Assembly (NCBI GenBank): GCA_024403515.1
Contig: JAKSRS010000005.1
Location: 1 to 64,000, forward strand
From: Lachnospiraceae bacterium
Lineage (GTDB): Bacteria > Bacillota > Clostridia > Lachnospirales > Lachnospiraceae
Direction of reading: 5' to 3'
DNA length: 64,000 bases
Positions 1 through 64,000 of this stretch are shown in pieces (position 1 is the first letter of the stretch; the number at the start of each line of letters is the position of its first letter). The position numbers and the translations under genes were made by a program. The notes under the pieces are model-generated. The model had not been told where the DNA came from, did no database searches, and saw nothing but the letters and a program-made list of their open reading frames with translations.

Positions 1-225
1 CCATTTTACGGAAAAACCCTTATTATTCTTGCTTTTTTCCGTAATTTACCGCTGGCGACAGGTTTTCGGGAAGCTTGTTGGGTGCATTTTACGGAAAAAC
101 CCTTATTATTCTTGCTTTTTTCCGTAATTTACCGCTGGAGATGATGTTGCGGGAAGCTTGTTGGGTCCATTTTACGGAAAAACCCTTATTATTCTTGCTT
201 TTTTCCGTAATTTACCGCTGGCGAT
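1..225. repeat. Tandem array of three 83-bp hairpin repeats
   Basis: The same block starts at about 2, 85 and 168, an exact period of 83 bp. Each copy has a conserved 46-bp core in which TTACGGAAAAA pairs with TTTTTCCGTAA around a short loop. A linker follows that holds the constant string GGGAAGCTTGTTGGGT. About 12 bases just after the core differ between copies. The array may continue beyond the left edge. I see no coding frame that would explain it, and no T-run that would make it a standard terminator. Its function is unknown. Confidence 0.9.
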
Positions 226-270
226 CTCAGCACTCGTTTCCTATGCTGATTATAATTCTTATGCATATAC

Positions 271-299
271 AACAAAAAAAGATGCTTACGCATCTTTTC
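271..299 (-). terminator. Intrinsic terminator after tRNA-Glu
   Basis: AAAAGATGC and GCATCTTTT form a perfect 9-bp stem around a 4-base loop. Read on the minus strand it is followed by a run of seven T. It sits 17 bp beyond the 3' end of the tRNA, which is the expected place. Confidence 0.85.
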
Positions 300-315
300 C
301 ATTAATAACATATAG

Positions 316-387
316 CAGCTGATAGGGGAATCGAACCCCTGATTCCGCCGTGAGAGGGCGGCGTCTTAACCGCTTGACCAATCAGCC
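316..387 (-). tRNA. tRNA-Glu (anticodon CTC)
   Basis: Read on the minus strand the 72 bases fold as a cloverleaf. The 7-bp acceptor stem pairs GGCTGAT with ATCAGCT, with one G-T pair at the end. The D stem is GTC/GAC. The anticodon stem CCGCC/GGCGG carries the loop CTCTCAC, so the anticodon is CTC, which decodes GAG as glutamate. The T arm is AGGGG-TTCGATT-CCCCT. CCA is not encoded, so it must be added enzymatically. A promoter lies upstream and a terminator downstream, so the gene is transcribed alone. Confidence 0.93.
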
Positions 388-413
388 ATAATCGGTAAAT
401 ACCCGACTTGTGT

Positions 414-442
414 ATATTACACGATTACGTCACAAATTGCAA
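414..442 (-). promoter_or_regulatory. Promoter of tRNA-Glu
   Basis: On the minus strand TTGCAA, a 17-base spacer and TAATAT form a sigma-A type promoter. It ends 27 bp before the first base of the tRNA. Confidence 0.6.
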
Positions 443-491
443 TAGTTTTATTTCATCTTTCCATCAAATCACATTTCCGTCCGTCTGCCCA

Positions 492-533
492 TAAAAAATG
501 CATCCTCAAGGTTACTAAATCTTGAGGATGCAA
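492..533 (-). terminator. Intrinsic terminator after polC
   Basis: GCATCCTCAAG (500-510) pairs perfectly with CTTGAGGATGC (521-531). A run of six T follows on the minus strand. It lies about 105 bp beyond the polC stop codon and should end the long pyrH-polC transcript. Confidence 0.88.
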
Positions 534-638
534 CGTTATTAATTCAAATATTCGAAAAACATCAATCACTACATAATGCAGGACTTGAAACACTTCATAA
601 TAATATCCAAAAGCATCAGTCACCGCCTAAAGTCCGAC

Positions 639-3600
639 TTAAAGCATATCAAACAAGCTGATTTGGTCGGATTCGGGAAGACCGACAAGGATTCCCAAAC
701 GCTCGAGGTCGTCGGCGTTGGTCTGGGATGCTTTGGATCTTGCGCGGAAGTTGTCCTTGGATAAGAAGGGACCGTCCTTGGCTGCTTCCACGATTGCATC
801 TGCCGCTTTTTCACCAAGACCATCGACACTTGTAAATGATGGCATAATCTTTCCATCGATAACACTAAAGAGTCTGGACTGGGCCCTGAAAAGGTCGATT
901 GGCATAAACTCATAACCTCTTGCATACATTTCCTGGACAATTCTCATATCACGTATTGAGTCCTGATCCTTAGGTGTGGGATGTTCGAGTTTCTGAAGTT
1001 TTGAAAGTTCGTCTTCAAGTTTTTCCTTACCAAAGCACATTGTTTCGTAGTTGAATGCCTTGGCACGGATACTGAAGAAAGCTGCATAATATGCCAAAGG
1101 ATAATAAACCTTACAGTAGGCAATTCGCCACGCCATCATAACGTAAGCTGCCGCATGGGCTCTGGGGAACATGTACTTAATCTTCTGGCAGGATTCTATG
1201 TACCACTCGGGAACATCACATGCTCTCATGTCCTCTTTCCACTGAGGCCACTTATCACATTTTCCTGCCGCAACCTTTCCCTTACGAACCATTTCCATGA
1301 TTTTAAAGGACTCTTCGGATTCAACACCCTTGTTAATCAGGTATGTCATGATATCGTCTCGAGTACAGATTGCTGTTGAAATAGTTGCTATTCCATCACG
1401 AATAAGATCCTGCGCATTATTTAACCATACGTCGGTACCATGGCTAAGTCCTGCAATTCTTATAAGATCCGAAAAACAGGTTGGCTTAGCCTCAATAACC
1501 ATTCCCATTGAAAAGTCAGTACCAAATTCAGGTATACCGAGGCATCCAAGCTTACAACCTAGAATATCTGAGGGTTGAACGCCCAGGGCTTCAGTGTTTT
1601 CAAAAAGCGACATAACCTTTGGATCATCAAGAGGAATTGATAAAGGATCAATTCCCGTTAAGTCCTGAAGCATACGAATCATGGTAGGATCATCGTGTCC
1701 AAGAATATCGAGTTTTAAAAGGTTATGGTCGATTGAATGGTAATCGAAATGTGTTGTTATTGTATCAGTTTCGGTATCGTTTGCTGGGTGCTGCACGGGT
1801 GTAAATGAATTGATGTCCTCTCCCACAGGTAAAACGATAATACCACCGGGATGCTGACCTGTACTTCTACGTACACCAACGCATCCGCCTACGATTCTGT
1901 TGATTTCACAGTCACGTTTTCTCATACCCTTTTCTTCAAAGTACTTCTTAACGTAACCGTATGCTGTTTTATCGGCAAGTGAAGCGATTGTTCCGGCACG
2001 GAAGGTCTGACCTGCACCGAAAATAACTTCTGTGTATTTATGAGCCTTGGACTGATATTCACCCGAGAAGTTAAGGTCGATATCAGGTTCCTTATCTCCC
2101 TTAAATCCAAGGAATGTCTCAAACGGAATATCAAATCCGTCTTTCTTTAAGTTGGCACCGCAAACCGGGCAGGCCTTATCAGGCATATCCACTCCGGCTT
2201 TACCTCGATATTCTTTGACTTCGTCTGAATCAAAATCGTAGTAATGGCACTCACTGCAATAGTAGTGAGGAACCAAGGGGTTAACTTCAGTAATACCGGA
2301 CATTGTAGCAACGAAACTTGAACCTACTGAACCACGGGAACCTACCAGATATCCATCTTCTACCGATTTCCAAACGAGTTTCTGCGCGATAATGTACATA
2401 ACGGCAAATCCGTTTGTGATAATTGAGTTAAGTTCTCTCTCAAGTCGTTTTTCAACGATTTCAGGAAGGTCTGGGCCATATATTTCGTGGGCCTTGTCAT
2501 AGCAAATCTTTGTAAGCGTCTGATCCGAATTCTCAATAATAGGTGGACACTTATCAGGTCGAACCGGCGAAATCGATTCACAGCAGTCAGCGATCGCATT
2601 AGGATTCGTAACAACTATCTCAAGTGCCTTGTCTCTTCCAAGGTAGCCAAACTCTTCAAGCATCTCATCTGTTGTATGAAGGTACAAAGGTGCCTGATCA
2701 TCGGCATCAGCAAAGCCCTGTCCCTTCATGATGATTCGTCTGTAAATCTCATCCTCAGGATTCATGAAGTGAACGTCACAGGTAGCAACGACGGGCTTAT
2801 TGTACATTTCACCCAGTTTTACGATTTCTCTGTTTATATTTAAAATATCCTCTTCGGAATTGATATTAGCATGCTTTTCATCGCGAACCATGAACATGTT
2901 ATTACCGCGAGGCTGAACCTCTAAGTAGTCATAAAAATCAACAATTCGCGCAATTGTATCCTCGCCGCGTTCATCAAGAAGCGCTCTATAGAGTTCTCCC
3001 GCTTCGCAGGCCGAACCGATAATCAACCCTTCCCTGTGCTTAATAATCTCACTTTTAGGAATACGTGGCCTTTTATTAAAGTACTCAAGGTGCGACTTAC
3101 TTACCAGTGAATACATGTTAACGCGGCCTGTATTATTCTTGGCAAGAATAATAATGTGGTAGACAGGAAGCTTTTTAACCATATCCGGAGAAATCTTTGC
3201 AAAGTCAATCAGCTCATCTAATGTCTTTACTCCCTGGTCCATAAGCTTTTGTGAAAGCTTTAAAAAAATCTGAGCTGTACATTCAGCATCATCAACCGCC
3301 CTGTGATGGTTTTCAAGCGGTACCCCTAACTTACCGGCCACAGTTTCAAGCCTGTAGTTATTGAGTTCTTTAAGTATTGGTCGAGCCATACCGATTGTGT
3401 CAACCGAAGTAAACTCATAAGATATACCCATCGCAAGAGCGTTGGCCTTTATGAAAGATGTGTCAAAAGAAGCATTGTGGGCAACCAGAATCGAATCGGC
3501 TGCAAAGGTTAAAAACCTTGGCAAAATGCTTTCAATTGTAGGCGCATCCTCAACCATACGATCATCAATACCCGTAAGTTTGGTTATACGATAAGGAATC

Positions 3601-5345
3601 GCGCATTCAGGATTTACAAATTCTGAAAATCTTCCTATAATCTCTCCGCCCTTAACTTTAACGGCACCGATTTCAATTATTTTATTCTTAACAGGTGAAA
3701 AACCAGTTGTTTCTATATCGAATACGACATAAGTGTCATCGCTAATACTCTGGTTTTTGGAATTAGTTACAGTTTCAACAAGGTCATCTACAAGATAGCC
3801 TTCAACACCGTAGATAACTTTAAAGAAATCATCGGGCGTTGGATGTTCATCTCCCGCTTCAATCCTTTTCTTTTTCTCCTTATCCCATAAAGCATCCCAT
3901 GTGTGATGAGCATCTGTATATCCCTGCACAACACCGTGGTCAGTTATGGCAAGCGCCTTGTGGCCCCATGACTGGGCGCACTTTACAAGGTCTGAAGCAT
4001 CGGATACGCCATCCATATCACTCATCTTGGTGTGGCAGTGAAGTTCGACACGCTTCATAGGCGCAAGGTCCATTCTCTTTTTGCGCCAGTCAGTAGATTC
4101 CATAATTCCATTAGGTGAACCGATTGAAAGTTCATTGTCAAATGTATCGAGCTGAGGAATACCCTTAACCTTAATAAACTTCTTGGGTGCCAGACGCTTT
4201 AAATAATCGTCTGCCATCTCGGTTTTTACGAATATTTTCATTCGCATTGTATCTGTAAAGTCAGTTACATCGATAAAAAGAATACTCTTCTCATTACGGA
4301 TATCTCTTCTGTCGGTAGCTGTAATCATACCGCGAATAACGACACTTCCGATTTCACCAACGATGTCTTCAATAGGAATAATAGGTTCCTCTTCGTCGAT
4401 TTCCCTGCCATAAATAACCAGCGGATTATCGCTGGATTCATCACTATAGCGGGACGTTTTGAATTTTCTGTTAGGTGTAAAGCCTGACTTATTAAAGTCA
4501 CTTTTAGGCTTGAATTCCTTCTTTTCAGGCTTAGAGGCTGCCTGTTCTTTAGCCTTAGTTCCGTCCGATGAGTTTTCAGCAGTATTTGCAAAAGAACGCT
4601 CAGCCGCTGCGCCTTCTTTGGCTCCATCTGAAGAACCTACGCCGGCTGAAGCTGCATCGCCGGAAGAAGCTGTCATTTCACCTGCTAAAGCCTCGCCATT
4701 AGAAGCCGCCTTTAGAGCACCTTCTGAAGCGCCGTCAAATGAGCCATCTGCACCTGAAGCAGTCCTTACCTGGTTTGCAAGAGTCTGGTTAACAAGCTGC
4801 TGGATTCTGTACTCATCCCAGGCTTCCTTGTTGGACTCTTCTACCTCGTCATACTGCATGACAAACTCAGCGCGAAGTCCAAAACGTTCACAGCACACTT
4901 TGCTTAGGTACTGAAGGATTTCCCGCTCACGGTTATGATAGATTTCTCTATCAGGAATCATTATTTTAATTCTTTCCTTGGAAATTTCTTCGTATTTCAT
5001 CTTCTTGAAACAGTTTTCAAGGATCTTGGCATTTTCAGAAAGCTCATAAAACATGCTTTCCCAGTACTCATCAAGAAGATCTTTTACGGAATACTTATCA
5101 GAAAGATGGTATTGTTCAAGAATTCGGATTTCCACCTCGGTACCGGGGAATAGCTGTTTTCTAATCTCCCCGGACACCTGATATATATCCTTTTTAGAAA
5201 TTATGTGATTACTTTCAATATATACTTTAATAAGATCACGCCTTTTGGTTGTAACTACTCTGTTTACAGTGACGTCATCAAACATTTCTTTAAGCGAATC
5301 TTTTAATTTTAAAGCTTTAAATACTTCTAAAAATGGCTTTTCCAT
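639..5345 (-). CDS. polC: DNA polymerase III alpha subunit, PolC type
   Basis: This is the replicative DNA polymerase of low-GC Gram-positive bacteria, with built-in 3'-5' proofreading. At 1568 residues it is longer than the usual 1430-1450. Visible in order are an N-terminal domain (1-185), an Ala/Ser/Gly-rich insert (about 195-290), an OB domain (about 325-415), a PHP domain (HCHTKMSD near 436) and a DnaQ-like exonuclease (DIETTG near 543, HRAVDDAE near 681). The polymerase core follows, with a CxxC zinc-binding segment and PDIDLNFSG, which carries the catalytic aspartates. The start is supported by GGGGGAT seven bases upstream. It is the last gene of the ispG side of the cluster, 39 bp after ispG. 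The low-complexity insert is the only odd part, and it separates the N-terminal domain from the OB domain. Confidence 0.98.
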   Translation of the reverse strand: MEKPFLEVFKALKLKDSLKEMFDDVTVNRVVTTKRRDLIKVYIESNHIISKKDIYQVSGEIRKQLFPGTEVEIRILEQYHLSDKYSVKDLLDEYWESMFYELSENAKILENCFKKMKYEEISKERIKIMIPDREIYHNREREILQYLSKVCCERFGLRAEFVMQYDEVEESNKEAWDEYRIQQLVNQTLANQVRTASGADGSFDGASEGALKAASNGEALAGEMTASSGDAASAGVGSSDGAKEGAAAERSFANTAENSSDGTKAKEQAASKPEKKEFKPKSDFNKSGFTPNRKFKTSRYSDESSDNPLVIYGREIDEEEPIIPIEDIVGEIGSVVIRGMITATDRRDIRNEKSILFIDVTDFTDTMRMKIFVKTEMADDYLKRLAPKKFIKVKGIPQLDTFDNELSIGSPNGIMESTDWRKKRMDLAPMKRVELHCHTKMSDMDGVSDASDLVKCAQSWGHKALAITDHGVVQGYTDAHHTWDALWDKEKKKRIEAGDEHPTPDDFFKVIYGVEGYLVDDLVETVTNSKNQSISDDTYVVFDIETTGFSPVKNKIIEIGAVKVKGGEIIGRFSEFVNPECAIPYRITKLTGIDDRMVEDAPTIESILPRFLTFAADSILVAHNASFDTSFIKANALAMGISYEFTSVDTIGMARPILKELNNYRLETVAGKLGVPLENHHRAVDDAECTAQIFLKLSQKLMDQGVKTLDELIDFAKISPDMVKKLPVYHIIILAKNNTGRVNMYSLVSKSHLEYFNKRPRIPKSEIIKHREGLIIGSACEAGELYRALLDERGEDTIARIVDFYDYLEVQPRGNNMFMVRDEKHANINSEEDILNINREIVKLGEMYNKPVVATCDVHFMNPEDEIYRRIIMKGQGFADADDQAPLYLHTTDEMLEEFGYLGRDKALEIVVTNPNAIADCCESISPVRPDKCPPIIENSDQTLTKICYDKAHEIYGPDLPEIVEKRLERELNSIITNGFAVMYIIAQKLVWKSVEDGYLVGSRGSVGSSFVATMSGITEVNPLVPHYYCSECHYYDFDSDEVKEYRGKAGVDMPDKACPVCGANLKKDGFDIPFETFLGFKGDKEPDIDLNFSGEYQSKAHKYTEVIFGAGQTFRAGTIASLADKTAYGYVKKYFEEKGMRKRDCEINRIVGGCVGVRRSTGQHPGGIIVLPVGEDINSFTPVQHPANDTETDTITTHFDYHSIDHNLLKLDILGHDDPTMIRMLQDLTGIDPLSIPLDDPKVMSLFENTEALGVQPSDILGCKLGCLGIPEFGTDFSMGMVIEAKPTCFSDLIRIAGLSHGTDVWLNNAQDLIRDGIATISTAICTRDDIMTYLINKGVESEESFKIMEMVRKGKVAAGKCDKWPQWKEDMRACDVPEWYIESCQKIKYMFPRAHAAAYVMMAWRIAYCKVYYPLAYYAAFFSIRAKAFNYETMCFGKEKLEDELSKLQKLEHPTPKDQDSIRDMRIVQEMYARGYEFMPIDLFRAQSRLFSVIDGKIMPSFTSVDGLGEKAADAIVEAAKDGPFLSKDNFRARSKASQTNADDLERLGILVGLPESDQISLFDML

Positions 5346-5384
5346 ATATCCCCCATGGAAGTGCTTTCCTAAGGGAAAGACACT

Positions 5385-6440
5385 TTATGCCCAGTTATCA
5401 AGTTCTTCCTTAAGGGCCTTAAATAACTGGTCTTCAGGAACCTTGCGAACAATCTCACCCTTTTTAAAGATGAGTCCTTCTCCGTTTCCTCCGGCAATTC
5501 CCAAATCAGCTTCTTTGGCTTCTCCGGGGCCGTTTACTGCACATCCCATGACCGCTAACTTAATGTCGTAAGGATAATCACTAACAAGTTCCTCGGCCTT
5601 GTGTGCGAGTCCAATCAAATCTATCTTGGTACGTCCGCATGTGGGACATGAAATGACTTCGATTCCTTCATTTCTAAGTTCCAAAGTTCTAAGAACAATC
5701 TTGGCTGCCTTAATCTCTTCTACGGGATCAGCTGTAAGTGAAACTCTGATGGTGTCGCCAATTCCTTCTGAAAGAATCATACCAAGGCCAATTCCTGACT
5801 TTAAATTACCTGAAAAAACCGTTCCTGACTCCGTAATACCCACATGAAGAGGATAATTAGTCTTATCAGCAATAATCTTGTGAGCCTTGGCGCACATCAA
5901 AACATTTGTTGATTTTAAGCTTAATACCAAATTGTCGTATCCCATATCTTCAATACGCTTGGCATTGTTTAAAGCACTTTCAACTAAACCTTCGGCTGTA
6001 ACGTGACCATATTTTTCTATCAGTTCTTTTTCCAAAGAGCCTGAATTAACGCCTACTCGAATAGGAATATTTCTTTCAGATGCAGCCTTAATAACCTCGC
6101 GAAGTTTATCGTCGCTTCCGATGTTTCCGGGATTAATTCTTACCTTGTCGGCCCCGTTTTCGATAGCCGCAACCGCCATTTTGTAATCAAAGTGAATGTC
6201 AGCAACCAAGGGAATTGAAATTTCCTTTTTTATTTCCGCGATGGCCTTAGCAGCCTCAAGTGTAGGAACCGTACTTCTTATAATCTCGCATCCCGCTGCT
6301 TCAAGGCGGTGAATCTGCTCGATTGTCGCCTTAACATCTTCAGTATGTGTATTTGTCATTGACTGGATTAAGATAGGATTTCCGTGTCCAATCACCTTAT
6401 TTCCAATATGAATCTCTTTGGTATTGTCTCTATATGACAT
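5385..6440 (-). CDS. ispG: 4-hydroxy-3-methylbut-2-enyl diphosphate synthase (IspG)
   Basis: It catalyses the [4Fe-4S] reductive step of the MEP isoprenoid pathway, converting MEcPP to HMBPP. The TIM-barrel half has the family opening with IQSMTNT. The C-terminal half has CPTCGRT and MGCAVNGPGEA, which give the three cluster cysteines and the glutamate ligand. The open frame begins 21 codons further upstream, but ATG at 6438-6440 has GAGGAGA seven bases before it and matches the family start, so I chose that (351 residues). It lies between rseP and polC and shares a pathway with dxr three genes upstream. Confidence 0.96.
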   Translation of the reverse strand: MSYRDNTKEIHIGNKVIGHGNPILIQSMTNTHTEDVKATIEQIHRLEAAGCEIIRSTVPTLEAAKAIAEIKKEISIPLVADIHFDYKMAVAAIENGADKVRINPGNIGSDDKLREVIKAASERNIPIRVGVNSGSLEKELIEKYGHVTAEGLVESALNNAKRIEDMGYDNLVLSLKSTNVLMCAKAHKIIADKTNYPLHVGITESGTVFSGNLKSGIGLGMILSEGIGDTIRVSLTADPVEEIKAAKIVLRTLELRNEGIEVISCPTCGRTKIDLIGLAHKAEELVSDYPYDIKLAVMGCAVNGPGEAKEADLGIAGGNGEGLIFKKGEIVRKVPEDQLFKALKEELDNWA

Positions 6441-6513
6441 CTGATATCTCCTCGTCATAGAATTTATTAGTCTGCCGGTCCACACGGCAATTCTCATCGT
6501 CACTTTCTAAGTT

Positions 6514-7626
6514 TTATCTTCCCATCAGTCTCATGATATCGTTAAAGAAAATAAAAATAGTCAGTAAGAACAAAAGAATGATACCGATAAAATGCACGAT
6601 ACCTTCTTTTTCCGCAGGCACAGGCTTGCCTCTTACAACTTCAATGAGCATAAAGATGAGCTTTCCGCCATCGATTGCAGGAAGTGGCAAAAGGTTGATG
6701 ACGCCTAAGTTAACGCTGATTAACATCGCAAAATTCATCATAGTAAGAATGACGCTAAGTAAACCGTACTCCTTGGCAGCCACGTAATTGTCGCCAACTG
6801 CCTCGGCAATGCCCACAGGACCTGCCACGTTATCCATCGAAAGCTTGCCCCTAAAGAGGGTAAAAAGTGATTTTAATGTGTTATTGAAATTGAATCGAAT
6901 TTCATACCAGCTATATTTAAAGAGACTGAGACCTTTACATTTAATGTACTGGTTTCCACCTTCAATACCGATGAAATATCTGTTTTCAGTCTCGTCAAAA
7001 GAAGGCGTAACCACTGTTTCTAACTTCTTTCCATCATGAACATACTCGATTTTAAGGTCTTCGCCACTGTTAAGAATCGAAATAAGTGTAATATCACGCC
7101 AGATATGGATTCTCTCACCGTTAATTTTTGTGATTGTATCTCCTACACTAAGTCCGGATTCAGCCGCGGGCCGCCCCTGTGTAAGGCCGCTAATAATCGG
7201 TAAGTCCGAACCACAGAAAGAAACGATTACAAGAGCAAAAATCATTGCCAGAATAAAGTTAAAGAAGGGTCCTGCCAAAACTGTTGCAATTCTTGCCCAG
7301 ACACTTGCTTCTCTAAAGGACTTTTCGCCCTTAACATCAATGTCTGCAATTGATTCGTCTATAACTTCTTTATCGTCAGACTTTTTTAAAGCCTCGGGAT
7401 CAATTTCCATTCCGTCAAAAACGCAGGCGCCACCTAAGGGTAACGCTTTTAGACAGAACTTTGTTCCTTTTCTTGTGAAATGAAAAAGTGTAGGTCCCAT
7501 TCCCACGTCAAATTCTATTACTCGTATTCTGTTTCTTCTTGCCACAATAAAATGGCCGAACTCATGGCTTATGACTACCACGGAAATGATAATCAGAAAC
7601 CACAACAAAGTACCTATTGTATTCAT
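6514..7626 (-). CDS. rseP: Site-2 intramembrane zinc metalloprotease RseP/RasP
   Basis: This is a membrane-embedded protease that cuts substrates such as anti-sigma factors and remnant signal peptides inside the bilayer. HEFGH at residues 21-25 in the first membrane segment binds the catalytic zinc. A PDZ domain lies at about 140-215. NLLPLPAIDGG at 311-321 supplies the third zinc ligand. About four membrane segments are visible, and 370 residues is typical. AAAGGATA precedes the ATG. In Firmicutes this gene usually sits between dxr and a replication or translation gene, as here. A charged stretch (about 75-105) before the second membrane segment is longer than in E. coli RseP. Confidence 0.95.
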   Translation of the reverse strand: MNTIGTLLWFLIIISVVVISHEFGHFIVARRNRIRVIEFDVGMGPTLFHFTRKGTKFCLKALPLGGACVFDGMEIDPEALKKSDDKEVIDESIADIDVKGEKSFREASVWARIATVLAGPFFNFILAMIFALVIVSFCGSDLPIISGLTQGRPAAESGLSVGDTITKINGERIHIWRDITLISILNSGEDLKIEYVHDGKKLETVVTPSFDETENRYFIGIEGGNQYIKCKGLSLFKYSWYEIRFNFNNTLKSLFTLFRGKLSMDNVAGPVGIAEAVGDNYVAAKEYGLLSVILTMMNFAMLISVNLGVINLLPLPAIDGGKLIFMLIEVVRGKPVPAEKEGIVHFIGIILLFLLTIFIFFNDIMRLMGR

Positions 7627-7673
7627 TAAAAATATCCTTTAAATATATAAAATAGTTGCAAATAAGCGCCTGT

Positions 7674-8819
7674 CTAACCAAACTTCTTGCTTAAAAGATC
7701 ATATGTCATGCTCTCAGCTTCAAGAATCTGTTCAACTGAAGGATTTTCAACAACCTTAATTTCATTCATGGCGTATTCAATCATGTCGTAGATGTCTGTA
7801 AATGAGATTCTCTTACCAATGAAGGCTTTTACTGCCATTTCGTTGGCCGCATTAAATACAGTAGGCATTGAACCGCCTGTCTTGGTTGCATTATAAGCAA
7901 ATTTAAGTCCCTTAAATGTCTCAGTGTCGGGCTTAAAGAATTCAATCGATGCAAGTTTGAAGAAATCAATGCGGTTATCCTGCATAGGTCTTCTTTCAGG
8001 ATAGAAAAGTGCATACTGAATAGGAAGCTTCATATCCGGCACTCCAAGCTGGCCCATTACCGCGCCGTCAATAAATTCAACCGCTGAATGCAAAATACTC
8101 TGAGGCTGGATAAGAACCTGAATATCATCTTCAGATACTCCAAAAAGCCACTTAGCCTCAATCACTTCAAGGCCTTTATTTACAAGGGATGCTGAGTCGA
8201 TTGTAACTTTCTTTCCCATGCTCCAGTTAGGATGCTTTAATGCATCTTCTACTGTCATAGTTTTAAGTTCATCATATGTTTTATTTCTAAAAGGACCACC
8301 TGAAGCAGTCAGTAGAATCTTACTAATCTGCTTGCGGTTTTCACCATTAAGTGACTGAAAGATTGCGCTGTGCTCACTGTCAACAGGCAAAATGGAAACA
8401 CCCATCTTCTGGGCAAGTGGCATAATAATATGTCCTGCGCAGACAAGGGTTTCTTTATTAGCAAGGGCAATTGTCTTTTTGGCTTTAATAGCTTCAATTG
8501 TAGGTCTTATGCCAATCATTCCAACTAAAGCAGTGACAACAATGTCAGCTTCATCAAGCCTAACAATCTCTAGCAGGCCATCCATGCCTGAAAGAACATT
8601 TACATCTGTATCTTTTACTCTTTCTTTTAAATCTTTAGCCGCTTTTTCATCAAACATAACAGCTGCGATGGGCTTATACTTACGGATTTGCTTTTCCATA
8701 AGTTCAACATTTGTTCCCGCTGCTAGAGCTGTAACGTTTAAACCTTCCTGAGCGTCTACTATTTCAAGTGTCTGAGTTCCGATTGATCCTGTGGATCCTA
8801 AAATAACAAGATTTTTCAT
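7674..8819 (-). CDS. dxr: 1-deoxy-D-xylulose 5-phosphate reductoisomerase
   Basis: It rearranges and reduces DXP to MEP, the first committed step of the MEP pathway, using NADPH and a divalent metal. The N-terminus has the NADPH loop GSTGSIGTQTLE. The centre has the metal and substrate segments PVDSEHSAIFQ and SGGPF. The helical C-terminal domain has FNAANE. At 381 residues it is full length. AGGAGATT precedes the ATG, and cdsA ends 8 bp upstream, so they are co-transcribed. IspG of the same pathway is two genes downstream. Confidence 0.97.
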   Translation of the reverse strand: MKNLVILGSTGSIGTQTLEIVDAQEGLNVTALAAGTNVELMEKQIRKYKPIAAVMFDEKAAKDLKERVKDTDVNVLSGMDGLLEIVRLDEADIVVTALVGMIGIRPTIEAIKAKKTIALANKETLVCAGHIIMPLAQKMGVSILPVDSEHSAIFQSLNGENRKQISKILLTASGGPFRNKTYDELKTMTVEDALKHPNWSMGKKVTIDSASLVNKGLEVIEAKWLFGVSEDDIQVLIQPQSILHSAVEFIDGAVMGQLGVPDMKLPIQYALFYPERRPMQDNRIDFFKLASIEFFKPDTETFKGLKFAYNATKTGGSMPTVFNAANEMAVKAFIGKRISFTDIYDMIEYAMNEIKVVENPSVEQILEAESMTYDLLSKKFG

Positions 8820-8827
8820 ATAATCTC

Positions 8828-9670
8828 CTAATGGATGCTATTTAATAAAAGCACTGCCAAAAAGTAAGTTATTGGAGCTGTAAATATCATACTGTCAAAG
8901 CGGTCAAGCACACCACCATGTCCGGGGATGCAGTTACCGTAATCTTTAATGTCTTTATTTCTTTTGACTGCTGATGCTGCCAAATCTCCAACCTGCGCGA
9001 TAAAAGCGCCAACTGCGGCGATGATTGCGAGCATCCACTCAAGGTTAGGGATGTCAGTTACATGCACTCCCATGTAGAAGTGGCCGTAAAGCCATGCGAT
9101 TAAAGCGGCACCAATCACACCACCAAAAAGTCCCTCGTATGATTTCTTAGGGCTAAGTTTAGGGAAACACTTGTGGTTTCCGATAGTTTTACCTGTAAGC
9201 ATTCCGACGCAGTAAGCACATGTATCGTAGCCCCAGGAACTGATGAAAATCATCCATACAATATAGCTTCCGTTTGTAAGTTCTCTTGTAAGATAGACAA
9301 AAGAAAGCATTAAGGGTGCATAAAGATATGCGAATATGCCGCCCATGACCTCTTCAACCACGAACTTGGGGAAGAAAAGAACATATATTGTAAGAAAGAT
9401 AATAATTGAAAAAACTACTGCCATACAAAGAAGTGTAGTCTGGTTTGTAAAAGCAAGTAATGCGTAGTAAATAACTATCGCTATGTATCCAAATATTGAT
9501 AAAGCATCCAGATACTTCTTATCTCCCTTATGGAGTGCCTTCATCATCTCATGATAAGCAGTTACCGAAAGCAGCAAGCAAATTCCTGCTAAGGCATAAC
9601 CTCCAAAATAAATAAATGTAAAAGAAAGAATTAGAAGCACTGCTCCGCTGATTAGTCGTGTTAAAAACAT
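8828..9670 (-). CDS. cdsA: Phosphatidate cytidylyltransferase
   Basis: It makes CDP-diacylglycerol from phosphatidic acid and CTP, the branch point for bacterial phospholipids. The 280 residues are mostly membrane helices. The family signature in the last third is present: SPKKSYEG, then GDLAASAVKR, then KDYG and PGHGGVLDRFDS, with the conserved acidic residues. GGAGGAGG lies just before the ATG. The start ATG shares one base with the uppS stop codon, so translation of the two is coupled. UppS and CdsA both feed envelope lipid synthesis. Confidence 0.96.
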   Translation of the reverse strand: MFLTRLISGAVLLILSFTFIYFGGYALAGICLLLSVTAYHEMMKALHKGDKKYLDALSIFGYIAIVIYYALLAFTNQTTLLCMAVVFSIIIFLTIYVLFFPKFVVEEVMGGIFAYLYAPLMLSFVYLTRELTNGSYIVWMIFISSWGYDTCAYCVGMLTGKTIGNHKCFPKLSPKKSYEGLFGGVIGAALIAWLYGHFYMGVHVTDIPNLEWMLAIIAAVGAFIAQVGDLAASAVKRNKDIKDYGNCIPGHGGVLDRFDSMIFTAPITYFLAVLLLNSIH

Positions 9671-10392
9671 TATTCCTCCTCCAAAACCTTTCCGAATCTT
9701 CGAGTTCTTTTAGCATAGGCCTCACAGGCAAGTCGTAATTGCTCTTTATCAAAGTCAGGCCATGCAACATCTGTTACATAGATTTCAGAATAAGAAATCT
9801 GCCAAAGAAGGAAGTTTGAAATACGAAGTTCACCACAGGTACGAACAAGTAAATCAGGATCAGGATATCCTGATGTATCAAGCGCATCCGAAATCATCTC
9901 TTCGTCAATATCAGAAGGATCAATGATGCCTTCTTTAACCTTACCGGCGATATCAGTTACCGCACGTCTGATTTCATCTCTTGAACCATAGTTAATGGCG
10001 ATTGTAAACTTAAGTCCTGTGTAATCTTTGGTTGCTTCTTCAAGATCTGCAATGCTCTTTTGGATATCATCATCAAGTCTTGTCTTGTCACCGATTACAC
10101 GAACCTTCATGTTATTCTTGGAGGCACGCTGAATACAGGTTTTCATGTAGTTTCTAAGAAGCGTCATAAGCTGCGAAACTTCATCATCAGGTCTTGACCA
10201 GTTTTCAGTAGAAAAAGCATATACTGTAAGGTATTCAATACCCATGTTGTATGCATCTTCACAAATCTGCTCTACAGTCTTAGCACCCTGAATGTGACCA
10301 TAGCTTCTAGGCATCTTTCTTGCCTTGGCCCATCTTCCGTTTCCATCCATTATTATTGCCACATGGCGTGGTACATTCTTTACTTCTTCCAT
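9670..10392 (-). CDS. uppS: Undecaprenyl diphosphate synthase
   Basis: This cis-prenyltransferase makes the C55 carrier used for peptidoglycan and for the polysaccharides encoded further up this window. Typical segments are present: IIMDGNGRWA with the catalytic Asp, the YAFSTENW helix, and DPDLLVRTCGELRISNFL with the substrate-binding arginines. An in-frame GTG exists seven codons upstream but lacks a ribosome site. The ATG at 10390-10392 has AAAGG a few bases before it, so I take that (240 residues). It overlaps cdsA by one base. Confidence 0.95.
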   Translation of the reverse strand: MEEVKNVPRHVAIIMDGNGRWAKARKMPRSYGHIQGAKTVEQICEDAYNMGIEYLTVYAFSTENWSRPDDEVSQLMTLLRNYMKTCIQRASKNNMKVRVIGDKTRLDDDIQKSIADLEEATKDYTGLKFTIAINYGSRDEIRRAVTDIAGKVKEGIIDPSDIDEEMISDALDTSGYPDPDLLVRTCGELRISNFLLWQISYSEIYVTDVAWPDFDKEQLRLACEAYAKRTRRFGKVLEEE

Positions 10393-10471
10393 CTTAACCT
10401 TTAATCCATTCACTGATAGTGTCTGGACTTATTCCTTTCTCCAAGGTTTTACCGATACACAAATACACAAA

Positions 10472-10502
10472 ATGGGCAGGTAATGAACATGTCACCCTGC
10501 CC
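10472..10502 (-). terminator. Hairpin between frr and uppS
   Basis: GGGCAGG (10474-10480) pairs with CCTGCCC (10496-10502). The T-run is clearer on the plus side than on the minus side, so it may only weaken read-through from frr into uppS. It may mark the boundary between the pyrH-frr unit and the uppS-polC unit. Confidence 0.5.
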
Positions 10503-10534
10503 TTTTTATAATATTTTTTCTTAATTCTAACGCA

Positions 10535-11086
10535 TCAAACTTTAAGGATATCTGTTGATTTTTCTTCACAAGCTGAATCAATTTCCTTGATGAACTTATC
10601 AGTCATCTTCTGAAGTTCATCTTCAAGCTTCTTGATTTCATCTTCAGAAACATCTGTCTTGGCAAGCTTCTTAAATGCATCGTTACCATCACGACGGATG
10701 TTACGGATAGCTACCTTGCAGTCTTCACCCTTCTTCTTAACGTCCTTTACAAGTTCCTTACGTCTTTCCTCTGTAAGTTCAGGGAAAACAAGACGGATTA
10801 CTGAACCATCGTTAGAAGGTGTAATACCTACTTCTGAAGACATAATAGCCTTTTCGATATCTTTAATAAGAGATTTCTCCCAGGGAGCAATCTGAATAAT
10901 TCTGGGTTCGGGAACTGTAATGTTACCAACCTGCGCTACAGGTGTAGGTGTTCCATAATAATCAACGCGAACCTTATCAAGTACGTGAGGATTAGCTCGT
11001 CCTGCACGAATTGTCGCAAATTCTGATGTCATGAAGTCAAATGCTTTCTGCATTTTCTCCTGATACTGTTCTACTCTTGAATCCAT
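10535..11086 (-). CDS. frr: Ribosome recycling factor
   Basis: It splits the post-termination ribosome together with EF-G. The tRNA-shaped family is clear: FATIRAGRANP at the N-terminus, then PEPRIIQIAPWEKS and GKxV-like helix segments with many charged residues. An upstream in-frame TTG exists, but the GGAGG ribosome site overlaps that stretch and points to the ATG at 11084-11086, giving 183 residues, close to the usual 185. It follows pyrH by 18 bp, the standard pyrH-frr pairing. Confidence 0.97.
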   Translation of the reverse strand: MDSRVEQYQEKMQKAFDFMTSEFATIRAGRANPHVLDKVRVDYYGTPTPVAQVGNITVPEPRIIQIAPWEKSLIKDIEKAIMSSEVGITPSNDGSVIRLVFPELTEERRKELVKDVKKKGEDCKVAIRNIRRDGNDAFKKLAKTDVSEDEIKKLEDELQKMTDKFIKEIDSACEEKSTDILKV

Positions 11087-11104
11087 ATTTGGGTCCTCCA
11101 ACTA

Positions 11105-11794
11105 TTATACTGTTACTCTTGTACCATTAAACTTGCCGCTTAATGCCTTAACAATGCTGTTTTCTTCATTAAGATCAAATACAAGGAATGGAACTTTATT
11201 ATCTCTTGCCATTACGCTGGCTGTTGAATCTACAACCTTAAGATCGCGCTTTACAACTTCCTCTAATGAGATTTCATCAAATCTCTTGGCATTAGGATTT
11301 TTAGCGGGGTCATCGTCATACACACCATCAATTGACTTGGCAAGAAGAACTGACTCGGCTTCAATTTCAATTGCACGAAGAACAACTCCCATATCGGTTG
11401 AGAAATAAGGATGTCCTGTACCACCTGCAAAGAATACTACCTTACCTTCTTTAAAGCACTCAACAGCAGTATCTTTACTAAACTGCTTTGTAAATGTTGA
11501 GCAGATAAAAGGTGTGAGAATTTCAGTCTTCATTCCTACTGATCTGAAAATTTCAGATACATATAAGCAGTTCATAACAGTCGCAAGCATACCAATCTGA
11601 TCGGCTTTTACACGATCAATGTTCTCGCTTGAACGACCTCTCCAGAAGTTTCCACCACCAATTACGATACCAACTTCATTGTCCTTGGAAATCTGTAAAA
11701 CCTGAAGAGCAACCTTTTTAACAGTTTCTTCATCAAAGCCTGTTTTCTTGGGGCCGGCTAATGCTTCACCACTTAACTTTAATATAATACGCAT
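11105..11794 (-). CDS. pyrH: UMP kinase
   Basis: It phosphorylates UMP to UDP with ATP, the first step from UMP to all pyrimidine nucleotides. The amino-acid-kinase fold is evident: LKLSGEAL at the start, IVIGGGNFWRG for substrate binding, ATVMNCL, FFAGGTGHPYFSTDM, and a C-terminal DLN. At 229 residues it is a little shorter than most (about 240). GGTGA precedes the ATG. The rpsB-tsf genes that often precede pyrH are absent. A bactofilin gene ends 33 bp upstream instead. Confidence 0.96.
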   Translation of the reverse strand: MRIILKLSGEALAGPKKTGFDEETVKKVALQVLQISKDNEVGIVIGGGNFWRGRSSENIDRVKADQIGMLATVMNCLYVSEIFRSVGMKTEILTPFICSTFTKQFSKDTAVECFKEGKVVFFAGGTGHPYFSTDMGVVLRAIEIEAESVLLAKSIDGVYDDDPAKNPNAKRFDEISLEEVVKRDLKVVDSTASVMARDNKVPFLVFDLNEENSIVKALSGKFNGTRVTV

Positions 11795-11827
11795 AACAAT
11801 TTCACCAATCTATTACTTATTTTTTAA

Positions 11828-12508
11828 TTATTTCTTATTCTTCTTGAATTCTTCAAAGAAGCTTGAAGGACTAACATCAGCGTAGCACTGTGAGCAGACA
11901 CCTTCGATAACGGCACCATTGTTAATCTGAACTGATTTGGACTTAATGTTACCCATTACAATAGCAGATGTATCAAGAATAACTGGTCCCTTAACATCGA
12001 TATCACCCTTTACAGCACCGGCGATAACTGCGCTTGTAGCAAAGATGTTACCGATAATAACTGAGCTCTGTCCAATCTTGATTGAACCTGTTGAATTTAC
12101 TTCACCGGTAATCTTAGCGTTTTCAGCATATACTTCAGCAGCCTTAGAATCACCTTCAATAGAACCTGTGATATTAAGTTTACCGCTAATTACGATATTA
12201 CCCTTAATTGTTCCAAGAAGTTCCATGTTGCCTGCAGATGAAATATCACCTGTGATAGTCATACCCTTTGTAATTACGGCTGTTTCATCGCTTGCCATAA
12301 ATACATCCATTTTCTTGGGCTCAAAAGAAGGCTTTGCAGGAGCTGATTCCTTCTTAACCTCTTCATCAACAATATTTAATAATGCATCAAGATCAATTTC
12401 TTCCTTATTAGCTTCAACAGCAGCTTCAGCCTCATTTACTTCATTTTCAGGTGAAGTTTCGTTTACAGCCTGTGAAAGGTCCTCTTTCAAGTCTGAGAAA
12501 AATCCCAT
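11828..12508 (-). CDS. Bactofilin (polymer-forming cytoskeletal protein)
   Basis: Bactofilins form filaments from a right-handed beta-helix and help place wall enzymes or shape the cell. Residues 1-75 are acidic and probably disordered. From about 80 to 205 there is a run of short repeats with alternating hydrophobic residues and glycines (ITGDISS, GTIKGNIVISGKLN, GSIEG, GNIF, GAVKGDIDVKG, GNIKSKSV), as in the DUF583 core. A CSQC pair lies near residue 205, and the tail is basic. No membrane segment is present, so it is cytoplasmic. ACGGAGGA precedes the ATG. Its place upstream of pyrH-frr and downstream of a wall deacetylase suggests a link to wall synthesis. Confidence 0.9.
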   Translation of the reverse strand: MGFFSDLKEDLSQAVNETSPENEVNEAEAAVEANKEEIDLDALLNIVDEEVKKESAPAKPSFEPKKMDVFMASDETAVITKGMTITGDISSAGNMELLGTIKGNIVISGKLNITGSIEGDSKAAEVYAENAKITGEVNSTGSIKIGQSSVIIGNIFATSAVIAGAVKGDIDVKGPVILDTSAIVMGNIKSKSVQINNGAVIEGVCSQCYADVSPSSFFEEFKKNKK

Positions 12509-12579
12509 GTTCCTAATCCTCCGTTTTATCTTTAAAGTTATATAGTTTCTATAAACAAATCCTGTGGATTTATTATCAA

Positions 12580-13563
12580 TTAATCATCAAGATGAATGTG
12601 CTGAATCGGGTTAGTCTCTTCAGTAATAGGAAGAATAACCGTCTTCTCCATGGACTGAATATACTCAATAATCTCAGGCAACGCTTCCACTGTTGTTACC
12701 TTAGAAGCCGTATCATGCATAAGCACAACCGCCTGACTGTAATTTTCAAGATCCTTGGTTACGTTTGCGAAAATCTGATTCTTTGAAGGAATCGGCTTAC
12801 TCGCGTCCTGAGACGAAATATTCCAGTCGTGATATGAAATACCGTTGTCCTTAAGGATCTTTCCGAACTCTCTCATATCAATCGAGCTTACCTTGTTGGA
12901 GCTTCCTCCAGGAAAACGATAAAGAGTAGACTGTACACCGGTTACCATATATAAAAGGTCCTGAAGCTTTTTAGTATCAGCCCAAAATTCTTCTTTACCC
13001 GCATATACTACAGAATACTCATGAGTACAGGAATGCATTCCAATTGAATGTCCTTCATCAACTATTCTTCTGTATAACGCTTCATTATCTCGACCACTTT
13101 TATATATAACAAAGAAAGTGGCTTTTACATCATATTCCTTCAGAATATCAAGTATCGCATCAGTATTGCTGCTGGGGCCATCATCAAAGGTCAAATATAC
13201 CTTTCGATAACCGTCATACAACTCTTCTAAAGACAAATCATCAAAATCCATCGGTATCTGATCATTGAGTATGATTTGGTCCAGTTTATCTTTACTATCC
13301 TCTTCTATAGCACTCTGCTGTTGCGCCTGATCAATCTTGCCTATTTCAAAATTAAGACGCTCATTTTCTTCACCATATTCCTGTAACTGCTCCCGGGTCT
13401 TTATAACCTCAGTCCGTAAAGCATGTATTCTTATGGCAAGCAAAAGAACGACTACCCATGGCAAAATGTACCCGGCTCTGCGACAAAATCGGATAATCTT
13501 TTTAAGACGTTCAACTCGTTTTCTGCGGGAATCCTGATAGTTTTTATTTTCCTCATCAGTCAT
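12580..13563 (-). CDS. Membrane-anchored polysaccharide deacetylase (NodB domain)
   Basis: It is expected to remove N-acetyl groups from peptidoglycan or another surface glycan. One membrane helix (about 33-48) follows a basic cytoplasmic start. A coiled coil (about 50-90) comes next, then the NodB domain from about 120. All five catalytic motifs are visible: TFDDGP, HSCTH, RFPGGS, DWN and LMHD. The open frame begins two codons earlier, but GGTGA is correctly spaced only for the ATG at 13561-13563, so I chose that. Substrate is not decided by sequence. Peptidoglycan GlcNAc or MurNAc is most likely given the bactofilin next door. Confidence 0.9.
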   Translation of the reverse strand: MTDEENKNYQDSRRKRVERLKKIIRFCRRAGYILPWVVVLLLAIRIHALRTEVIKTREQLQEYGEENERLNFEIGKIDQAQQQSAIEEDSKDKLDQIILNDQIPMDFDDLSLEELYDGYRKVYLTFDDGPSSNTDAILDILKEYDVKATFFVIYKSGRDNEALYRRIVDEGHSIGMHSCTHEYSVVYAGKEEFWADTKKLQDLLYMVTGVQSTLYRFPGGSSNKVSSIDMREFGKILKDNGISYHDWNISSQDASKPIPSKNQIFANVTKDLENYSQAVVLMHDTASKVTTVEALPEIIEYIQSMEKTVILPITEETNPIQHIHLDD

Positions 13564-13607
13564 TAGCATTCACCGTAAAAATTTCATTCACACAGAGTTC
13601 ATTTTAC

Positions 13608-13636
13608 CATATAAAATCTACATTTAAAACTAACAA
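13608..13636 (-). promoter_or_regulatory. Candidate promoter of the deacetylase-bactofilin unit
   Basis: On the minus strand TTGTTA, 17 bases and TATATG precede the deacetylase start by about 45 bp. The -10 matches consensus at four of six positions. Confidence 0.4.
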
Positions 13637-13648
13637 AAGAATATTTTT

Positions 13649-15928
13649 TTACTCTCTCTTGTATCCGTTAATATCAAGAGTCTGACCTTTTCTAAGTGTA
13701 ATCTCACGATCTCCGTTTTCAAGCGAATATCCCTTAGGGCACACTATACGGACATCCTTGTTTCCAAGGTTAACAAGTGTGGCTCTGATCCACTCACCTT
13801 CTTTTTCCAAAAACTTGATACAAACATTGTTTCTGGCCTGTAAGCCCTTGATGCAGACATAAGGAAGTTTGTCGCATAAAACAGGAAGAAGTTCAATCTT
13901 GTCCATGTCTGAATATGCAAACATTTCATAAGCTGCTGCAGTAATTCCAAGGTTGGCATCCATCTGGAAAAGAGAATGCTCGTTGTGGCCTGTAAATAGG
14001 TTATCAAGTGTGAACTTGGTTATAAGTCTGTTGAGTGCAAGATACCAAAGATTATCATCTTTAAGTCTTGCACTTATATTGGCAAGATGTGCAAGTCCCC
14101 ATCCCGAAATCGCATCTACACCATCTAAAAGTCTATACTTGGTCGCGCTGTGGCACGCTTCAAGCAAGGCATCATTTCCATCGGACAAAGCTTCGTGTCC
14201 CGGAAATACCATATAAAGGTGTGATGAGTGTCTGTGATGATAATCATCCTTAAAGATTTCAGGAATCCATTCCTTAAGGGCTCCATCTTCATTTACTGCA
14301 TAATCAGGAAGGTTTGAAAGTTCTTCCTGCCATTTTTCAATATTTTCTTCTTCGATATCAAGTATCTTGCAGGCATTAATTAGGTTTGTATAAACCTCTC
14401 TTGCAATGGCAACATCCATCGTTGAATTGATTGCAGTAGGCGAATCATTTCCAAGAGGAGTATTTTCAGGTGAATAAGACGGGATAAACTCGTATTTTCC
14501 GTCCGCTCCTACCTGCATGAAGTCTTCATAGAAAAGAACAACGTCCTTCCAGAATTTAACACCTCTTTGAAGAATGTTTTTATCAAGAGTGTATTCATAA
14601 TAATCTTCATATACCTGAGATAACCAGCCCGCTCCTGCTGTCCAAAAGCACATAGGCCAGGGCATTCCGAAATGACGAAGATTTCCATCTGACGATACTC
14701 TGGGTGCACTAAAGATTCCGCGACAGCCATAATATGCCATTGCGTTCTTTCTAAAGTCTTCCACATAGCTTTCGAGCCAGTCGAAATAGTTTCTTGCAAA
14801 TTCAGGGAAGTCGCCGGGAAGAACCTGCCACATCATCATCTGAATATTTTCATCCAATGTGTAGTCTGAACTCCAGGGAGGTGTGGGGGTTCCGTTCCAT
14901 ACGCCCTGAAGGTTTGGAGGCAGGGTTCCGAAACTTGAAATTTCAAGGTATCGACCCATGTCTACCATTCTTTCAAAGAATTCAGGCGCAAGAGAATCCT
15001 TACTCATTTCTCTAAGTTCATCGTTTGTATAAGCGACATTACTGTCACTGAAGTTTACGGTTACACGATTAAACATCTCACGATGAATGATAACGTGTTC
15101 CTTTAAAAGTTCATCATAGCTATCGGGGGCATTTTCAAGATTTCTAAGTACCGCAAGTCTTGTTGCCTCTGCTTTCTTGCCCTTCCATGGAGCAAGCGTA
15201 TAAAGAATTACAACCTTGTTGGTCTTAGAAATGTAAAAACCGTTTCCTGAAGTATATGCTGACTTCTGGCTTGCGTCACAGATAATCTGTGCCATCGATA
15301 AATAACCGGATTCATCTTCGCTATGAGTCACTACGGAAAATAAGCAGTCACCTTCGCAGAAATGATTAGGCTCTTCAATGTGGGCTGCATTTTCATTTTC
15401 CTGTAAGGATATGTCAAAAGAAAACTTTTCTTTATTATTTGTAGATATCTCAATTGCCAAAAGGTTACGGCTTCTTGAAATGAAACTCCTTCGGCAGAAT
15501 TCTGTCTTTCCAACCTTATAAGTTACAATCGCTTCACCTGTAGTAAAGTCAAGAATCTGATCGTAATCCTCGGCCTTTCCTGCTTCCATATCGATATGAA
15601 GTTCACTTGCAGTTTCAAAGGGATTGGGCCAGATCATGAAATCTTTAGGGCATCCATCCTCTTCAAGACCATCGATATAGTAACGGGTCGCCGCCTCATA
15701 TTTGCCTTCACGAATCATCTTTCTTGTTTCTGCAAGTCTTGGAAATCCGTTAAAAGGACGGGACTCATTATTTTCAGGAAGAGGTAAATAAAGTTCTTCG
15801 TGGTTTGTAATATACACTTCCGAAATCGGGTCACCCATAATAAGGGCTCCCATGGTTCCGTTACCTATCGGAAGGGCCTCGTCCCAGTTTTTAGCATATG
15901 AGGTTCTGTGCAATCCTTTAAAATTCAT
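13649..15928 (-). CDS. GH95-family glycoside hydrolase (alpha-L-fucosidase-like)
   Basis: GH95 enzymes release alpha-1,2-L-fucose, or in some members alpha-L-galactose, from glycans. The N-terminus has ALPIGNGTMGALI, typical of the family's N-terminal beta domain. The (alpha/alpha)6 barrel shows QGVWN, YGCRGIF, HHRHSSHLY and FQMDANLG, all GH95 landmarks. At 759 residues it is full length. There is no signal peptide, so it acts inside the cell on imported oligosaccharides. AAAGGGAC precedes the ATG. It lies between the deacetylase and the flavoprotein gene with no transporter next to it. Fucosidase versus galactosidase cannot be settled here. Confidence 0.85.
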   Translation of the reverse strand: MNFKGLHRTSYAKNWDEALPIGNGTMGALIMGDPISEVYITNHEELYLPLPENNESRPFNGFPRLAETRKMIREGKYEAATRYYIDGLEEDGCPKDFMIWPNPFETASELHIDMEAGKAEDYDQILDFTTGEAIVTYKVGKTEFCRRSFISRSRNLLAIEISTNNKEKFSFDISLQENENAAHIEEPNHFCEGDCLFSVVTHSEDESGYLSMAQIICDASQKSAYTSGNGFYISKTNKVVILYTLAPWKGKKAEATRLAVLRNLENAPDSYDELLKEHVIIHREMFNRVTVNFSDSNVAYTNDELREMSKDSLAPEFFERMVDMGRYLEISSFGTLPPNLQGVWNGTPTPPWSSDYTLDENIQMMMWQVLPGDFPEFARNYFDWLESYVEDFRKNAMAYYGCRGIFSAPRVSSDGNLRHFGMPWPMCFWTAGAGWLSQVYEDYYEYTLDKNILQRGVKFWKDVVLFYEDFMQVGADGKYEFIPSYSPENTPLGNDSPTAINSTMDVAIAREVYTNLINACKILDIEEENIEKWQEELSNLPDYAVNEDGALKEWIPEIFKDDYHHRHSSHLYMVFPGHEALSDGNDALLEACHSATKYRLLDGVDAISGWGLAHLANISARLKDDNLWYLALNRLITKFTLDNLFTGHNEHSLFQMDANLGITAAAYEMFAYSDMDKIELLPVLCDKLPYVCIKGLQARNNVCIKFLEKEGEWIRATLVNLGNKDVRIVCPKGYSLENGDREITLRKGQTLDINGYKRE

Positions 15929-15981
15929 TTTCTTTTGTCCCTTTTACATATTTTCAAAAGTTTTTAAGCCAGCCGGGCTTA

Positions 15982-17352
15982 TTACATATTTTCAAGAATT
16001 TTTCTTGCTACGTAAACACCACTTGCCGATGCATGTGAAAGTGAGTGTGTTACGCCACTACCGTCGCCGATAATGTAAAGACCCTTGTACTCGGTTTCAA
16101 GATTTTCATCAAGCTTAACCTGCATATTGTAGAACTTAACTTCAACACCATATAAGAGTGTGTCTTCGTTGGCTGTACCGGGTGCAATCTTATCGAGTGC
16201 GTGAATCATTTCAACAATACCGTCGAGAATTCTCTTGGGAAGAACAAGGCTTAAATCGCCGGGTGTTGCTTCAAGAGTAGGTCTTACAGTGCCTTCTTCA
16301 ATTCTCTTTCTGTTACTTCTACGTCCACGTTCCATATCACCGAAACGCTGTACAATTACGCCACCACCGAGCATATTGGATAATCTGGCGATACTTTCAC
16401 CGTATCCGTTACTATCCTTAAAAGGCTCGCTAAAGTGCTTGGAAACCAAAAGTGCGAAGTTTGTATTGTCTGTTTTCTTTTCAGGGTCTTCAAAAGAATG
16501 ACCGTTAACTGTTACGATACCATTAGTATTTTCGTTTACAACGATACCGTGAGGGTTCATGCAGAAGGTTCTTACCGCATCCTCGTACTTTTCTGTACGA
16601 TATACAATCTTACTTTCATACAGTGAATCTGTAAGATGTGAGAAAATAACAGCGGGAAGTTCTACACGAACACCGATATCAACGCGGTTTGAAAGAGTTG
16701 ATATATTAAGCGACTTGCAGACCTCTTCCATCCACTTGCTACCGCTTCGGCCAACTGAGACGATACACTTATCGCATTCAATTTCACCATCTTTGTAGGT
16801 AACCTTAAAACCCTTATCCAAAGCTTCGATAGTTTCTACAGGTGTGTGGAAGTAAAAATCTGCGTAATCTTTAAGTTCTGCATATATATTTTCTAACACA
16901 ACGTAATTAATGTCTGTACCGAGATGACGAACGCTTGCATCTAAAAGTGTAAGCTTGTTCTGCATACAAATCTTCTTAAACTCGCTGCCGGCTGTTGAAT
17001 ACATCTTGGTGCCTTCTCCCCCATGAGACATATTAATGTCATCAACATATTTCATAAGCTTGATGGCTTCATCTTTTCCAATGTATTCATATAAGGTTCC
17101 GCCAAAGTCATTGGTAATGTTGTACTTACCATCTGAGAATGCACCTGCGCCACCAAAACCGTTCATGATTGCACATGTATGGCATCCGATACATGACTTG
17201 ACCTTATCACCGTCGATGGGGCATTTACGCTTTTCAAGGGGATAACCCGCTTCAAAAACAGCAACCTTCAAATCAGGCTTTTTAATCATAAGTTCGTATG
17301 CCGAAAAAATACCACCGGGGCCGGCACCAATAATCGCTACATCATATTTCAT
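15982..17352 (-). CDS. NAD(P)/FAD-dependent oxidoreductase of the COG2509 type
   Basis: This is a soluble flavoprotein of unknown substrate. The FAD-binding loop GAGPGGIFSAYEL lies at residues 8-20. A cysteine-rich segment follows (CPIDG, then CIGCHTC at about 54-60) and a glycine-rich GFGGAGAFSDGK. The second half has GRSGSKWMEEV and a C-terminal GDGSGVTHSLSHASA that closes the FAD site. At 456 residues it is standard for this widespread clostridial family. Its start is 18 bp after the thioesterase stop, so the two are probably co-transcribed. The four cysteines could bind a metal or be redox active. The reaction is not known from sequence. Confidence 0.85.
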   Translation of the reverse strand: MKYDVAIIGAGPGGIFSAYELMIKKPDLKVAVFEAGYPLEKRKCPIDGDKVKSCIGCHTCAIMNGFGGAGAFSDGKYNITNDFGGTLYEYIGKDEAIKLMKYVDDINMSHGGEGTKMYSTAGSEFKKICMQNKLTLLDASVRHLGTDINYVVLENIYAELKDYADFYFHTPVETIEALDKGFKVTYKDGEIECDKCIVSVGRSGSKWMEEVCKSLNISTLSNRVDIGVRVELPAVIFSHLTDSLYESKIVYRTEKYEDAVRTFCMNPHGIVVNENTNGIVTVNGHSFEDPEKKTDNTNFALLVSKHFSEPFKDSNGYGESIARLSNMLGGGVIVQRFGDMERGRRSNRKRIEEGTVRPTLEATPGDLSLVLPKRILDGIVEMIHALDKIAPGTANEDTLLYGVEVKFYNMQVKLDENLETEYKGLYIIGDGSGVTHSLSHASASGVYVARKILENM

Positions 17353-17369
17353 ACCTTTTTACCTTACCC

Positions 17370-17798
17370 TTAGCCGATTGGACTTTCTGTTCTGTAGAAT
17401 GTAAAACATCCATCGTCTAAAAGCTTACCTTCCTCATTTTTTATTTCAACATTTAAAGAAACCAGATGTGCTCCGTATCTTTTAAGCTTGGCTTCACAAG
17501 TTACGTATTCTTTAACAATAGCCGGTTCCATATAATTTAAGTGACCATCTACCGTAGGAGTCAGCCTTCCGTGTGAACATGAAAGGGTTCCGGCGGTGAT
17601 ATCTGCAAGAGAATACAAAACTCCACCATGGATTGCTCCAAAGTTGTTTAAAAGTTCGTCTCTTACCGGAAGCTTAGTCATAATATAGTCTTCTCTAAGC
17701 TCCAAAAATTCTATTCCAAGCCACTGCATGTACATATCTCTTTTGTTGAGTTTTAACATCATGTCCTTGGAAACTGTAAATTTCTCGTTTTTATCCAT
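17370..17798 (-). CDS. Hotdog-fold acyl-CoA thioesterase (PaaI/YigI-like)
   Basis: It probably hydrolyses an acyl- or aryl-CoA thioester in the cytoplasm. The 142 residues have the family core NNFGAIHGGVLYSLADITAG, with the HGG and the following acidic residue that form the active site. AGGTAAG precedes the ATG. It lies between GH5 and the flavoprotein in a tight row of genes. The acyl substrate cannot be told. Confidence 0.8.
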   Translation of the reverse strand: MDKNEKFTVSKDMMLKLNKRDMYMQWLGIEFLELREDYIMTKLPVRDELLNNFGAIHGGVLYSLADITAGTLSCSHGRLTPTVDGHLNYMEPAIVKEYVTCEAKLKRYGAHLVSLNVEIKNEEGKLLDDGCFTFYRTESPIG

Positions 17799-17839
17799 TT
17801 CTTACCTGCAATTAAAAATATTCTACTAAAAACCTTCGC

Positions 17840-18874
17840 TTATAAGTATTTAATAAGTCTGTCGCGGATGCTGTCATAATGAGCATCGCTAAGTCCAAAG
17901 TTCATGCTCTTGTATGACCATACGCTTCGTCCAATACCGTACTTTTCAAACACCTTGTTAATTTCAATAAACCACTTTAAAGTGTCCTCAGGGTCCGCCT
18001 GGTCGATTACACCGTACTCACCGCAGTAAAGAATGACGCCTCTTTTATCAGCAAGTTCAACAGCTGCCTTAAAGAACTTATCAAAGAATTTCTCGCCAAA
18101 CTTTTCATTCTCATCATCACAGTAGCTAAGCATCTTGGAGTCAAGATAAGGAAGCAGTGAATTATTGGCTTCGTCCATTTCCTTGTAAGTTTTGTCAAAA
18201 GAAAGTGAGAAGTCTTCTTTCATTCCCTGAATCCACATAGCTTTCTGATGAGTAAAGATTAAAGGCTCATAGCAGTGGAAATTGTAAACAATGTTTTCAT
18301 CGTAAGGTACTAATAAATCAAGAACCGCTTCAACGCTGTTATTCCAGTAGCCACCAACAAGAATCTTAACTGTAGGTGCTATCTTACGAATTCTTTTAAT
18401 GCATTCAGTCGAGATTCTGTTCCAGGGATCACAGTAGCTTTTATCTGTAACTTCATTTAAAAGTTCAAAACAAAGCATATCTTCATACTTACCGTATCTT
18501 TGAGCAAAGTTTTCCCAGAGTCTGTAGAATCTTTCCTGAAGATCTTCGTTTTCAAAAAAGCCATTTTCGTTGTCACCTTCATAGAAAGAATAACCAAAGG
18601 TTCTGTGAAGGTCTAAAACCATATGAAGCCCGGCTTCTTTACACCATAAAATAACATTATCAATGTATTTAAAGTTTTCTTCGATATAATTTCCGTCTTT
18701 ATCTTCCACAAGTTCGTAGTCAACAGGAACTCTTATGTGATCAAGTCCCCATGACTTAATCTTCATTACATCTTCCTTCTTAAAGAAGTTATCGTAGTGC
18801 TCGATAGTATGTCTGCACTGACTTACCCAACCGCCAATATTCACACCATTCATGTAACCGTCAAAACGTTTCAT
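17840..18874 (-). CDS. GH5-family glycoside hydrolase (endoglucanase-like)
   Basis: GH5 enzymes cut beta-1,4 glucans, mannans or related chains. The TIM-barrel landmarks are present: GVNIGGW at the start, HIRVPVDY, VLDLH, then LLNEV with the acid/base Glu near 141, NFHCYEP, and CGEYGV with the nucleophile Glu near 286. There is no signal peptide, so it works on short, imported oligosaccharides. GGGAG lies seven bases before the ATG at 18872-18874, which decides against a start six codons upstream. It heads the row GH5-thioesterase-flavoprotein. Glucanase is the best guess among GH5 activities. Confidence 0.88.
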   Translation of the reverse strand: MKRFDGYMNGVNIGGWVSQCRHTIEHYDNFFKKEDVMKIKSWGLDHIRVPVDYELVEDKDGNYIEENFKYIDNVILWCKEAGLHMVLDLHRTFGYSFYEGDNENGFFENEDLQERFYRLWENFAQRYGKYEDMLCFELLNEVTDKSYCDPWNRISTECIKRIRKIAPTVKILVGGYWNNSVEAVLDLLVPYDENIVYNFHCYEPLIFTHQKAMWIQGMKEDFSLSFDKTYKEMDEANNSLLPYLDSKMLSYCDDENEKFGEKFFDKFFKAAVELADKRGVILYCGEYGVIDQADPEDTLKWFIEINKVFEKYGIGRSVWSYKSMNFGLSDAHYDSIRDRLIKYL

Positions 18875-18960
18875 ATAGTCTCCCTTCGTCATATTTATTG
18901 TTCAAATATCAAGACATTTGGTATGTGTATTTTTATAAGGACATACATCAATAATTATAA

Positions 18961-18992
18961 CAAAAAAGGACTATCTTTGGATAGTCCTTTTG
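18961..18992 (-). terminator. Intrinsic terminator of the ABC exporter pair
   Basis: GGACTATC (18968-18975) pairs with GATAGTCC (18980-18987), and the stem is extended by A/T pairs. A run of six T follows on the minus strand. It lies just beyond the stop of the ABC gene at 19014. Confidence 0.88.
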
Positions 18993-19013
18993 TAAGTGAT
19001 TTTGTATTTTGTT

Positions 19014-20792
19014 TTATGCAATATCATCTAACTGTGAAGTGTAAAGTTTGTAGTAAAGTCCCTTCTTGGCCATGAGTTCATCATGGTTACCGCACTCAAC
19101 AATTCCACCATCATCAATGTACATAATCTTGTCACAGTTTCTAATAGTTGAAAGTCTGTGTGCGATGATGAAAGAAGTTCTTCCTTCAAGCATTGCATTA
19201 AGTCCGTTCTGAAGTGCACGTTCGGTCTGAACGTCGATACTTGAAGTAGCTTCATCAAGCACCAGTATCGCAGGATCTGAAAGTAAAGTTCTTGCAAAAG
19301 AAATAAGCTGCTTCTGGCCCTGGCTTAACGAAGAACCACGTTCCTTAACTTCAGTATCATAACCATCCTGCATATCATCAATAAATGACGCAGCGCAAAC
19401 TGTCTTGGCCGCTTTCTTTATCTCATCCAAAGAAGCATCAAGCTTACCGTAACGGATGTTATCTGCGATAGTTCCTGAAAAGATGAAACTATCCTGAAGC
19501 ATGATACCCATCTGTGAACGAAGTGACTTAAGTGTTACCTTGGAAATATCTACGCCGTCAATAAGTACTCTTCCGCTGTCAACATTGTAGAATCTTGATA
19601 CAAGGTTTACGATAGTACTCTTTCCTGCACCGGTAGGTCCTACTAAAGCAATGCTCTCGCCTGCCTTAACTTCAAATGATACATCATGAAGTACTTCTTT
19701 ACCCTCTTCGTAACTAAAGTGAACGTTTTCAAAGGTTACATTACCCTTAATAGGAGGCATCTGTGTTGCGTCCTCGGCATCATCTACTGTAATCTTTTCA
19801 TTCATGGTTTCAAAAATTCTTTCAAGATATGAAATGTTATTGATGAAACCGTTAAAAATATTACCAAGGTTCATAATAGGCTGCCAGAATCTTGCGGCAT
19901 AGCCTGAAATAGCTACGATTGTACCAAGAGATTTACTTCCGGCTGCAAATATTACAAGACCGCATAAGTAAATAGCTGCTCTTACAATAACGCCAATGAT
20001 ATCGATTCCGGGCCATACCATGTTGGAATATCTTACAGCCCACATCCATGCGTCCTTACATTCACCTGAAAGTTCATCGAAGATTTCGGCATTCTCATCT
20101 TCTCTTGCAAAAATCTGAGTAATACGTGCACCAACAATGTTTTCCTGTAAGTAGGCATTCAGGTTGGAGTTTTTATTGGAAACAGCTCTCCAGGCTCTTC
20201 TTTGGTGCTTTTTAATCCAGCTCATGAAAAATGCAAGAACCGGCACACCCAAAACGATGATAAGTGAAAGCTGAACATCAACCGCAAACATGAATATTAC
20301 GATAAATATAAGGTTTAATGTCTCAAGTACTACGTTGATAAGTCCGTTAGAAAGCATATCCGATACAGAGTTTACGTAGTTTACAACTCTTATAAGAATC
20401 TTTCCGTGAGGCCTGTCATCATAATACTGGAATGAAAGCTTTTGTAAGTGTTCAAAAAGATCTTTACGAATATCGTAGATGATCTTCTGGCTGACATTAA
20501 TCATTGTGTAGGATCTTATTGTTGTAAATAAGATACCAACTGCAAATACACCAACTAATACAAATACAAGCACGATTAACTGATGCATATCCTTATTGGG
20601 GATTGCTTCATCAAGGGCTTTCTTGGTAATAACGGGTCCAAACAAACCTGCGATACCGCCAAGACCGCTTAGGATGATTGCAAAAATCATCTTTCCAGCG
20701 TAACGCTTTACGTAGGAAGAAGCTACCATAAGCTGTCTTAAGTTAAACTCCTCTTCATAAGCTTCATCAACTTTGTAGGTATTTCTAGCCAT
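19014..20792 (-). CDS. Heterodimeric ABC exporter subunit with the catalytic Walker B
   Basis: This is one half of a type IV exporter of the BmrCD/LmrCD/TM287-288 kind, probably for drugs or lipids. Six membrane helices (about 30-320) precede an ATPase domain. The ATPase has GPTGAGKST (Walker A), LVLDEATSSID with the catalytic Glu, and IIAHRLS with the switch His. Its signature motif is the altered LSQGQ instead of LSGGQ. That is the pattern for the subunit that pairs with a partner having a weak Walker B, as its neighbour does. The start follows AGGAGGTGA and overlaps the partner's stop by one base, so they are translationally coupled. Confidence 0.92.
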   Translation of the reverse strand: MARNTYKVDEAYEEEFNLRQLMVASSYVKRYAGKMIFAIILSGLGGIAGLFGPVITKKALDEAIPNKDMHQLIVLVFVLVGVFAVGILFTTIRSYTMINVSQKIIYDIRKDLFEHLQKLSFQYYDDRPHGKILIRVVNYVNSVSDMLSNGLINVVLETLNLIFIVIFMFAVDVQLSLIIVLGVPVLAFFMSWIKKHQRRAWRAVSNKNSNLNAYLQENIVGARITQIFAREDENAEIFDELSGECKDAWMWAVRYSNMVWPGIDIIGVIVRAAIYLCGLVIFAAGSKSLGTIVAISGYAARFWQPIMNLGNIFNGFINNISYLERIFETMNEKITVDDAEDATQMPPIKGNVTFENVHFSYEEGKEVLHDVSFEVKAGESIALVGPTGAGKSTIVNLVSRFYNVDSGRVLIDGVDISKVTLKSLRSQMGIMLQDSFIFSGTIADNIRYGKLDASLDEIKKAAKTVCAASFIDDMQDGYDTEVKERGSSLSQGQKQLISFARTLLSDPAILVLDEATSSIDVQTERALQNGLNAMLEGRTSFIIAHRLSTIRNCDKIMYIDDGGIVECGNHDELMAKKGLYYKLYTSQLDDIA

Positions 20793-22582
20793 TAAAGATC
20801 ACCTCCTGTCTGAAGTTTGACAAGTTCATAATAGTAACCCTTCTTGGCGATGAGTTCTTCATGACTTCCTTCTTCTGTAATTCGGCCATCCTGAATAACA
20901 AGGATCTTATCGGCTGATTTAGTCGTAGAAATTCGCTGAGCGATAATAATCTTAGTACACTCAAAGTCGAGTTCTCTTAAGCTTTGCTGTATTTCTTTTT
21001 CCGTCTCCATATCAACGGCTGAAGTTGTATCATCAAGGATAAGAATTGAAGGTTCAATTGCAAGTGCTCTGGCGAGTGAAATACGCTGCTTCTGTCCACC
21101 GGAAAGACCAACACCTCGTTCACCGACAATTGTGTCATAACCTTCAGGCATTTTGGAAATAAAGTCGCTGGCTGCTGAGTATCTTGCAAACTTAACAACC
21201 TGCTCGGCTGTAAGGCCTATAGCACCATATGCGATATTTCCTTCAATAGTATCCGAGTAAAGCAAAACGTCCTGAGTGGCAAGACCTATGTTCTTTCTAA
21301 GGTCATGAAGCTTGTATTCATTTACGTTGATGCCATCAATTAAAACTTCACCCTCTGTAGGCTCATAAAATCTTGGAATCATCTGAATTAAGGATGTCTT
21401 ACCACAACCGGTTTCACCCATAATGGCAACTGTCTCACCGGCTTTGGCCTTAAAGGAAATGTCCTTTAATACAGGAAGTTTTCCATCAAAGTACTGGAAT
21501 GAAACATTCTTAAATTCAATTTCACCCTTAAATCTTTCAGGATGGTCGATTGCATTTTCTTTATCAACGATTTCAGGCTCAGCAAAATAGATTTCCATTA
21601 CCTTGGCTGAAGCAGCTGAGAAACGCTGGAATTCATTCATGATGTTACCCATCATTCTCATGGGGTTAGCGATTGCCCATACAAGTCCTGAGAAGGCAAC
21701 ATATTCACCCATTGTAAGTTCACCGTTAATGATGAAGATACCACCAACGATAAGTAGGATTACACTAAGAAGGTTTGCAAGTCCTTCAACATAAGGGAAG
21801 AACTTAAGCCATGTCTTGTGGGTTGAAATACTGCTGTCTTTAAAGTCTTTATTGGCAACATCGAACTTTTCAATTTCGTAATCTTCTCTTGCAAATGCTT
21901 TTACAACACGGTTACCGGAAATGTTTTCCTGAGCATCTGTGTTCATCCATGCAAGTTTTTCACGAAGAGCTGCATGCATAGGTGCAACCTTGTTTCTAAA
22001 CAGGATGATGATTAAGAAAATGAAAGGTGCCAAAACCATAATTGAAAGGGCAAGCTTCCAGTTCATCATAAGAAGGTAAACTGCTGTTGCCGCAAACAAT
22101 GAGAAGGATTCAATGATAACTCGAACAACCCAGGCGATCATATGACGGCAGGCATCAAGGTCTCCTGTTACACGGGTCATCAAATCACCTGTTCTATAAG
22201 TTGCATAAAACTTCATATCCTGTCTCTGGATTTTGTCATAAAGGAAATTTCTGATTCTGTATAAGGCTTTTTGAGATACATGTTCGTATGCCATACAGTC
22301 GAGATATACAATAATTACACGTAAAACTGTAAATCCAACCATACATCCTAAAAGTTGGAACAAAACATCTCTATGATTCGCCAGATTTTCAGCTGCCTGA
22401 TCACCTGATAAAAACATATCTACAATTTTACTTGAGAAAAAGGGAACTGTAAGCTGCATAACGTTGTATACAACTGTTCCGATTAAAGCAAGGATAAACA
22501 AAAAGCGAACACCTTCCATGTTCATCCATAGCCATTTAAGCTTCCCTACAGGGAACTGCTTTTCGCTACCAGTCTTTTTCAC
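20792..22582 (-). CDS. Heterodimeric ABC exporter subunit with a degenerate ATPase site
   Basis: This is the other half of the exporter, with six membrane helices and one ATPase domain. Walker A (GETGCGKTS) and signature (LSGGQKQ) are intact. Walker B reads LILDDTTSAVD, with Asp in place of the catalytic Glu, and the switch histidine is Gln (IIAQRIS). In known heterodimers such changes make one of the two sites slow. The start is GTG at 22580-22582. GAGGAG lies 13 bases upstream, an unusually long gap, and an ATG nearer that site runs straight into a stop. A promoter and an inverted repeat lie upstream. Confidence 0.9.
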   Translation of the reverse strand: MKKTGSEKQFPVGKLKWLWMNMEGVRFLFILALIGTVVYNVMQLTVPFFSSKIVDMFLSGDQAAENLANHRDVLFQLLGCMVGFTVLRVIIVYLDCMAYEHVSQKALYRIRNFLYDKIQRQDMKFYATYRTGDLMTRVTGDLDACRHMIAWVVRVIIESFSLFAATAVYLLMMNWKLALSIMVLAPFIFLIIILFRNKVAPMHAALREKLAWMNTDAQENISGNRVVKAFAREDYEIEKFDVANKDFKDSSISTHKTWLKFFPYVEGLANLLSVILLIVGGIFIINGELTMGEYVAFSGLVWAIANPMRMMGNIMNEFQRFSAASAKVMEIYFAEPEIVDKENAIDHPERFKGEIEFKNVSFQYFDGKLPVLKDISFKAKAGETVAIMGETGCGKTSLIQMIPRFYEPTEGEVLIDGINVNEYKLHDLRKNIGLATQDVLLYSDTIEGNIAYGAIGLTAEQVVKFARYSAASDFISKMPEGYDTIVGERGVGLSGGQKQRISLARALAIEPSILILDDTTSAVDMETEKEIQQSLRELDFECTKIIIAQRISTTKSADKILVIQDGRITEEGSHEELIAKKGYYYELVKLQTGGDL

Positions 22583-22614
22583 GTGTTCTGTTTAACTCCT
22601 CATTTGGATTTTAT

Positions 22615-22674
22615 TGCACATAATAGTGCATTTTTATTACTTGTTTAGATTAATACTTTTATTATTATAGTCAA
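22615..22674 (-). promoter_or_regulatory. Promoter and possible operator of the ABC exporter
   Basis: On the minus strand TTGACT (22669-22674), 17 bases and AATCTA (22646-22651) form a candidate promoter. About 15 bp after the -10 lies the inverted repeat TGCAC-N6-GTGCA (22615-22630), in the place of an operator for a dimeric regulator. No regulator gene is next to it. Confidence 0.5.
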
Positions 22675-22730
22675 GCCTATTAGTGTAATGGAAAAGATAT
22701 TTACAAATTTTAGATAGTTATTGGATTAAG

Positions 22731-22802
22731 TAAAAAAACGGATGAAAATCTGAACATTTTTCGGTAAATTTCTTTCAAAAAATGTATCCAGATTCCCATC
22801 CG
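22731..22802 (-). terminator. Terminator of the NatAB-like unit
   Basis: CGGATG and CATCCG close a long hairpin at 22739-22802. The inner arms AATCTG/CAGATT and ACATTTTT/AAAAATGT also pair. Seven T follow on the minus strand. It lies 34 bp past the stop of the permease gene. Confidence 0.85.
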
Positions 22803-22835
22803 ATTTTATGATATTCTTTAAAAATTCAGTTCAAA

Positions 22836-24068
22836 TTATGCGTTAAACATAACCTTTTCACTGTTAAATGCCTTAACCATTGCAACTGTGCAGATGATTG
22901 CAAGTAAAAGTGTTCCACTCATACATGCAAGGAAGTTACCACCTGTAAGTTCATTAGCACAAATATCCTTAATTGCAAGTGCGTTTCCGTAAACAGGGAT
23001 TAAGTACTTGCTCATAGGAACTTCTTTACCTGTTGTAAACATTGTCATCATACCTGCAACGATTACTACGATATAGAAAGGTGAAATGTATGTGCCGGCA
23101 ATCTTGGTATCCTTAGCATAGATACATAATGTACCGATGAGTGATACGAAAAGATAAACCATAGCAAGCATAATTGCAAGAAGTTCGAGTGCGCTTAAAA
23201 CGCTGATTGAAATGTTTCCAAATCCTGATTCACCAACTTCTCCCATGATGCCGCCCATGAATCCCATAGCGACTACCATTGAAACACAGTGAACGATTGC
23301 TGATAATCCTGATAAGATGCAAAGTGATAAAAGCTTACCCATTACAATTTCAATTCTCTTAACAGGTGTGATAAGCATGCTTGCAAGTGTTCCGCGTTCT
23401 TTTTCTCCCGCGATAGCATCAACACCAACGCTCATTGCTCCTGCAAAAAGAAGGAGTACGATAAGGTAAGGAAGCATCATTGAAACAAACTGTGTATTAG
23501 CCTTAGCTTCCTTTACGATGTTTTCAGAACTTTCATTGAAAACATTGAGCATCTCAAGGCTTCCGATACGATTAGCAATAAGCTGGTCTTTGTAAGTTTC
23601 AAGCATGAGCTTGTTGAATACTGAATATGCTTCTGAAGAGTAATCTTCTGAACTGTTACGCCAAATCTTTACGTTAGGAATAGCATCGCCAACGTTTTTA
23701 AAGTTTGCAACTACTGCATCAAAATCCGCATCAAAGATAACAGCTAAATCGCCGTTTCCTTCAAGGATATCATTACGGTAGATATCTTCAACTGCCTTGA
23801 ATTCATCCTCTGTCAAATAAGTAATATCTGCAGTCTGATCATAACCTGTTAAAGAAGCAAGTTCTTTAAATCCTTCAGGTGCATTAACTACTGCTACGAT
23901 TGATTCGTGCTTTTCAACATCATCAATCATAGACTTTAACATAAATCCCATTAAACCATAAAGCACAATAACGATGAGAGCCGGCATAATAAACAAGCTA
24001 AAGATAAGCTTTCTATCGCCAAAAACTCTTTTAAGTTCTTTCTTTAAAATAACTGATGTTCCGCTCAT
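22836..24068 (-). CDS. ABC-2 type permease, NatB-like
   Basis: This is the membrane subunit of an exporter paired with the ATPase encoded just upstream. One helix near the N-terminus (about 24-45) is followed by a large outside domain (about 50-195) and a bundle of five or six helices. This is the layout of NatB-type ABC-2 permeases. GVDAIAGEKERGTLASMLITPVKR is the family hallmark before the coupling region (GEKERGTL). TTAAGGAGAC precedes the ATG. NatAB of Bacillus exports sodium ions, but the same family also moves peptides, so substrate is open. Confidence 0.88.
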   Translation of the reverse strand: MSGTSVILKKELKRVFGDRKLIFSLFIMPALIVIVLYGLMGFMLKSMIDDVEKHESIVAVVNAPEGFKELASLTGYDQTADITYLTEDEFKAVEDIYRNDILEGNGDLAVIFDADFDAVVANFKNVGDAIPNVKIWRNSSEDYSSEAYSVFNKLMLETYKDQLIANRIGSLEMLNVFNESSENIVKEAKANTQFVSMMLPYLIVLLLFAGAMSVGVDAIAGEKERGTLASMLITPVKRIEIVMGKLLSLCILSGLSAIVHCVSMVVAMGFMGGIMGEVGESGFGNISISVLSALELLAIMLAMVYLFVSLIGTLCIYAKDTKIAGTYISPFYIVVIVAGMMTMFTTGKEVPMSKYLIPVYGNALAIKDICANELTGGNFLACMSGTLLLAIICTVAMVKAFNSEKVMFNA

Positions 24069-24089
24069 TAATATATGTCTCCTTAAACC

Positions 24090-24863
24090 CTAAAAATCTG
24101 TACCGTGTTCGCTGTAAAGTTTGAAGAACGCATCTTCAAGATCAAATCCCTTAGTTTCCTCAAGGATTTCATCCAAAGTACCTTCACAAACCTTCTTACC
24201 GCCAATGATAATTGCAATGCGGTCACAAAGCTTTTCAGCTTCGCTCATTATATGTGTAGAAATAATAACAGTCTTGCCTTCATTTCTAAGCTTAAGAAGG
24301 TAATCAGTAACGCTTCTTGCTGTTACAATATCAAGACCTGATGTAGGCTCATCAAAGATAACTACCTTAGGATTGTGTACAAGGCTTACTGCGATTGCAG
24401 TCTTCTGCTTCATACCTGTTGAAAGGTCTTCAATCTTCTTGTCCTTAAATTCGTTGATGCCAAATGTAGTGAAAAGTTCTTCTTTACGCTTTTCAATTTC
24501 ATCCTTGCTCATGCCGTGAAGCTGTCCAAAGAAGTTGAACATGTAATCAGGGCTGAAGTGAGGATCAAGCTTAATCTCGTTGGTTAAAAAGCAAATGTTG
24601 TCTCTAACCTTCTCACCCTCTTTGATTGTGTCATGACCACAAACTGTGATATTTCCTTCAGTAGGTGATAATAAAGTTGCTACACAACGAAGAGTTGTTG
24701 TCTTACCTGCACCATTAGGTCCAAGCAAACCAAATATTTCGCCTTCTTTGGTAGAAAGGCTTACACCATTAACAGCTACCTTCTGAGTATCTGTTGTTTT
24801 AAGTTCCATCATTTTCTTCTTATTAAGTTTGTAGATCTTAGTAAGATTGTTAATTGTAATCAT
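24090..24863 (-). CDS. ABC transporter ATPase, NatA-like
   Basis: This is the ATP-hydrolysing partner of the ABC-2 permease downstream (21 bp gap). Walker A is GPNGAGKTTT, the signature is LSTGMKQ, Walker B is VVIFDEPTSGLD, and the switch His lies in IISTHIMSEAE. At 257 residues it is standard. AAAGGG precedes the ATG. It follows the XRE regulator by 22 bp, so all four genes from 25607 down probably share one message. Confidence 0.93.
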   Translation of the reverse strand: MITINNLTKIYKLNKKKMMELKTTDTQKVAVNGVSLSTKEGEIFGLLGPNGAGKTTTLRCVATLLSPTEGNITVCGHDTIKEGEKVRDNICFLTNEIKLDPHFSPDYMFNFFGQLHGMSKDEIEKRKEELFTTFGINEFKDKKIEDLSTGMKQKTAIAVSLVHNPKVVIFDEPTSGLDIVTARSVTDYLLKLRNEGKTVIISTHIMSEAEKLCDRIAIIIGGKKVCEGTLDEILEETKGFDLEDAFFKLYSEHGTDF

Positions 24864-24885
24864 ATTTCATACCCTTTCATATTGA

Positions 24886-25077
24886 TTAATCCCAAAACAA
24901 TTCGTCCAACGTCTTGTCCAAAACCTTGCAGATTGATATGCAAAGGTTAATTGTTGGATTGTAATCCCCTTTTTCAATAGCATTGATAGTCTGTCGTGAA
25001 ACCCCAACAGCCTTAGCCAATTCTTCCTGAGACAGATCTTTTCCGGCGCGGGCAGCTTTTAACTTCAAATTCTTCAT
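24886..25077 (-). CDS. XRE-family transcriptional regulator, single HTH
   Basis: The 63 residues are almost wholly a Cro/CI-type helix-turn-helix: LSQEELAKAVGVSRQTINAIEKG, then PTINLCISICKVL and LDELFW. Small regulators of this YozG/YvaO-like kind usually control their own operon. The start overlaps the stop of the upstream membrane-protein gene by four bases, and the ABC genes follow, so it is the probable regulator of this unit. It has no effector domain, so the signal may come through the membrane protein. That last point is inference. Confidence 0.9.
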   Translation of the reverse strand: MKNLKLKAARAGKDLSQEELAKAVGVSRQTINAIEKGDYNPTINLCISICKVLDKTLDELFWD

Positions 25078-25607
25078 ACCATATCCTCGCCTTCATCATC
25101 TTTAGAACTGAAACTTTTAATAAACATTGCTACGAACAGTACTAAAAACAAAATTCCACATATTAAGTTGATAGCTGCAAAAGAAAGAACTCCATCCACA
25201 ATCAATCTTCCGTCAACATACATAAAAAGTGACCATCCAAGATTGAAAAGACCGATGATTGCCATGAAGATTTCGTACTTCTTCTTGTCATTGTTAAGTC
25301 CCCAGTAACCATCATTCAAGATGTTATATACTGCGTCGACACCAACCGAAGCAGCTACGATGAACATGTAAATCGTTGCCTGAGAAATCGGAAGATAAAT
25401 TTCCGTTACATCGAGGCATGCGAATATTCCCAACATCACAAGTGCTGTGAAGAAGGCATATTTAAAACCTTTACCTCTAATTTCATTCTGTCTTTCGTCG
25501 TATTCTGTTTTAATTTTCCCGTTCTTGTTGGCCGTTACAAACACCACCAGACATAGGATGATGCCTAACACCAGGCCTAAAGCAACCCCAATAATTCTTC
25601 CGTTCAT
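25074..25607 (-). CDS. Multi-pass membrane protein of a DUF2178-like type
   Basis: Function is unknown. The 177 residues have about five hydrophobic helices: 5-26, 48-68, 75-98, 112-132 and 140-165. Between the first two lies a charged segment with EYDERQNEIRGKGF, the feature shared with small proteins found next to XRE regulators in Firmicutes. The tail is acidic. It heads an operon with the regulator and the NatAB-like exporter, so it may be a sensor or an exporter accessory. A strong promoter lies upstream and an AAAGGAG site five bases before the ATG, but that site can be hidden by the leader. Confidence 0.75.
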   Translation of the reverse strand: MNGRIIGVALGLVLGIILCLVVFVTANKNGKIKTEYDERQNEIRGKGFKYAFFTALVMLGIFACLDVTEIYLPISQATIYMFIVAASVGVDAVYNILNDGYWGLNNDKKKYEIFMAIIGLFNLGWSLFMYVDGRLIVDGVLSFAAINLICGILFLVLFVAMFIKSFSSKDDEGEDMV

Positions 25608-25611
25608 ACTT

Positions 25612-25651
25612 CTCCTTTAATCCGGTGCAAAAGAAAGGAGCCCTTTGCGCC
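25612..25651 (-). promoter_or_regulatory. Leader with a ribosome-site-sequestering hairpin
   Basis: The ribosome site AAAGGAG (plus positions 25612-25618) is perfectly complementary over seven bases to CTCCTTT in the leader (25634-25640). A competing 8-bp stem, GGTGCAAA (25624-25631) with TTTGCGCC (25644-25651), holds the anti-site in its loop. Two exclusive folds are thus possible, one open and one closed for translation. Confidence 0.45.
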
Positions 25652-25675
25652 GTCACTCATTTGTTAACATAGCAT

Positions 25676-25704
25676 AATATAATTCACTGATTACTTTTTG
25701 TCAA
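25676..25704 (-). promoter_or_regulatory. Promoter of the membrane protein-XRE-NatAB unit
   Basis: On the minus strand TTGACA, 17 bases and TATATT form a near-consensus sigma-A promoter. Transcription would begin near 25668, giving a leader of about 60 bases. Confidence 0.85.
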
Positions 25705-25747
25705 CTATCTTTTACATTTTATTTTATATTTTTTACAAGTCAAGGCG

Positions 25748-25793
25748 TAAAAAAGAACGCGGAAAAGCCGTAAAATGGCTAAATTCCACGCTC
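25748..25793 (-). terminator. Terminator after the SOS-box gene
   Basis: On the minus strand CGTGGAA pairs with TTCCGCG, with an inner AGCC/GGCT stem, followed by TTCTTTTTT. It lies about 65 bp past the stop of the 90-residue gene. Confidence 0.7.
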
Positions 25794-25857
25794 TCAGATT
25801 GTTTTTAACATTTCTAATTTTTTTAAAAAAGTTCCAAAAAACATGGCGAACAACACT

Positions 25858-26130
25858 TTATCTTTTAGGTATAGTCCAGATATTTTCATCCTGAAAGAAT
25901 GTAAGCATGACAGGCTTTAAACAGTCACCATCTATAAGTTTGCAGTTAAAAGCTATGGAATTGGAAAAGCTGTTCTTAACCCAGTAAGAGTCAACCTTGT
26001 ATGAGCATCCATCGATACGGACATACAAAGGTGCAATATGACCCTTGTCATCAAACGATGCAATAACCGGAACTATATCAACCGGGATATAGTCATGTGA
26101 ATTGTACGATGCCTGTCCGCCCATGTTCAT
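25858..26130 (-). CDS. Small protein of unknown function under an SOS box
   Basis: I do not recognise this 90-residue protein. It has no signal peptide and no membrane helix. The middle alternates hydrophobic residues as in a small beta fold (IAPLYVRIDG, YKVDSYWVK, IAFNCKLIDG, PVMLTFFQDENIWTI). There are two cysteines and no evident catalytic motif. AAAGGA lies five bases before the ATG. Its promoter carries a perfect GAAC-N4-GTTC site, like recA in this window, so it should be induced by DNA damage. It is a single-gene unit with its own terminator. A division inhibitor or a repair accessory is possible, but neither is shown by the sequence. Confidence 0.7.
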   Translation of the reverse strand: MNMGGQASYNSHDYIPVDIVPVIASFDDKGHIAPLYVRIDGCSYKVDSYWVKNSFSNSIAFNCKLIDGDCLKPVMLTFFQDENIWTIPKR

Positions 26131-26156
26131 AATCCTTTCGTAGAATGTGTTACGAA

Positions 26157-26177
26157 ATTATATTAGAACATTTGTTC
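26157..26177 (-). promoter_or_regulatory. SOS (LexA) box and -10 of the 90-residue gene
   Basis: GAAC-ATTT-GTTC at 26166-26177 matches the Gram-positive LexA site. A perfect TATAAT (26157-26162 on the minus strand) follows it, so LexA would sit directly between -35 and -10. The -35 is poor. Confidence 0.75.
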
Positions 26178-26216
26178 GTTTTTGTAAAGTAGGATTATAG
26201 AAATAATATGCCAAAC

Positions 26217-27575
26217 TTACCATTCCAGTCCTTTCTTTTTCTCAAGAATTCTTCGAACTGAAGCGTCTATTCTTTCTTCTGCTATCTCTCCATTTAAAAC
26301 AGCAGCCTTGATTGCCTCAATTGCTGTTTCAAGTTCAAGCGGCATAAGCACAATATCGGCCCCGGCCTTTACAGTCATCACCGCCGCGTCTTTTGGGGTA
26401 TAGTTTTTGGTTATCGCCTTCATATTCAGAGCATCGGTAACAATCAGACCCTCAAAGCCAAACTGATTGCGAAGAATATCTGTAATCATCTTTTCAGACA
26501 AGGTGCAGGGCGTGTTATCACCAATAACATTAGGAACCGAAATATGGGCAACCATAACACTGTCGGCCCCGGCCTTCATCGCATCTTTAAAGGGAATAAG
26601 TTCAGATTGCATAAGCTCGTCAAGGCTTCTGTTGGTGTATGCAAAACCCTCATGAGTGTCGCCTTCAGTGCTTCCGTGTCCGGGAAAATGCTTGTAAGAA
26701 CTAAGTATGCCCTCATCATGAAGCCCATCCGAATAAGCCTTTGAAAACTTAGAAACCCTCTTGGGATCCGTGCCAAAAGAACGACTTGCAATGATTTGAT
26801 TAAGCGGGTTGGTTATTACATCCGCATCAGGTGCAAAGTCAAAGTTAAAGCCAAGTTCTTTAAGGTAGCGTCCTATCTCCCTGGCTGCATTCTTTACTTC
26901 TTTTTTACTGCTCATAGTCTCCATAGCAGGAGTAGGCTTTAAGCCAAAAGAAGGATTTGAGGCAATTCTAAGTGTATTACCACCCTCTTCATCAACGCAT
27001 ATAAAAAGCGGAATACCGGAAGTCTCAAGCGAAATTTTCTGGGTATTTGCAATCATATTCTTGGTTTGTGAAGGATCGACGAGATTATCGCCAAAGTATA
27101 TAATACCGCCCACGGGATACTTTTTAAGTCCCTCAAGCATGCCTTCCTCGTCAGTCTGAGTCTTATTAATATTACTAACCTGCTCAGGCCATGCAACTAT
27201 CATCTGACATACCTTTTCGTGTAATGTCATGCTGTGAATCTTCTCTTCGATCATATCCAAATCCTCCGGTACAGTTATGTTTGGTCCAAAATCTTCCTGT
27301 ATAATTTCCGTCTCACCATAAACAGGCTCATCAACTTCAGAACTCGCTTCAGAAATTACTATCTGCTTCTCTTCGTGATCTGTCTGATTATTCTTCTCAT
27401 CAAAGAACACATCACTTTCCATCTGCTGAACTCTTTCATAGGATGCAACAATCCGATCCTTTATCGAGTATTTATTTATAAAAACTGCAATGCCGGCAAG
27501 CATTGCAGTTATAACTCCAAGAAATAAAATTGTTTTAAATATTCGTGTAACGATTTTTCTCATAGTATTTTTCAT
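26217..27575 (-). CDS. GH3 beta-N-acetylhexosaminidase, NagZ-like, membrane-anchored
   Basis: It probably removes terminal N-acetylglucosamine from wall fragments or glycoproteins outside the cell. A basic start and one hydrophobic helix (about 15-34) anchor it. A linker of about 80 residues rich in Glu follows. The GH3 barrel has GGIIYFGDN, KHFPGHGSTEGDTH (the NagZ loop with the catalytic His-Asp pair), VMVAHISVP and LIVTDALNM, with the nucleophile Asp. There is no second GH3 domain, as in NagZ. No clear ribosome site is visible before the ATG, so it may depend on read-through from the SGNH gene 26 bp upstream. Confidence 0.88.
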   Translation of the reverse strand: MKNTMRKIVTRIFKTILFLGVITAMLAGIAVFINKYSIKDRIVASYERVQQMESDVFFDEKNNQTDHEEKQIVISEASSEVDEPVYGETEIIQEDFGPNITVPEDLDMIEEKIHSMTLHEKVCQMIVAWPEQVSNINKTQTDEEGMLEGLKKYPVGGIIYFGDNLVDPSQTKNMIANTQKISLETSGIPLFICVDEEGGNTLRIASNPSFGLKPTPAMETMSSKKEVKNAAREIGRYLKELGFNFDFAPDADVITNPLNQIIASRSFGTDPKRVSKFSKAYSDGLHDEGILSSYKHFPGHGSTEGDTHEGFAYTNRSLDELMQSELIPFKDAMKAGADSVMVAHISVPNVIGDNTPCTLSEKMITDILRNQFGFEGLIVTDALNMKAITKNYTPKDAAVMTVKAGADIVLMPLELETAIEAIKAAVLNGEIAEERIDASVRRILEKKKGLEW

Positions 27576-27601
27576 TATGACTTAAAAATCAAGACATTAC
27601 A

Positions 27602-28585
27602 TTATTTATTCAACACCTGTTCCCAGGGATTATTTTCAACAGTTCGCATATCTGTCAGGTCAAAGTTTTCTACCAAAAACCTGCCGATATAATCAGCCAT
27701 TTTTCGGGCACCGGTGGAATTTAAATGACCTTTGTCGAAATAATCCGTCTTGCCATCCAGGCCAATCTCTTGGACCACATTAAAGAGATTAAGGAAATAG
27801 CAGTCATGTGCAGCCGCAAACTCTTCCATCGCATCACCGTATTTCCATTCATTCCCGGTTGGTTGGATATAGAAAACAACCTCAATATCGTTTTCTTTAC
27901 AGGTATTTACGATTTCTTCCAGACATCCCACTGCATTATCTTTAAGCTTTTTCTGCGCCAAATCCTCATATTTTAGGATATCAACATCAGATGCATCATG
28001 CATTGGCATATAGCCCATATTGTATTTATATGTCGAATTAATAGGTAATGATTTAAATCTACCTTTGGATAACTCGGTCCAGTTATCATGAAAATAGCTA
28101 ATAGGGATGAAATACGTCAAATATTTACCCAGATCATTCCCACAGCACTCTCTAATATATTCCCACTTGGCAGCACGATCCTTTATATAGCGCGAATAAA
28201 AGATTTCGGCGCTCATATCTTTGTTATTTATCACACTACCCACATAAAAACACTCCACAAGCGCTACCTTAGGTTTTTGGCTTGTAAGCGAATCCTTTAG
28301 AAACATTTTAGTGGTATTCATCTTCTGCCAGTGCCAGCCATAATTATACATACCAATGCCGTATTCTTTGTATGCTTCCATCGGATCTAAGCCTCTAAAA
28401 GCATGACTCGAACCGTAAACAATAACTTCGGCCGAATTTTGGGGCAAACTGTGAAAAACTTCAACTTGTGTATGTACATCGTCAGTATCAATTGGTCTTA
28501 GCGCATGTCCTAATTTAACAATCCCTATAAGTGTAATTGTAATTGTCAGAACAACTTCCAAACAATAAACTAAAGTTCTTTTCAT
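27602..28585 (-). CDS. SGNH-like (DltD/AlgJ-type) surface acyltransfer protein
   Basis: Such proteins work with an MBOAT partner to place or remove acyl groups on a surface glycan. One N-terminal helix (about 5-25) anchors an outside domain. The serine sits in YGSSHAFRG near residue 60, and the Asp-His pair is in the C-terminal DKGHLNSTGA. The open frame begins with GTG two codons earlier, but TTAGGAG is well spaced only for the ATG at 28583-28585. The MBOAT gene ends 8 bp upstream, so the two form a pair. Confidence 0.82.
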   Translation of the reverse strand: MKRTLVYCLEVVLTITITLIGIVKLGHALRPIDTDDVHTQVEVFHSLPQNSAEVIVYGSSHAFRGLDPMEAYKEYGIGMYNYGWHWQKMNTTKMFLKDSLTSQKPKVALVECFYVGSVINNKDMSAEIFYSRYIKDRAAKWEYIRECCGNDLGKYLTYFIPISYFHDNWTELSKGRFKSLPINSTYKYNMGYMPMHDASDVDILKYEDLAQKKLKDNAVGCLEEIVNTCKENDIEVVFYIQPTGNEWKYGDAMEEFAAAHDCYFLNLFNVVQEIGLDGKTDYFDKGHLNSTGARKMADYIGRFLVENFDLTDMRTVENNPWEQVLNK

Positions 28586-28593
28586 TAGCACTC

Positions 28594-30090
28594 CTAAAAC
28601 TGAAAATAAATAAAACTAGCCTTATCAAGTGATGCGCCATACTTACCAAAAAGAAGAATTGTAAGTATTGATGCTGCGATAAAGATGCTTCGAATAAGAA
28701 CAAATCTTCTCATCATAAAGTCTCTTATTACGAAGCCTTTTCTTTTGCAAATATCTGTAAAAAGTAAGACTAAAATGGCAATAATAAGAAGTTTAAAATT
28801 CTTGACATCAAGCCCGCACTCATAAACAGCCCCTGTTGAGAAAATACTAAAATCAAGTTTAGTAAAAATCGAACCGGCAATCTCATTGGCCTGTTTAATG
28901 TTATCAGCCCTGAAGAAAATCCAGGCAAAAGAAACAAGCACATAAGTGATTAAAATTTTTATCAGCCTAACCAGCCATAAATCTGCTTTTATGTGGCAAA
29001 ACTTTGCAATCCTATCGCGAATTGGAAGTAATATTTCTCCAATAACCTGATACAATCCGTTCAAACCACCCCACACCACAAATGACCATGAGGCGCCATG
29101 CCATAAACCACTTACAAGAAAAACAATCATTTTATTTAAGTACTTACGAAACTTACCCTTACGACTGCCACCAAGTGGGATGTACAGATAGTCTTTAAAC
29201 CATGAGGTAAGCGAAATATGCCATCTTCTCCAGAAATCAGCAACACTTGTCGAAAGATATGGAGCATCAAAATTCTCCATCAAATCAACACCTAATATTC
29301 TTGCAGCTCCGGTTGCAATCAACGAATATCCGGCGAAATCACAATATATCTGGATTGAGAAGAAAAGAGTCGCAATAATTAGAAAGACCCCTGAATAATT
29401 TGCGTAATCACCATAAACGGTGTCAACAAAGATAGCCGCTCTGTCGGCAATCACGAGTTTCATAAAGTAGCCCCAAAGCATGAGTAAGAAGCCGCTTCTT
29501 GCGCCTTCAAAGTCAATCTTTTTAGGTTCAGCCAACTGCTTTAAAAGATTCTTGGAACGTTCAATGGGTCCCGCAACAAGCTGTGGGAAGAAAGATACAA
29601 ACAAAGCGTATCTAAAGAAGTTCTTCTCGGCATATATTTCATCCCGGTATACATCGATGGAGTAACCCAAAGCCTGGAAAGTATAAAAAGAAATACCTAC
29701 CGGAAGCAATATGTCGAATGTATGAATATTTAATTCAATATTCATCAATGCAAAAATGTTTGAAATAGATTCTAAGAAAAAGTTTGTATATTTAAAATAA
29801 CAAAGAATACCTAGATTGATACACAAACTGGCAATTAAAACCAGTTTATTGTATTTTTTAATCTTATCAGCAGATAAAGAACTCTTCTTTATCTTTTCCA
29901 TGAAAATACCGCTAAGATATGTAATGACAGTAGACGCTAAAATCAGAAGAATGTATCCCGGATTCCAGCACATATAAAAGAAATAGCTAGCAATTAAAAG
30001 CCAGATATATCTGACTTTCTTTGGAAGCGCATAATATAATAAAACTACGCATGGAAAGAAAAGTAAAAACTGGTATGAATTAAAAAGCAT
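28594..30090 (-). CDS. MBOAT family O-acyltransferase (PatA/AlgI-like)
   Basis: It moves an acyl group, usually acetyl, across the membrane to a surface polysaccharide. The 498 residues hold about ten to twelve helices. The family core is clear: YSIDVYR, FPQLVAGPIER, DFWRRWHISLTSWFKDYLYIPLGG (in part) and GLWHGASW with the conserved catalytic His. It ends in the family tail YFQF. GAGGTG precedes the ATG. It is first in the unit MBOAT-SGNH-NagZ. The glycan target is not known. Compared with the MBOAT at 41476 the sequences are clearly related, so the pair may be an older duplicate. Confidence 0.92.
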   Translation of the reverse strand: MLFNSYQFLLFFPCVVLLYYALPKKVRYIWLLIASYFFYMCWNPGYILLILASTVITYLSGIFMEKIKKSSLSADKIKKYNKLVLIASLCINLGILCYFKYTNFFLESISNIFALMNIELNIHTFDILLPVGISFYTFQALGYSIDVYRDEIYAEKNFFRYALFVSFFPQLVAGPIERSKNLLKQLAEPKKIDFEGARSGFLLMLWGYFMKLVIADRAAIFVDTVYGDYANYSGVFLIIATLFFSIQIYCDFAGYSLIATGAARILGVDLMENFDAPYLSTSVADFWRRWHISLTSWFKDYLYIPLGGSRKGKFRKYLNKMIVFLVSGLWHGASWSFVVWGGLNGLYQVIGEILLPIRDRIAKFCHIKADLWLVRLIKILITYVLVSFAWIFFRADNIKQANEIAGSIFTKLDFSIFSTGAVYECGLDVKNFKLLIIAILVLLFTDICKRKGFVIRDFMMRRFVLIRSIFIAASILTILLFGKYGASLDKASFIYFQF

Positions 30091-30252
30091 CTGACACCTC
30101 TTAGCAAATTCCGGCTAATGAAAGTGCTCAATATGTGCACCAAACATCCTTTATATAGTCTCATATTACTTGCATATTGTCTACAAAAAATAAGTTCAAA
30201 AGCGTTAGAGTAAGCCTTATATTTGGTACCACACCCAGTCCTTACTAATTAA

Positions 30253-31188
30253 TTAGTTCAGTTTAAATCCTTCCCCAATAACATCATTAGATTCCATGAT
30301 GATAAAGAAACAGTTTGGATCAATTCTTTTGGCAAGTTTACGTATTCCGTACATCTGCTTGTTATCGCATGCACACATAATAACTTCCTTACCCTGACCG
30401 GTATAACTTCCATATCCGTTTAATATAGTTGAACCTCTTCCGGTTTCTTCGGAAATAGCGTCACAAAGTAACTGACCCTTTTCGGTCACAATAAGGGTCA
30501 CCTTGCCGCTATTGGTTCGATACATTAATTTATCTACAATAATGGACATTAAAGTAGCAATAATAATACCATATATGAAACTATCCGCATTCTTATAAAG
30601 GATCATTGTTCCAAGTAAGACAACACCTGCATCTAACCCAAACATAATGTTTCCAAAAGAAACATGTGGGAATATAGATCTGATGGCCATCATTAAAAAG
30701 TCAGTACCACCGGTTGATGAATCGCGCATATATATGATAGCGTAGCCGATTGCTGATATAGCAGCACAGCACACAGCTGCTAAAAGTGTATCGCCTGTAT
30801 AAACAGGAAACATTGGAGCTATATAGTCGATGATTACAGATGTAATAATCATCGTTTTAAAAGAACGTGCAAGAAAACGCTTACCAATTCTTCTATAGCA
30901 GATAAGTATGGCAGGAATATTCATTGCAATAACAAACATACCCATAGGAATTCTATAAAGTTGAAATACAATAAGTGCAAGGCCATTAAATCCAACCATA
31001 GGAAAACCCATAGCACTTGCAAAATTATATAAGCCAACGGCAATTAAAATTCCACCTGCAATATCGCAGATTATATCTATAAAAAGCGTAGCGAGCTTTT
31101 CTTTCCAATTCTCTTTAACTTCCTTGATATAGGCTTTACAGCTACTTTTAAATGTTACTTTCTGATTCATCTTAACGTCTCTACTCAT
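30253..31188 (-). CDS. YitT family membrane protein (DUF161 plus DUF2179)
   Basis: The function of YitT proteins is not settled. The 311 residues have a basic start, five or six helices (about 35-215) with GFNGLALI and SSTGGTDFL repeats typical of the family, and a soluble C-terminal DUF2179 domain (about 220-300) with GRGSTILNGYGSYTG and ESNDVIGEGF. It stands alone, after the rny terminator. The ribosome site is weak (AGAGAG). An ATG six codons later is possible. Confidence 0.88.
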   Translation of the reverse strand: MSRDVKMNQKVTFKSSCKAYIKEVKENWKEKLATLFIDIICDIAGGILIAVGLYNFASAMGFPMVGFNGLALIVFQLYRIPMGMFVIAMNIPAILICYRRIGKRFLARSFKTMIITSVIIDYIAPMFPVYTGDTLLAAVCCAAISAIGYAIIYMRDSSTGGTDFLMMAIRSIFPHVSFGNIMFGLDAGVVLLGTMILYKNADSFIYGIIIATLMSIIVDKLMYRTNSGKVTLIVTEKGQLLCDAISEETGRGSTILNGYGSYTGQGKEVIMCACDNKQMYGIRKLAKRIDPNCFFIIMESNDVIGEGFKLN

Positions 31189-31226
31189 CTTGTCTTACTC
31201 TCTTAACCATTAAATACACAAAAATA

Positions 31227-31281
31227 AAGAGCCTTCGACGAATTATAATAAAACACTATAATTCGCCAAAAGCTCTTATAA
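31227..31281 (-). terminator. Terminator after rny
   Basis: AAGAGC and GCTCTT close a long hairpin that also pairs CGAATTATA with TATAATTCG. On the minus strand TTTATTTTTG follows. It starts 5 bp past the rny stop codon. Confidence 0.85.
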
Positions 31282-31285
31282 AATA

Positions 31286-32833
31286 CTACTTTGCGTAATC
31301 AGTAACTCGTGATTCACGAATGACATTTACCTTAACCTGACCGGGATATTCCATCTCCTCTTCGATCTTCTTAGCAATGTCTCTTGCAAGAATAATCATA
31401 TCAGCATCGGTAATCATTTCAGGAACTACCATTACACGGACTTCTCTACCTGCCTGAATAGCAAAAGATTTGTCTACACCTTTGAAATTGTTGGATATTT
31501 CTTCTAACTGTCTTAATCTTGTTGTATACGTCTCTAACGTATCGCGTCTTGCACCGGGTCTTGCGGCTGAAATAGTATCAGCAGCCTGTACGATACAAGC
31601 AATTAAGGAGGTGGGTTCTACATCGCCATGATGTGACTCAACCGCATTGATAACAATAGCGGACTCCTTATATTTTCTACACAAGTCAGCACCAAGCTGA
31701 ATGTGTGATCCTTCCATTTCCTGGTCAACTGCCTTACCAATATCATGTAAAAGACCAGCGCGTTTAGCAACACGTACATCTAAGCCTAACTCAGCAGCAA
31801 GTAAACCTGATAACTGAGCAACTTCGATGGAATGCTTCAATGCATTCTGTCCGTAACTTGTACGGAAACGCATCTTACCTAAGAGTCGTACAAGTTCGGG
31901 ATGGATTCCGTGAACACCAACCTCGATTAAGGTTGCTTCACCTTCCTCACGAATCATTGTTTCAACTTCTTTCTGCGCTTTTTCAACCATTTCTTCGATT
32001 CTAGCGGGATGTATACGACCGTCTACAATCAATTTCTCAAGGGCGATTCTTGCAACTTCTCTTCTAATAGGATCAAATCCTGAAAGAACTACTGCTTCGG
32101 GTGTATCATCAATGATAAGATCTACTCCTGTCATTGTTTCGAGAGTACGAATATTTCTACCCTCACGTCCGATAATTCTTCCCTTCATTTCATCATTAGG
32201 TAGCTGCACAACAGATATTGTTGTTTCAGAAACATGATCAGCTGCACACTTCTGTATAGCTGTAACAACGTATTCCTTAGCTTTCTTATCTGCTTCTTCC
32301 TTGGCTCTCGTCTCCATATCTTTAATTAACTTAGCGGATTCGAGTTTTACATCATCTTCAACAATTTTCAGCAAATGCTCTTTTGCTTGTTCAGAGGTCA
32401 ATCCGGAAATTCGTTCCAGTTCCTGTACGCGTTCTTCATTTAGCTTGGCTATCTGCTCTTTCTGTCTAGCCAGGTTTTCTTCCTTCTGTGCTAAACTCTG
32501 TTCTTTCCTCTCAATAGCTTCAGTCTTCTTATCAATGTTTTCTTCCTTCTGCTGAATGCGGCGTTCATTGCGCTGCATATCGGCACGGCGCTCTTTAATC
32601 TCCTTGTCCAAATCATTCTTGGTACGAATAGATTCTTCCTTAATCTCGAGCAAGCTTTCACGCTTCTTGGTTTCAGCTTCTTTAAGAGCGGCATCGATAA
32701 TTTCACGAGCCTTAGCTTCAGCATTACCAATCTTGGTATTAGCTGATTTAGTACGTATTGCATTTACAACAATAGCTGTACAAGGTACGGAAATAACAAG
32801 AGTTACGACAGCTGTAATGATATACGGTACCAT
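31286..32833 (-). CDS. rny: Ribonuclease Y
   Basis: This membrane-bound endoribonuclease starts mRNA decay in Firmicutes. One helix (about 3-25) is followed by a long charged coiled coil (about 30-200). A KH domain comes next ([15 protein letters not shown] near 215-230), then an HD domain with [10 protein letters not shown], and VESHHGD. At 515 residues it is full length. AAGGAGGTG precedes the ATG. Its own promoter overlaps the end of recX. The leader holds a hairpin. Confidence 0.97.
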
Positions 32834-32878
32834 ACAGGGCGCACCTCCTTATTAAATTTAAGTGTACTAATATTAATG

Positions 32879-32951
32879 TAGAATGTTCCCACATTCTAAT
32901 AAACATTATTCACAACAACTCAATATTATCGGAAAAACAATGTTATGTCAA
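32879..32951 (-). promoter_or_regulatory. rny promoter and leader hairpin
   Basis: On the minus strand TTGACA (32946-32951), 17 bases and TAATAT (32923-32928) form a near-consensus promoter. The -35 overlaps the last codons of recX. The leader of about 80 bases contains the perfect 8-bp hairpin TAGAATGT/ACATTCTA (32879-32898) with a 4-base loop and no T-run, so it is not a terminator. Confidence 0.8.
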
Positions 32952-33572
32952 GTGCTCATCCATCACTCGTCGTACCAGTTCAATGTCAAATCCGCGCCTG
33001 TAAAAGTATGCAAGAAGTTTCTGCTTATCTTCATATTCAAGGCCTTCATGATAGCCCTTTTTTACAAGAGTTTTACGTATAACTTCGGCTTCCATCTCCC
33101 ATGTCTGTCGGCCCGAAATATCCTCTTCTTCAAACTGAAGAAAGGCACCGTCAATGACCTCTTTGGAAAGTCCCTTTTGGATGAGCTTCTGCTTGATTTC
33201 ATTGCGACCTGTAGTCTGAAGCTTAGAACTCACATAACTTAATGCATATCGATTATCATTCACATAGCCATACTGCTTAACATAGTCTATTGCTTCATCA
33301 GCAATATAGTCCGGATATCCCGAATCAAGAAGTTTTCTCTTAAGTTGATAAGCAGTATAGTCCTTGGTCTTAAGCAAGTTCATCGCACGAAGCTTGCAGC
33401 GTTTAGGAAGTATTCCCTTTATGATACTATTGTATGTTTCCTCAGATATAGCACTACCAGCCTTTAACTTAAGGATTCTGATTTCTCCTTTATATAAAAC
33501 AAAGCTTTCACCAGTATCAAGAAAAATCTGGCTACGTTGTTTATTAAGCTGAATAATCTCCGTTATTTCCAT
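32943..33572 (-). CDS. recX: RecA regulator RecX
   Basis: RecX binds RecA filaments and limits recombination and SOS activity. After an N-terminal extension of about 60 residues come the three-helix repeats of the family: RAMNLLKTKDYTAYQLKRKL, then YGYVNDNRYA, then GRNEIKQKLIQKG and a third repeat before the C-terminus. The frame opens six codons upstream, but TGGAG is spaced for the ATG at 33570-33572 (209 residues). It follows recA by about 130 bp, separated by a terminator. The rny promoter overlaps its 3' end. Confidence 0.93.
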   Translation of the reverse strand: MEITEIIQLNKQRSQIFLDTGESFVLYKGEIRILKLKAGSAISEETYNSIIKGILPKRCKLRAMNLLKTKDYTAYQLKRKLLDSGYPDYIADEAIDYVKQYGYVNDNRYALSYVSSKLQTTGRNEIKQKLIQKGLSKEVIDGAFLQFEEEDISGRQTWEMEAEVIRKTLVKKGYHEGLEYEDKQKLLAYFYRRGFDIELVRRVMDEHLT

Positions 33573-33651
33573 AAAATACTCCACCATCACCCATTATCAG
33601 GGATTATTTATAACTCTCGCACTCCAGAGCCTATCCGTTACGCGTAAGGTT

Positions 33652-33682
33652 AAAAATTGGGCAGACAAAAAAGTCTGCCCAT
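33652..33682 (-). terminator. Intrinsic terminator of recA
   Basis: GGGCAGAC (33659-33666) pairs perfectly with GTCTGCCC (33673-33680) around six A. Five T follow after two A on the minus strand. It starts about 20 bp beyond the recA stop. Confidence 0.88.
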
Positions 33683-33700
33683 TATTGACATTCTTAAAAT

Positions 33701-34747
33701 TTATTCGTCCTTAGCTTTAGATTTAGCTGTGGGTTCTGCAGCAGTTGCTGCAGCAGCAAGTCCGTAGTGTTCACGTACAAGACCATCGATAGTAGCAAGA
33801 ATATCGGGGTTGTCCTTTAAGTACTGTCTTGCATTTTCACGTCCCTGACCAATCTTGTTACCTTCATATGCAAACCATGCACCACTCTTACTGATGATGT
33901 CACAGTTAACGGCAAGATCAAGAACATCTCCTGCGTATGAAATACCCTCGCCAAACATAATATCGAACTCCGCTTCCTTGAACGGAGGAGCAATCTTATT
34001 CTTTACAACTTTAACTCTTGTACGGTTACCAATCACTTCACCATTCTGCTTTAAAGCTTCAGTACGGCGAACATCCATACGAACTGATGAATAGAACTTA
34101 AGTGCGCGACCACCGGTTGTAGTTTCAGGGTTACCAAACATAACGCCAACCTTTTCACGTAACTGGTTGATGAATACTACAGTACAGTTGGATTTACTGA
34201 TAACAGCTGTAAGCTTTCTAAGCGCCTGAGACATAAGTCTTGCCTGAAGACCTACATGTGAATCACCCATATCTCCATCGATTTCAGCCTTAGGAACCAA
34301 AGCTGCTACAGAGTCGACAACAATAATGTCGATTGCACCTGAGCGAACCATAGTTTCAGTAATCTCAAGTGCCTGTTCACCACAGTCAGGCTGTGAAATG
34401 TAAAGGTTATTAATATCTACACCAATATTGGCTGCATATACAGGATCAAGTGCATGCTCAGCATCAATAAAGCCTGCGATACCGCCTCTCTTCTGGACTT
34501 CTGCAATCATATGAAGTGTTACGGTTGTCTTACCACTTGATTCAGGTCCGTAGATTTCAATAATACGTCCCTTGGGAATACCGCCAAGGCCAAGTGCTAT
34601 ATCAAGGCTAAGTGAACCTGTGGGAATTGTTTCAACATTCATCTGAGCGGCGGGATCGCCAAGTCTCATTACGGTTCCCTTACCATACTGCTTTTCAATC
34701 TGTCCAAGCGCTGCATCAAGTGCGCGAAGCTTTTCGTCTTTTTCCAT
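33701..34747 (-). CDS. recA: Recombinase RecA
   Basis: It forms the nucleoprotein filament for homologous recombination and triggers LexA cleavage. Walker A is GPESSGKTT, Walker B lies in [12 protein letters not shown], loop 1 has [12 protein letters not shown], and INQLREKVG and [12 protein letters not shown] are the classic inner motifs. The last 15 residues are Ala/Thr-rich and end acidic. At 348 residues it is standard. ATGGAGGA precedes the ATG. Two SOS boxes control the promoter. Confidence 0.99.
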
Positions 34748-34765
34748 TTTAATCCTCCATATTTA

Positions 34766-34813
34766 GAACAGATGTTCTGATACTAAAATAAAACATTTGT
34801 TCGATTCTGTCAA
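34766..34813 (-). promoter_or_regulatory. recA promoter with two SOS boxes
   Basis: On the minus strand TTGACA (34808-34813), 17 bases and TATTTT (34785-34790) form the promoter. GAAC-AGAT-GTTC at 34766-34777 is a perfect LexA site just after it. A second site, with one mismatch (AAACATTTGTTC, 34791-34802), fills the spacer. Confidence 0.85.
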
Positions 34814-35076
34814 GGGTAACTTTGGTTTTTTCCCTTAAATTTTCTTTTGAATGCATTATATTTTGGCACGTGTCCTATAAATGCACCTCCACATGAAAAT
34901 TTTCCCTGTTTCCTATTCGAAATATTTAAAATTGCTATTGAAAATATGCCGATCTGACAACTGATTTTATTCCCGAATGAAGCATAAGCTTCTTAAATGC
35001 CATTGAACTGGCCCAAAATGATAGTAGAAACGCCCCATAAGTTAAACTCAAGGACTATCGCCTACTCATTAATTCT
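34814..35076. other. Gene-free stretch upstream of recA
   Basis: I see no gene, repeat or RNA in this AT-rich stretch. Short open frames lack ribosome sites. Confidence 0.6.
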
Positions 35077-35115
35077 ATAAAAATACGTCGCAAAGGTCAA
35101 GCCTTGGCGACGTAA
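35077..35115 (-). terminator. Terminator of the FkbH-ACP-MBOAT-SGNH unit
   Basis: TACGTCGC (35084-35091) pairs with GCGACGTA (35107-35114), and AAGG/CCTT extends the stem after one mismatch. On the minus strand ATTTTTATAG follows. It lies 62 bp past the SGNH stop codon. Confidence 0.8.
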
Positions 35116-35176
35116 GATTAATGATATTACTAAACACAAGTTATATCGACTTAATATCATATCACTATTATATCAA

Positions 35177-36235
35177 CTAATTTATCGTGTTATCAGAATT
35201 ATTATCTAACTTCTGCTTATAGGTTGGATAAAAAGAATCCCTTTCTTTTCCGGCAAGAATCTTACAAACACATTCACTAAATTTTCCAGCCCCAACACCA
35301 TTGAGATGTCCGCAATCTTTATAATCTGATCTTTCCATACTCAAGAATTCTTCTTTTGCAAGATTAAAATCCATGTATTCCAGATTATTGTTAACAGCTA
35401 TTTCATTGATTGCATCTACATATTCTTGAAAATTCTTCGCTAAACTCAGAGTCGCATCTGGCATTGGTGGATTAACCAACACCAATTTTATATTATTATC
35501 GCGACAATAAGTAATAATCTTGTCCAAATATTTCAAAGAAAAATCAGATATAGGATTTTGAGGATCAATATATGTTACTTCGTCAAAGACAAAGTCTTCA
35601 TCTACAGCTTCAAAACTATAAACAAAGCCTTGTCCCCGATACGCCTCATTATCGTAAGTAACGTATTCGTATGAGTTGTTTTTGTACGTACCTTTAATAT
35701 GCTCCTTTAAAGTCTTGTAATCAGCCGTATATCCGTGCAAAAAAGGAAATATTCCATTAATTATTCCATCTATTCCAAAAGCATCATACAAATAATCCCA
35801 CTTAATGCGTCTATCTTTTAAATAATCTGCGATAATATATGTTTGTGTTTTATCTGCTTTTTTAAAGCTCTGCATAACATAAGTTACATCGAGATAAACA
35901 GTACCTACTCCATTTGTTTTGCTCACTTCTTTTAGCAAATAATACGATCCTTGCATTAGTTGAGCAGATGTACCTGCATTAAACACATTCAATCCAGTTT
36001 CCTCTTCTATCATGCCAACATCATAACTTCTATAGGTATGAGACGCCCCTAAGAAAAGAACATCTATATATCCATCTTTATGCATTTCGTCAAGCATTAT
36101 TCTGGTATAACTATTAATATCAGAAACAAAACAATAATTAAAAACGAATGGAATGATTGCTATAATTAAACATTTCACAAATAGAACGATCGCCTTATAT
36201 GCATCACTGCTCTTATCAATACTAAAACTGCGCAT
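35177..36235 (-). CDS. SGNH-like surface acyltransfer protein paired with MBOAT 2
   Basis: It is the probable outside partner of the MBOAT upstream, in the role DltD has in teichoic acid D-alanylation. One helix (about 16-40) anchors it. The serine lies in LGASHTYRSYD near residue 70, and the Asp-His pair in DCGHLNGVGA near residue 320. GGAAAGG is suitably spaced from the ATG at 36233-36235, two codons after the frame's TTG. The start lies inside the 3' end of the MBOAT gene (14-bp overlap), so translation is coupled. It is the last gene of a four-gene unit. Confidence 0.82.
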   Translation of the reverse strand: MRSFSIDKSSDAYKAIVLFVKCLIIAIIPFVFNYCFVSDINSYTRIMLDEMHKDGYIDVLFLGASHTYRSYDVGMIEEETGLNVFNAGTSAQLMQGSYYLLKEVSKTNGVGTVYLDVTYVMQSFKKADKTQTYIIADYLKDRRIKWDYLYDAFGIDGIINGIFPFLHGYTADYKTLKEHIKGTYKNNSYEYVTYDNEAYRGQGFVYSFEAVDEDFVFDEVTYIDPQNPISDFSLKYLDKIITYCRDNNIKLVLVNPPMPDATLSLAKNFQEYVDAINEIAVNNNLEYMDFNLAKEEFLSMERSDYKDCGHLNGVGAGKFSECVCKILAGKERDSFYPTYKQKLDNNSDNTIN

Positions 36236-37727
36236 AAGCAAATGCCTTTCCGCCTACATTATAAGAAGCCAATATCATTATTATGCATAAGATATATATC
36301 ATCCACCTTATACATACATTTTTTTTAGAAATAATATCTATTAAATCCTTGCCTTTATATAAATAAATATCAAATACAACTAAAGCGGCAAAAGACAATA
36401 GTAAGCAAAAACACCCTACCTTACCTGCCGGCACAACAGTAACCTTCATTGCAGATTTAATGGTTTCCAAATTGATATTAAAACCGACAGATTTTTTTAT
36501 TCTTAGTACAGCATCGCGCAATGAGTCTGCCCTAAAGAACAGCATACCTACTGTAAAAATCAAAAAAGTCCTTATGGTTTGGCCGGTTCTCCTTATGACC
36601 CCATCCTTAATTTTTATTTTACCTGCAAGAGGTTCTAAAATTTGCCCTAGCACAATAACTATCCAAAACCACAAGCCTTCTCCTATCACATATTTCCAAC
36701 TGTTACCATGCCAAACTCCCATAGCTAGCCACAAAACAAGCATAGACATATATAATGGTATTTTCTTGCCGATTTTTTTGCCAAACTTCTTTTTAGCTTT
36801 ATCACCAATGCAAATCATAAAATTTGACTTTAATATGGGATTCATAATATATTTTTTCAACCATAAGCCAAGAGTAATATGCCACCTCTGCCAGAATTCC
36901 TGAATAGTCTTCGATAGTAATGGTGCATTGAAGTTTTCTGTCAGTTTTACTCCAAAGCACTCAGAAACACCAAGTATAATATCCATGCATCCCGAAAAAT
37001 CTGCATATAATTGAAAAACATATCCCATGGTTAATATCCAAACCCACAAGCCATGGTATACATCCAAATTGTCCCAGAGTGCATTAATCATTATAGATAA
37101 TCTATTTGCTATAGCTAATTTTTTCAACAACCCCCAGGCTATTCTTTTCATGCCATGAGTTACTCTATCATAATCAAATCTATGTTCTTCATAAAACAAT
37201 GGGCTTAATTTTTCATACTCATTTATAGGTCCCGATACCATTAAAGGAAAATAGCTTGTAAAAAGTAATATTTTCAGCGGATTTTTTTCAGGCTTCGCAA
37301 CTCCCCAATAAGAATCCAGTAAATATGAGGTAATTTGTAATGTATAAAAACTAATGCCTAACGATGCTACCCAAGAAACAGTATCGACATGATATGAAGA
37401 TATTTTGCCTATGATTAAATTAAACGTATTGATAGCTAAATTTGTATATTTTAATGTCGCTAAAAGTCCGATATTAATGAGTAGTGAAATAATCAGTACT
37501 GTTTTCTTTCTACTTTGATTATCACTTTTCTCAAAATAGTTAACCGCTATCCATACAGATACAACACTAATCACAAGATACACAAATGTATACGCTTTAG
37601 CATTGAGAAAATAAAAAATAATGCTATCCGCTAACAAAACATACCACTGATAGCCTTTGGGAATCATCCAATAAGCAAGCAAGCTCACGGTCACAAAAAG
37701 CAAATAAACAAATGAAGTTATTTCCAT
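36222..37727 (-). CDS. MBOAT family O-acyltransferase, DltB-like, in the FkbH unit
   Basis: It probably transfers an acyl group from the carrier protein encoded two genes away to a cell-surface polymer. The 501 residues have about ten or more helices, the core ISFYTLQ, FPLMVSGPINEY, EFWQRWHITLGLWLKKYI (in part), and GVWHGNSWKY with the catalytic His. It is the most divergent of the three MBOATs here: the N-terminus differs and the middle is lysine-rich. AAGGGA precedes the ATG. FkbH and ACP lie just upstream (49-bp gap after ACP), an order that mirrors dltABCD. Confidence 0.9.
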   Translation of the reverse strand: MEITSFVYLLFVTVSLLAYWMIPKGYQWYVLLADSIIFYFLNAKAYTFVYLVISVVSVWIAVNYFEKSDNQSRKKTVLIISLLINIGLLATLKYTNLAINTFNLIIGKISSYHVDTVSWVASLGISFYTLQITSYLLDSYWGVAKPEKNPLKILLFTSYFPLMVSGPINEYEKLSPLFYEEHRFDYDRVTHGMKRIAWGLLKKLAIANRLSIMINALWDNLDVYHGLWVWILTMGYVFQLYADFSGCMDIILGVSECFGVKLTENFNAPLLSKTIQEFWQRWHITLGLWLKKYIMNPILKSNFMICIGDKAKKKFGKKIGKKIPLYMSMLVLWLAMGVWHGNSWKYVIGEGLWFWIVIVLGQILEPLAGKIKIKDGVIRRTGQTIRTFLIFTVGMLFFRADSLRDAVLRIKKSVGFNINLETIKSAMKVTVVPAGKVGCFCLLLSFAALVVFDIYLYKGKDLIDIISKKNVCIRWMIYILCIIMILASYNVGGKAFAYAQF

Positions 37728-37777
37728 AGTACTATCCCTTCATAATTCAATGTCATCGGCATCTTTATAGCCTTTTT

Positions 37778-38017
37778 TTATATACGTGTCATGATTATAT
37801 CAACCATTTCTCCCACGTTCTGAAAATTATTTACTTCTCCAATATTGAATTTAATTGAAAATTTCTTTTCGACCGCCACTACAAGATTAATGTGCTCCAA
37901 ACTATCCCAGTCTTCAATATCAGCTGCTGTCGTGCTATCACTTACAACTATTTCTTCATCATCAAACACATATCTAAATATTTCATTGAGTTTTTCGTAT
38001 ACTTCTTCTCTAGTCAT
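37778..38017 (-). CDS. Acyl carrier protein
   Basis: A dedicated carrier of 79 residues. DWDSLEHINLVVAVE places the phosphopantetheine serine at residue 39. The protein is acidic as expected. GGAGGAA precedes the ATG. FkbH ends 4 bp upstream and is the enzyme that would load it. The usual fatty acid genes are absent, so it is not the housekeeping AcpP. Confidence 0.92.
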   Translation of the reverse strand: MTREEVYEKLNEIFRYVFDDEEIVVSDSTTAADIEDWDSLEHINLVVAVEKKFSIKFNIGEVNNFQNVGEMVDIIMTRI

Positions 38018-38021
38018 CTTC

Positions 38022-39803
38022 TCATTCCTCCACTTTTATAACGTTATTTTTTTTCTTATAGTCAGAGTTTATTTTAAATATCCATTCAGTATTTCCATCA
38101 TCATCTTCTTTTATTTTTGTAAATCCCTGAAGCTGATAGAAATCTTTGACCATAGCATTTTTTGCAGTAGGATAATAGTATCCTCTAATTGTATCTATAT
38201 TTTGTTCCGCGCACTTCTTCACTAAAGAATCCATCATTGCAAATTCCATATCACGTTTCAGCACACGGCAACTCATAATCCACAAATCAATCTTACACTC
38301 AGATCCTACTTTATGTCCTATAACAACAGAAACAACTCCATTGTCACCAAAACGATCAATAAGCTTACCGTAAAGTGTAATATACTCGGGATTTGATGCT
38401 ATGGACTCTATTTCATTTTGCGTATATCGATGCGTTGTTAAATTGAATTGATTGCTCTTGTTGGTGAGTTGGGAAATACGCGCCATATAAATCGGCTCAA
38501 ATGATTTTATGACCCCAACCATATCAAGAGACAGCAAATAATCTGCATAATTTTCGAAGGATGCTTGCAATTCTGCACGTTGAGCATTTTCCTTGTACAT
38601 CTCGTTTCGTTTGATATCATCAGACGAAAACATTGTTACCTCAAAATATCCTCCTCTATCTATATTCTGTATATACTGATGAACTTCACCAATTTCTGGA
38701 GCAATTACTCCATGAAGTTGTTCTTCAACGATATGCCTTTCTGCAGGATTATCATCAACAAACAGCAAACTTTCCGGCAAAAGGTTAATTTCCTCAGCTA
38801 TCTGCTTAAAATTGCGATCCTTAGGATCCCAATTTGCTTTTATAGATACAAAATCATCTTTATGTAGCTCACTATCTGGATGTGCTAATCCTGCTATAGC
38901 ATTCGCTTCATCATTTTTGGAGTCAATGTTCAAAATTATGCCCAACTGGGTGTGCTCTTTAAGATATCTTTGAAACTCTGAATACGTCTGCCCTTCTGAT
39001 TCCTCAGGGCCAATAACTATGTTGTCAACACCATCATCTCCTATAATGCCGCCCCATAATGTATTATCAAGATCAAGAACAAATCCTTTCTTATTTTTCC
39101 CAAATATAGACTTAATTATATTAGCAATATTAAAAGAAAGATATGGAATAGCATTTACATTCACTGCGTATTTGTACATATGATAATAAAAAGGATCTGA
39201 CCACTCCTTTAACCCATAGTCAGCTGAAATATAATTGATGTCACAAATAAAAAAATTATCGTGTGTTTGCGCATACTCATAAAATATTAGATTCAATCTT
39301 GTCAAAAAGTTAACTTTTCCATGTATATCAGACGCTTCCTTATTTCCCATAAGTCTATAAAAAGGCATTTCAAAATTGTTTTGAATAATAGGACACTTAT
39401 ATCTTGTCAACAAACTATCCCATATTCCGAAAAATTTTGCCTTCTCTTTGCTTAGTAAGGAATCAATCGCATCAGCTGAGTCGCTTATCTCTGGGTATTT
39501 TGTAATATTACGGTTTGTGGTACATATATATATAATATCTGGATTGAATTTCTCTAGTTCAGGATTATCAAACATTGCATCCTGATAATACTGATTATAT
39601 TCGCTCTCGTAAAAAGAGGGTTCAATCCCATTGTTCAACAAAAACAATTCCATGATAAGTTTTATATTGCTTGTCGTTGACCCTCCCAAAATGGCAATAT
39701 TTTTTTTGATTCTTGTTGTTCCATCCGCAAGAAGCATTCTTTTAATGCTTTTCTTTCTGCCTAGTATATACTCCGCATCAAATGGATATAGTAGTTCCTT
39801 CAT
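38022..39803 (-). CDS. FkbH-like HAD-family acyl-loading enzyme
   Basis: FkbH proteins take the glyceryl group from 1,3-bisphosphoglycerate, remove the phosphate and load it on an acyl carrier protein. The 593 residues have an N-terminal SGNH-like domain (AILGGSTTS near 37-45), the HAD domain (LDLDNTLWGG with the catalytic Asp pair at 244 and 246, DSKNDEA near 294, FVDDNPAER near 348) and a C-terminal GNAT-like domain (about 430-580). In many relatives the residue before SKN is Cys, but here it is Asp. If that Cys carries the acyl group, loading may differ. AAAGGGTG precedes the ATG. It is first in a unit with ACP, MBOAT and SGNH genes. Confidence 0.9.
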   Translation of the reverse strand: MKELLYPFDAEYILGRKKSIKRMLLADGTTRIKKNIAILGGSTTSNIKLIMELFLLNNGIEPSFYESEYNQYYQDAMFDNPELEKFNPDIIYICTTNRNITKYPEISDSADAIDSLLSKEKAKFFGIWDSLLTRYKCPIIQNNFEMPFYRLMGNKEASDIHGKVNFLTRLNLIFYEYAQTHDNFFICDINYISADYGLKEWSDPFYYHMYKYAVNVNAIPYLSFNIANIIKSIFGKNKKGFVLDLDNTLWGGIIGDDGVDNIVIGPEESEGQTYSEFQRYLKEHTQLGIILNIDSKNDEANAIAGLAHPDSELHKDDFVSIKANWDPKDRNFKQIAEEINLLPESLLFVDDNPAERHIVEEQLHGVIAPEIGEVHQYIQNIDRGGYFEVTMFSSDDIKRNEMYKENAQRAELQASFENYADYLLSLDMVGVIKSFEPIYMARISQLTNKSNQFNLTTHRYTQNEIESIASNPEYITLYGKLIDRFGDNGVVSVVIGHKVGSECKIDLWIMSCRVLKRDMEFAMMDSLVKKCAEQNIDTIRGYYYPTAKNAMVKDFYQLQGFTKIKEDDDGNTEWIFKINSDYKKKNNVIKVEE

Positions 39804-39946
39804 CAGCCCTGTTCACCCTTTCCTTAGCAAATATTACAATTTGCCTGCTTGTTTTATGGCAGATTATCATGTTCCAAAAACATTTATTTTTAGCTCAGTT
39901 TTTTCATTCCTGCCAGAACATAAACAGCCCATAACCATACTAATTT

Positions 39947-39975
39947 ATGGTATATCACACCACCTTCGAAGTCAA
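39947..39975 (-). promoter_or_regulatory. Candidate promoter of the FkbH unit
   Basis: On the minus strand TTGACT (39970-39975), 17 bases and TACCAT (39947-39952) give a plausible promoter, with a leader of about 140 bases before fkbH. The -10 matches at four of six positions. Confidence 0.45.
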
Positions 39976-40024
39976 GGTAAATCGCCTATCCAGCAATCTT
40001 ATTACGTTTTACACATGATTGATT

Positions 40025-40103
40025 AGGGCATAGTTTTCGCTCGTATACCGAGCGAAAACTATGCCCTATAATACAATAGGGTACATCATCTGCTGTACCC
40101 TAT
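40025..40103. repeat. Two adjacent perfect hairpins in a gene-free stretch
   Basis: AGGGCATAGTTTTCGCTCG (40025-40043) pairs over all 19 bases with 40049-40067 around a 5-base loop. Eight bases on, ATAGGGTACA (40076-40085) pairs with TGTACCCTAT (40094-40103). Neither has a T-run. They may end or slow transcription coming from the SGNH gene at 40459, or be a mobile-element trace. Confidence 0.75.
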
Positions 40104-40148
40104 ACTACTTATTAACACATTAATCTAATCACAAACAAAACTCAATTT

Positions 40149-40376
40149 TTAATATAAAATATCACTGTTGCTGGTAAAATCTTTATATAATATAAACATT
40201 TCTGCAAAGCCATTCTTCTTGGCTGTGCCAAATATTACTGTTCCTATTGCGATAGATACCAGTTTTCTTAAGCAAGTTACAAGTAAATAAGGCAGAGAAT
40301 TAAAGTAACATCGGAACATATTCAACGTGATTTCGCAAAGAATAATCTCTACCAGATAAATGCAAAACGACACCAA
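40149..40376 (-). pseudogene. Possible gene remnant or small membrane protein
   Basis: The 75-residue frame reads as two hydrophobic stretches and a short polar tail. I do not recognise a family, and it has no clear ribosome site. The 656-bp stretch 39804-40458 has no other gene. It may be the eroded end of a membrane protein gene, or chance. Confidence 0.25.
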
Positions 40377-40458
40377 ACTAATCCAAAAATTTCACTTTAT
40401 TCTCTTTTGAATTCAACTCATATTTTTTCGTGCCACGCAAAATATAAAGACAGCAACA

Positions 40459-41427
40459 TCATTTCGACAGATAAGCATCGATAACTTCATCCTTCAGAAT
40501 ATTCATAAATGCGGTCGCGCCGTCCTGATTCATATGATCAGCATCTCTAAAATACCTGTGGTTGTCACAAATCCTTGCATCGGTGCCGTAATCCAGATAT
40601 TCTATACCATACTTTTCAGCTATCTCTCTTACTTTTTCATCGAATCTGCTTAAATATCCATCTGAATACTCTTCAAAACAATCTAAGTATTCTCGTGATG
40701 TAGGCAACGTAATCAAAAATATGTTGACGTTCTTTCCTCTTAATGCCTCAACGATGTTTTCGAGTGAATCTATTTTCTCTTCACACCACATGATACTTCC
40801 ATCATTTTCTTTTCTTCTTTCATAGTGTTTCTCATAGGTCTTGTAAGCTGCGTCAGCAAATTTACTGTCATCCAAATAACTAACCGGTCTCTCAGGTCCC
40901 TTACCTCTCACAAAATCATAGATTGTGTCCAAAAAGTAGTCATACGAAGTCAGCACTGGGCACCAATGATAACAGATATCAGTGAACAAACTGTAGTCCG
41001 GTATATCTTTCTTGGGCAATATTCTATAATACCTTACTCCTTCTGGTTTATTAATATCAGTACTTCTATCAACTTCATTCAGCATACTAATATATGAGAC
41101 ATTGATGAAAACGATAGCTCCATCAGAAAGCCTATCTATATAATTATCAAGCACAATCTTATCTACACCAAATAGCTGTCCTGTCTGTGCAAAGTTAAAT
41201 CCATTATCCGGGTATTGTTCATACGAAAAGCCATAATAAGCGTGACTATTTCCAAAATTACAAACATCAATTTTATCCGGTATATTGTAAAATCTACAGC
41301 TTTCCTCATCATGCCATATTCCATATTTCACATAGAAAAGATTTGCAATAAAAATCAGAAGAAGTGAAACAGCAAGAACAAGGCATATTTTTGCGAAAAA
41401 CTTTAGTATTGACTTATACTCTTTCAT
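40459..41427 (-). CDS. SGNH-like surface acyltransfer protein paired with MBOAT 3
   Basis: The probable partner of the MBOAT gene 48 bp upstream. One helix (about 10-30) anchors it. The serine lies in FGNSHAYYGF near residue 60, and the C-terminal Asp-His in RDADHMNQDGA near residue 300. At 322 residues it is similar in size to the others but differs in most of its sequence. GAGAGTG precedes the ATG. It is the last recognisable gene of the polysaccharide operon before the gene-free stretch. Confidence 0.8.
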   Translation of the reverse strand: MKEYKSILKFFAKICLVLAVSLLLIFIANLFYVKYGIWHDEESCRFYNIPDKIDVCNFGNSHAYYGFSYEQYPDNGFNFAQTGQLFGVDKIVLDNYIDRLSDGAIVFINVSYISMLNEVDRSTDINKPEGVRYYRILPKKDIPDYSLFTDICYHWCPVLTSYDYFLDTIYDFVRGKGPERPVSYLDDSKFADAAYKTYEKHYERRKENDGSIMWCEEKIDSLENIVEALRGKNVNIFLITLPTSREYLDCFEEYSDGYLSRFDEKVREIAEKYGIEYLDYGTDARICDNHRYFRDADHMNQDGATAFMNILKDEVIDAYLSK

Positions 41428-41475
41428 TTATTAATCACTCTCTATCCATTCTGTATCTGACACGACATAAAAAAA

Positions 41476-42930
41476 CTAGAATTGAAAATAAACAAACTGC
41501 GCAGCTATATCTTTACGCGCCATGATGATCAATGCAACAACAGCAATAATATAAATCAAAAATCGAACTATCGGTTTCTGCTTTCTTATTATCGTAACCA
41601 CGTCGCCACGATAATAATTTATGCCATCATATATAGCAAGTACTAAAATGCATAGCAAAATATATAAAGTTTGAATATTCCCGCTAATGCCAGCTTTGCT
41701 TATAGCATCCATGATATATGTTTTAATTGAGATTATTCCACTAAAAACGTTACGATATATATACCATGCGTCAGATATGGAATTAGCTCTAAATAAAACC
41801 CATGCAAACATAACTACAACGAATGTAAGAATACGTCCAAAACATTTTCCTACTCTTGAAAGGATTTTATTCTTACAATGAATTATAGATTTTATATGCT
41901 TTTCAACAATCTGTGATGCACCATGCACTCCGCCCCATAACAAAAATGTCCAATTGGCACCATGCCAAATTCCGCTCACCATAAATGTTGTTAAAAGATT
42001 TACATCTCTTCTAACTTTTCCTTTTCGATTTCCACCAAGTGGAATATAAATATAATCTTTGAACCATGTCGATAATGATATATGCCATCTGCTCCAAAAC
42101 TCGCTAATAGACGATGAAAAATACGGATTAGAAAAATTAGTCATCAAGTCAATATCAAGTAATTTTGCCGAGCCGATTGCTATATCTGAATATCCCGAAA
42201 AATCACAATAAATCTGTATAGTGAAAAAGAATGCCGCTAAAAGCAAAGTCCCCCCCTTATACAAATCTACCGAATTAAACACCGTATCAACATAAACAGA
42301 TAGCATATCTGCAATAACAAGTTTCTTAAAAAGCCCTACAACAATAAGTATCATTCCATATGATGCTTTATCTTCATCAAATTTATGTTCGGCTTTTATC
42401 TGCGGTAATAAATTACCGGTTCTTTCTATAGGTCCTGCCACAAGTTGAGGAAAAAAAGAAACGAAAGTTGCATATATACCTAAATTTTTCTCCGCCTTTA
42501 CTTTACCTCTATACACATCAATGACATAGCTCATAGTTTGAAATGTATAAAAAGATATTCCAACCGGCAGAACAAGTTTTTTAGTGAAGTCCCCTAGCGG
42601 AATCGCAACATTTGAAAATAGAATAGCCAAATTCTCAATTACAAACCCTAAGTATTTAAACGTAAATAGAATTCCTCCCGACAATACCACAGCAGCCGCA
42701 ATACACATTTTCTTAATCTTTACACTATCTGTTCTTTCAATTGCCAGAGCGCACAGATAAGAAACCACTGTTGTTGCCATTATTAGAAGAATATATTTAG
42801 GATTCCAGCTCATATAAAAATAATAGCTGGCCACCAATAGCAGACACCATCTGAATCTATTTGGTATCAACCAATAAACAAAAAAGACTATAGGTAAAAA
42901 TATAGCGTATGCTAAAGAATTAAATAGCAT
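41476..42930 (-). CDS. MBOAT family O-acyltransferase 3 (PatA/AlgI-like)
   Basis: It probably O-acetylates the polysaccharide made by this locus. The 484 residues hold about ten or more helices, with YVIDVYRG, FPQLVAGPIER, EFWSRWHISLSTWFKDYIYI (in part), GIWHGANWTF and the tail VYFQF. It is clearly closer to the MBOAT at 28594 than to the one at 36222. AGAGGTG precedes the ATG. It lies 24 bp after a GT4 gene, inside the operon. Confidence 0.92.
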   Translation of the reverse strand: MLFNSLAYAIFLPIVFFVYWLIPNRFRWCLLLVASYYFYMSWNPKYILLIMATTVVSYLCALAIERTDSVKIKKMCIAAAVVLSGGILFTFKYLGFVIENLAILFSNVAIPLGDFTKKLVLPVGISFYTFQTMSYVIDVYRGKVKAEKNLGIYATFVSFFPQLVAGPIERTGNLLPQIKAEHKFDEDKASYGMILIVVGLFKKLVIADMLSVYVDTVFNSVDLYKGGTLLLAAFFFTIQIYCDFSGYSDIAIGSAKLLDIDLMTNFSNPYFSSSISEFWSRWHISLSTWFKDYIYIPLGGNRKGKVRRDVNLLTTFMVSGIWHGANWTFLLWGGVHGASQIVEKHIKSIIHCKNKILSRVGKCFGRILTFVVVMFAWVLFRANSISDAWYIYRNVFSGIISIKTYIMDAISKAGISGNIQTLYILLCILVLAIYDGINYYRGDVVTIIRKQKPIVRFLIYIIAVVALIIMARKDIAAQFVYFQF

Positions 42931-42953
42931 ATTAACACCTCTGCATCATATTT

Positions 42954-44153
42954 CTAGTAAATGAGTTTTAAATATTTCATCACATAACTATCGACAGAAT
43001 CTCTTTCAAGAGACGCACATTTTTCGGAATACTCATTTAACAGCGCCAGGTAATTCCAAAGTTTTCCAATCTTCTCAACCAAATCATCAACATCGCCGCT
43101 TTTAAATAAAAGACCATTTTCTCCGTCTATCACAAGTTCCGGAATGCCTCCAATCGCAGCGCCTAAAACTACAGTTCCTCGTTCCTGACTTTCCATGACT
43201 GAGAAAGGACAGTTTTCATACCACTCTGATGGACAAACTGAAAACTTAGCTTCCCTAATAAGTCTATCAAGTTCATCGCCAGATTTGAAACCTACATTTG
43301 TTATATTTTCAACGGCTTCAATCTCATCCTTTAAATCACCATTTCCGGCAAATATAAACATAATATCAGGAAGTCTCTTAGCAGCTTCAATTAAAGTTTT
43401 AACACCCTTTTCCTGTGAGTACCTTCCAAAATAAAGAATGTAATCTTTCTTCACGACATCCATTGATGGAGCGGTGTCAATAAAGTTGTGCATAGCAACA
43501 GTCTTATCTTTAAAAATCGGATTGGTATCCATCTTTGATTTCAAAAATTCAGAACAGCATATAATCTTATCGATATATTTATATGTACCTCTAAAATTCC
43601 AGTACACAGCTTCCATCGTTCCAACTGCAGATTTGGCTGTGCTGTTATGAATACACTTATTCTTCAAGCAGTTACCAAAATGTCCTCCCAGACACTTTTC
43701 ACAGTTTTCATGCGTAGCAGGAATGTTCATCATATGATTTGGACATACAAGCTGATAATCGTGTGCTGTAAAGAGAATCTTACACTCACGATTGTTCTCT
43801 TTTCTCCACTTAACGATCTCGAGGATTATGGATGGAGTAAGCTGATAGTTGAAATTATTAAGGTGACAGACATCAGGCTTAAAATCATCAAGGACTTTTC
43901 GAATCTGTATTCTCGCCTCTTTGGAATAAATAGTCTTAATAGGATATGTTAGTTTGGAAAGCTTACTTCCGCCATGAAAATCCATATCCGAAGTATATGC
44001 ATTAACACTATTACCAACACATCTTCCGACGTGTTCCATCCCAAAGTATTCAACTTCATGGCCCTGGCTTTTTAAACATTCGCCAAGTTTAAAAATATAT
44101 GTTTCAGATCCACCATTAGGATATAAAAACTTATTGATTATCAAAAACTTCAT
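42954..44153 (-). CDS. GT4 glycosyltransferase
   Basis: It adds a sugar to the lipid-linked glycan in the cytoplasm. The GT-B fold starts with FLIINKFLYPNGGSE. The middle carries a cysteine cluster (CPNHMM, CEKCLGGHFGNC, KNKC) that is typical of one GT4 group. The C-terminal half has YFGRYSQEKGV and CPSEWYENCPFSVMES with the nucleotide-sugar glutamates. At 399 residues it is full length. Sugar donor and acceptor are unknown. GGGTAT precedes the ATG. The next gene upstream ends 12 bp away. Confidence 0.9.
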   Translation of the reverse strand: MKFLIINKFLYPNGGSETYIFKLGECLKSQGHEVEYFGMEHVGRCVGNSVNAYTSDMDFHGGSKLSKLTYPIKTIYSKEARIQIRKVLDDFKPDVCHLNNFNYQLTPSIILEIVKWRKENNRECKILFTAHDYQLVCPNHMMNIPATHENCEKCLGGHFGNCLKNKCIHNSTAKSAVGTMEAVYWNFRGTYKYIDKIICCSEFLKSKMDTNPIFKDKTVAMHNFIDTAPSMDVVKKDYILYFGRYSQEKGVKTLIEAAKRLPDIMFIFAGNGDLKDEIEAVENITNVGFKSGDELDRLIREAKFSVCPSEWYENCPFSVMESQERGTVVLGAAIGGIPELVIDGENGLLFKSGDVDDLVEKIGKLWNYLALLNEYSEKCASLERDSVDSYVMKYLKLIY

Positions 44154-44165
44154 AGAAACGATACC

Positions 44166-45305
44166 CTACTTACCAACGATAAAATCACATGCCTTAGCCA
44201 AATCAGCTTCCTGTTTTGAAGTGATATAGTTATATCTTTCTTTAATCTTTTCCTGGCTTATCGGATTTCTAAGAGCCATTGTAATTCGGCCTTCAATCTC
44301 TTCAATCTTATAAGGATTAATGTAGTATGCAGTGTCAGCATAAAGTTCCGGCAAGGAACATAATCCTGATATAAGGCAGGTCTTACCATATCTCATAACT
44401 TCAAGCGGAGGCATACCAAAGCCTTCATTCAGAGTTGGATATGCAAAAAGCTTACACTTGCTATATAAGTACTCAAGTTGCGGAGTATCTAAATAGTCGA
44501 GATTGATGAACTTATCCTTGTTCACGATCTGCTTACTCATTCTATTAGATATCTTTCCAACAAGAACAGTCTTTTCAGTAATAATGCCCTTGCTATAAAG
44601 ATTATCAATAGCAAGTATTGCGCGGTAGGCGTTTTTTATCCATCTATTAGCACTAACGAGTAAAATGAAATTTTCTTCATTAAAACCTTCGATAGGCTTG
44701 GGCTCTTCTAAGTGCTTAGAAGGTGTATAGAATGTTCCATTTTGTATATTAGCAACTTCCGGCATTGAAGATTTAACCATATACTCAGTGTGATATGAAA
44801 CCGTAATAAACTTATCGTACGATAAAATATCTGCTTTATATCTGTTAAGATTTCGACTTCTAATCTTCTTAATTGCCTTATATTTCACGACCTGCTTAAG
44901 AACTTCCGAAAAACGGTCATAGTACTTGTATGAAAACTTATCTACCGGTTCTTCGTAATCTCTCAAATCATGCGCAGTACATACCTTGGTTATCTTAGAG
45001 TTTTCAAGGCCATGAGGTGCTGCGATTCCAAGGTAATAAATATCGTATTCATCAACATTAATCACACTCTTTATGTCGCTACCGTTTGGTACGTCAAAAG
45101 AAGCAACATCGTGCTCCTTAATTAGTTCTTTAAGCCATTCATCCAAAAATCTTTTACTGTCAATGATGGCATATACTTCTACATCCTTCTTATGGTGGTC
45201 ACAAACCATCTTATCGAAAAGTGTCTTGGTATATTCTCCACCACCGTGAAACTTAGAATCAATTGACGGTTGTGCACATCTTAAGTCAAACAAAAGTTTT
45301 TTCAT
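44166..45305 (-). CDS. GT4 glycosyltransferase
   Basis: A second GT-B enzyme of the locus, 379 residues. The N-terminus has HGGGEYTKTLF, and the C-terminal half has LLVSANRWIKN and AYPTLNEGFGMPPLEVMRYG with the paired glutamates of GT4. A long tyrosine/lysine-rich segment (about 125-180) is unlike its neighbour. TTAGGAG precedes the ATG. The gene upstream ends 2 bp away. Donor and linkage are unknown. Confidence 0.88.
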   Translation of the reverse strand: MKKLLFDLRCAQPSIDSKFHGGGEYTKTLFDKMVCDHHKKDVEVYAIIDSKRFLDEWLKELIKEHDVASFDVPNGSDIKSVINVDEYDIYYLGIAAPHGLENSKITKVCTAHDLRDYEEPVDKFSYKYYDRFSEVLKQVVKYKAIKKIRSRNLNRYKADILSYDKFITVSYHTEYMVKSSMPEVANIQNGTFYTPSKHLEEPKPIEGFNEENFILLVSANRWIKNAYRAILAIDNLYSKGIITEKTVLVGKISNRMSKQIVNKDKFINLDYLDTPQLEYLYSKCKLFAYPTLNEGFGMPPLEVMRYGKTCLISGLCSLPELYADTAYYINPYKIEEIEGRITMALRNPISQEKIKERYNYITSKQEADLAKACDFIVGK

Positions 45306-45307
45306 TT

Positions 45308-46264
45308 TTAGCTCCTAACAAGACAATATGCCAATTTACAAAGTGTCTTAATCTTTTCGGTTTTCTGATATCGAATTATCAGATATGCTGCACTGAAAAT
45401 ATTGATTTCTTCAGGCAAATACTCTTTTATTTTATTTCCAGCGCGAAGCTTGTCGAAACTGTCATACATAATTCTTACAGCCTTATAGCACTTTGCTTCA
45501 CCTGTAAGTCCTACTTCATTGGCTTTATCAACAATCTTATTAACAGTATCTGTAAACTCCACTCTTCGCTCTTTTCGAGTGTCCTTGGTAAGCGACCCAG
45601 AATTCTGTCGATAGTAATAAAGTTTTTCGTCAACAAGAACGATATTTTTACACTGATTTAAGTAGTTAAAGATAAAAAGCATATCTTCAAATGCAATCTT
45701 TGATTCATCAAAAGAAAGCCCGTGGTCACAAATGATAGATTTACGAAACAGTTTATTCCAGCAAAAACCTTCAATATCACGTGAGGTAAGAAAAAGGTTA
45801 GCACACTCTCTTCCTGTCACCACCGGACTTTTCCCGATATACTTTCCTAAAGTCGGTTCGTACCAGTCGGTAAAAGAACCATCTTCATACACATAATAAA
45901 ATGAGCAGCAAGCCATATCTGATTGTGTATTTTCCAGATTATCAACAAGTTTCTCATACATAGACGCTTCAATGTAGTCATCACTATCTACAAACGTAAT
46001 GTAGGCACCTTGCGACTCTTTTATTCCACGATTTCGCGCAGCTGCTGCTCCTGATTTTTCTTCAATTATTACTCTTAAACGTGAATCTTTTGATGCAAAT
46101 GACTCACATATACTTATCGAACTATCAGTTGAACAGTTTCCTACAAGCAAGACCTCAATATCCTTGTATGTTTGATTCAAAACCGATTCAATACATTTAC
46201 CAATATATTTTTCGGAATTGCAAAATGGAATTATCACTGATAATTTATTATTCCCATTTAACAT
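45308..46264 (-). CDS. GT2 glycosyltransferase
   Basis: An inverting GT-A enzyme. KLSVIIPFCNSEKYI opens the domain, and DSDDYIEASMYEKL holds the metal-binding DxD. The frame is open 43 codons further upstream, but that part lies inside the GT8 gene. The ATG at 46262-46264 is just before the conserved fold, giving 318 residues and a 17-bp overlap with GT8. There is no good ribosome site, so translation probably depends on ribosomes ending GT8. The C-terminal third is helical and basic. Confidence 0.85.
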   Translation of the reverse strand: MLNGNNKLSVIIPFCNSEKYIGKCIESVLNQTYKDIEVLLVGNCSTDSSISICESFASKDSRLRVIIEEKSGAAAARNRGIKESQGAYITFVDSDDYIEASMYEKLVDNLENTQSDMACCSFYYVYEDGSFTDWYEPTLGKYIGKSPVVTGRECANLFLTSRDIEGFCWNKLFRKSIICDHGLSFDESKIAFEDMLFIFNYLNQCKNIVLVDEKLYYYRQNSGSLTKDTRKERRVEFTDTVNKIVDKANEVGLTGEAKCYKAVRIMYDSFDKLRAGNKIKEYLPEEINIFSAAYLIIRYQKTEKIKTLCKLAYCLVRS

Positions 46265-47204
46265 TAGTTTTCTGCTTTCGTTCCTTGCGTTCCTTAAGTT
46301 TATCAAAGATTCCTCGTATTCCCTTTTCTTTAATAACCTTAAGTAGTTCATCTTTTCTATATTCCCATCTTCCACGTAATTTGAAAGGAACATCTTTATA
46401 AGGTGATTTCAGGTAATATGCGTACCATTCTTTGGCCTCTTCATTGAAGGTATATTTCCATGGCTTATTACTTGTTGCATAATGAATAATACAAGCATCA
46501 TCAACAAGTTCATGTGCGTTAGCATATTCAGTCTTATACAATTCATTAAGTTTATTAATTGGATATGTATCATCCCTTAAAATTTTCCCGGGAATGCAGT
46601 TATATTTAATCGGAACATAAACATAGTTTTTATTTGTTACTATGTTGAAAGTCTGCTGATCCATAGAGCCACGGTCACCAAGACTTTTTCTCGTTTCAAC
46701 CATGATGTCTCTAAGTTTTTCGTCTCTTATCTTCTTGGCATTATAGACAAGAATTCCAGCGTTAATATTTCCTGAATATGATTCAATATTCTCCATATCA
46801 AGGACACCCGCTGCATACGAATCACCAAGTTCGGTTGAATAAAAATCGTATAAATCACCACGAACAATAATATCTCCATCAAGATAAAGAATCTTATCGT
46901 ACTTAGGAATCAATTCACTGATATCAAACTTTAGAAGGCATGCTTTAGATACATGTGCTAACTGTTTAATATCCGCATACTTGGATAAATCGACTCTGAT
47001 AATGTTTAGCTTACAGCCTTCATTTTCAAAGGCATTAATGTATCTTTCAGATTCTTCGGAGCACTCTGCCATTATGATGAAAATATCATAGAATGTATCT
47101 TCATTTTTATTTTCTAACATTGATGTAATAGCGACACATGTAGGCATAACAAATGCGTCATCACAAATCATCGCTATGGGTATTATCTTAGTCTCTCTCT
47201 CCAT
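46248..47204 (-). CDS. GT8 glycosyltransferase
   Basis: A retaining GT-A enzyme of the LgtC/GspA family, which commonly adds galactose or glucose. It has IPIAMICDDAFVMPTCVAITSM at the start, cited here in parts: AMICDDA, then YLDGDIIV with the DxD metal site, AGVLDME, NAGILVYN and HYATSNKPW. At 318 residues it is full length. GAAGGATAA precedes the ATG. It overlaps the GT2 gene downstream by 17 bp. Confidence 0.9.
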   Translation of the reverse strand: MERETKIIPIAMICDDAFVMPTCVAITSMLENKNEDTFYDIFIIMAECSEESERYINAFENEGCKLNIIRVDLSKYADIKQLAHVSKACLLKFDISELIPKYDKILYLDGDIIVRGDLYDFYSTELGDSYAAGVLDMENIESYSGNINAGILVYNAKKIRDEKLRDIMVETRKSLGDRGSMDQQTFNIVTNKNYVYVPIKYNCIPGKILRDDTYPINKLNELYKTEYANAHELVDDACIIHYATSNKPWKYTFNEEAKEWYAYYLKSPYKDVPFKLRGRWEYRKDELLKVIKEKGIRGIFDKLKERKERKQKTNVKWE

Positions 47205-47239
47205 TTGTTAAGTTATCCTTCATGTTCTTAGAAATATTA

Positions 47240-47620
47240 TCAGATATTCTCGTCCTCTATCACATTTGCAATACCAAAAGAATCTCTTTTAGTGTTAATT
47301 GCTAAGCCCATCTTTAAACCTGAAGGTTTATCATCATTGACAAGAATCCTTTCACCATATGGCGCGTCAAAAATAATATGATTGTACCTTATTCCATTTC
47401 TAAGCAAAAACTTCTCAGTCTCGTCCCTATATTCGCTCTTTCGAGCTGTAATAAAGATAATCATATCTTTATCTGGTATCTTAGCAAAAAAATCCATAGC
47501 ACCGGGAAGTAATGTATCTTCGCCGTCTATTTTGTACCCATTATGTTTTACTATCGTTCCATCAAGGTCAAGTATCCAAGTATGCCCTAGGGTTGATAAT
47601 ATTATTGAATCATTTTCCAT
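47240..47620 (-). CDS. Small HAD-family phosphatase of a sugar-activation set
   Basis: The 126 residues form a minimal HAD fold: WILDLDGTIV with the nucleophile Asp18 and Asp20, FITARKSEYRDET for the second motif, and VNDDKPSG for the acidic motif. Small HADs of this kind dephosphorylate sugar phosphates, as GmhB and KdsC do. The start overlaps the 3' end of the triple-fusion gene by 11 bp and has AGGAGA before it. Its substrate is probably the product of a step carried out by the fusion protein. That last point is inference. Confidence 0.8.
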   Translation of the reverse strand: MENDSIILSTLGHTWILDLDGTIVKHNGYKIDGEDTLLPGAMDFFAKIPDKDMIIFITARKSEYRDETEKFLLRNGIRYNHIIFDAPYGERILVNDDKPSGLKMGLAINTKRDSFGIANVIEDENI

Positions 47621-49736
47621 TTTTAAGCATATCTCCTATAGCACCACCCGGATGATTCGGTTTGAAGTCGTCTTCCAATGACAAATGGAATCTTTTAGCA
47701 AGTTCCATAGCAATCTTCTGCAGAACAATAAGATTGATTGTTGTCGAGTGATTTGGAACAACATCCCACGCGTCACCTTCATGCAACAGATGCACAATCA
47801 GTTTGTTATCCATTTTATTGGCTAATGGACTTTCTTCTTCAAAACTTAGTAACCATAAACCAACACCTTCGCGTTTTTCGAGCAATTCCTCCAAGTAAAT
47901 TGATTCTACAGTTGCACCACTCTTAGTAAGAATGATCACTGTATCACCAGGCTTGACCATACCTAAGTCGCCATGTACAGCAGTATTGGTATGAAGAAAG
48001 TTTGCGTCCAGGCCAAGAGACAGCATAGTACCTACAAACTTATCACAAATTGGCACGTTCTTGCCAAGTCCTGAAGCTATGATTTTATGACCGCTTCTAA
48101 TTGTTCTTTCACAGTCATCTATCAGTCTGTTCATCTGTTCAACATCAATAGACTTCAACGCTGAACCAATTGTATTCCAGTCATCTAAGAAATAATATTC
48201 ATAGGCACTACTCATTGATAAAGCTTCTTCAAGATAGTACAAACCATTATAAAAAGCTCCGCAAATTGAATCATAGTCTTCCCAGGCATACGTCGTTAAG
48301 CTCAGCCATACAATGGCAAGGAATAATTTCATCTGCTGTCTTGATACACGGCCATCCAATAATGCAAAGAACTCATCTTCTAATTCCTCCCAATGGTTAG
48401 ACTCAATATCAAGATCAACTGCTTCATCACCTATATGCAATCTAAATCTCTTTAAGTTAAATTGATCATAGTTACTAAACAAAGAATAATATAGTTTTAC
48501 CCAGTCATAGGCTTCGTCACCATACAATTCAGTTGTTCCAAAATATCCTCTCGGATCAATCAAAACCGGTGTTCCATCTTTGGACAACATGATATTGCTA
48601 AAGGTGCAGTCTCCATGAATAAGTACAAATTCTTTGGGTAGATACTTCATCACAAGTTTTGTTACTTCTTCCTTGTGGTAGAAGATATTTCGGCAAACAC
48701 GGCCGTTCACGGTAACATATTCTTCGTTTGCAAAAGGAACCAGATATCTGGTTTTTTCAAGTCTTTCAAATGTTTTATCTATATAGGCATTCTTAAAACT
48801 ATCAGCATCTGAAGCGACTGAGCCAAGAGAATGAACATTGTTTAAACAGTCTACTAACTGATTTAAAATATTCTTCTTTTCACTCAAAGAAATGTTGTCA
48901 CATTCATAGATGTTTTTTCCATCTATGTAATCCATACACAACGGTTCAAAACTGTGGATGTTCGGTAAGTTCTTAAATGAACAATCCTTTAAAGCTTTAT
49001 ACCAAGCAATTTCTCTTACAGCAAGTTTTTCACCCTGACTGTCTATTGCTTCTTTATAGAATTTACCGTCCTTCACATACACCTTATTAAATGGACGACA
49101 CTTTGCTTTTGAAAGTTTACTCCAGGCATCATAAAGGCCATATTCATGTGTATGATATAATCCCTGCTCTTCGAACGTCATATTCTTGGATTGAAGCCAT
49201 CTGACAAACTCACCTTCGCACGGGACATCGCAAATATCTTTTTTATCGTTAAATATAAAGAATCCTGCTACACCAAATTCTTCACTACGCTCTTCTTCAA
49301 ACTTCCCGTTTTCATATTTCCAACGACAAGAGAAATCTTTTGAGATACCAATAACATTGCCATCATACTCAGGAAAAGCATAATCAGTAGGAAGAACCAA
49401 ATCACACCATATAAGTAAGAAACGTTCACCTTCCGGCACTAGTCCAAGTGCCTCAGACATTCCTGCACATGTACCACTATGTCCACTTCCGCATACAAGT
49501 GAATAGTCTACTTCTGCAAACTCCTTAAGGTAGCGCTCTAAAACATCGTATTTGTAGTCACCAATAATAATGTATTTTTTATCAGGAAACTTTCTAAACA
49601 GATGAAAAATCATAGGAAGGTTTTCAATCGGAACCAATGCTTTGGGCTTATTGGCCGTTAAACTTTCCATTCTTGTTCCTTTTCCACCTGCTTGTACAAT
49701 TATATAATTTGGTTCAAAGCCACTTCTTGTATTCAT
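47610..49736 (-). CDS. Triple fusion: nucleotidyltransferase, kinase and SIS isomerase
   Basis: One 708-residue protein carries three enzymes. Residues 1-205 are a sugar-1-phosphate nucleotidyltransferase (QAGGKGTRMESLTANKPKAL in parts: GGKGTRM, KPKAL, then WCDLVL). Residues 210-505 are an aminoglycoside/choline-kinase-like domain (MDYIDGKNI, HGDCTFSNIML near 374, LIDPRGYFG near 392). Residues 525-705 are a SIS domain of the KdsD/GutQ type (SGLGKN near 555, TKSGAT near 604, HGDLGM at 588, HPGGAIG near 695) without CBS domains. Together with the HAD phosphatase they resemble the set isomerase-kinase-phosphatase-nucleotidyltransferase used for activated heptoses. A polyol or pentose route is also possible. 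GGGAG precedes the ATG. No frameshift is needed. Confidence 0.85.
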   Translation of the reverse strand: MNTRSGFEPNYIIVQAGGKGTRMESLTANKPKALVPIENLPMIFHLFRKFPDKKYIIIGDYKYDVLERYLKEFAEVDYSLVCGSGHSGTCAGMSEALGLVPEGERFLLIWCDLVLPTDYAFPEYDGNVIGISKDFSCRWKYENGKFEEERSEEFGVAGFFIFNDKKDICDVPCEGEFVRWLQSKNMTFEEQGLYHTHEYGLYDAWSKLSKAKCRPFNKVYVKDGKFYKEAIDSQGEKLAVREIAWYKALKDCSFKNLPNIHSFEPLCMDYIDGKNIYECDNISLSEKKNILNQLVDCLNNVHSLGSVASDADSFKNAYIDKTFERLEKTRYLVPFANEEYVTVNGRVCRNIFYHKEEVTKLVMKYLPKEFVLIHGDCTFSNIMLSKDGTPVLIDPRGYFGTTELYGDEAYDWVKLYYSLFSNYDQFNLKRFRLHIGDEAVDLDIESNHWEELEDEFFALLDGRVSRQQMKLFLAIVWLSLTTYAWEDYDSICGAFYNGLYYLEEALSMSSAYEYYFLDDWNTIGSALKSIDVEQMNRLIDDCERTIRSGHKIIASGLGKNVPICDKFVGTMLSLGLDANFLHTNTAVHGDLGMVKPGDTVIILTKSGATVESIYLEELLEKREGVGLWLLSFEEESPLANKMDNKLIVHLLHEGDAWDVVPNHSTTINLIVLQKIAMELAKRFHLSLEDDFKPNHPGGAIGDMLKNGK

Positions 49737-49742
49737 TGCTAC

Positions 49743-50801
49743 TTACTCCCAACCTTCAAATACTTTATTAACGATATCATCCTGTGAAATATCGGCATTA
49801 ACATCAACATTTACATATATTTCTGAGGGCAAACCGGTCTCCTTTAGCATCATGTTCTGATGCTCATAAAAATACCCTGGTCTTTTATCAAATTCCGTAC
49901 CTTGATACGTAATAACTCTGATATTTTCAAATCTTGCCAGCACTAATACGTCTATCATTCCACTTTGCGACGCAATGACATGTCCCATATACTTAGCTGC
50001 TTTCAGAGTCTGCGTAACACTCAAACTAAGCGTTTTTACCGAATCGTCGTATGCTTTCTCATTAGGTCCGGCATTCAAATACACCGAATATCCCATTTTT
50101 CCAGCTTTCTCTGATATTTTTTTCATTAGGCTAACATCTAGTGATCTTGCACACTGTGCGGATGGAACAAGTAAAATACCTTTTCCTTTTGGTAATCCTA
50201 ATTCTTCAAACAACTTTATATCGTTCTCGCTTGGTTCAATATTAGGAACCGACAGTGGTTCTCCCATGTTAAGTCTTAAAATAGAATTTACATTGACATC
50301 CGAAAAAGATAAATCATAGTCCGAAAACTTTTTAATATCAATATTACGGTTGTCATTAAGGAATTCATAGTGCTTATGCACGTACCATTTTATTATTCCA
50401 TATTCGCCATTTCCAAAATAGTAAGGAATCAGCCTTTTGTCTGACTCAATACTCATTTCCTTACGTATATATAAATAGTGGCTTAAACGGAACAAATCCT
50501 TGGCATCATCTACAGTAATAATCTCATCAATATCATCTTTCCACATCATTGCCATATCACTATACTTCTTTGGTATAACTATGCCTATTTGATTGAGATT
50601 ATGAAACTTTTTATATGATCTGACAGCAGCTAAAGCCATCATATAGTGACCAACATGAGCGTCGACAATAATCACGTAAGTCATATCTTTCATCTGTTTA
50701 ACTATTCGATTGTATGACTTAGTTCCAAGGCTCCAATATATAGCCCCATGAAGGAATGAATTATTCTTAATACAGTCTTTTGCAATTTTCACCACACGCA
50801 T
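49743..50801 (-). CDS. GT9-like GT-B glycosyltransferase or related protein
   Basis: I assign only a fold. The 352 residues begin with a basic stretch, then VIIVDAHVGHYMMALAAVRSY, like the first strand of heptosyltransferases. The C-terminal half has GILLVPSAQCARSL and VIASQSGMIDVLVLA, which sit where GT9 enzymes bind the nucleotide sugar. The usual GPTHL is replaced by SQSGM. It lies between the flippase gene (25 bp away) and the triple fusion. A second protein with the same SQSG pattern is on the other side of the flippase. Confidence 0.6.
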   Translation of the reverse strand: MRVVKIAKDCIKNNSFLHGAIYWSLGTKSYNRIVKQMKDMTYVIIVDAHVGHYMMALAAVRSYKKFHNLNQIGIVIPKKYSDMAMMWKDDIDEIITVDDAKDLFRLSHYLYIRKEMSIESDKRLIPYYFGNGEYGIIKWYVHKHYEFLNDNRNIDIKKFSDYDLSFSDVNVNSILRLNMGEPLSVPNIEPSENDIKLFEELGLPKGKGILLVPSAQCARSLDVSLMKKISEKAGKMGYSVYLNAGPNEKAYDDSVKTLSLSVTQTLKAAKYMGHVIASQSGMIDVLVLARFENIRVITYQGTEFDKRPGYFYEHQNMMLKETGLPSEIYVNVDVNADISQDDIVNKVFEGWE

Positions 50802-50826
50802 ATCACTACCACACTATCCATCACCG

Positions 50827-52560
50827 CTACTCTATTGTTTCTGTTTCCACTATTGTCCCGCCACTTACAGAATACACTTTGCTACACTTACGCACTGTTG
50901 TTAGTCTGTGCGCTATAACAATGATTGTAATAGTTCCATTCAAATTTTCTATAGCTTCCATAACTGCAGATTCGGTGTCATTGTCCAATGCTGAAGTCGC
51001 CTCATCAAGAACCAACAAATCCGGATTAGTATACAGTGCCCTTGCAATTCCAATTCTTTGCCTCTGTCCACCGGATAATCTAACGCCTCTGTCCCCAACT
51101 TTTGTGAGCAAGCCATCAGGTAATCCTCTTACAAAATCTGCCAGTTGGGCCTTTTCCAGCGCTTTCCAAGCGCTTTCAACATTGCTTTCTCCAGCGCCAA
51201 AAACAACGTTCTCCAAAATTGTATCATCCATTAAGTATATAGTTTGCGGTATATATCCAATAGAATTGTGCCACTCGACCAAATGATTATTTATATCTTT
51301 CCCATCAACTGCAATAATACCTTTATTTGGTGCAAGAACACCTAAAATCAAGTCGATGATTGTAGTTTTTCCTGCACCAGAAGGCCCAATGAATCCTACC
51401 ATTTCATTCTGCTTAATATCGAAATTAACATTTTCAAAAACATAGTCTGATGCTTCAGGGTATTTAAAGGAAACATCACGCACCTCAATCGATTTATTAA
51501 TAGCTAATCTACTATCCTTATCATATTTGCTTAATTCATTCTGACGCATCGAACGATATTCTTTTAAATCGTCATATATGTTATTTGTCGCTGCTTTTGC
51601 GAAGAGAATATTACTCATCGACTCAGAAATACGATTAAAAGAAGGAAGCAAACGAATCGTAACCATAACAATAGAAATAATAGTATTTGCAAATTCCTTC
51701 ATATTCAAGTCAAATACAAATGCAATTGCTACAGACAACATTATTCCCATAACACAAACTACCTCTAGTATGTATTTAGGAGCACGTGTTCTCATCTGCT
51801 TAGATATTCCAATAGGAATTCCGATATCATACACATCACAATATTTCTTATAGAAAAACGAATCACGATTCGTAGTTTTAATCTCTTTTATTCCACCAAA
51901 GATTTGCAAAAACCACTGTGAAGCTCTTCCTTTGTTTTCTCTTATAACCTTACCTGCTCTTACCTGGTATACTTTTAAAATTTTATAGGTGATTGCTAAA
52001 ACAACTAATAACACAAAGCCTATTACAACAGTCATATGACTAGTGTCAATAATCAGCAAATAAGAAACAAGTGCTACACAAATAACCCCTTCAACCACTA
52101 TATTTGAAATAGCCTGAACCATATCGAAAAAAGTATTAACATCGGTGAAAACGTTTCTCTGTATTTCAGCAACATTATGTTCTGTATGATATAAATAGTC
52201 CTGACTTATATAGTATTTCATCAGTTGAAAATTAATATCTCTATTACAGTTATAGATTACTTTAAGTTGATATTTGTATTGGCACATAGCGAACAAATTC
52301 TTAAGTGCAAAAATAGTTACTGTAGCAACCATTAATATCAGTGCCATTTTACCAGCAGAAGAAACACCCGTAATCTTTTGAATTATGATACATACTTTAC
52401 TATTAAACATGTCTTCCGGGTACAACACGATCTGAACCACTGGTAGAAGAAGCGAAATACTTAACGCTTCTAGCACACCTGAAATCAGTGTACATATTAA
52501 AACAATCAAAAATTTAATTTTCTGTTTTTTATTAAAAATATAATTTAACTTACTTATCAT
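50827..52560 (-). CDS. ABC flippase for lipid-linked glycan, PglK-like
   Basis: It probably flips an undecaprenyl-linked oligosaccharide to the outside face. The 577 residues have six helices (about 18-320) with the PglK-like start GVLEALSISLLLPVVQ. The ATPase domain has GPSGAGKTT, LSGGQRQRIGIARAL, LLVLDEATSALD and VIAHRLTT, all intact. It works as a homodimer in relatives. The ribosome site is weak (GGGATG). Two GT9-like genes flank it. No Wzx-type flippase is in the window, so this gene probably serves the locus. Confidence 0.88.
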   Translation of the reverse strand: MISKLNYIFNKKQKIKFLIVLICTLISGVLEALSISLLLPVVQIVLYPEDMFNSKVCIIIQKITGVSSAGKMALILMVATVTIFALKNLFAMCQYKYQLKVIYNCNRDINFQLMKYYISQDYLYHTEHNVAEIQRNVFTDVNTFFDMVQAISNIVVEGVICVALVSYLLIIDTSHMTVVIGFVLLVVLAITYKILKVYQVRAGKVIRENKGRASQWFLQIFGGIKEIKTTNRDSFFYKKYCDVYDIGIPIGISKQMRTRAPKYILEVVCVMGIMLSVAIAFVFDLNMKEFANTIISIVMVTIRLLPSFNRISESMSNILFAKAATNNIYDDLKEYRSMRQNELSKYDKDSRLAINKSIEVRDVSFKYPEASDYVFENVNFDIKQNEMVGFIGPSGAGKTTIIDLILGVLAPNKGIIAVDGKDINNHLVEWHNSIGYIPQTIYLMDDTILENVVFGAGESNVESAWKALEKAQLADFVRGLPDGLLTKVGDRGVRLSGGQRQRIGIARALYTNPDLLVLDEATSALDNDTESAVMEAIENLNGTITIIVIAHRLTTVRKCSKVYSVSGGTIVETETIE

Positions 52561-52616
52561 TTACAATCATCCCAACAAAAATATATTTTCGTCAATCATT
52601 CATTACAAACTGGCCA

Positions 52617-53573
52617 TTACAGTCTTTCTATTAATCTTTCTACCAAATAATCAAAATCAGTACTATCATTTATTCCTGTCAACGAAGGCACTACAAACGG
52701 ATAGTCGTCCTTTCTCCTATAAAAAGCTTGCTCTTCATACATTATTACATCACATTCTATCCCCAATTCAACCAATAGATCACTAAGTCCGCTTTGCAAA
52801 CTTATTACACGATTGACTTTGCTAGCAAGATCAACCAATTCAATCAAATCAGGTTTTATCGTGATTGCATTCTCTATGTCCATGTTTCCATTTATATATA
52901 CTTTATATCCTTTAGATATAATTCTTGAAACAAGTTTCTCCCAAAACGTATTAGGAATCATCTTAACGGTTTGCGCCAAAGGGCAAATCAAAATAGTCTT
53001 TCCCGTAAAATCCAAATTACTATTTCGATTACTCAGATAATTTCCTATCAAACTAATATCGGGCTTTTTAATTTGACTCCTAATATCAATCTTTAAATAT
53101 GTAGAATAGAATTCTGCATGGTATCCTATCTTACTATGTTTACATTTGTTAAACAGATCTTGTGAATGCTTATTTTTCCAAATATCATTAACAAAACCCG
53201 TTTTTAAATGATTCTTGTCGCTCAAATAATAAGATAAAGCCCTTAGTGGTTTGGGATCCAATGCGAAAACATCATCAAATGTCTCATACAACCCTACGAT
53301 CGGTATGAATCTATCGAAAGTAATAACACAACATTTATCAATGCCCCATTGTTTTTTATAAGCTTCCACATATGAGCATGTGAAAACAACTTCTCCTATA
53401 TGAGAAGAAAGTACAAAAGCGTTCTTGTAAAGCTTTTTATATTTGCGAAAAAGAAGCCAACCTCTAATATATGAAATAATTTTTAGACGCGACAAAATAT
53501 TTTCATCTTCTGTAATTCTTCTGAATAAGAATTTTTCGCTAAGTACCGCTTTAGATTTACTCATCATACTCAT
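52617..53573 (-). CDS. GT9-like GT-B protein, second copy
   Basis: The 318 residues share a pattern with the protein at 49743: a basic start, AFVLSSHIGEVVFTCSYVEAY as first strand, TILICPLAQTVKMIP, and VISLQSGLSDLLVEL near the C-terminus. I read it as a diverged glycosyltransferase of GT9-like fold, not sure to be active. GGAGGAT precedes the ATG. It is 56 bp upstream of the flippase gene. The region before it (53574-53638) shows no clear promoter. Confidence 0.55.
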   Translation of the reverse strand: MSMMSKSKAVLSEKFLFRRITEDENILSRLKIISYIRGWLLFRKYKKLYKNAFVLSSHIGEVVFTCSYVEAYKKQWGIDKCCVITFDRFIPIVGLYETFDDVFALDPKPLRALSYYLSDKNHLKTGFVNDIWKNKHSQDLFNKCKHSKIGYHAEFYSTYLKIDIRSQIKKPDISLIGNYLSNRNSNLDFTGKTILICPLAQTVKMIPNTFWEKLVSRIISKGYKVYINGNMDIENAITIKPDLIELVDLASKVNRVISLQSGLSDLLVELGIECDVIMYEEQAFYRRKDDYPFVVPSLTGINDSTDFDYLVERLIERL

Positions 53574-53638
53574 ATCAAATCCTCCACATTGTCAGTTATA
53601 AACAAAGTTGTAAACTTTTTTGTGATCTAAATCTGAAA

Positions 53639-54580
53639 TCATCCTTTTATCATTACAGAAACCACCTTAAGAAGCATCTTAACTTTTTTCTTCATGTATC
53701 CTCTACAAAAGAGCAAGCTGGTAGATTCTCTGATTAATCTTCGCTTTAAATCACGTATCTCTTTTTTCTCTTGTGGCATGTTTCTCTTAATTGTTATAAT
53801 CATGTTTATAATCTGATTCACAAGATTATATCTTGCAAGAGTATATAGTTGTTTTTCATTCTGCATTTTGAAGAATGATACTCTGTCATTTTCAACGTCA
53901 ACTATTTCCAACCAGCTAAGTGTAAACTTCGAATGCATAATACTTCCTGGTCTTTGAGATCTATAGCAGTATTTTGCAGTTTTTACATTATGGATTTCAC
54001 TGGCTTTCCAGTAAATTTTGTATAATACTGCAACATCCTCAAATCTCTGAATCGCAGGAAATCTTATATCTTCCCACAATTCTTTTCTGTATAGTTTTCC
54101 CCACGGAACTCCACCCGACTGGTATTTTCCTTCGAGAAGCCTTATACACAAATCTTTGCCATTTATTTTTTCTTCCAAATCACTGTTGACCTGATCACCA
54201 CGATTTGTCTGTCCGTCAGCGGTAAAAACATGATTTCCGATCTGAACGATATCATATCTTTCAGATTCAGCTAAAAGCAATTCAAGATAGTCTTCATCTA
54301 TCCAGTCATCACTATCAATAAAAGTAATGAAGTCACCCGTAGCAACATCTATTCCATGATTCCTAGCCACTGATGCACCTGAGTTTTCCTGATAAAAATA
54401 CTTCACCCTCGTGTCAGCATCTGCATACTCTTTGCACAAAGAAGCACTATTATCAGAAGCCCCATCATCTATCAAAATTAGTTCAAAGTCCTTGAATGTT
54501 TGTCTTAATATACTGTCAACACAGTTCTTTAAATACAATTCTGTATTGTACACAGGTACAATGACTGAAATTCTACTCAT
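53639..54580 (-). CDS. GT2 glycosyltransferase
   Basis: An inverting GT-A enzyme. ISVIVPVYNTELYL opens the domain, LIDDGASDNS follows, and FIDSDDWIDEDYLELL holds the DxD site. VPWGKLYRKEL is typical of capsule GT2 enzymes. The C-terminal part is basic. A GTG six codons upstream has no ribosome site, so I take the ATG at 54578-54580, which has AGGAAG about ten bases before it. The next gene upstream ends 55 bp away. Confidence 0.88.
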   Translation of the reverse strand: MSRISVIVPVYNTELYLKNCVDSILRQTFKDFELILIDDGASDNSASLCKEYADADTRVKYFYQENSGASVARNHGIDVATGDFITFIDSDDWIDEDYLELLLAESERYDIVQIGNHVFTADGQTNRGDQVNSDLEEKINGKDLCIRLLEGKYQSGGVPWGKLYRKELWEDIRFPAIQRFEDVAVLYKIYWKASEIHNVKTAKYCYRSQRPGSIMHSKFTLSWLEIVDVENDRVSFFKMQNEKQLYTLARYNLVNQIINMIITIKRNMPQEKKEIRDLKRRLIRESTSLLFCRGYMKKKVKMLLKVVSVMIKG

Positions 54581-54635
54581 CTTTCTAATCTTCCTCACAA
54601 TACGTAAGACTAAAGAATACCAAAACTACTTAACC

Positions 54636-55637
54636 CTACCAGTAGGAACCTCTTTCAATCTGCTTGTAGCAAGCCGGTGGAGTGTCAATTGGTCTAATCC
54701 AATATTCAGTCTTCCAACTTTCTAACTCTTTTCCCCAACGTCCTTCTAAGCCTTTTCCATATATGCCGAAGAGTTTAACCAAACTACCGCATAGTTCTAT
54801 TGCTGTTTTACCGCTTCTTCGTACGCTTGCAGCTAAAGGATAGCCATACGCACCGCAGCCAATAAGTGCAACATCAAAATCTATTGCAAGGACTTCTCTT
54901 TCCAGTTTTTCAAACGCATCAAACCAGTCTTTATAATCTTCAGTATTCTCACCCATCTGAGTTTCAGGAGACTTGTATGTAATAAGTTCAAAGTCCGGAA
55001 GACATCTTTCTTTAACATTACAAAGTTTTTCTTTTATAGCGTACTGCTTCGTAATACTTTCAGGAAATGATGATACTACTAAAACCTTCTTACCAGCCAG
55101 CCCTTTTGACCAGTGATTATCTTCTATAGAGTTTACCGAGTGACCGGTTACTTTATTATATTTAAACAGTTTTCCGTTTTTTACATAATGATTAGCTATA
55201 TAATCAACATATAAAGGTTGCCAGCAAGCAAAGTAATCAGTATCCTTTACTGCTTCAAGTGTAAGTTTTGCATACTTATCTACATCGGCGTCAACATTGT
55301 TCTTATCTCCAAAGAATCCCGAGGTTCTGTATAACCAGCTTATCCAATTTTCGCTGTATTCAGTTCTTCCACCTAGTTCTTTTTCAATATATTCGCCAAC
55401 AATATTTGCTTCTGTCATTCCAAGACGTGCAAACATAAACGGTTCATTATTACATAGTTTATGAAGCATCTGAGCATTCAACTCATCATTCTCGAGCAGT
55501 TGCTTACCTTTATATAACCATTTAAAAACTGCACGATCTACTTCATCATCATTTTCACCAAGCTTATATTTTGCATTTATTAGTCCGCGCAATTTTCTTC
55601 TTACGCGCATCTCAAGGTGCCTAAATACTTTTGCCAT
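54636..55637 (-). CDS. GT-D-like (DUF1792-related) putative glycosyltransferase
   Basis: The 333 residues have a helical start (1-65), then PFMFARLGMTEANIVGEYI, which sits where GT-D enzymes have their RxGDGE motif. The second half, AIDFDVALIGCGAYGYPLAASV and KTAIELCGSL, resembles the nucleotide-binding end of that fold. The acidic motif reads GMTE instead of GDGE. I infer a glycosyltransferase of this rare type. It could also be a polysaccharide pyruvyl-transferase-like protein. AAGAGGA precedes the ATG. Confidence 0.55.
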   Translation of the reverse strand: MAKVFRHLEMRVRRKLRGLINAKYKLGENDDEVDRAVFKWLYKGKQLLENDELNAQMLHKLCNNEPFMFARLGMTEANIVGEYIEKELGGRTEYSENWISWLYRTSGFFGDKNNVDADVDKYAKLTLEAVKDTDYFACWQPLYVDYIANHYVKNGKLFKYNKVTGHSVNSIEDNHWSKGLAGKKVLVVSSFPESITKQYAIKEKLCNVKERCLPDFELITYKSPETQMGENTEDYKDWFDAFEKLEREVLAIDFDVALIGCGAYGYPLAASVRRSGKTAIELCGSLVKLFGIYGKGLEGRWGKELESWKTEYWIRPIDTPPACYKQIERGSYW

Positions 55638-55660
55638 GATATCCTCTTAAGATTGAGTTT

Positions 55661-56968
55661 TTACTTCTTGCCAGTGAGTTTTTTTACCGCTCTTACTATT
55701 TTTCTGATAAACTCTTTGATTCTTTTTTTCAAACGCTTCTTCTGATTACATGGTCTGATTGACTTTATGCCCAATTTCTTTCTGAAGAAAGCGTTTATAA
55801 TCACTCTGATTTTGTGGTTATCTATCAGGTGACCATGTATCACCGCTGTTTTAGCGGGCTTGTCGCTCATTACTTCACTAAACAGTTTTTCCCACAAAAC
55901 AATGATTTCTTCGGGATAAAACTTTTTCACAAAATTGTGTGCTGCATCGCCCATTTTCTGATTCAGTTCCCGATTCTTTAATAACTGAATGATGTAGTCT
56001 CTAAACTGTTTCTTGCTATGATAAAGAAATCCACTGTTTCCATCATCAATTACATCAAAGAAGCTGAAACCAGCTATTGTAACAACAGGCATTCCGACAT
56101 TTTGCATCTCAACAGCGACATTACAAAAAGTTTCAGTTTCACCACTGGGATTAGGCACTCCTACAGCAGACTGTCTGAGAATGTCATACTTTTCATTTCC
56201 CATAGTGCCATGAAAAATAACCGAATCCATTAAACTTCCATCAGAGTTAAGTAAGTACGGAATAAACTGTGCTTCATAACTTTCAGATGCAACACCATAC
56301 TTCCCTAATTTTTCATCTTTATTGTATAACTGTCCCGAACCGATAACATGAAGTTGTGCATTGGGAACTTCTTTAACAATGTTTTTCCACTGTTCGGCTA
56401 AAAGGTGAAAACCTTTAGCAGGAATAAGTGCTCCCATATAAGTAACAAATGGCTTATAGTCTGCCACACGCCTTTGTTCTTTAGAACATGGATATAACAT
56501 GTTACCTATAATTGCCTCTTTATAACTGATGTCATCATCATAATAATCATCAGCTTCCTGTCCACTTTTAAAAACAATTCTTTTAACACAGTCATGCTTA
56601 TTAAACTGAATAAGTTTTTCGGCACTCGGGAAATTATTGGCAAGCAGAATAAGTCTGATACCGTTATCTGAAACTCTTGAATACCAGATATCATCTCTTA
56701 AATATGCATTTGTGAGCAATATATCAGGTTTTTCTTCTTCAAGTTCCTTGTAATCTTCAGATAATACAACGGAACGAATCTCAGCGTTTATATGGAAATT
56801 ACTGTTGTAATGGAATGCAATCACTTCATCTTCCGGGTGATTACAAGCATACATAAAAGCAATCTTTAAAATGCTGTATTCAGTTCCACCAATTCCATCG
56901 TTTCCATATCTTAAGTCTATATGTTTTTCAGAATACTGTTGATCTTTAAATTCAATCGCTAATTTCAT
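55661..56968 (-). CDS. GT4-type glycosyltransferase with a basic tail
   Basis: A GT-B enzyme of 435 residues. The N-terminus has YGNDGIGGTEYSILKIA, and the C-terminal half has PFVTYMGALIPAKGFHLLAEQW (in parts), LHVIGSG, and GVPNPSGETETFCNVAVEMQ with the donor glutamates. After the enzyme a tail of about 60 residues is strongly basic (KKRLKKRIKEFIRK), likely to touch the membrane. The ribosome site is weak. Donor unknown. Confidence 0.85.
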   Translation of the reverse strand: MKLAIEFKDQQYSEKHIDLRYGNDGIGGTEYSILKIAFMYACNHPEDEVIAFHYNSNFHINAEIRSVVLSEDYKELEEEKPDILLTNAYLRDDIWYSRVSDNGIRLILLANNFPSAEKLIQFNKHDCVKRIVFKSGQEADDYYDDDISYKEAIIGNMLYPCSKEQRRVADYKPFVTYMGALIPAKGFHLLAEQWKNIVKEVPNAQLHVIGSGQLYNKDEKLGKYGVASESYEAQFIPYLLNSDGSLMDSVIFHGTMGNEKYDILRQSAVGVPNPSGETETFCNVAVEMQNVGMPVVTIAGFSFFDVIDDGNSGFLYHSKKQFRDYIIQLLKNRELNQKMGDAAHNFVKKFYPEEIIVLWEKLFSEVMSDKPAKTAVIHGHLIDNHKIRVIINAFFRKKLGIKSIRPCNQKKRLKKRIKEFIRKIVRAVKKLTGKK

Positions 56969-56985
56969 AACTTGCTTTCGTGTCC

Positions 56986-58170
56986 TTATTCGCCCATTTG
57001 ACTCTTTATATCCGCATCAACAATCTCTTCACCGCTTCTGGTCTTTAACTGTTCCATACTCTCTTGTGAAAGGCCATTGTTGACCACTGCGCACATGTCG
57101 CAGGTGCTGCATTTATCAAGTTCCTCTTTGGAAACCTTGCCATCCCTGTAATCACGGACAATTTTATTTTCATACATACTGTATGGATGCTTACTAAACA
57201 ATGCTTTTATCTTATGAAGCACTACCCATGTAGCAGGCTTTAAAATATACTTATGCATTGCAGGAGAAACCGAACCAATCATCCAGCAGTCACGGTCGCA
57301 ACATCTTACCTTGCTTCTGACAGCATCAGCCTCGGGACTGTTCCAAAGTTCATCCCAAGACTGGCTGTTGAGATTCCCCATTACTTCTTTATCCTTAGTT
57401 CCATTACAAGGCATTACATCTCCGTATGGATCAATAAAGAAAGTATCAAAACTCATATCACAGGGAAGAAGTCTCTTCTGTCCATAGATATAGTTTATAA
57501 GGCCATGATTGAAATAAGCTCTAAACCACTTTTTAGGACTATTGCTCCTTAAAAGTTCATTGATTAAATCTTCAAAGTTTTTAGCAACCATCGGTCTGTC
57601 ATTAATAATGTTTTTAGCTTCCACGAAATAGAAACTATTATGAAGCGAAGCTGTTGCAAATTCCATACCCATTTCATTAGAGATTTGATATAAAGGAACC
57701 AGATCAGGAGCATTCTTATCCTGAACGGTCATACCAAAACCAACGTCCTTCATTCCCATCTCTCTAAGTTTTTTAAGAGTCTGATATCCTCTCTGATAAC
57801 CGTCTTCAAGGCCTCTTATAGAATTATTAGTATCTTCAAGACCTTCGATAGAAATACGAATTCCAACCTGCGGAAACTCTTTGGCCAAATCGATGATTCT
57901 ATCTGTAAAAAATCCATTAGTTGAAATGACAATTCTATCGGATTTTTTATATAACTCTCTTACTATGTCCTTTAAATCCGTTCTGATAAAAGGCTCTCCA
58001 CCTGTGATGTTTGTAAAGTACATCTTAGGAAGCTTCTTAATAGTTTCAATACTTATTTCTTCTTCAGGCTTGGAAGGTGCTTTATATCTGTTACACATAG
58101 AACATCTAGCATTACATCTGTATGTAACAATAACCGTTCCGTTAAGTTTCTTATCCAGCTTTTCGCCCAT
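56986..58170 (-). CDS. Radical SAM/SPASM protein in the polysaccharide locus
   Basis: It cleaves S-adenosylmethionine with a [4Fe-4S] cluster held by C19, C23 and C26 (CNARCSMC). NITGGEPFIRTD binds SAM. After the barrel a SPASM-like segment has CDMSFDTFFIDPYGDVMPCNG, then CCDRDCWM and CSTCDMC, with enough cysteines for one or two more clusters. At 394 residues it is complete. ACGGAGA precedes the ATG. It is flanked by glycosyltransferases. Substrate is unknown: a sugar, a lipid-linked glycan or a peptide. Relatives include MoaA- and AlbA-like enzymes. Confidence 0.85.
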   Translation of the reverse strand: MGEKLDKKLNGTVIVTYRCNARCSMCNRYKAPSKPEEEISIETIKKLPKMYFTNITGGEPFIRTDLKDIVRELYKKSDRIVISTNGFFTDRIIDLAKEFPQVGIRISIEGLEDTNNSIRGLEDGYQRGYQTLKKLREMGMKDVGFGMTVQDKNAPDLVPLYQISNEMGMEFATASLHNSFYFVEAKNIINDRPMVAKNFEDLINELLRSNSPKKWFRAYFNHGLINYIYGQKRLLPCDMSFDTFFIDPYGDVMPCNGTKDKEVMGNLNSQSWDELWNSPEADAVRSKVRCCDRDCWMIGSVSPAMHKYILKPATWVVLHKIKALFSKHPYSMYENKIVRDYRDGKVSKEELDKCSTCDMCAVVNNGLSQESMEQLKTRSGEEIVDADIKSQMGE

Positions 58171-58190
58171 CTTAATCTCCGTAAAATATC

Positions 58191-60518
58191 TTATTTTCTT
58201 CTGTAAAGTTCTATCGTTTTTTCAACGACTTCGTCCCAGTTATACTTTCCACAGATGTAATCTGCAGCTTCAGACTTGTATTTAGCTACCACTTCGGGCT
58301 TATCCGATAATTCCTGCATAACTGTTGAAAGTTCTTCAACATTATTTGTTTCAAAAGAAAGACCCTTGCTTCTTGTTACTGATATATTTTCAGGTATATC
58401 AGAAGTTAAACAGCAATTTCCGAAACTCATTGCTTCAAGAAGACTTATAGGCATACCTTCCAATTCACTTGGAATCACATACACATAAGCATTACTATAC
58501 AGTTCATCTTTTAATGTTCCCTGGACAAATCCGGTAAAGATGATTCTTTCATCATCTCCGGCAATGTCCCTTAGTTCTTTAACATAATCTTCGGTATCGC
58601 TACTTCCACCGGCAATAACAAGCTTTTTATCAGTATTAATCTTCTTATATGCTTCAATTAATACCTCTACCTTCTTCTCTTTTGTAAGTCGTGATAAAGA
58701 TAAGAAATATCCATCTTTTTCAAGATTCCAGCGGTCCTTAATTTCATCCGCTTCTCTAACTACCGGTCTGTTTACACCATTAGGAATATATACAGTTTCT
58801 CTATTATAACTTTCAAGGAAATACTGTCTTACGTGCTTACTTAGAACAATAATCTCGTCAGCAAATTCGACAGCCATCTTCTCGCCAAACTTTATGACGT
58901 TCGACGCAACAGATCCCCACTTGCCACTCCTCTGCCAGTCAAGACCATGTATTGTCGCAACTGTTCTTATACCAAAAAGTGAAGGAATCCAGATAAATGC
59001 ACAGGGACCTTCAGCATGATAATGAACAACATCACAGTTGCTGAACACTACTTTAATACTTGCAAAGAATGAGTATACAAAAGCTGCAAAACCTTTTCTT
59101 TGGATAGTCGGAATTGTAATAATCTTCATTCCTTCATATTCTTTAAGGTTAGCATAATCGACAAGGTTGTATTCTGAACCGGCTACGTTATCGCCACTTC
59201 TGTTGTAGATGTCTACCTGATGACCAAGTTTTACAAGTCTCTTCCCGATTTCTTCAACTACAACTTCAACTCCGCCTTCAAAGGAAGGAATTCGTTTCTG
59301 TCCAATAGACGCCTGATGCAGTACTTCCTTACGCTCAGGTCTGAAAATCTTAACAAAACTTCCACCGGTTATGGAAACTTTATTGTATAAGCAATCTCCT
59401 ATAATCCAGCCGTATACAAAAAAGTTAGTAGGATCAGTAAAATATCCACCGGTCATCTGGAAAATGGTAATGTAAATAAATAAGGCTTTATCCAATAGAC
59501 CGCCGTATCTCACACAATAGTAACCGATTAATCCAATGCAGATTAAAACGAGAATTATACCGAATATACCGCCTTCAGCAATAATTCTAATAAAAGAATT
59601 AGGATAAGCCTTATCAGCGCCCAAAATACTTAGTGCGTGAACAGTATTCGCATTGCCAAAACCTACGCCAAGAAACTTAGTCTTAAATAAAACAGATGAA
59701 ATATTCTTTAAAGGCATGATTACTTTAATATTTGTACTGTAATCCAGGCCCCCGGCTATTGCTTTTACTCTTTCAGAATATATGCTGTTTGCAGCAATCG
59801 AGACTATTGTTGCCACTGTTACAACAGACACAGCAATGGAATATTTCTTGATTTTTTTCTTCTTATTTCCACTAATTCTAATCTTATGTATGCATGTCAA
59901 TATTAGTGTTGCGTCTACTGCAATAAAAGCACAGACAATGCCTCCAAAACCGTATGACATATATAGATTAGCAACCATAACAAGACCTGCAATAACGAGT
60001 CTCCAGATAACATCCTCGGTCAGGAGGTAGTAAACGATAATAACAAGTACAAGTCCACTGGCGAAGGCAAGAGAACCTGCGTCCATATAGAAAAGTCTAA
60101 GTCTTTTAACAGCATCCATTCCGTTAAGAAGACTGTCACTTACCCATAAAGAAGAATTAGGTAAAAGCAAAGCAAAGAATGTCTCGATTGCATGAACCCA
60201 GGCTACTGTTTCGGCAAACCTTATAAAACGCCACTTCTTACAGTTATAAGCAACAAAACACATGAAGGTAATGTTTAGAACCATTTTGGCGAAGAATATC
60301 CAGCATCTAATAACATTGATTCCGGGATACAGAAAAGACATAATGGCACATATTAGGGCGAAGGGAATCGATAACTTTAATACAAGTTCCAACTTATCCC
60401 TACGCATTACAAGATAAAAAAGAATCGCAAAAGCAGCAAACAGATACATCATATCCAGATTGCCGTCACGACCAAAAATGTATTTAGATGTAAAAAGAAT
60501 TCCCTGTAAGTATTCCAT
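58191..60518 (-). CDS. Fusion of a Wzy-like polymerase and a GT4 glycosyltransferase
   Basis: The first 385 residues are a membrane protein with about ten helices and an outer loop (LDYSTNIKVIM, FLGVGFGNANTV, YPNSFIRIIAEGG) like O-antigen polymerases. From about residue 400 comes a full GT4 enzyme: HQASIGQKRIPSFEGGVE, CDVVHYHAEGP, FLSLSRLTKEKKVEVL and PSELEGMPISLLEAMSFG. Both halves are complete and in one frame. The frame opens 12 codons earlier, but AAGGA is spaced for the ATG at 60516-60518. It is the first gene after the strong promoter at 60560-60588. A deletion that merged two genes is the alternative. Confidence 0.85.
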   Translation of the reverse strand: MEYLQGILFTSKYIFGRDGNLDMMYLFAAFAILFYLVMRRDKLELVLKLSIPFALICAIMSFLYPGINVIRCWIFFAKMVLNITFMCFVAYNCKKWRFIRFAETVAWVHAIETFFALLLPNSSLWVSDSLLNGMDAVKRLRLFYMDAGSLAFASGLVLVIIVYYLLTEDVIWRLVIAGLVMVANLYMSYGFGGIVCAFIAVDATLILTCIHKIRISGNKKKKIKKYSIAVSVVTVATIVSIAANSIYSERVKAIAGGLDYSTNIKVIMPLKNISSVLFKTKFLGVGFGNANTVHALSILGADKAYPNSFIRIIAEGGIFGIILVLICIGLIGYYCVRYGGLLDKALFIYITIFQMTGGYFTDPTNFFVYGWIIGDCLYNKVSITGGSFVKIFRPERKEVLHQASIGQKRIPSFEGGVEVVVEEIGKRLVKLGHQVDIYNRSGDNVAGSEYNLVDYANLKEYEGMKIITIPTIQRKGFAAFVYSFFASIKVVFSNCDVVHYHAEGPCAFIWIPSLFGIRTVATIHGLDWQRSGKWGSVASNVIKFGEKMAVEFADEIIVLSKHVRQYFLESYNRETVYIPNGVNRPVVREADEIKDRWNLEKDGYFLSLSRLTKEKKVEVLIEAYKKINTDKKLVIAGGSSDTEDYVKELRDIAGDDERIIFTGFVQGTLKDELYSNAYVYVIPSELEGMPISLLEAMSFGNCCLTSDIPENISVTRSKGLSFETNNVEELSTVMQELSDKPEVVAKYKSEAADYICGKYNWDEVVEKTIELYRRK

Positions 60519-60559
60519 ACAATCCTTATCCCTTTTTACCACATAAATATACAAGATAT

Positions 60560-60588
60560 ATTTTATACAAATACATCATAAAGGTCAA
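60560..60588 (-). promoter_or_regulatory. Promoter of the polysaccharide operon
   Basis: On the minus strand TTGACC (60583-60588), 17 bases and TAAAAT (60560-60565) form a good sigma-A promoter about 40 bp before the polymerase-GT4 gene. The genes down to 40459 follow with short gaps. Confidence 0.75.
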
Positions 60589-60623
60589 TAAAAATAAACA
60601 AACCACAATATCTCGTAGTTTTT

Positions 60624-60662
60624 ACAAAAAACAAAACGAGATGTGACATTGTCACATCTCGC
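60624..60662 (-). terminator. Intrinsic terminator after acyltransferase 3
   Basis: CGAGATGTGAC (60637-60647) pairs with GTCACATCTCG (60651-60661) around three bases. TTTTGTTTTTTG follows on the minus strand. It separates the acyltransferase unit from the polysaccharide operon. Confidence 0.9.
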
Positions 60663-60669
60663 AAAAAAA

Positions 60670-61737
60670 CTACTTCTTAATTGAGTACATTTTATCACTA
60701 ATCATTTTACATATCATGGATATAGTTAACGTGATACACAAGCCTACTGTAAGTTTTATATATGCTTCATATCTAAACCTACCATATCCAATGACTTTGT
60801 TAACAATCGGATGTATTAAGTACGCATACATTGACACTCCGGATATCATGAGAAGAGGTTTTGAAGATATTATCTTCTCACTGACAAGGCCCTTACTAAC
60901 AGCAAATAAATATATAATTGCGCTGTTAGCCATTGTATAAGCTGATGTGAACAAGATTGGTCCTGGGAGGAAACCACGTAACCCAGCCCATGGCGAGCAT
61001 AATACAATTAAAAATAAACCATAAATAACACACAAAGCGATTTCGTAGAGCGTATACTTTCCATTTTTGTTATCATGTTCTACAGTTAGGAACAAATCAG
61101 CTATATTGTACCCCAGTACTATATCTATTAGCCTAAAAACGGGCAATTGATAACTAAGTCTTACAAATATATTATTTCCTGTGATAGTTGAAAACACTCC
61201 CAAAAGAATATCTAATATTAGTTCTGCCACAATAAGAGAGGTGATGCAAACAAAAATTTCCTTAGAACTTCTATTCTTTTTCTTCATATGTTTCCAAAAC
61301 ACTGGAAATAGCATATTTGAAAAGACTATGCCACATAAGAACCAGTTAACGCTGCCAATGTTGTATATTTGCGGAAGCACTGACCATGCAGACAAAAAGC
61401 CCAGATTTGCAATTAAATTTACTATTTTTACCCACAGAACCTGTCCATTATTAAACTCAACCACAAAATAAAACAGCAGATATATCACATATAATGGATA
61501 TATTTTCTTCATTTTCTTACACGAAAACAAAAAACAGTTTCTTATAGTCGGTTCTGGAACCTTGTCGTTCAATCGCGAAGAATAAACCATTCCGAAGCCA
61601 GACAATATAAAAAACAATGACACTCCACTATACGACATATACTTAAAGGGATTATATACGTTGCTATGAGCAAGAAACACCATTAAAAATGCTATAGTTC
61701 TTATTCCTTCAAGTGAATCAATTCTTTTAGTCTTCAT
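60670..61737 (-). CDS. Acyltransferase family 3 membrane protein (OafA/WecH-like)
   Basis: It acylates a surface glycan or lipid. The 355 residues have about ten helices, opening with RIDSLEGIRTIAFLMVFLAHS, which includes the conserved catalytic His, and GVSLFFILSGFGMVY. There is no SGNH domain at the end, unlike OafA. The frame opens with TTG two codons earlier, but GGAG is spaced for the ATG at 61735-61737. It is a single gene with its own terminator. Confidence 0.9.
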   Translation of the reverse strand: MKTKRIDSLEGIRTIAFLMVFLAHSNVYNPFKYMSYSGVSLFFILSGFGMVYSSRLNDKVPEPTIRNCFLFSCKKMKKIYPLYVIYLLFYFVVEFNNGQVLWVKIVNLIANLGFLSAWSVLPQIYNIGSVNWFLCGIVFSNMLFPVFWKHMKKKNRSSKEIFVCITSLIVAELILDILLGVFSTITGNNIFVRLSYQLPVFRLIDIVLGYNIADLFLTVEHDNKNGKYTLYEIALCVIYGLFLIVLCSPWAGLRGFLPGPILFTSAYTMANSAIIYLFAVSKGLVSEKIISSKPLLMISGVSMYAYLIHPIVNKVIGYGRFRYEAYIKLTVGLCITLTISMICKMISDKMYSIKK

Positions 61738-61788
61738 CTTCAATTCTCCAAAAATTCTGGCAAATCACGAATGGATCCATAAATAATC

Positions 61789-63249
61789 TTACTTTCCCAT
61801 CATCTCATCTACATCTTTAAAAGTACATGTTGCCCATGACTCGTAGTCGTTGGCGCAGATGCAGACTTCGTAACCTAAAGGTGTGTAGACTGCGAAGTAG
61901 TTGCCATCGGAAATGGCCTGGTTGATTTCGTCAGCAGTCATATAGTCTAAAGGTTCGGGAGACTTACTATTAAATGTATTTATAAATATCTCACCAAAGT
62001 TTTCGGGTAATTCAATGTCATCAAGAGGGCTTATGATTGCACCTGTATGCATATCAATTGTCATGCCTCTTACCCTTGTTCCCCAGTATTCGCGATTCTG
62101 CATTGAAAAGTCCGGTGAAATGAAGTAGTAATCCATAAAGAGAATACTCAAAACGTCCGAATCCATGTATGAAATATAGGCATAGTTATTTACGCTGAAA
62201 TTCTCGCCTTCAGCATCCATGTTAAACCATTCATAGGCCTGGGCACACTCTGCTGATATTGTGTAGATAATGTCGTTTAAAGCGTCTTCCTCTTCAAGTC
62301 CTGTATTGGCAAGAATCGGATATCTCATGTAAGCTTCTACATTTTTAGGGCATGAGCTGAACTCATCATTTAAATTTTCTTTGTTAGTGTAGTAAAAAGA
62401 ACCCATGTAAACATCATAGTTTGTACCTTCTGCTACATAATCAGAAAACTGGTAAAGCTCCTCATCTGCTTCATAAGCTACAGGTTTAAGCGGTTCATTG
62501 TCTACCCAGTCAAAGATTTCAGGTCTTTCCTTGACAAAAGAAACAAAACTTCCGGGATATGGATATATTGTAAGGTTATCCGAATCTAATTCTGTTTCCT
62601 CATAAAGCGATACTTCATCCATAAAAGAATCATCGTGATTTCTATCATAGATTTTGTCTTCTATCATATCAAAGACGTTATCTATCATTTCGCTAAGACC
62701 GCCGCTTTCTTCTGCTGCCTGAAAGATTACGACAATAACAACAAAGAATAACCACCGTATCAGACCGGCTTTCTTACGTTTTCTTTTAACGATGGCTTTA
62801 CCATTTACTGATGTAGAAGTTACTGTAGTATTGGTAATTGTACCCGGCGTAGACTTATAAACAGTACTGCTTTGCGAGTTTTCACTACTGCTTCCCTGCG
62901 AATAATCATCTCCACTTTCAGAAAAGCTGCTGCCCTGTGAGTAGTCTTCTTCTCTTACGCTGAATCTGCTACTGTCCGGGCTTTCAAAACTACTGCTTGA
63001 AAAATCCCTGTAATTGGAGGTCTTTCTAATCACCTTACCATTTAAATATACGTTTCCGTCTGCACCATGATCATCGCAATGGTCCTGGTGCGCATTTCTA
63101 TTGTAGTCCTGCCACTGTCTGCTTTCGCTTCTCCACTTATCCATTGTTGAGTTGGAAGATTTTCCAATCAACAGGCGACCGCAGCTGGTGCACTTACCAT
63201 CTTTGGTTACCGCACCACACTTTGGACAAAGATCATACTGTGATCCCAT
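61789..63249 (-). CDS. Zinc-ribbon membrane protein of unknown function
   Basis: I do not recognise the full protein. Residues 8-28 form a zinc ribbon (CPKCGAVTKDGKCTSCG, two CxxC pairs). A Ser-rich, low-complexity linker with repeated DYSQGSS follows (to about 130), then KAIVKRKRKKAG and one helix (about 165-190). The rest (about 300 residues) is acidic, outside the cell, and its end resembles DUF3298-like domains (GMTIDMHTGAIISPLDD). GGGAG is spaced for the ATG at 63247-63249, 11 codons after the frame opens. Confidence 0.7.
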   Translation of the reverse strand: MGSQYDLCPKCGAVTKDGKCTSCGRLLIGKSSNSTMDKWRSESRQWQDYNRNAHQDHCDDHGADGNVYLNGKVIRKTSNYRDFSSSSFESPDSSRFSVREEDYSQGSSFSESGDDYSQGSSSENSQSSTVYKSTPGTITNTTVTSTSVNGKAIVKRKRKKAGLIRWLFFVVIVVIFQAAEESGGLSEMIDNVFDMIEDKIYDRNHDDSFMDEVSLYEETELDSDNLTIYPYPGSFVSFVKERPEIFDWVDNEPLKPVAYEADEELYQFSDYVAEGTNYDVYMGSFYYTNKENLNDEFSSCPKNVEAYMRYPILANTGLEEEDALNDIIYTISAECAQAYEWFNMDAEGENFSVNNYAYISYMDSDVLSILFMDYYFISPDFSMQNREYWGTRVRGMTIDMHTGAIISPLDDIELPENFGEIFINTFNSKSPEPLDYMTADEINQAISDGNYFAVYTPLGYEVCICANDYESWATCTFKDVDEMMGK

Positions 63250-63353
63250 TATTTTACTCCCTTCATTCTCAAAGACTTTCACTAAAAGTTATTTCATCTT
63301 AGAAAAAGTTACATAGCTCACATTTTAATAACACTATTTTAATCCACTACTAT

Positions 63354-64000
63354 TTATAACATTTCTTGCTTTACTTTTTCAACCACAACCGAAATATCGT
63401 CAAGATACATTTCAAGGTGACTGTTTATAAAGTCTGTATGTCCACTTTTAGCAGCCATCTCCATAATCTCGGAGAATTCTCCCATAGAGTTTTGTCCAAG
63501 CTGCCTGCTGGTACTTTTAAGCCCGTGAACCTTGGTTCTGAATAAATCGATATCTGTCCTAAAGATTTCCGGAAGTGACTGTAAAATGTTTTCACATTCT
63601 TTTATATAGCTTTCCTTTACCTGATTAGTAACACCTATCTGCGAACCGAGCATAAGCATATCCGTTACCAGATATGGCCTTCTATACTTGTTGGGAAGAT
63701 TCTCTTCAATCACATCCTTTAGTTTGGCCATTACTATCGGCTTTTCAAGATAGTCAGTAAAACCGTGTGCCTTACTTATGGTCTTCATCTCGTCTGTGAT
63801 ATCTGCAGTAATCATGATGACAGGCTTTTCCTTACACTTGCTGTCCCCGGATTTGATGACATCCATTGTCTCAACTCCGGACATAATAGGCATCATCTGA
63901 TCAAGCATGATTAGGTCATATTCATTGTCTTTGCAAAGTGCAACCGCCTCTCGTCCGCTATATGCTTTTTCAATCATAAAGCCCCATGGACGAGTCATTT
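63354..64000 (-). CDS. Receiver and HPt phosphorelay protein, 5' part outside the window
   Basis: The gene is cut by the window edge and the frame is open to the last base. The visible part has a receiver domain with the phosphoacceptor Asp in LIMLDQMMPIMSG, ITAD and EKPI, then a histidine phosphotransfer domain with the phospho-His in TKVHGLKSTSRQLG. This domain order is usual for the C-terminal half of a hybrid histidine kinase. The sensor end is not in the window. Confidence 0.85.
   Translation of the reverse strand, partial: MTRPWGFMIEKAYSGREAVALCKDNEYDLIMLDQMMPIMSGVETMDVIKSGDSKCKEKPVIMITADITDEMKTISKAHGFTDYLEKPIVMAKLKDVIEENLPNKYRRPYLVTDMLMLGSQIGVTNQVKESYIKECENILQSLPEIFRTDIDLFRTKVHGLKSTSRQLGQNSMGEFSEIMEMAAKSGHTDFINSHLEMYLDDISVVVEKVKQEML

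Follow-up and report, generated by a model that had tools for sequence, protein, structure and literature searches.

In a stretch of 64,000 nucleotides from the genome of a gut or rumen Lachnospiraceae bacterium (positions 1 to 64,000 of contig JAKSRS010000005.1, hereafter the window), four genes on the minus strand follow one another in the order FkbH, acyl carrier protein (ACP), MBOAT and SGNH. This raises the question of whether they form a unit like Dlt in which FkbH takes over from the adenylating ligase, as the original prediction held. The fused acyl shuttle, the catalytic residues, the gene order and a set of ligase-fed sister operons strongly support that reading, and it is likely that the operon encodes a Dlt-like, carrier-protein-fed acylation system, loaded by FkbH, which would esterify an extracellular glycan.

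The genes are tightly packed (Table 1), with 4 bp between FkbH and ACP and 50 bp between ACP and MBOAT, and a sequence scan found no terminator-like site between the latter two. The SGNH gene does begin inside the MBOAT gene, as had been predicted; its ATG (36235) lies 14 bp within it and is preceded by a ribosome site (GGCGGAAAGG). At the 3' end, a hairpin with a folding energy of -18 kcal/mol (z -5.25) was matched in stability by 0 of 200 shuffles, and is followed by a U run. The four genes had also been placed between one candidate promoter and one terminator. Genes, order and terminator stand, but the promoter-like site matches the consensus at chance level, with 38 such sites in the region versus 42 in shuffles, and was rejected as evidence for the operon. 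Upstream, a terminator-like hairpin parts the operon from another MBOAT/SGNH pair, the end of a glycosyltransferase cluster that extends from 40459 to about 63 kb. Two other genes of this cluster may be mentioned: one (47610–49736) encodes a three-domain protein, NTP transferase, APH kinase and SIS, which hints at a substituent of an unusual kind (an activated sugar or a choline-like group), and another (56986–58170) a radical SAM/SPASM protein.

Table 1. Features of the operon and its surroundings in the window, and groups of related loci
Feature	Position or loci	Strand	Remarks
FkbH-type loader	38022-39803	-	593 aa; SGNH-like N-domain, HAD-IIIC domain, GNAT-like C-terminal domain
Dedicated acyl carrier protein (ACP)	37778-38017	-	79 aa; WDSL attachment site
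MBOAT	36222-37727	-	501 aa; putatively carrier-protein-fed clade
FXYXXF acyl shuttle (FAYAQF)	36225-36242	-	C-terminal hexapeptide of the MBOAT
SGNH-fold membrane-anchored protein, putative transferase	35177-36235 (from ATG)	-	352 aa; presumed DltD/PatB role; Ser in GAS-H, DxxH dyad
Intrinsic terminator of the operon	35078-35114 (hairpin 35084-35114)	-	Stable fold and U run
Promoter-like site, unproven	39947-39975	-	TTGACT, 17 nt, TACCAT; 9/12 consensus match
Upstream terminator-like hairpin	40103-40076		
MBOAT/SGNH pair flanking the operon	27602-30090		
MBOAT/SGNH pair flanking the operon	40459-42930		
DUF4910 and AAC(3)-like genes directly before FkbH-ACP, at C44 (second FkbH-ACP-MBOAT-SGNH locus of the genome) and L104	L014:14930-18970 (C44), L104		
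FkbH-ACP operons with VOC protein	L049, L050, L053, L054, L072, L080, L160, L161, L166, L174		
FkbH-ACP-MBOAT-HAD operons	L080-L082, L084, L087, L133, L135, L143, L145, L149, L155		MBOAT ends FIYARI/FIYATI
Ligase-ACP-MBOAT-SGNH operons	L209-L219, L221, L224, L225, L227, L228		Fused FXYXXF mostly

The loader is a clear member of its family, with 246.5 bits against TIGR01686 (curated cut-off 146.65) and a match to Pfam FkbH_N. The HAD aspartates (D244, D246, D350 and D351), S295 and C512, the cysteine of the SCRV motif, are invariant in 21 relatives, and the predicted model (pLDDT 90) is matched first by 3slr and next by GNAT folds. The ACP scores 20.9 bits against PF00550 (PP-binding; cut-off 20.8) and has S39 as the attachment serine of WDSL. 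Its best solved relative is 2lml, a putative ACP of Geobacter metallireducens (69.5 bits). FAS-like ACPs also occur elsewhere in the genome. According to published proposals, FkbH proteins charge ACPs with glyceryl taken from 1,3-bisphosphoglycerate (PMC7489565, PMC13122637), and a glyceryl or lactyl chemistry is proposed here from what FkbH enzymes do in natural-product pathways. FkbH would draw its acyl group from a three-carbon acid in phosphorylated form, the most probable case being D-glyceryl with 1,3-bisphosphoglycerate as its source, and would load it as a thioester onto the dedicated holo-ACP.

The linkage of FkbH to MBOAT is not a matter of chance. In a sample of unselected genomes from the class, together with relatives, an MBOAT gene lies within 5 kb of 24 out of 40 standalone long FkbH genes, where 0.55 would be expected. 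A wider survey covered 80 FkbH loci from named genomes, 47 of them with both flanks present; the counts come from mechanically called ORFs in relatives that depend on one another, and on these terms an ACP directly follows FkbH in 62 of the 80, an MBOAT lies within 8 kb in 39 of the 47 fully sequenced neighbourhoods, and the remaining 8 carry an FkbH-ACP cassette with no MBOAT. The order FkbH-ACP-(accessory)-MBOAT-SGNH is found across many genera and families, including many Clostridia, and FkbH, ACP and MBOAT show correlated distances (r 0.72–0.77). Among the loci with FkbH, ACP and MBOAT are those of Eisenbergiella tayi DSM 26961 (L168) and Lachnospiraceae bacterium 28-4 (L120), the latter with an ORF called on the opposite strand ahead of the MBOAT.

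The accessory genes bear on which group is transferred. In many related loci, the genes inserted between ACP and MBOAT encode a MaoC dehydratase, with or without a FabG-like SDR, or a VOC protein that is nearest to methylmalonyl-CoA epimerase but below its cut-off, and which may invert the alpha carbon of the acyl-ACP. These relatives would make lactyl-type or epimerised variants. They also lend some weight to the best of the alternatives, namely that the machine is the same but the acyl group another: glyceryl might be converted before transfer (to lactyl by dehydration and reduction, or to epimerised L-glyceryl), or FkbH might use a different acyl phosphate. For the operon in the window this is a possibility to be taken seriously, though an unlikely one, as no such accessory genes are present and the simplest donor would be the FkbH product as it stands; because there is no tailoring gene, D-glyceryl would be the simplest product.

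The MBOAT matches PF03062 with 41.6 bits (cut-off 27), and its H283 and H340 align with His289 and His336 of DltB (DltB residues: PMC11035591). Against the DltB-like model TIGR04091 it reaches 137.6 bits, where the cut-off for DltB is 375. A special closeness to DltB was considered and rejected; a neighbouring MBOAT scores higher (156 versus 137.6 bits), and true DltB proteins branch apart in the tree. The C-terminus, FAYAQF, fits the hexapeptide FXYXXF, which is present on nearly all relatives. The tyrosine of this motif carries the acyl group; in Dlt it is found on DltX and elsewhere it is fused to the MBOAT (PMC12148441). MBOAT-SGNH systems other than Dlt are reported to have no carrier protein and to use acyl-CoA (PMC12148441, 2025). 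Since the motif is part of the MBOAT, no DltX-like microprotein is needed, and the presence of both a carrier protein and a fused motif makes the operon a combination of the two known designs. Within it, the MBOAT would carry the acyl group across the membrane and hand it to Y498, the tyrosine of the FAYAQF at its own end. A residue other than phenylalanine at motif position 4 was considered as a mark of ACP-fed MBOATs, but F occurs in 19 linked versus 21 of 31 unlinked proteins, a tendency only, and the mark was not used. One conserved group of operons has the order FkbH-ACP-MBOAT-HAD, the last protein being of 202 aa; the MBOAT there has FIYARI or FIYATI at its end where FXYXXF would stand, and no SGNH gene is adjacent.

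When 291 genomes of the class were searched with the MBOAT alignment only, the nearest relatives after the FkbH-linked ones came from operons of other Clostridia that encode a 500-aa ligase, optionally a PLP decarboxylase or other gene, an ACP, an MBOAT and an SGNH protein. The PLP decarboxylase of some of these is LysA-like and lies between ligase and ACP. The ligases are amino-acid adenylating enzymes, over or near the cut-off of TIGR01733, and score 261–305 bits against the DltA model (cut-off 560), so that they are related to DltA but are not DltA; one of them, used as a query, found relatives in 17 of 20 loci. By curated cut-offs, then, these operons appear to be Dlt-like without having DltA or DltB. 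In a maximum-likelihood tree the ligase-linked and FkbH-linked MBOATs of this type form a single clade of 47 rows (98/97), while true DltB and most of the genome's other MBOATs are placed elsewhere. Nested in it is a clade of 26 rows (100/99), 25 of which are FkbH-linked. The loader thus changes between ligase and FkbH within one MBOAT clade, and nothing speaks more strongly than this shared clade for the ACP as donor of the MBOAT in the window and for FkbH in the ligase's place. Acyl-ACP would be expected to bind the MBOAT from its cytoplasmic side. Some FkbH-linked MBOATs fall outside the clade, namely the copy at C44 and those of the FLYFRF type, which precede FkbH, so the pairing of FkbH cassettes with MBOATs has arisen more than once. 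We do not propose a single origin, because on the tree the linked label must have been gained or lost several times.

The genome itself offers further comparisons. The original prediction proposed looking for the four-gene order where dltA is missing, and this genome is such a case, its best match to DltA having 84 bits against a cut-off of 559.85. Its MBOAT genes number 17, many of them beside a gene of SGNH type, and two such pairs flank the operon (Table 1). The contigs with MBOAT genes carry only two ACPs, both adjacent to FkbH; the other MBOATs have no adjoining ACP. The second of these FkbH-ACP sites is C44, where the same four-gene order recurs with an MBOAT from a different clade. Directly before FkbH at C44 are DUF4910 and AAC(3)-like acyltransferase genes, as is also the case at L104, an FkbH-ACP locus with no MBOAT, and for this reason FkbH-ACP probably serves other acyltransferases as well. 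Such genes suit the idea that FkbH-ACP feeds a cytoplasmic acyltransferase, for example in N-acylation of a nonulosonic acid (compare the di-O-methylglyceryl pseudaminic acid of Campylobacter flagellin), while MBOAT and SGNH are an unrelated acetyltransferase. With these genes, C44 and L104 resemble the Campylobacter locus behind a glyceric-acid pseudaminic acid, and their DUF4910 genes are presumably of the same DUF type as Cj1295 from there. Cj1295 has been tied to a glyceric-acid sugar (PMC3068675). The operon in the window, however, has no DUF4910 or AAC(3)-like gene, and members of its MBOAT clade adjoin an ACP and a loader, be it FkbH or an adenylating ligase, which makes a purely cytoplasmic role improbable.

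Neither Pfam nor NCBIfam gives a match for the SGNH protein. S65 and H310 are invariant in 18 relatives, an N-terminal helix is predicted at residues 11–36, and the predicted model, although of mediocre quality (pLDDT 76), has an SGNH fold. Foldseek places DltD structures first (6pfx, E 3.9e-5; 3bma, E 6.2e-5), but esterases are equal to them by VIA Z. The protein might on that account be an esterase, removing acyl groups instead of adding them. We regard this as distinctly improbable, given that it is membrane-anchored, that its gene overlaps the MBOAT gene, and that in many related loci SGNH genes adjoin an FXYXXF MBOAT, as with DltD and PatB. As a transferase, it would take the acyl group from the MBOAT on its catalytic serine and esterify a hydroxyl of an extracellular glycan.

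A part in a natural-product pathway (tetronate or glycerate-primed NRPS) can be set aside as very improbable indeed, for although FkbH is best known from such pathways (PMC7489565, PMC13122637), neither the operon nor those neighbours that were examined contain a PKS or NRPS gene, the surroundings are recA, recX and RNase Y downstream and the glycosyltransferase cluster upstream, and of 7 FkbH domains that form part of large PKS/NRPS-type proteins none has an MBOAT within 5 kb. Against the Dlt-like reading itself may be counted the cassettes with no MBOAT, the different clade of the C44 MBOAT, the group with HAD in place of SGNH, the generic esterase matches and the unproven promoter.

Since FkbH ordinarily draws on a three-carbon acid of glycolysis, the operon probably places glycerate-type esters on a surface sugar polymer. 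If so, it would provide a genetic basis for such esters on bacterial surface glycans, through a frequent gut and rumen system in which a carrier protein and a fused shuttle are joined to a loader that draws on a glycolytic intermediate. The logic of Dlt would then be modular, and a swap of the loader would change the chemical mark. Whether carrier-protein-fed MBOAT-SGNH systems with interchangeable loaders make up a whole family, widespread in Clostridia, is an evenly balanced matter; in such a family ligases would supply amino acids, FkbH glycolysis-derived glyceryl, and FkbH with VOC or MaoC-SDR proteins tailored variants, with one export machine setting different ester marks on surface glycans. 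Among open-licence texts, FkbH is mentioned together with MBOAT or glycan glyceryl groups only in two papers on cyanobacterial natural products, which is no proof of novelty.

Several known systems share parts of this design. The tetronate, methoxymalonyl and glycerate-primed NRPS pathways have the same loader family and a standalone ACP, but pass the acyl group to a PKS/NRPS or FabH-like enzyme, whereas in the operon it would go to the MBOAT. The di-O-methylglyceryl pseudaminic acid of Campylobacter jejuni (Cj1295 locus) has a glycerate-type group on a surface sugar, as the operon would produce; PMC3068675 describes no MBOAT-SGNH route for it, and similar accessory genes are found at C44 but not in the operon of the window. 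PatA/PatB and AlgI-type acetylation systems resemble the operon in their MBOAT-fused FXYXXF and SGNH partner, but are fed by acyl-CoA with no carrier protein (PMC12148441), whereas the operon encodes a dedicated ACP and its loader. The clostridial ligase operons (L209-L219, L221, L224, L225, L227) have the same order and an MBOAT of the same clade, and differ in having a 500-aa amino-acid adenylating enzyme where FkbH sits. Finally, Dlt (DltA-DltC-DltB-DltX-DltD, for teichoic acid D-alanylation; models TIGR01734, TIGR04091 and TIGR04092) corresponds to the operon in its loader, dedicated carrier protein, MBOAT and shuttle motif and, putatively, in its SGNH transferase, the carrier protein of the operon being the presumed donor. 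It differs in that the operon has FkbH for the adenylating DltA and no ligase, bears the motif on the MBOAT itself with no DltX, and has an MBOAT far from true DltB in the tree. Judged from its sequence, the operon would work like Dlt but lies outside it by ligase, DltB score and DltX, and seems best filed under MBOAT-SGNH surface acylation.
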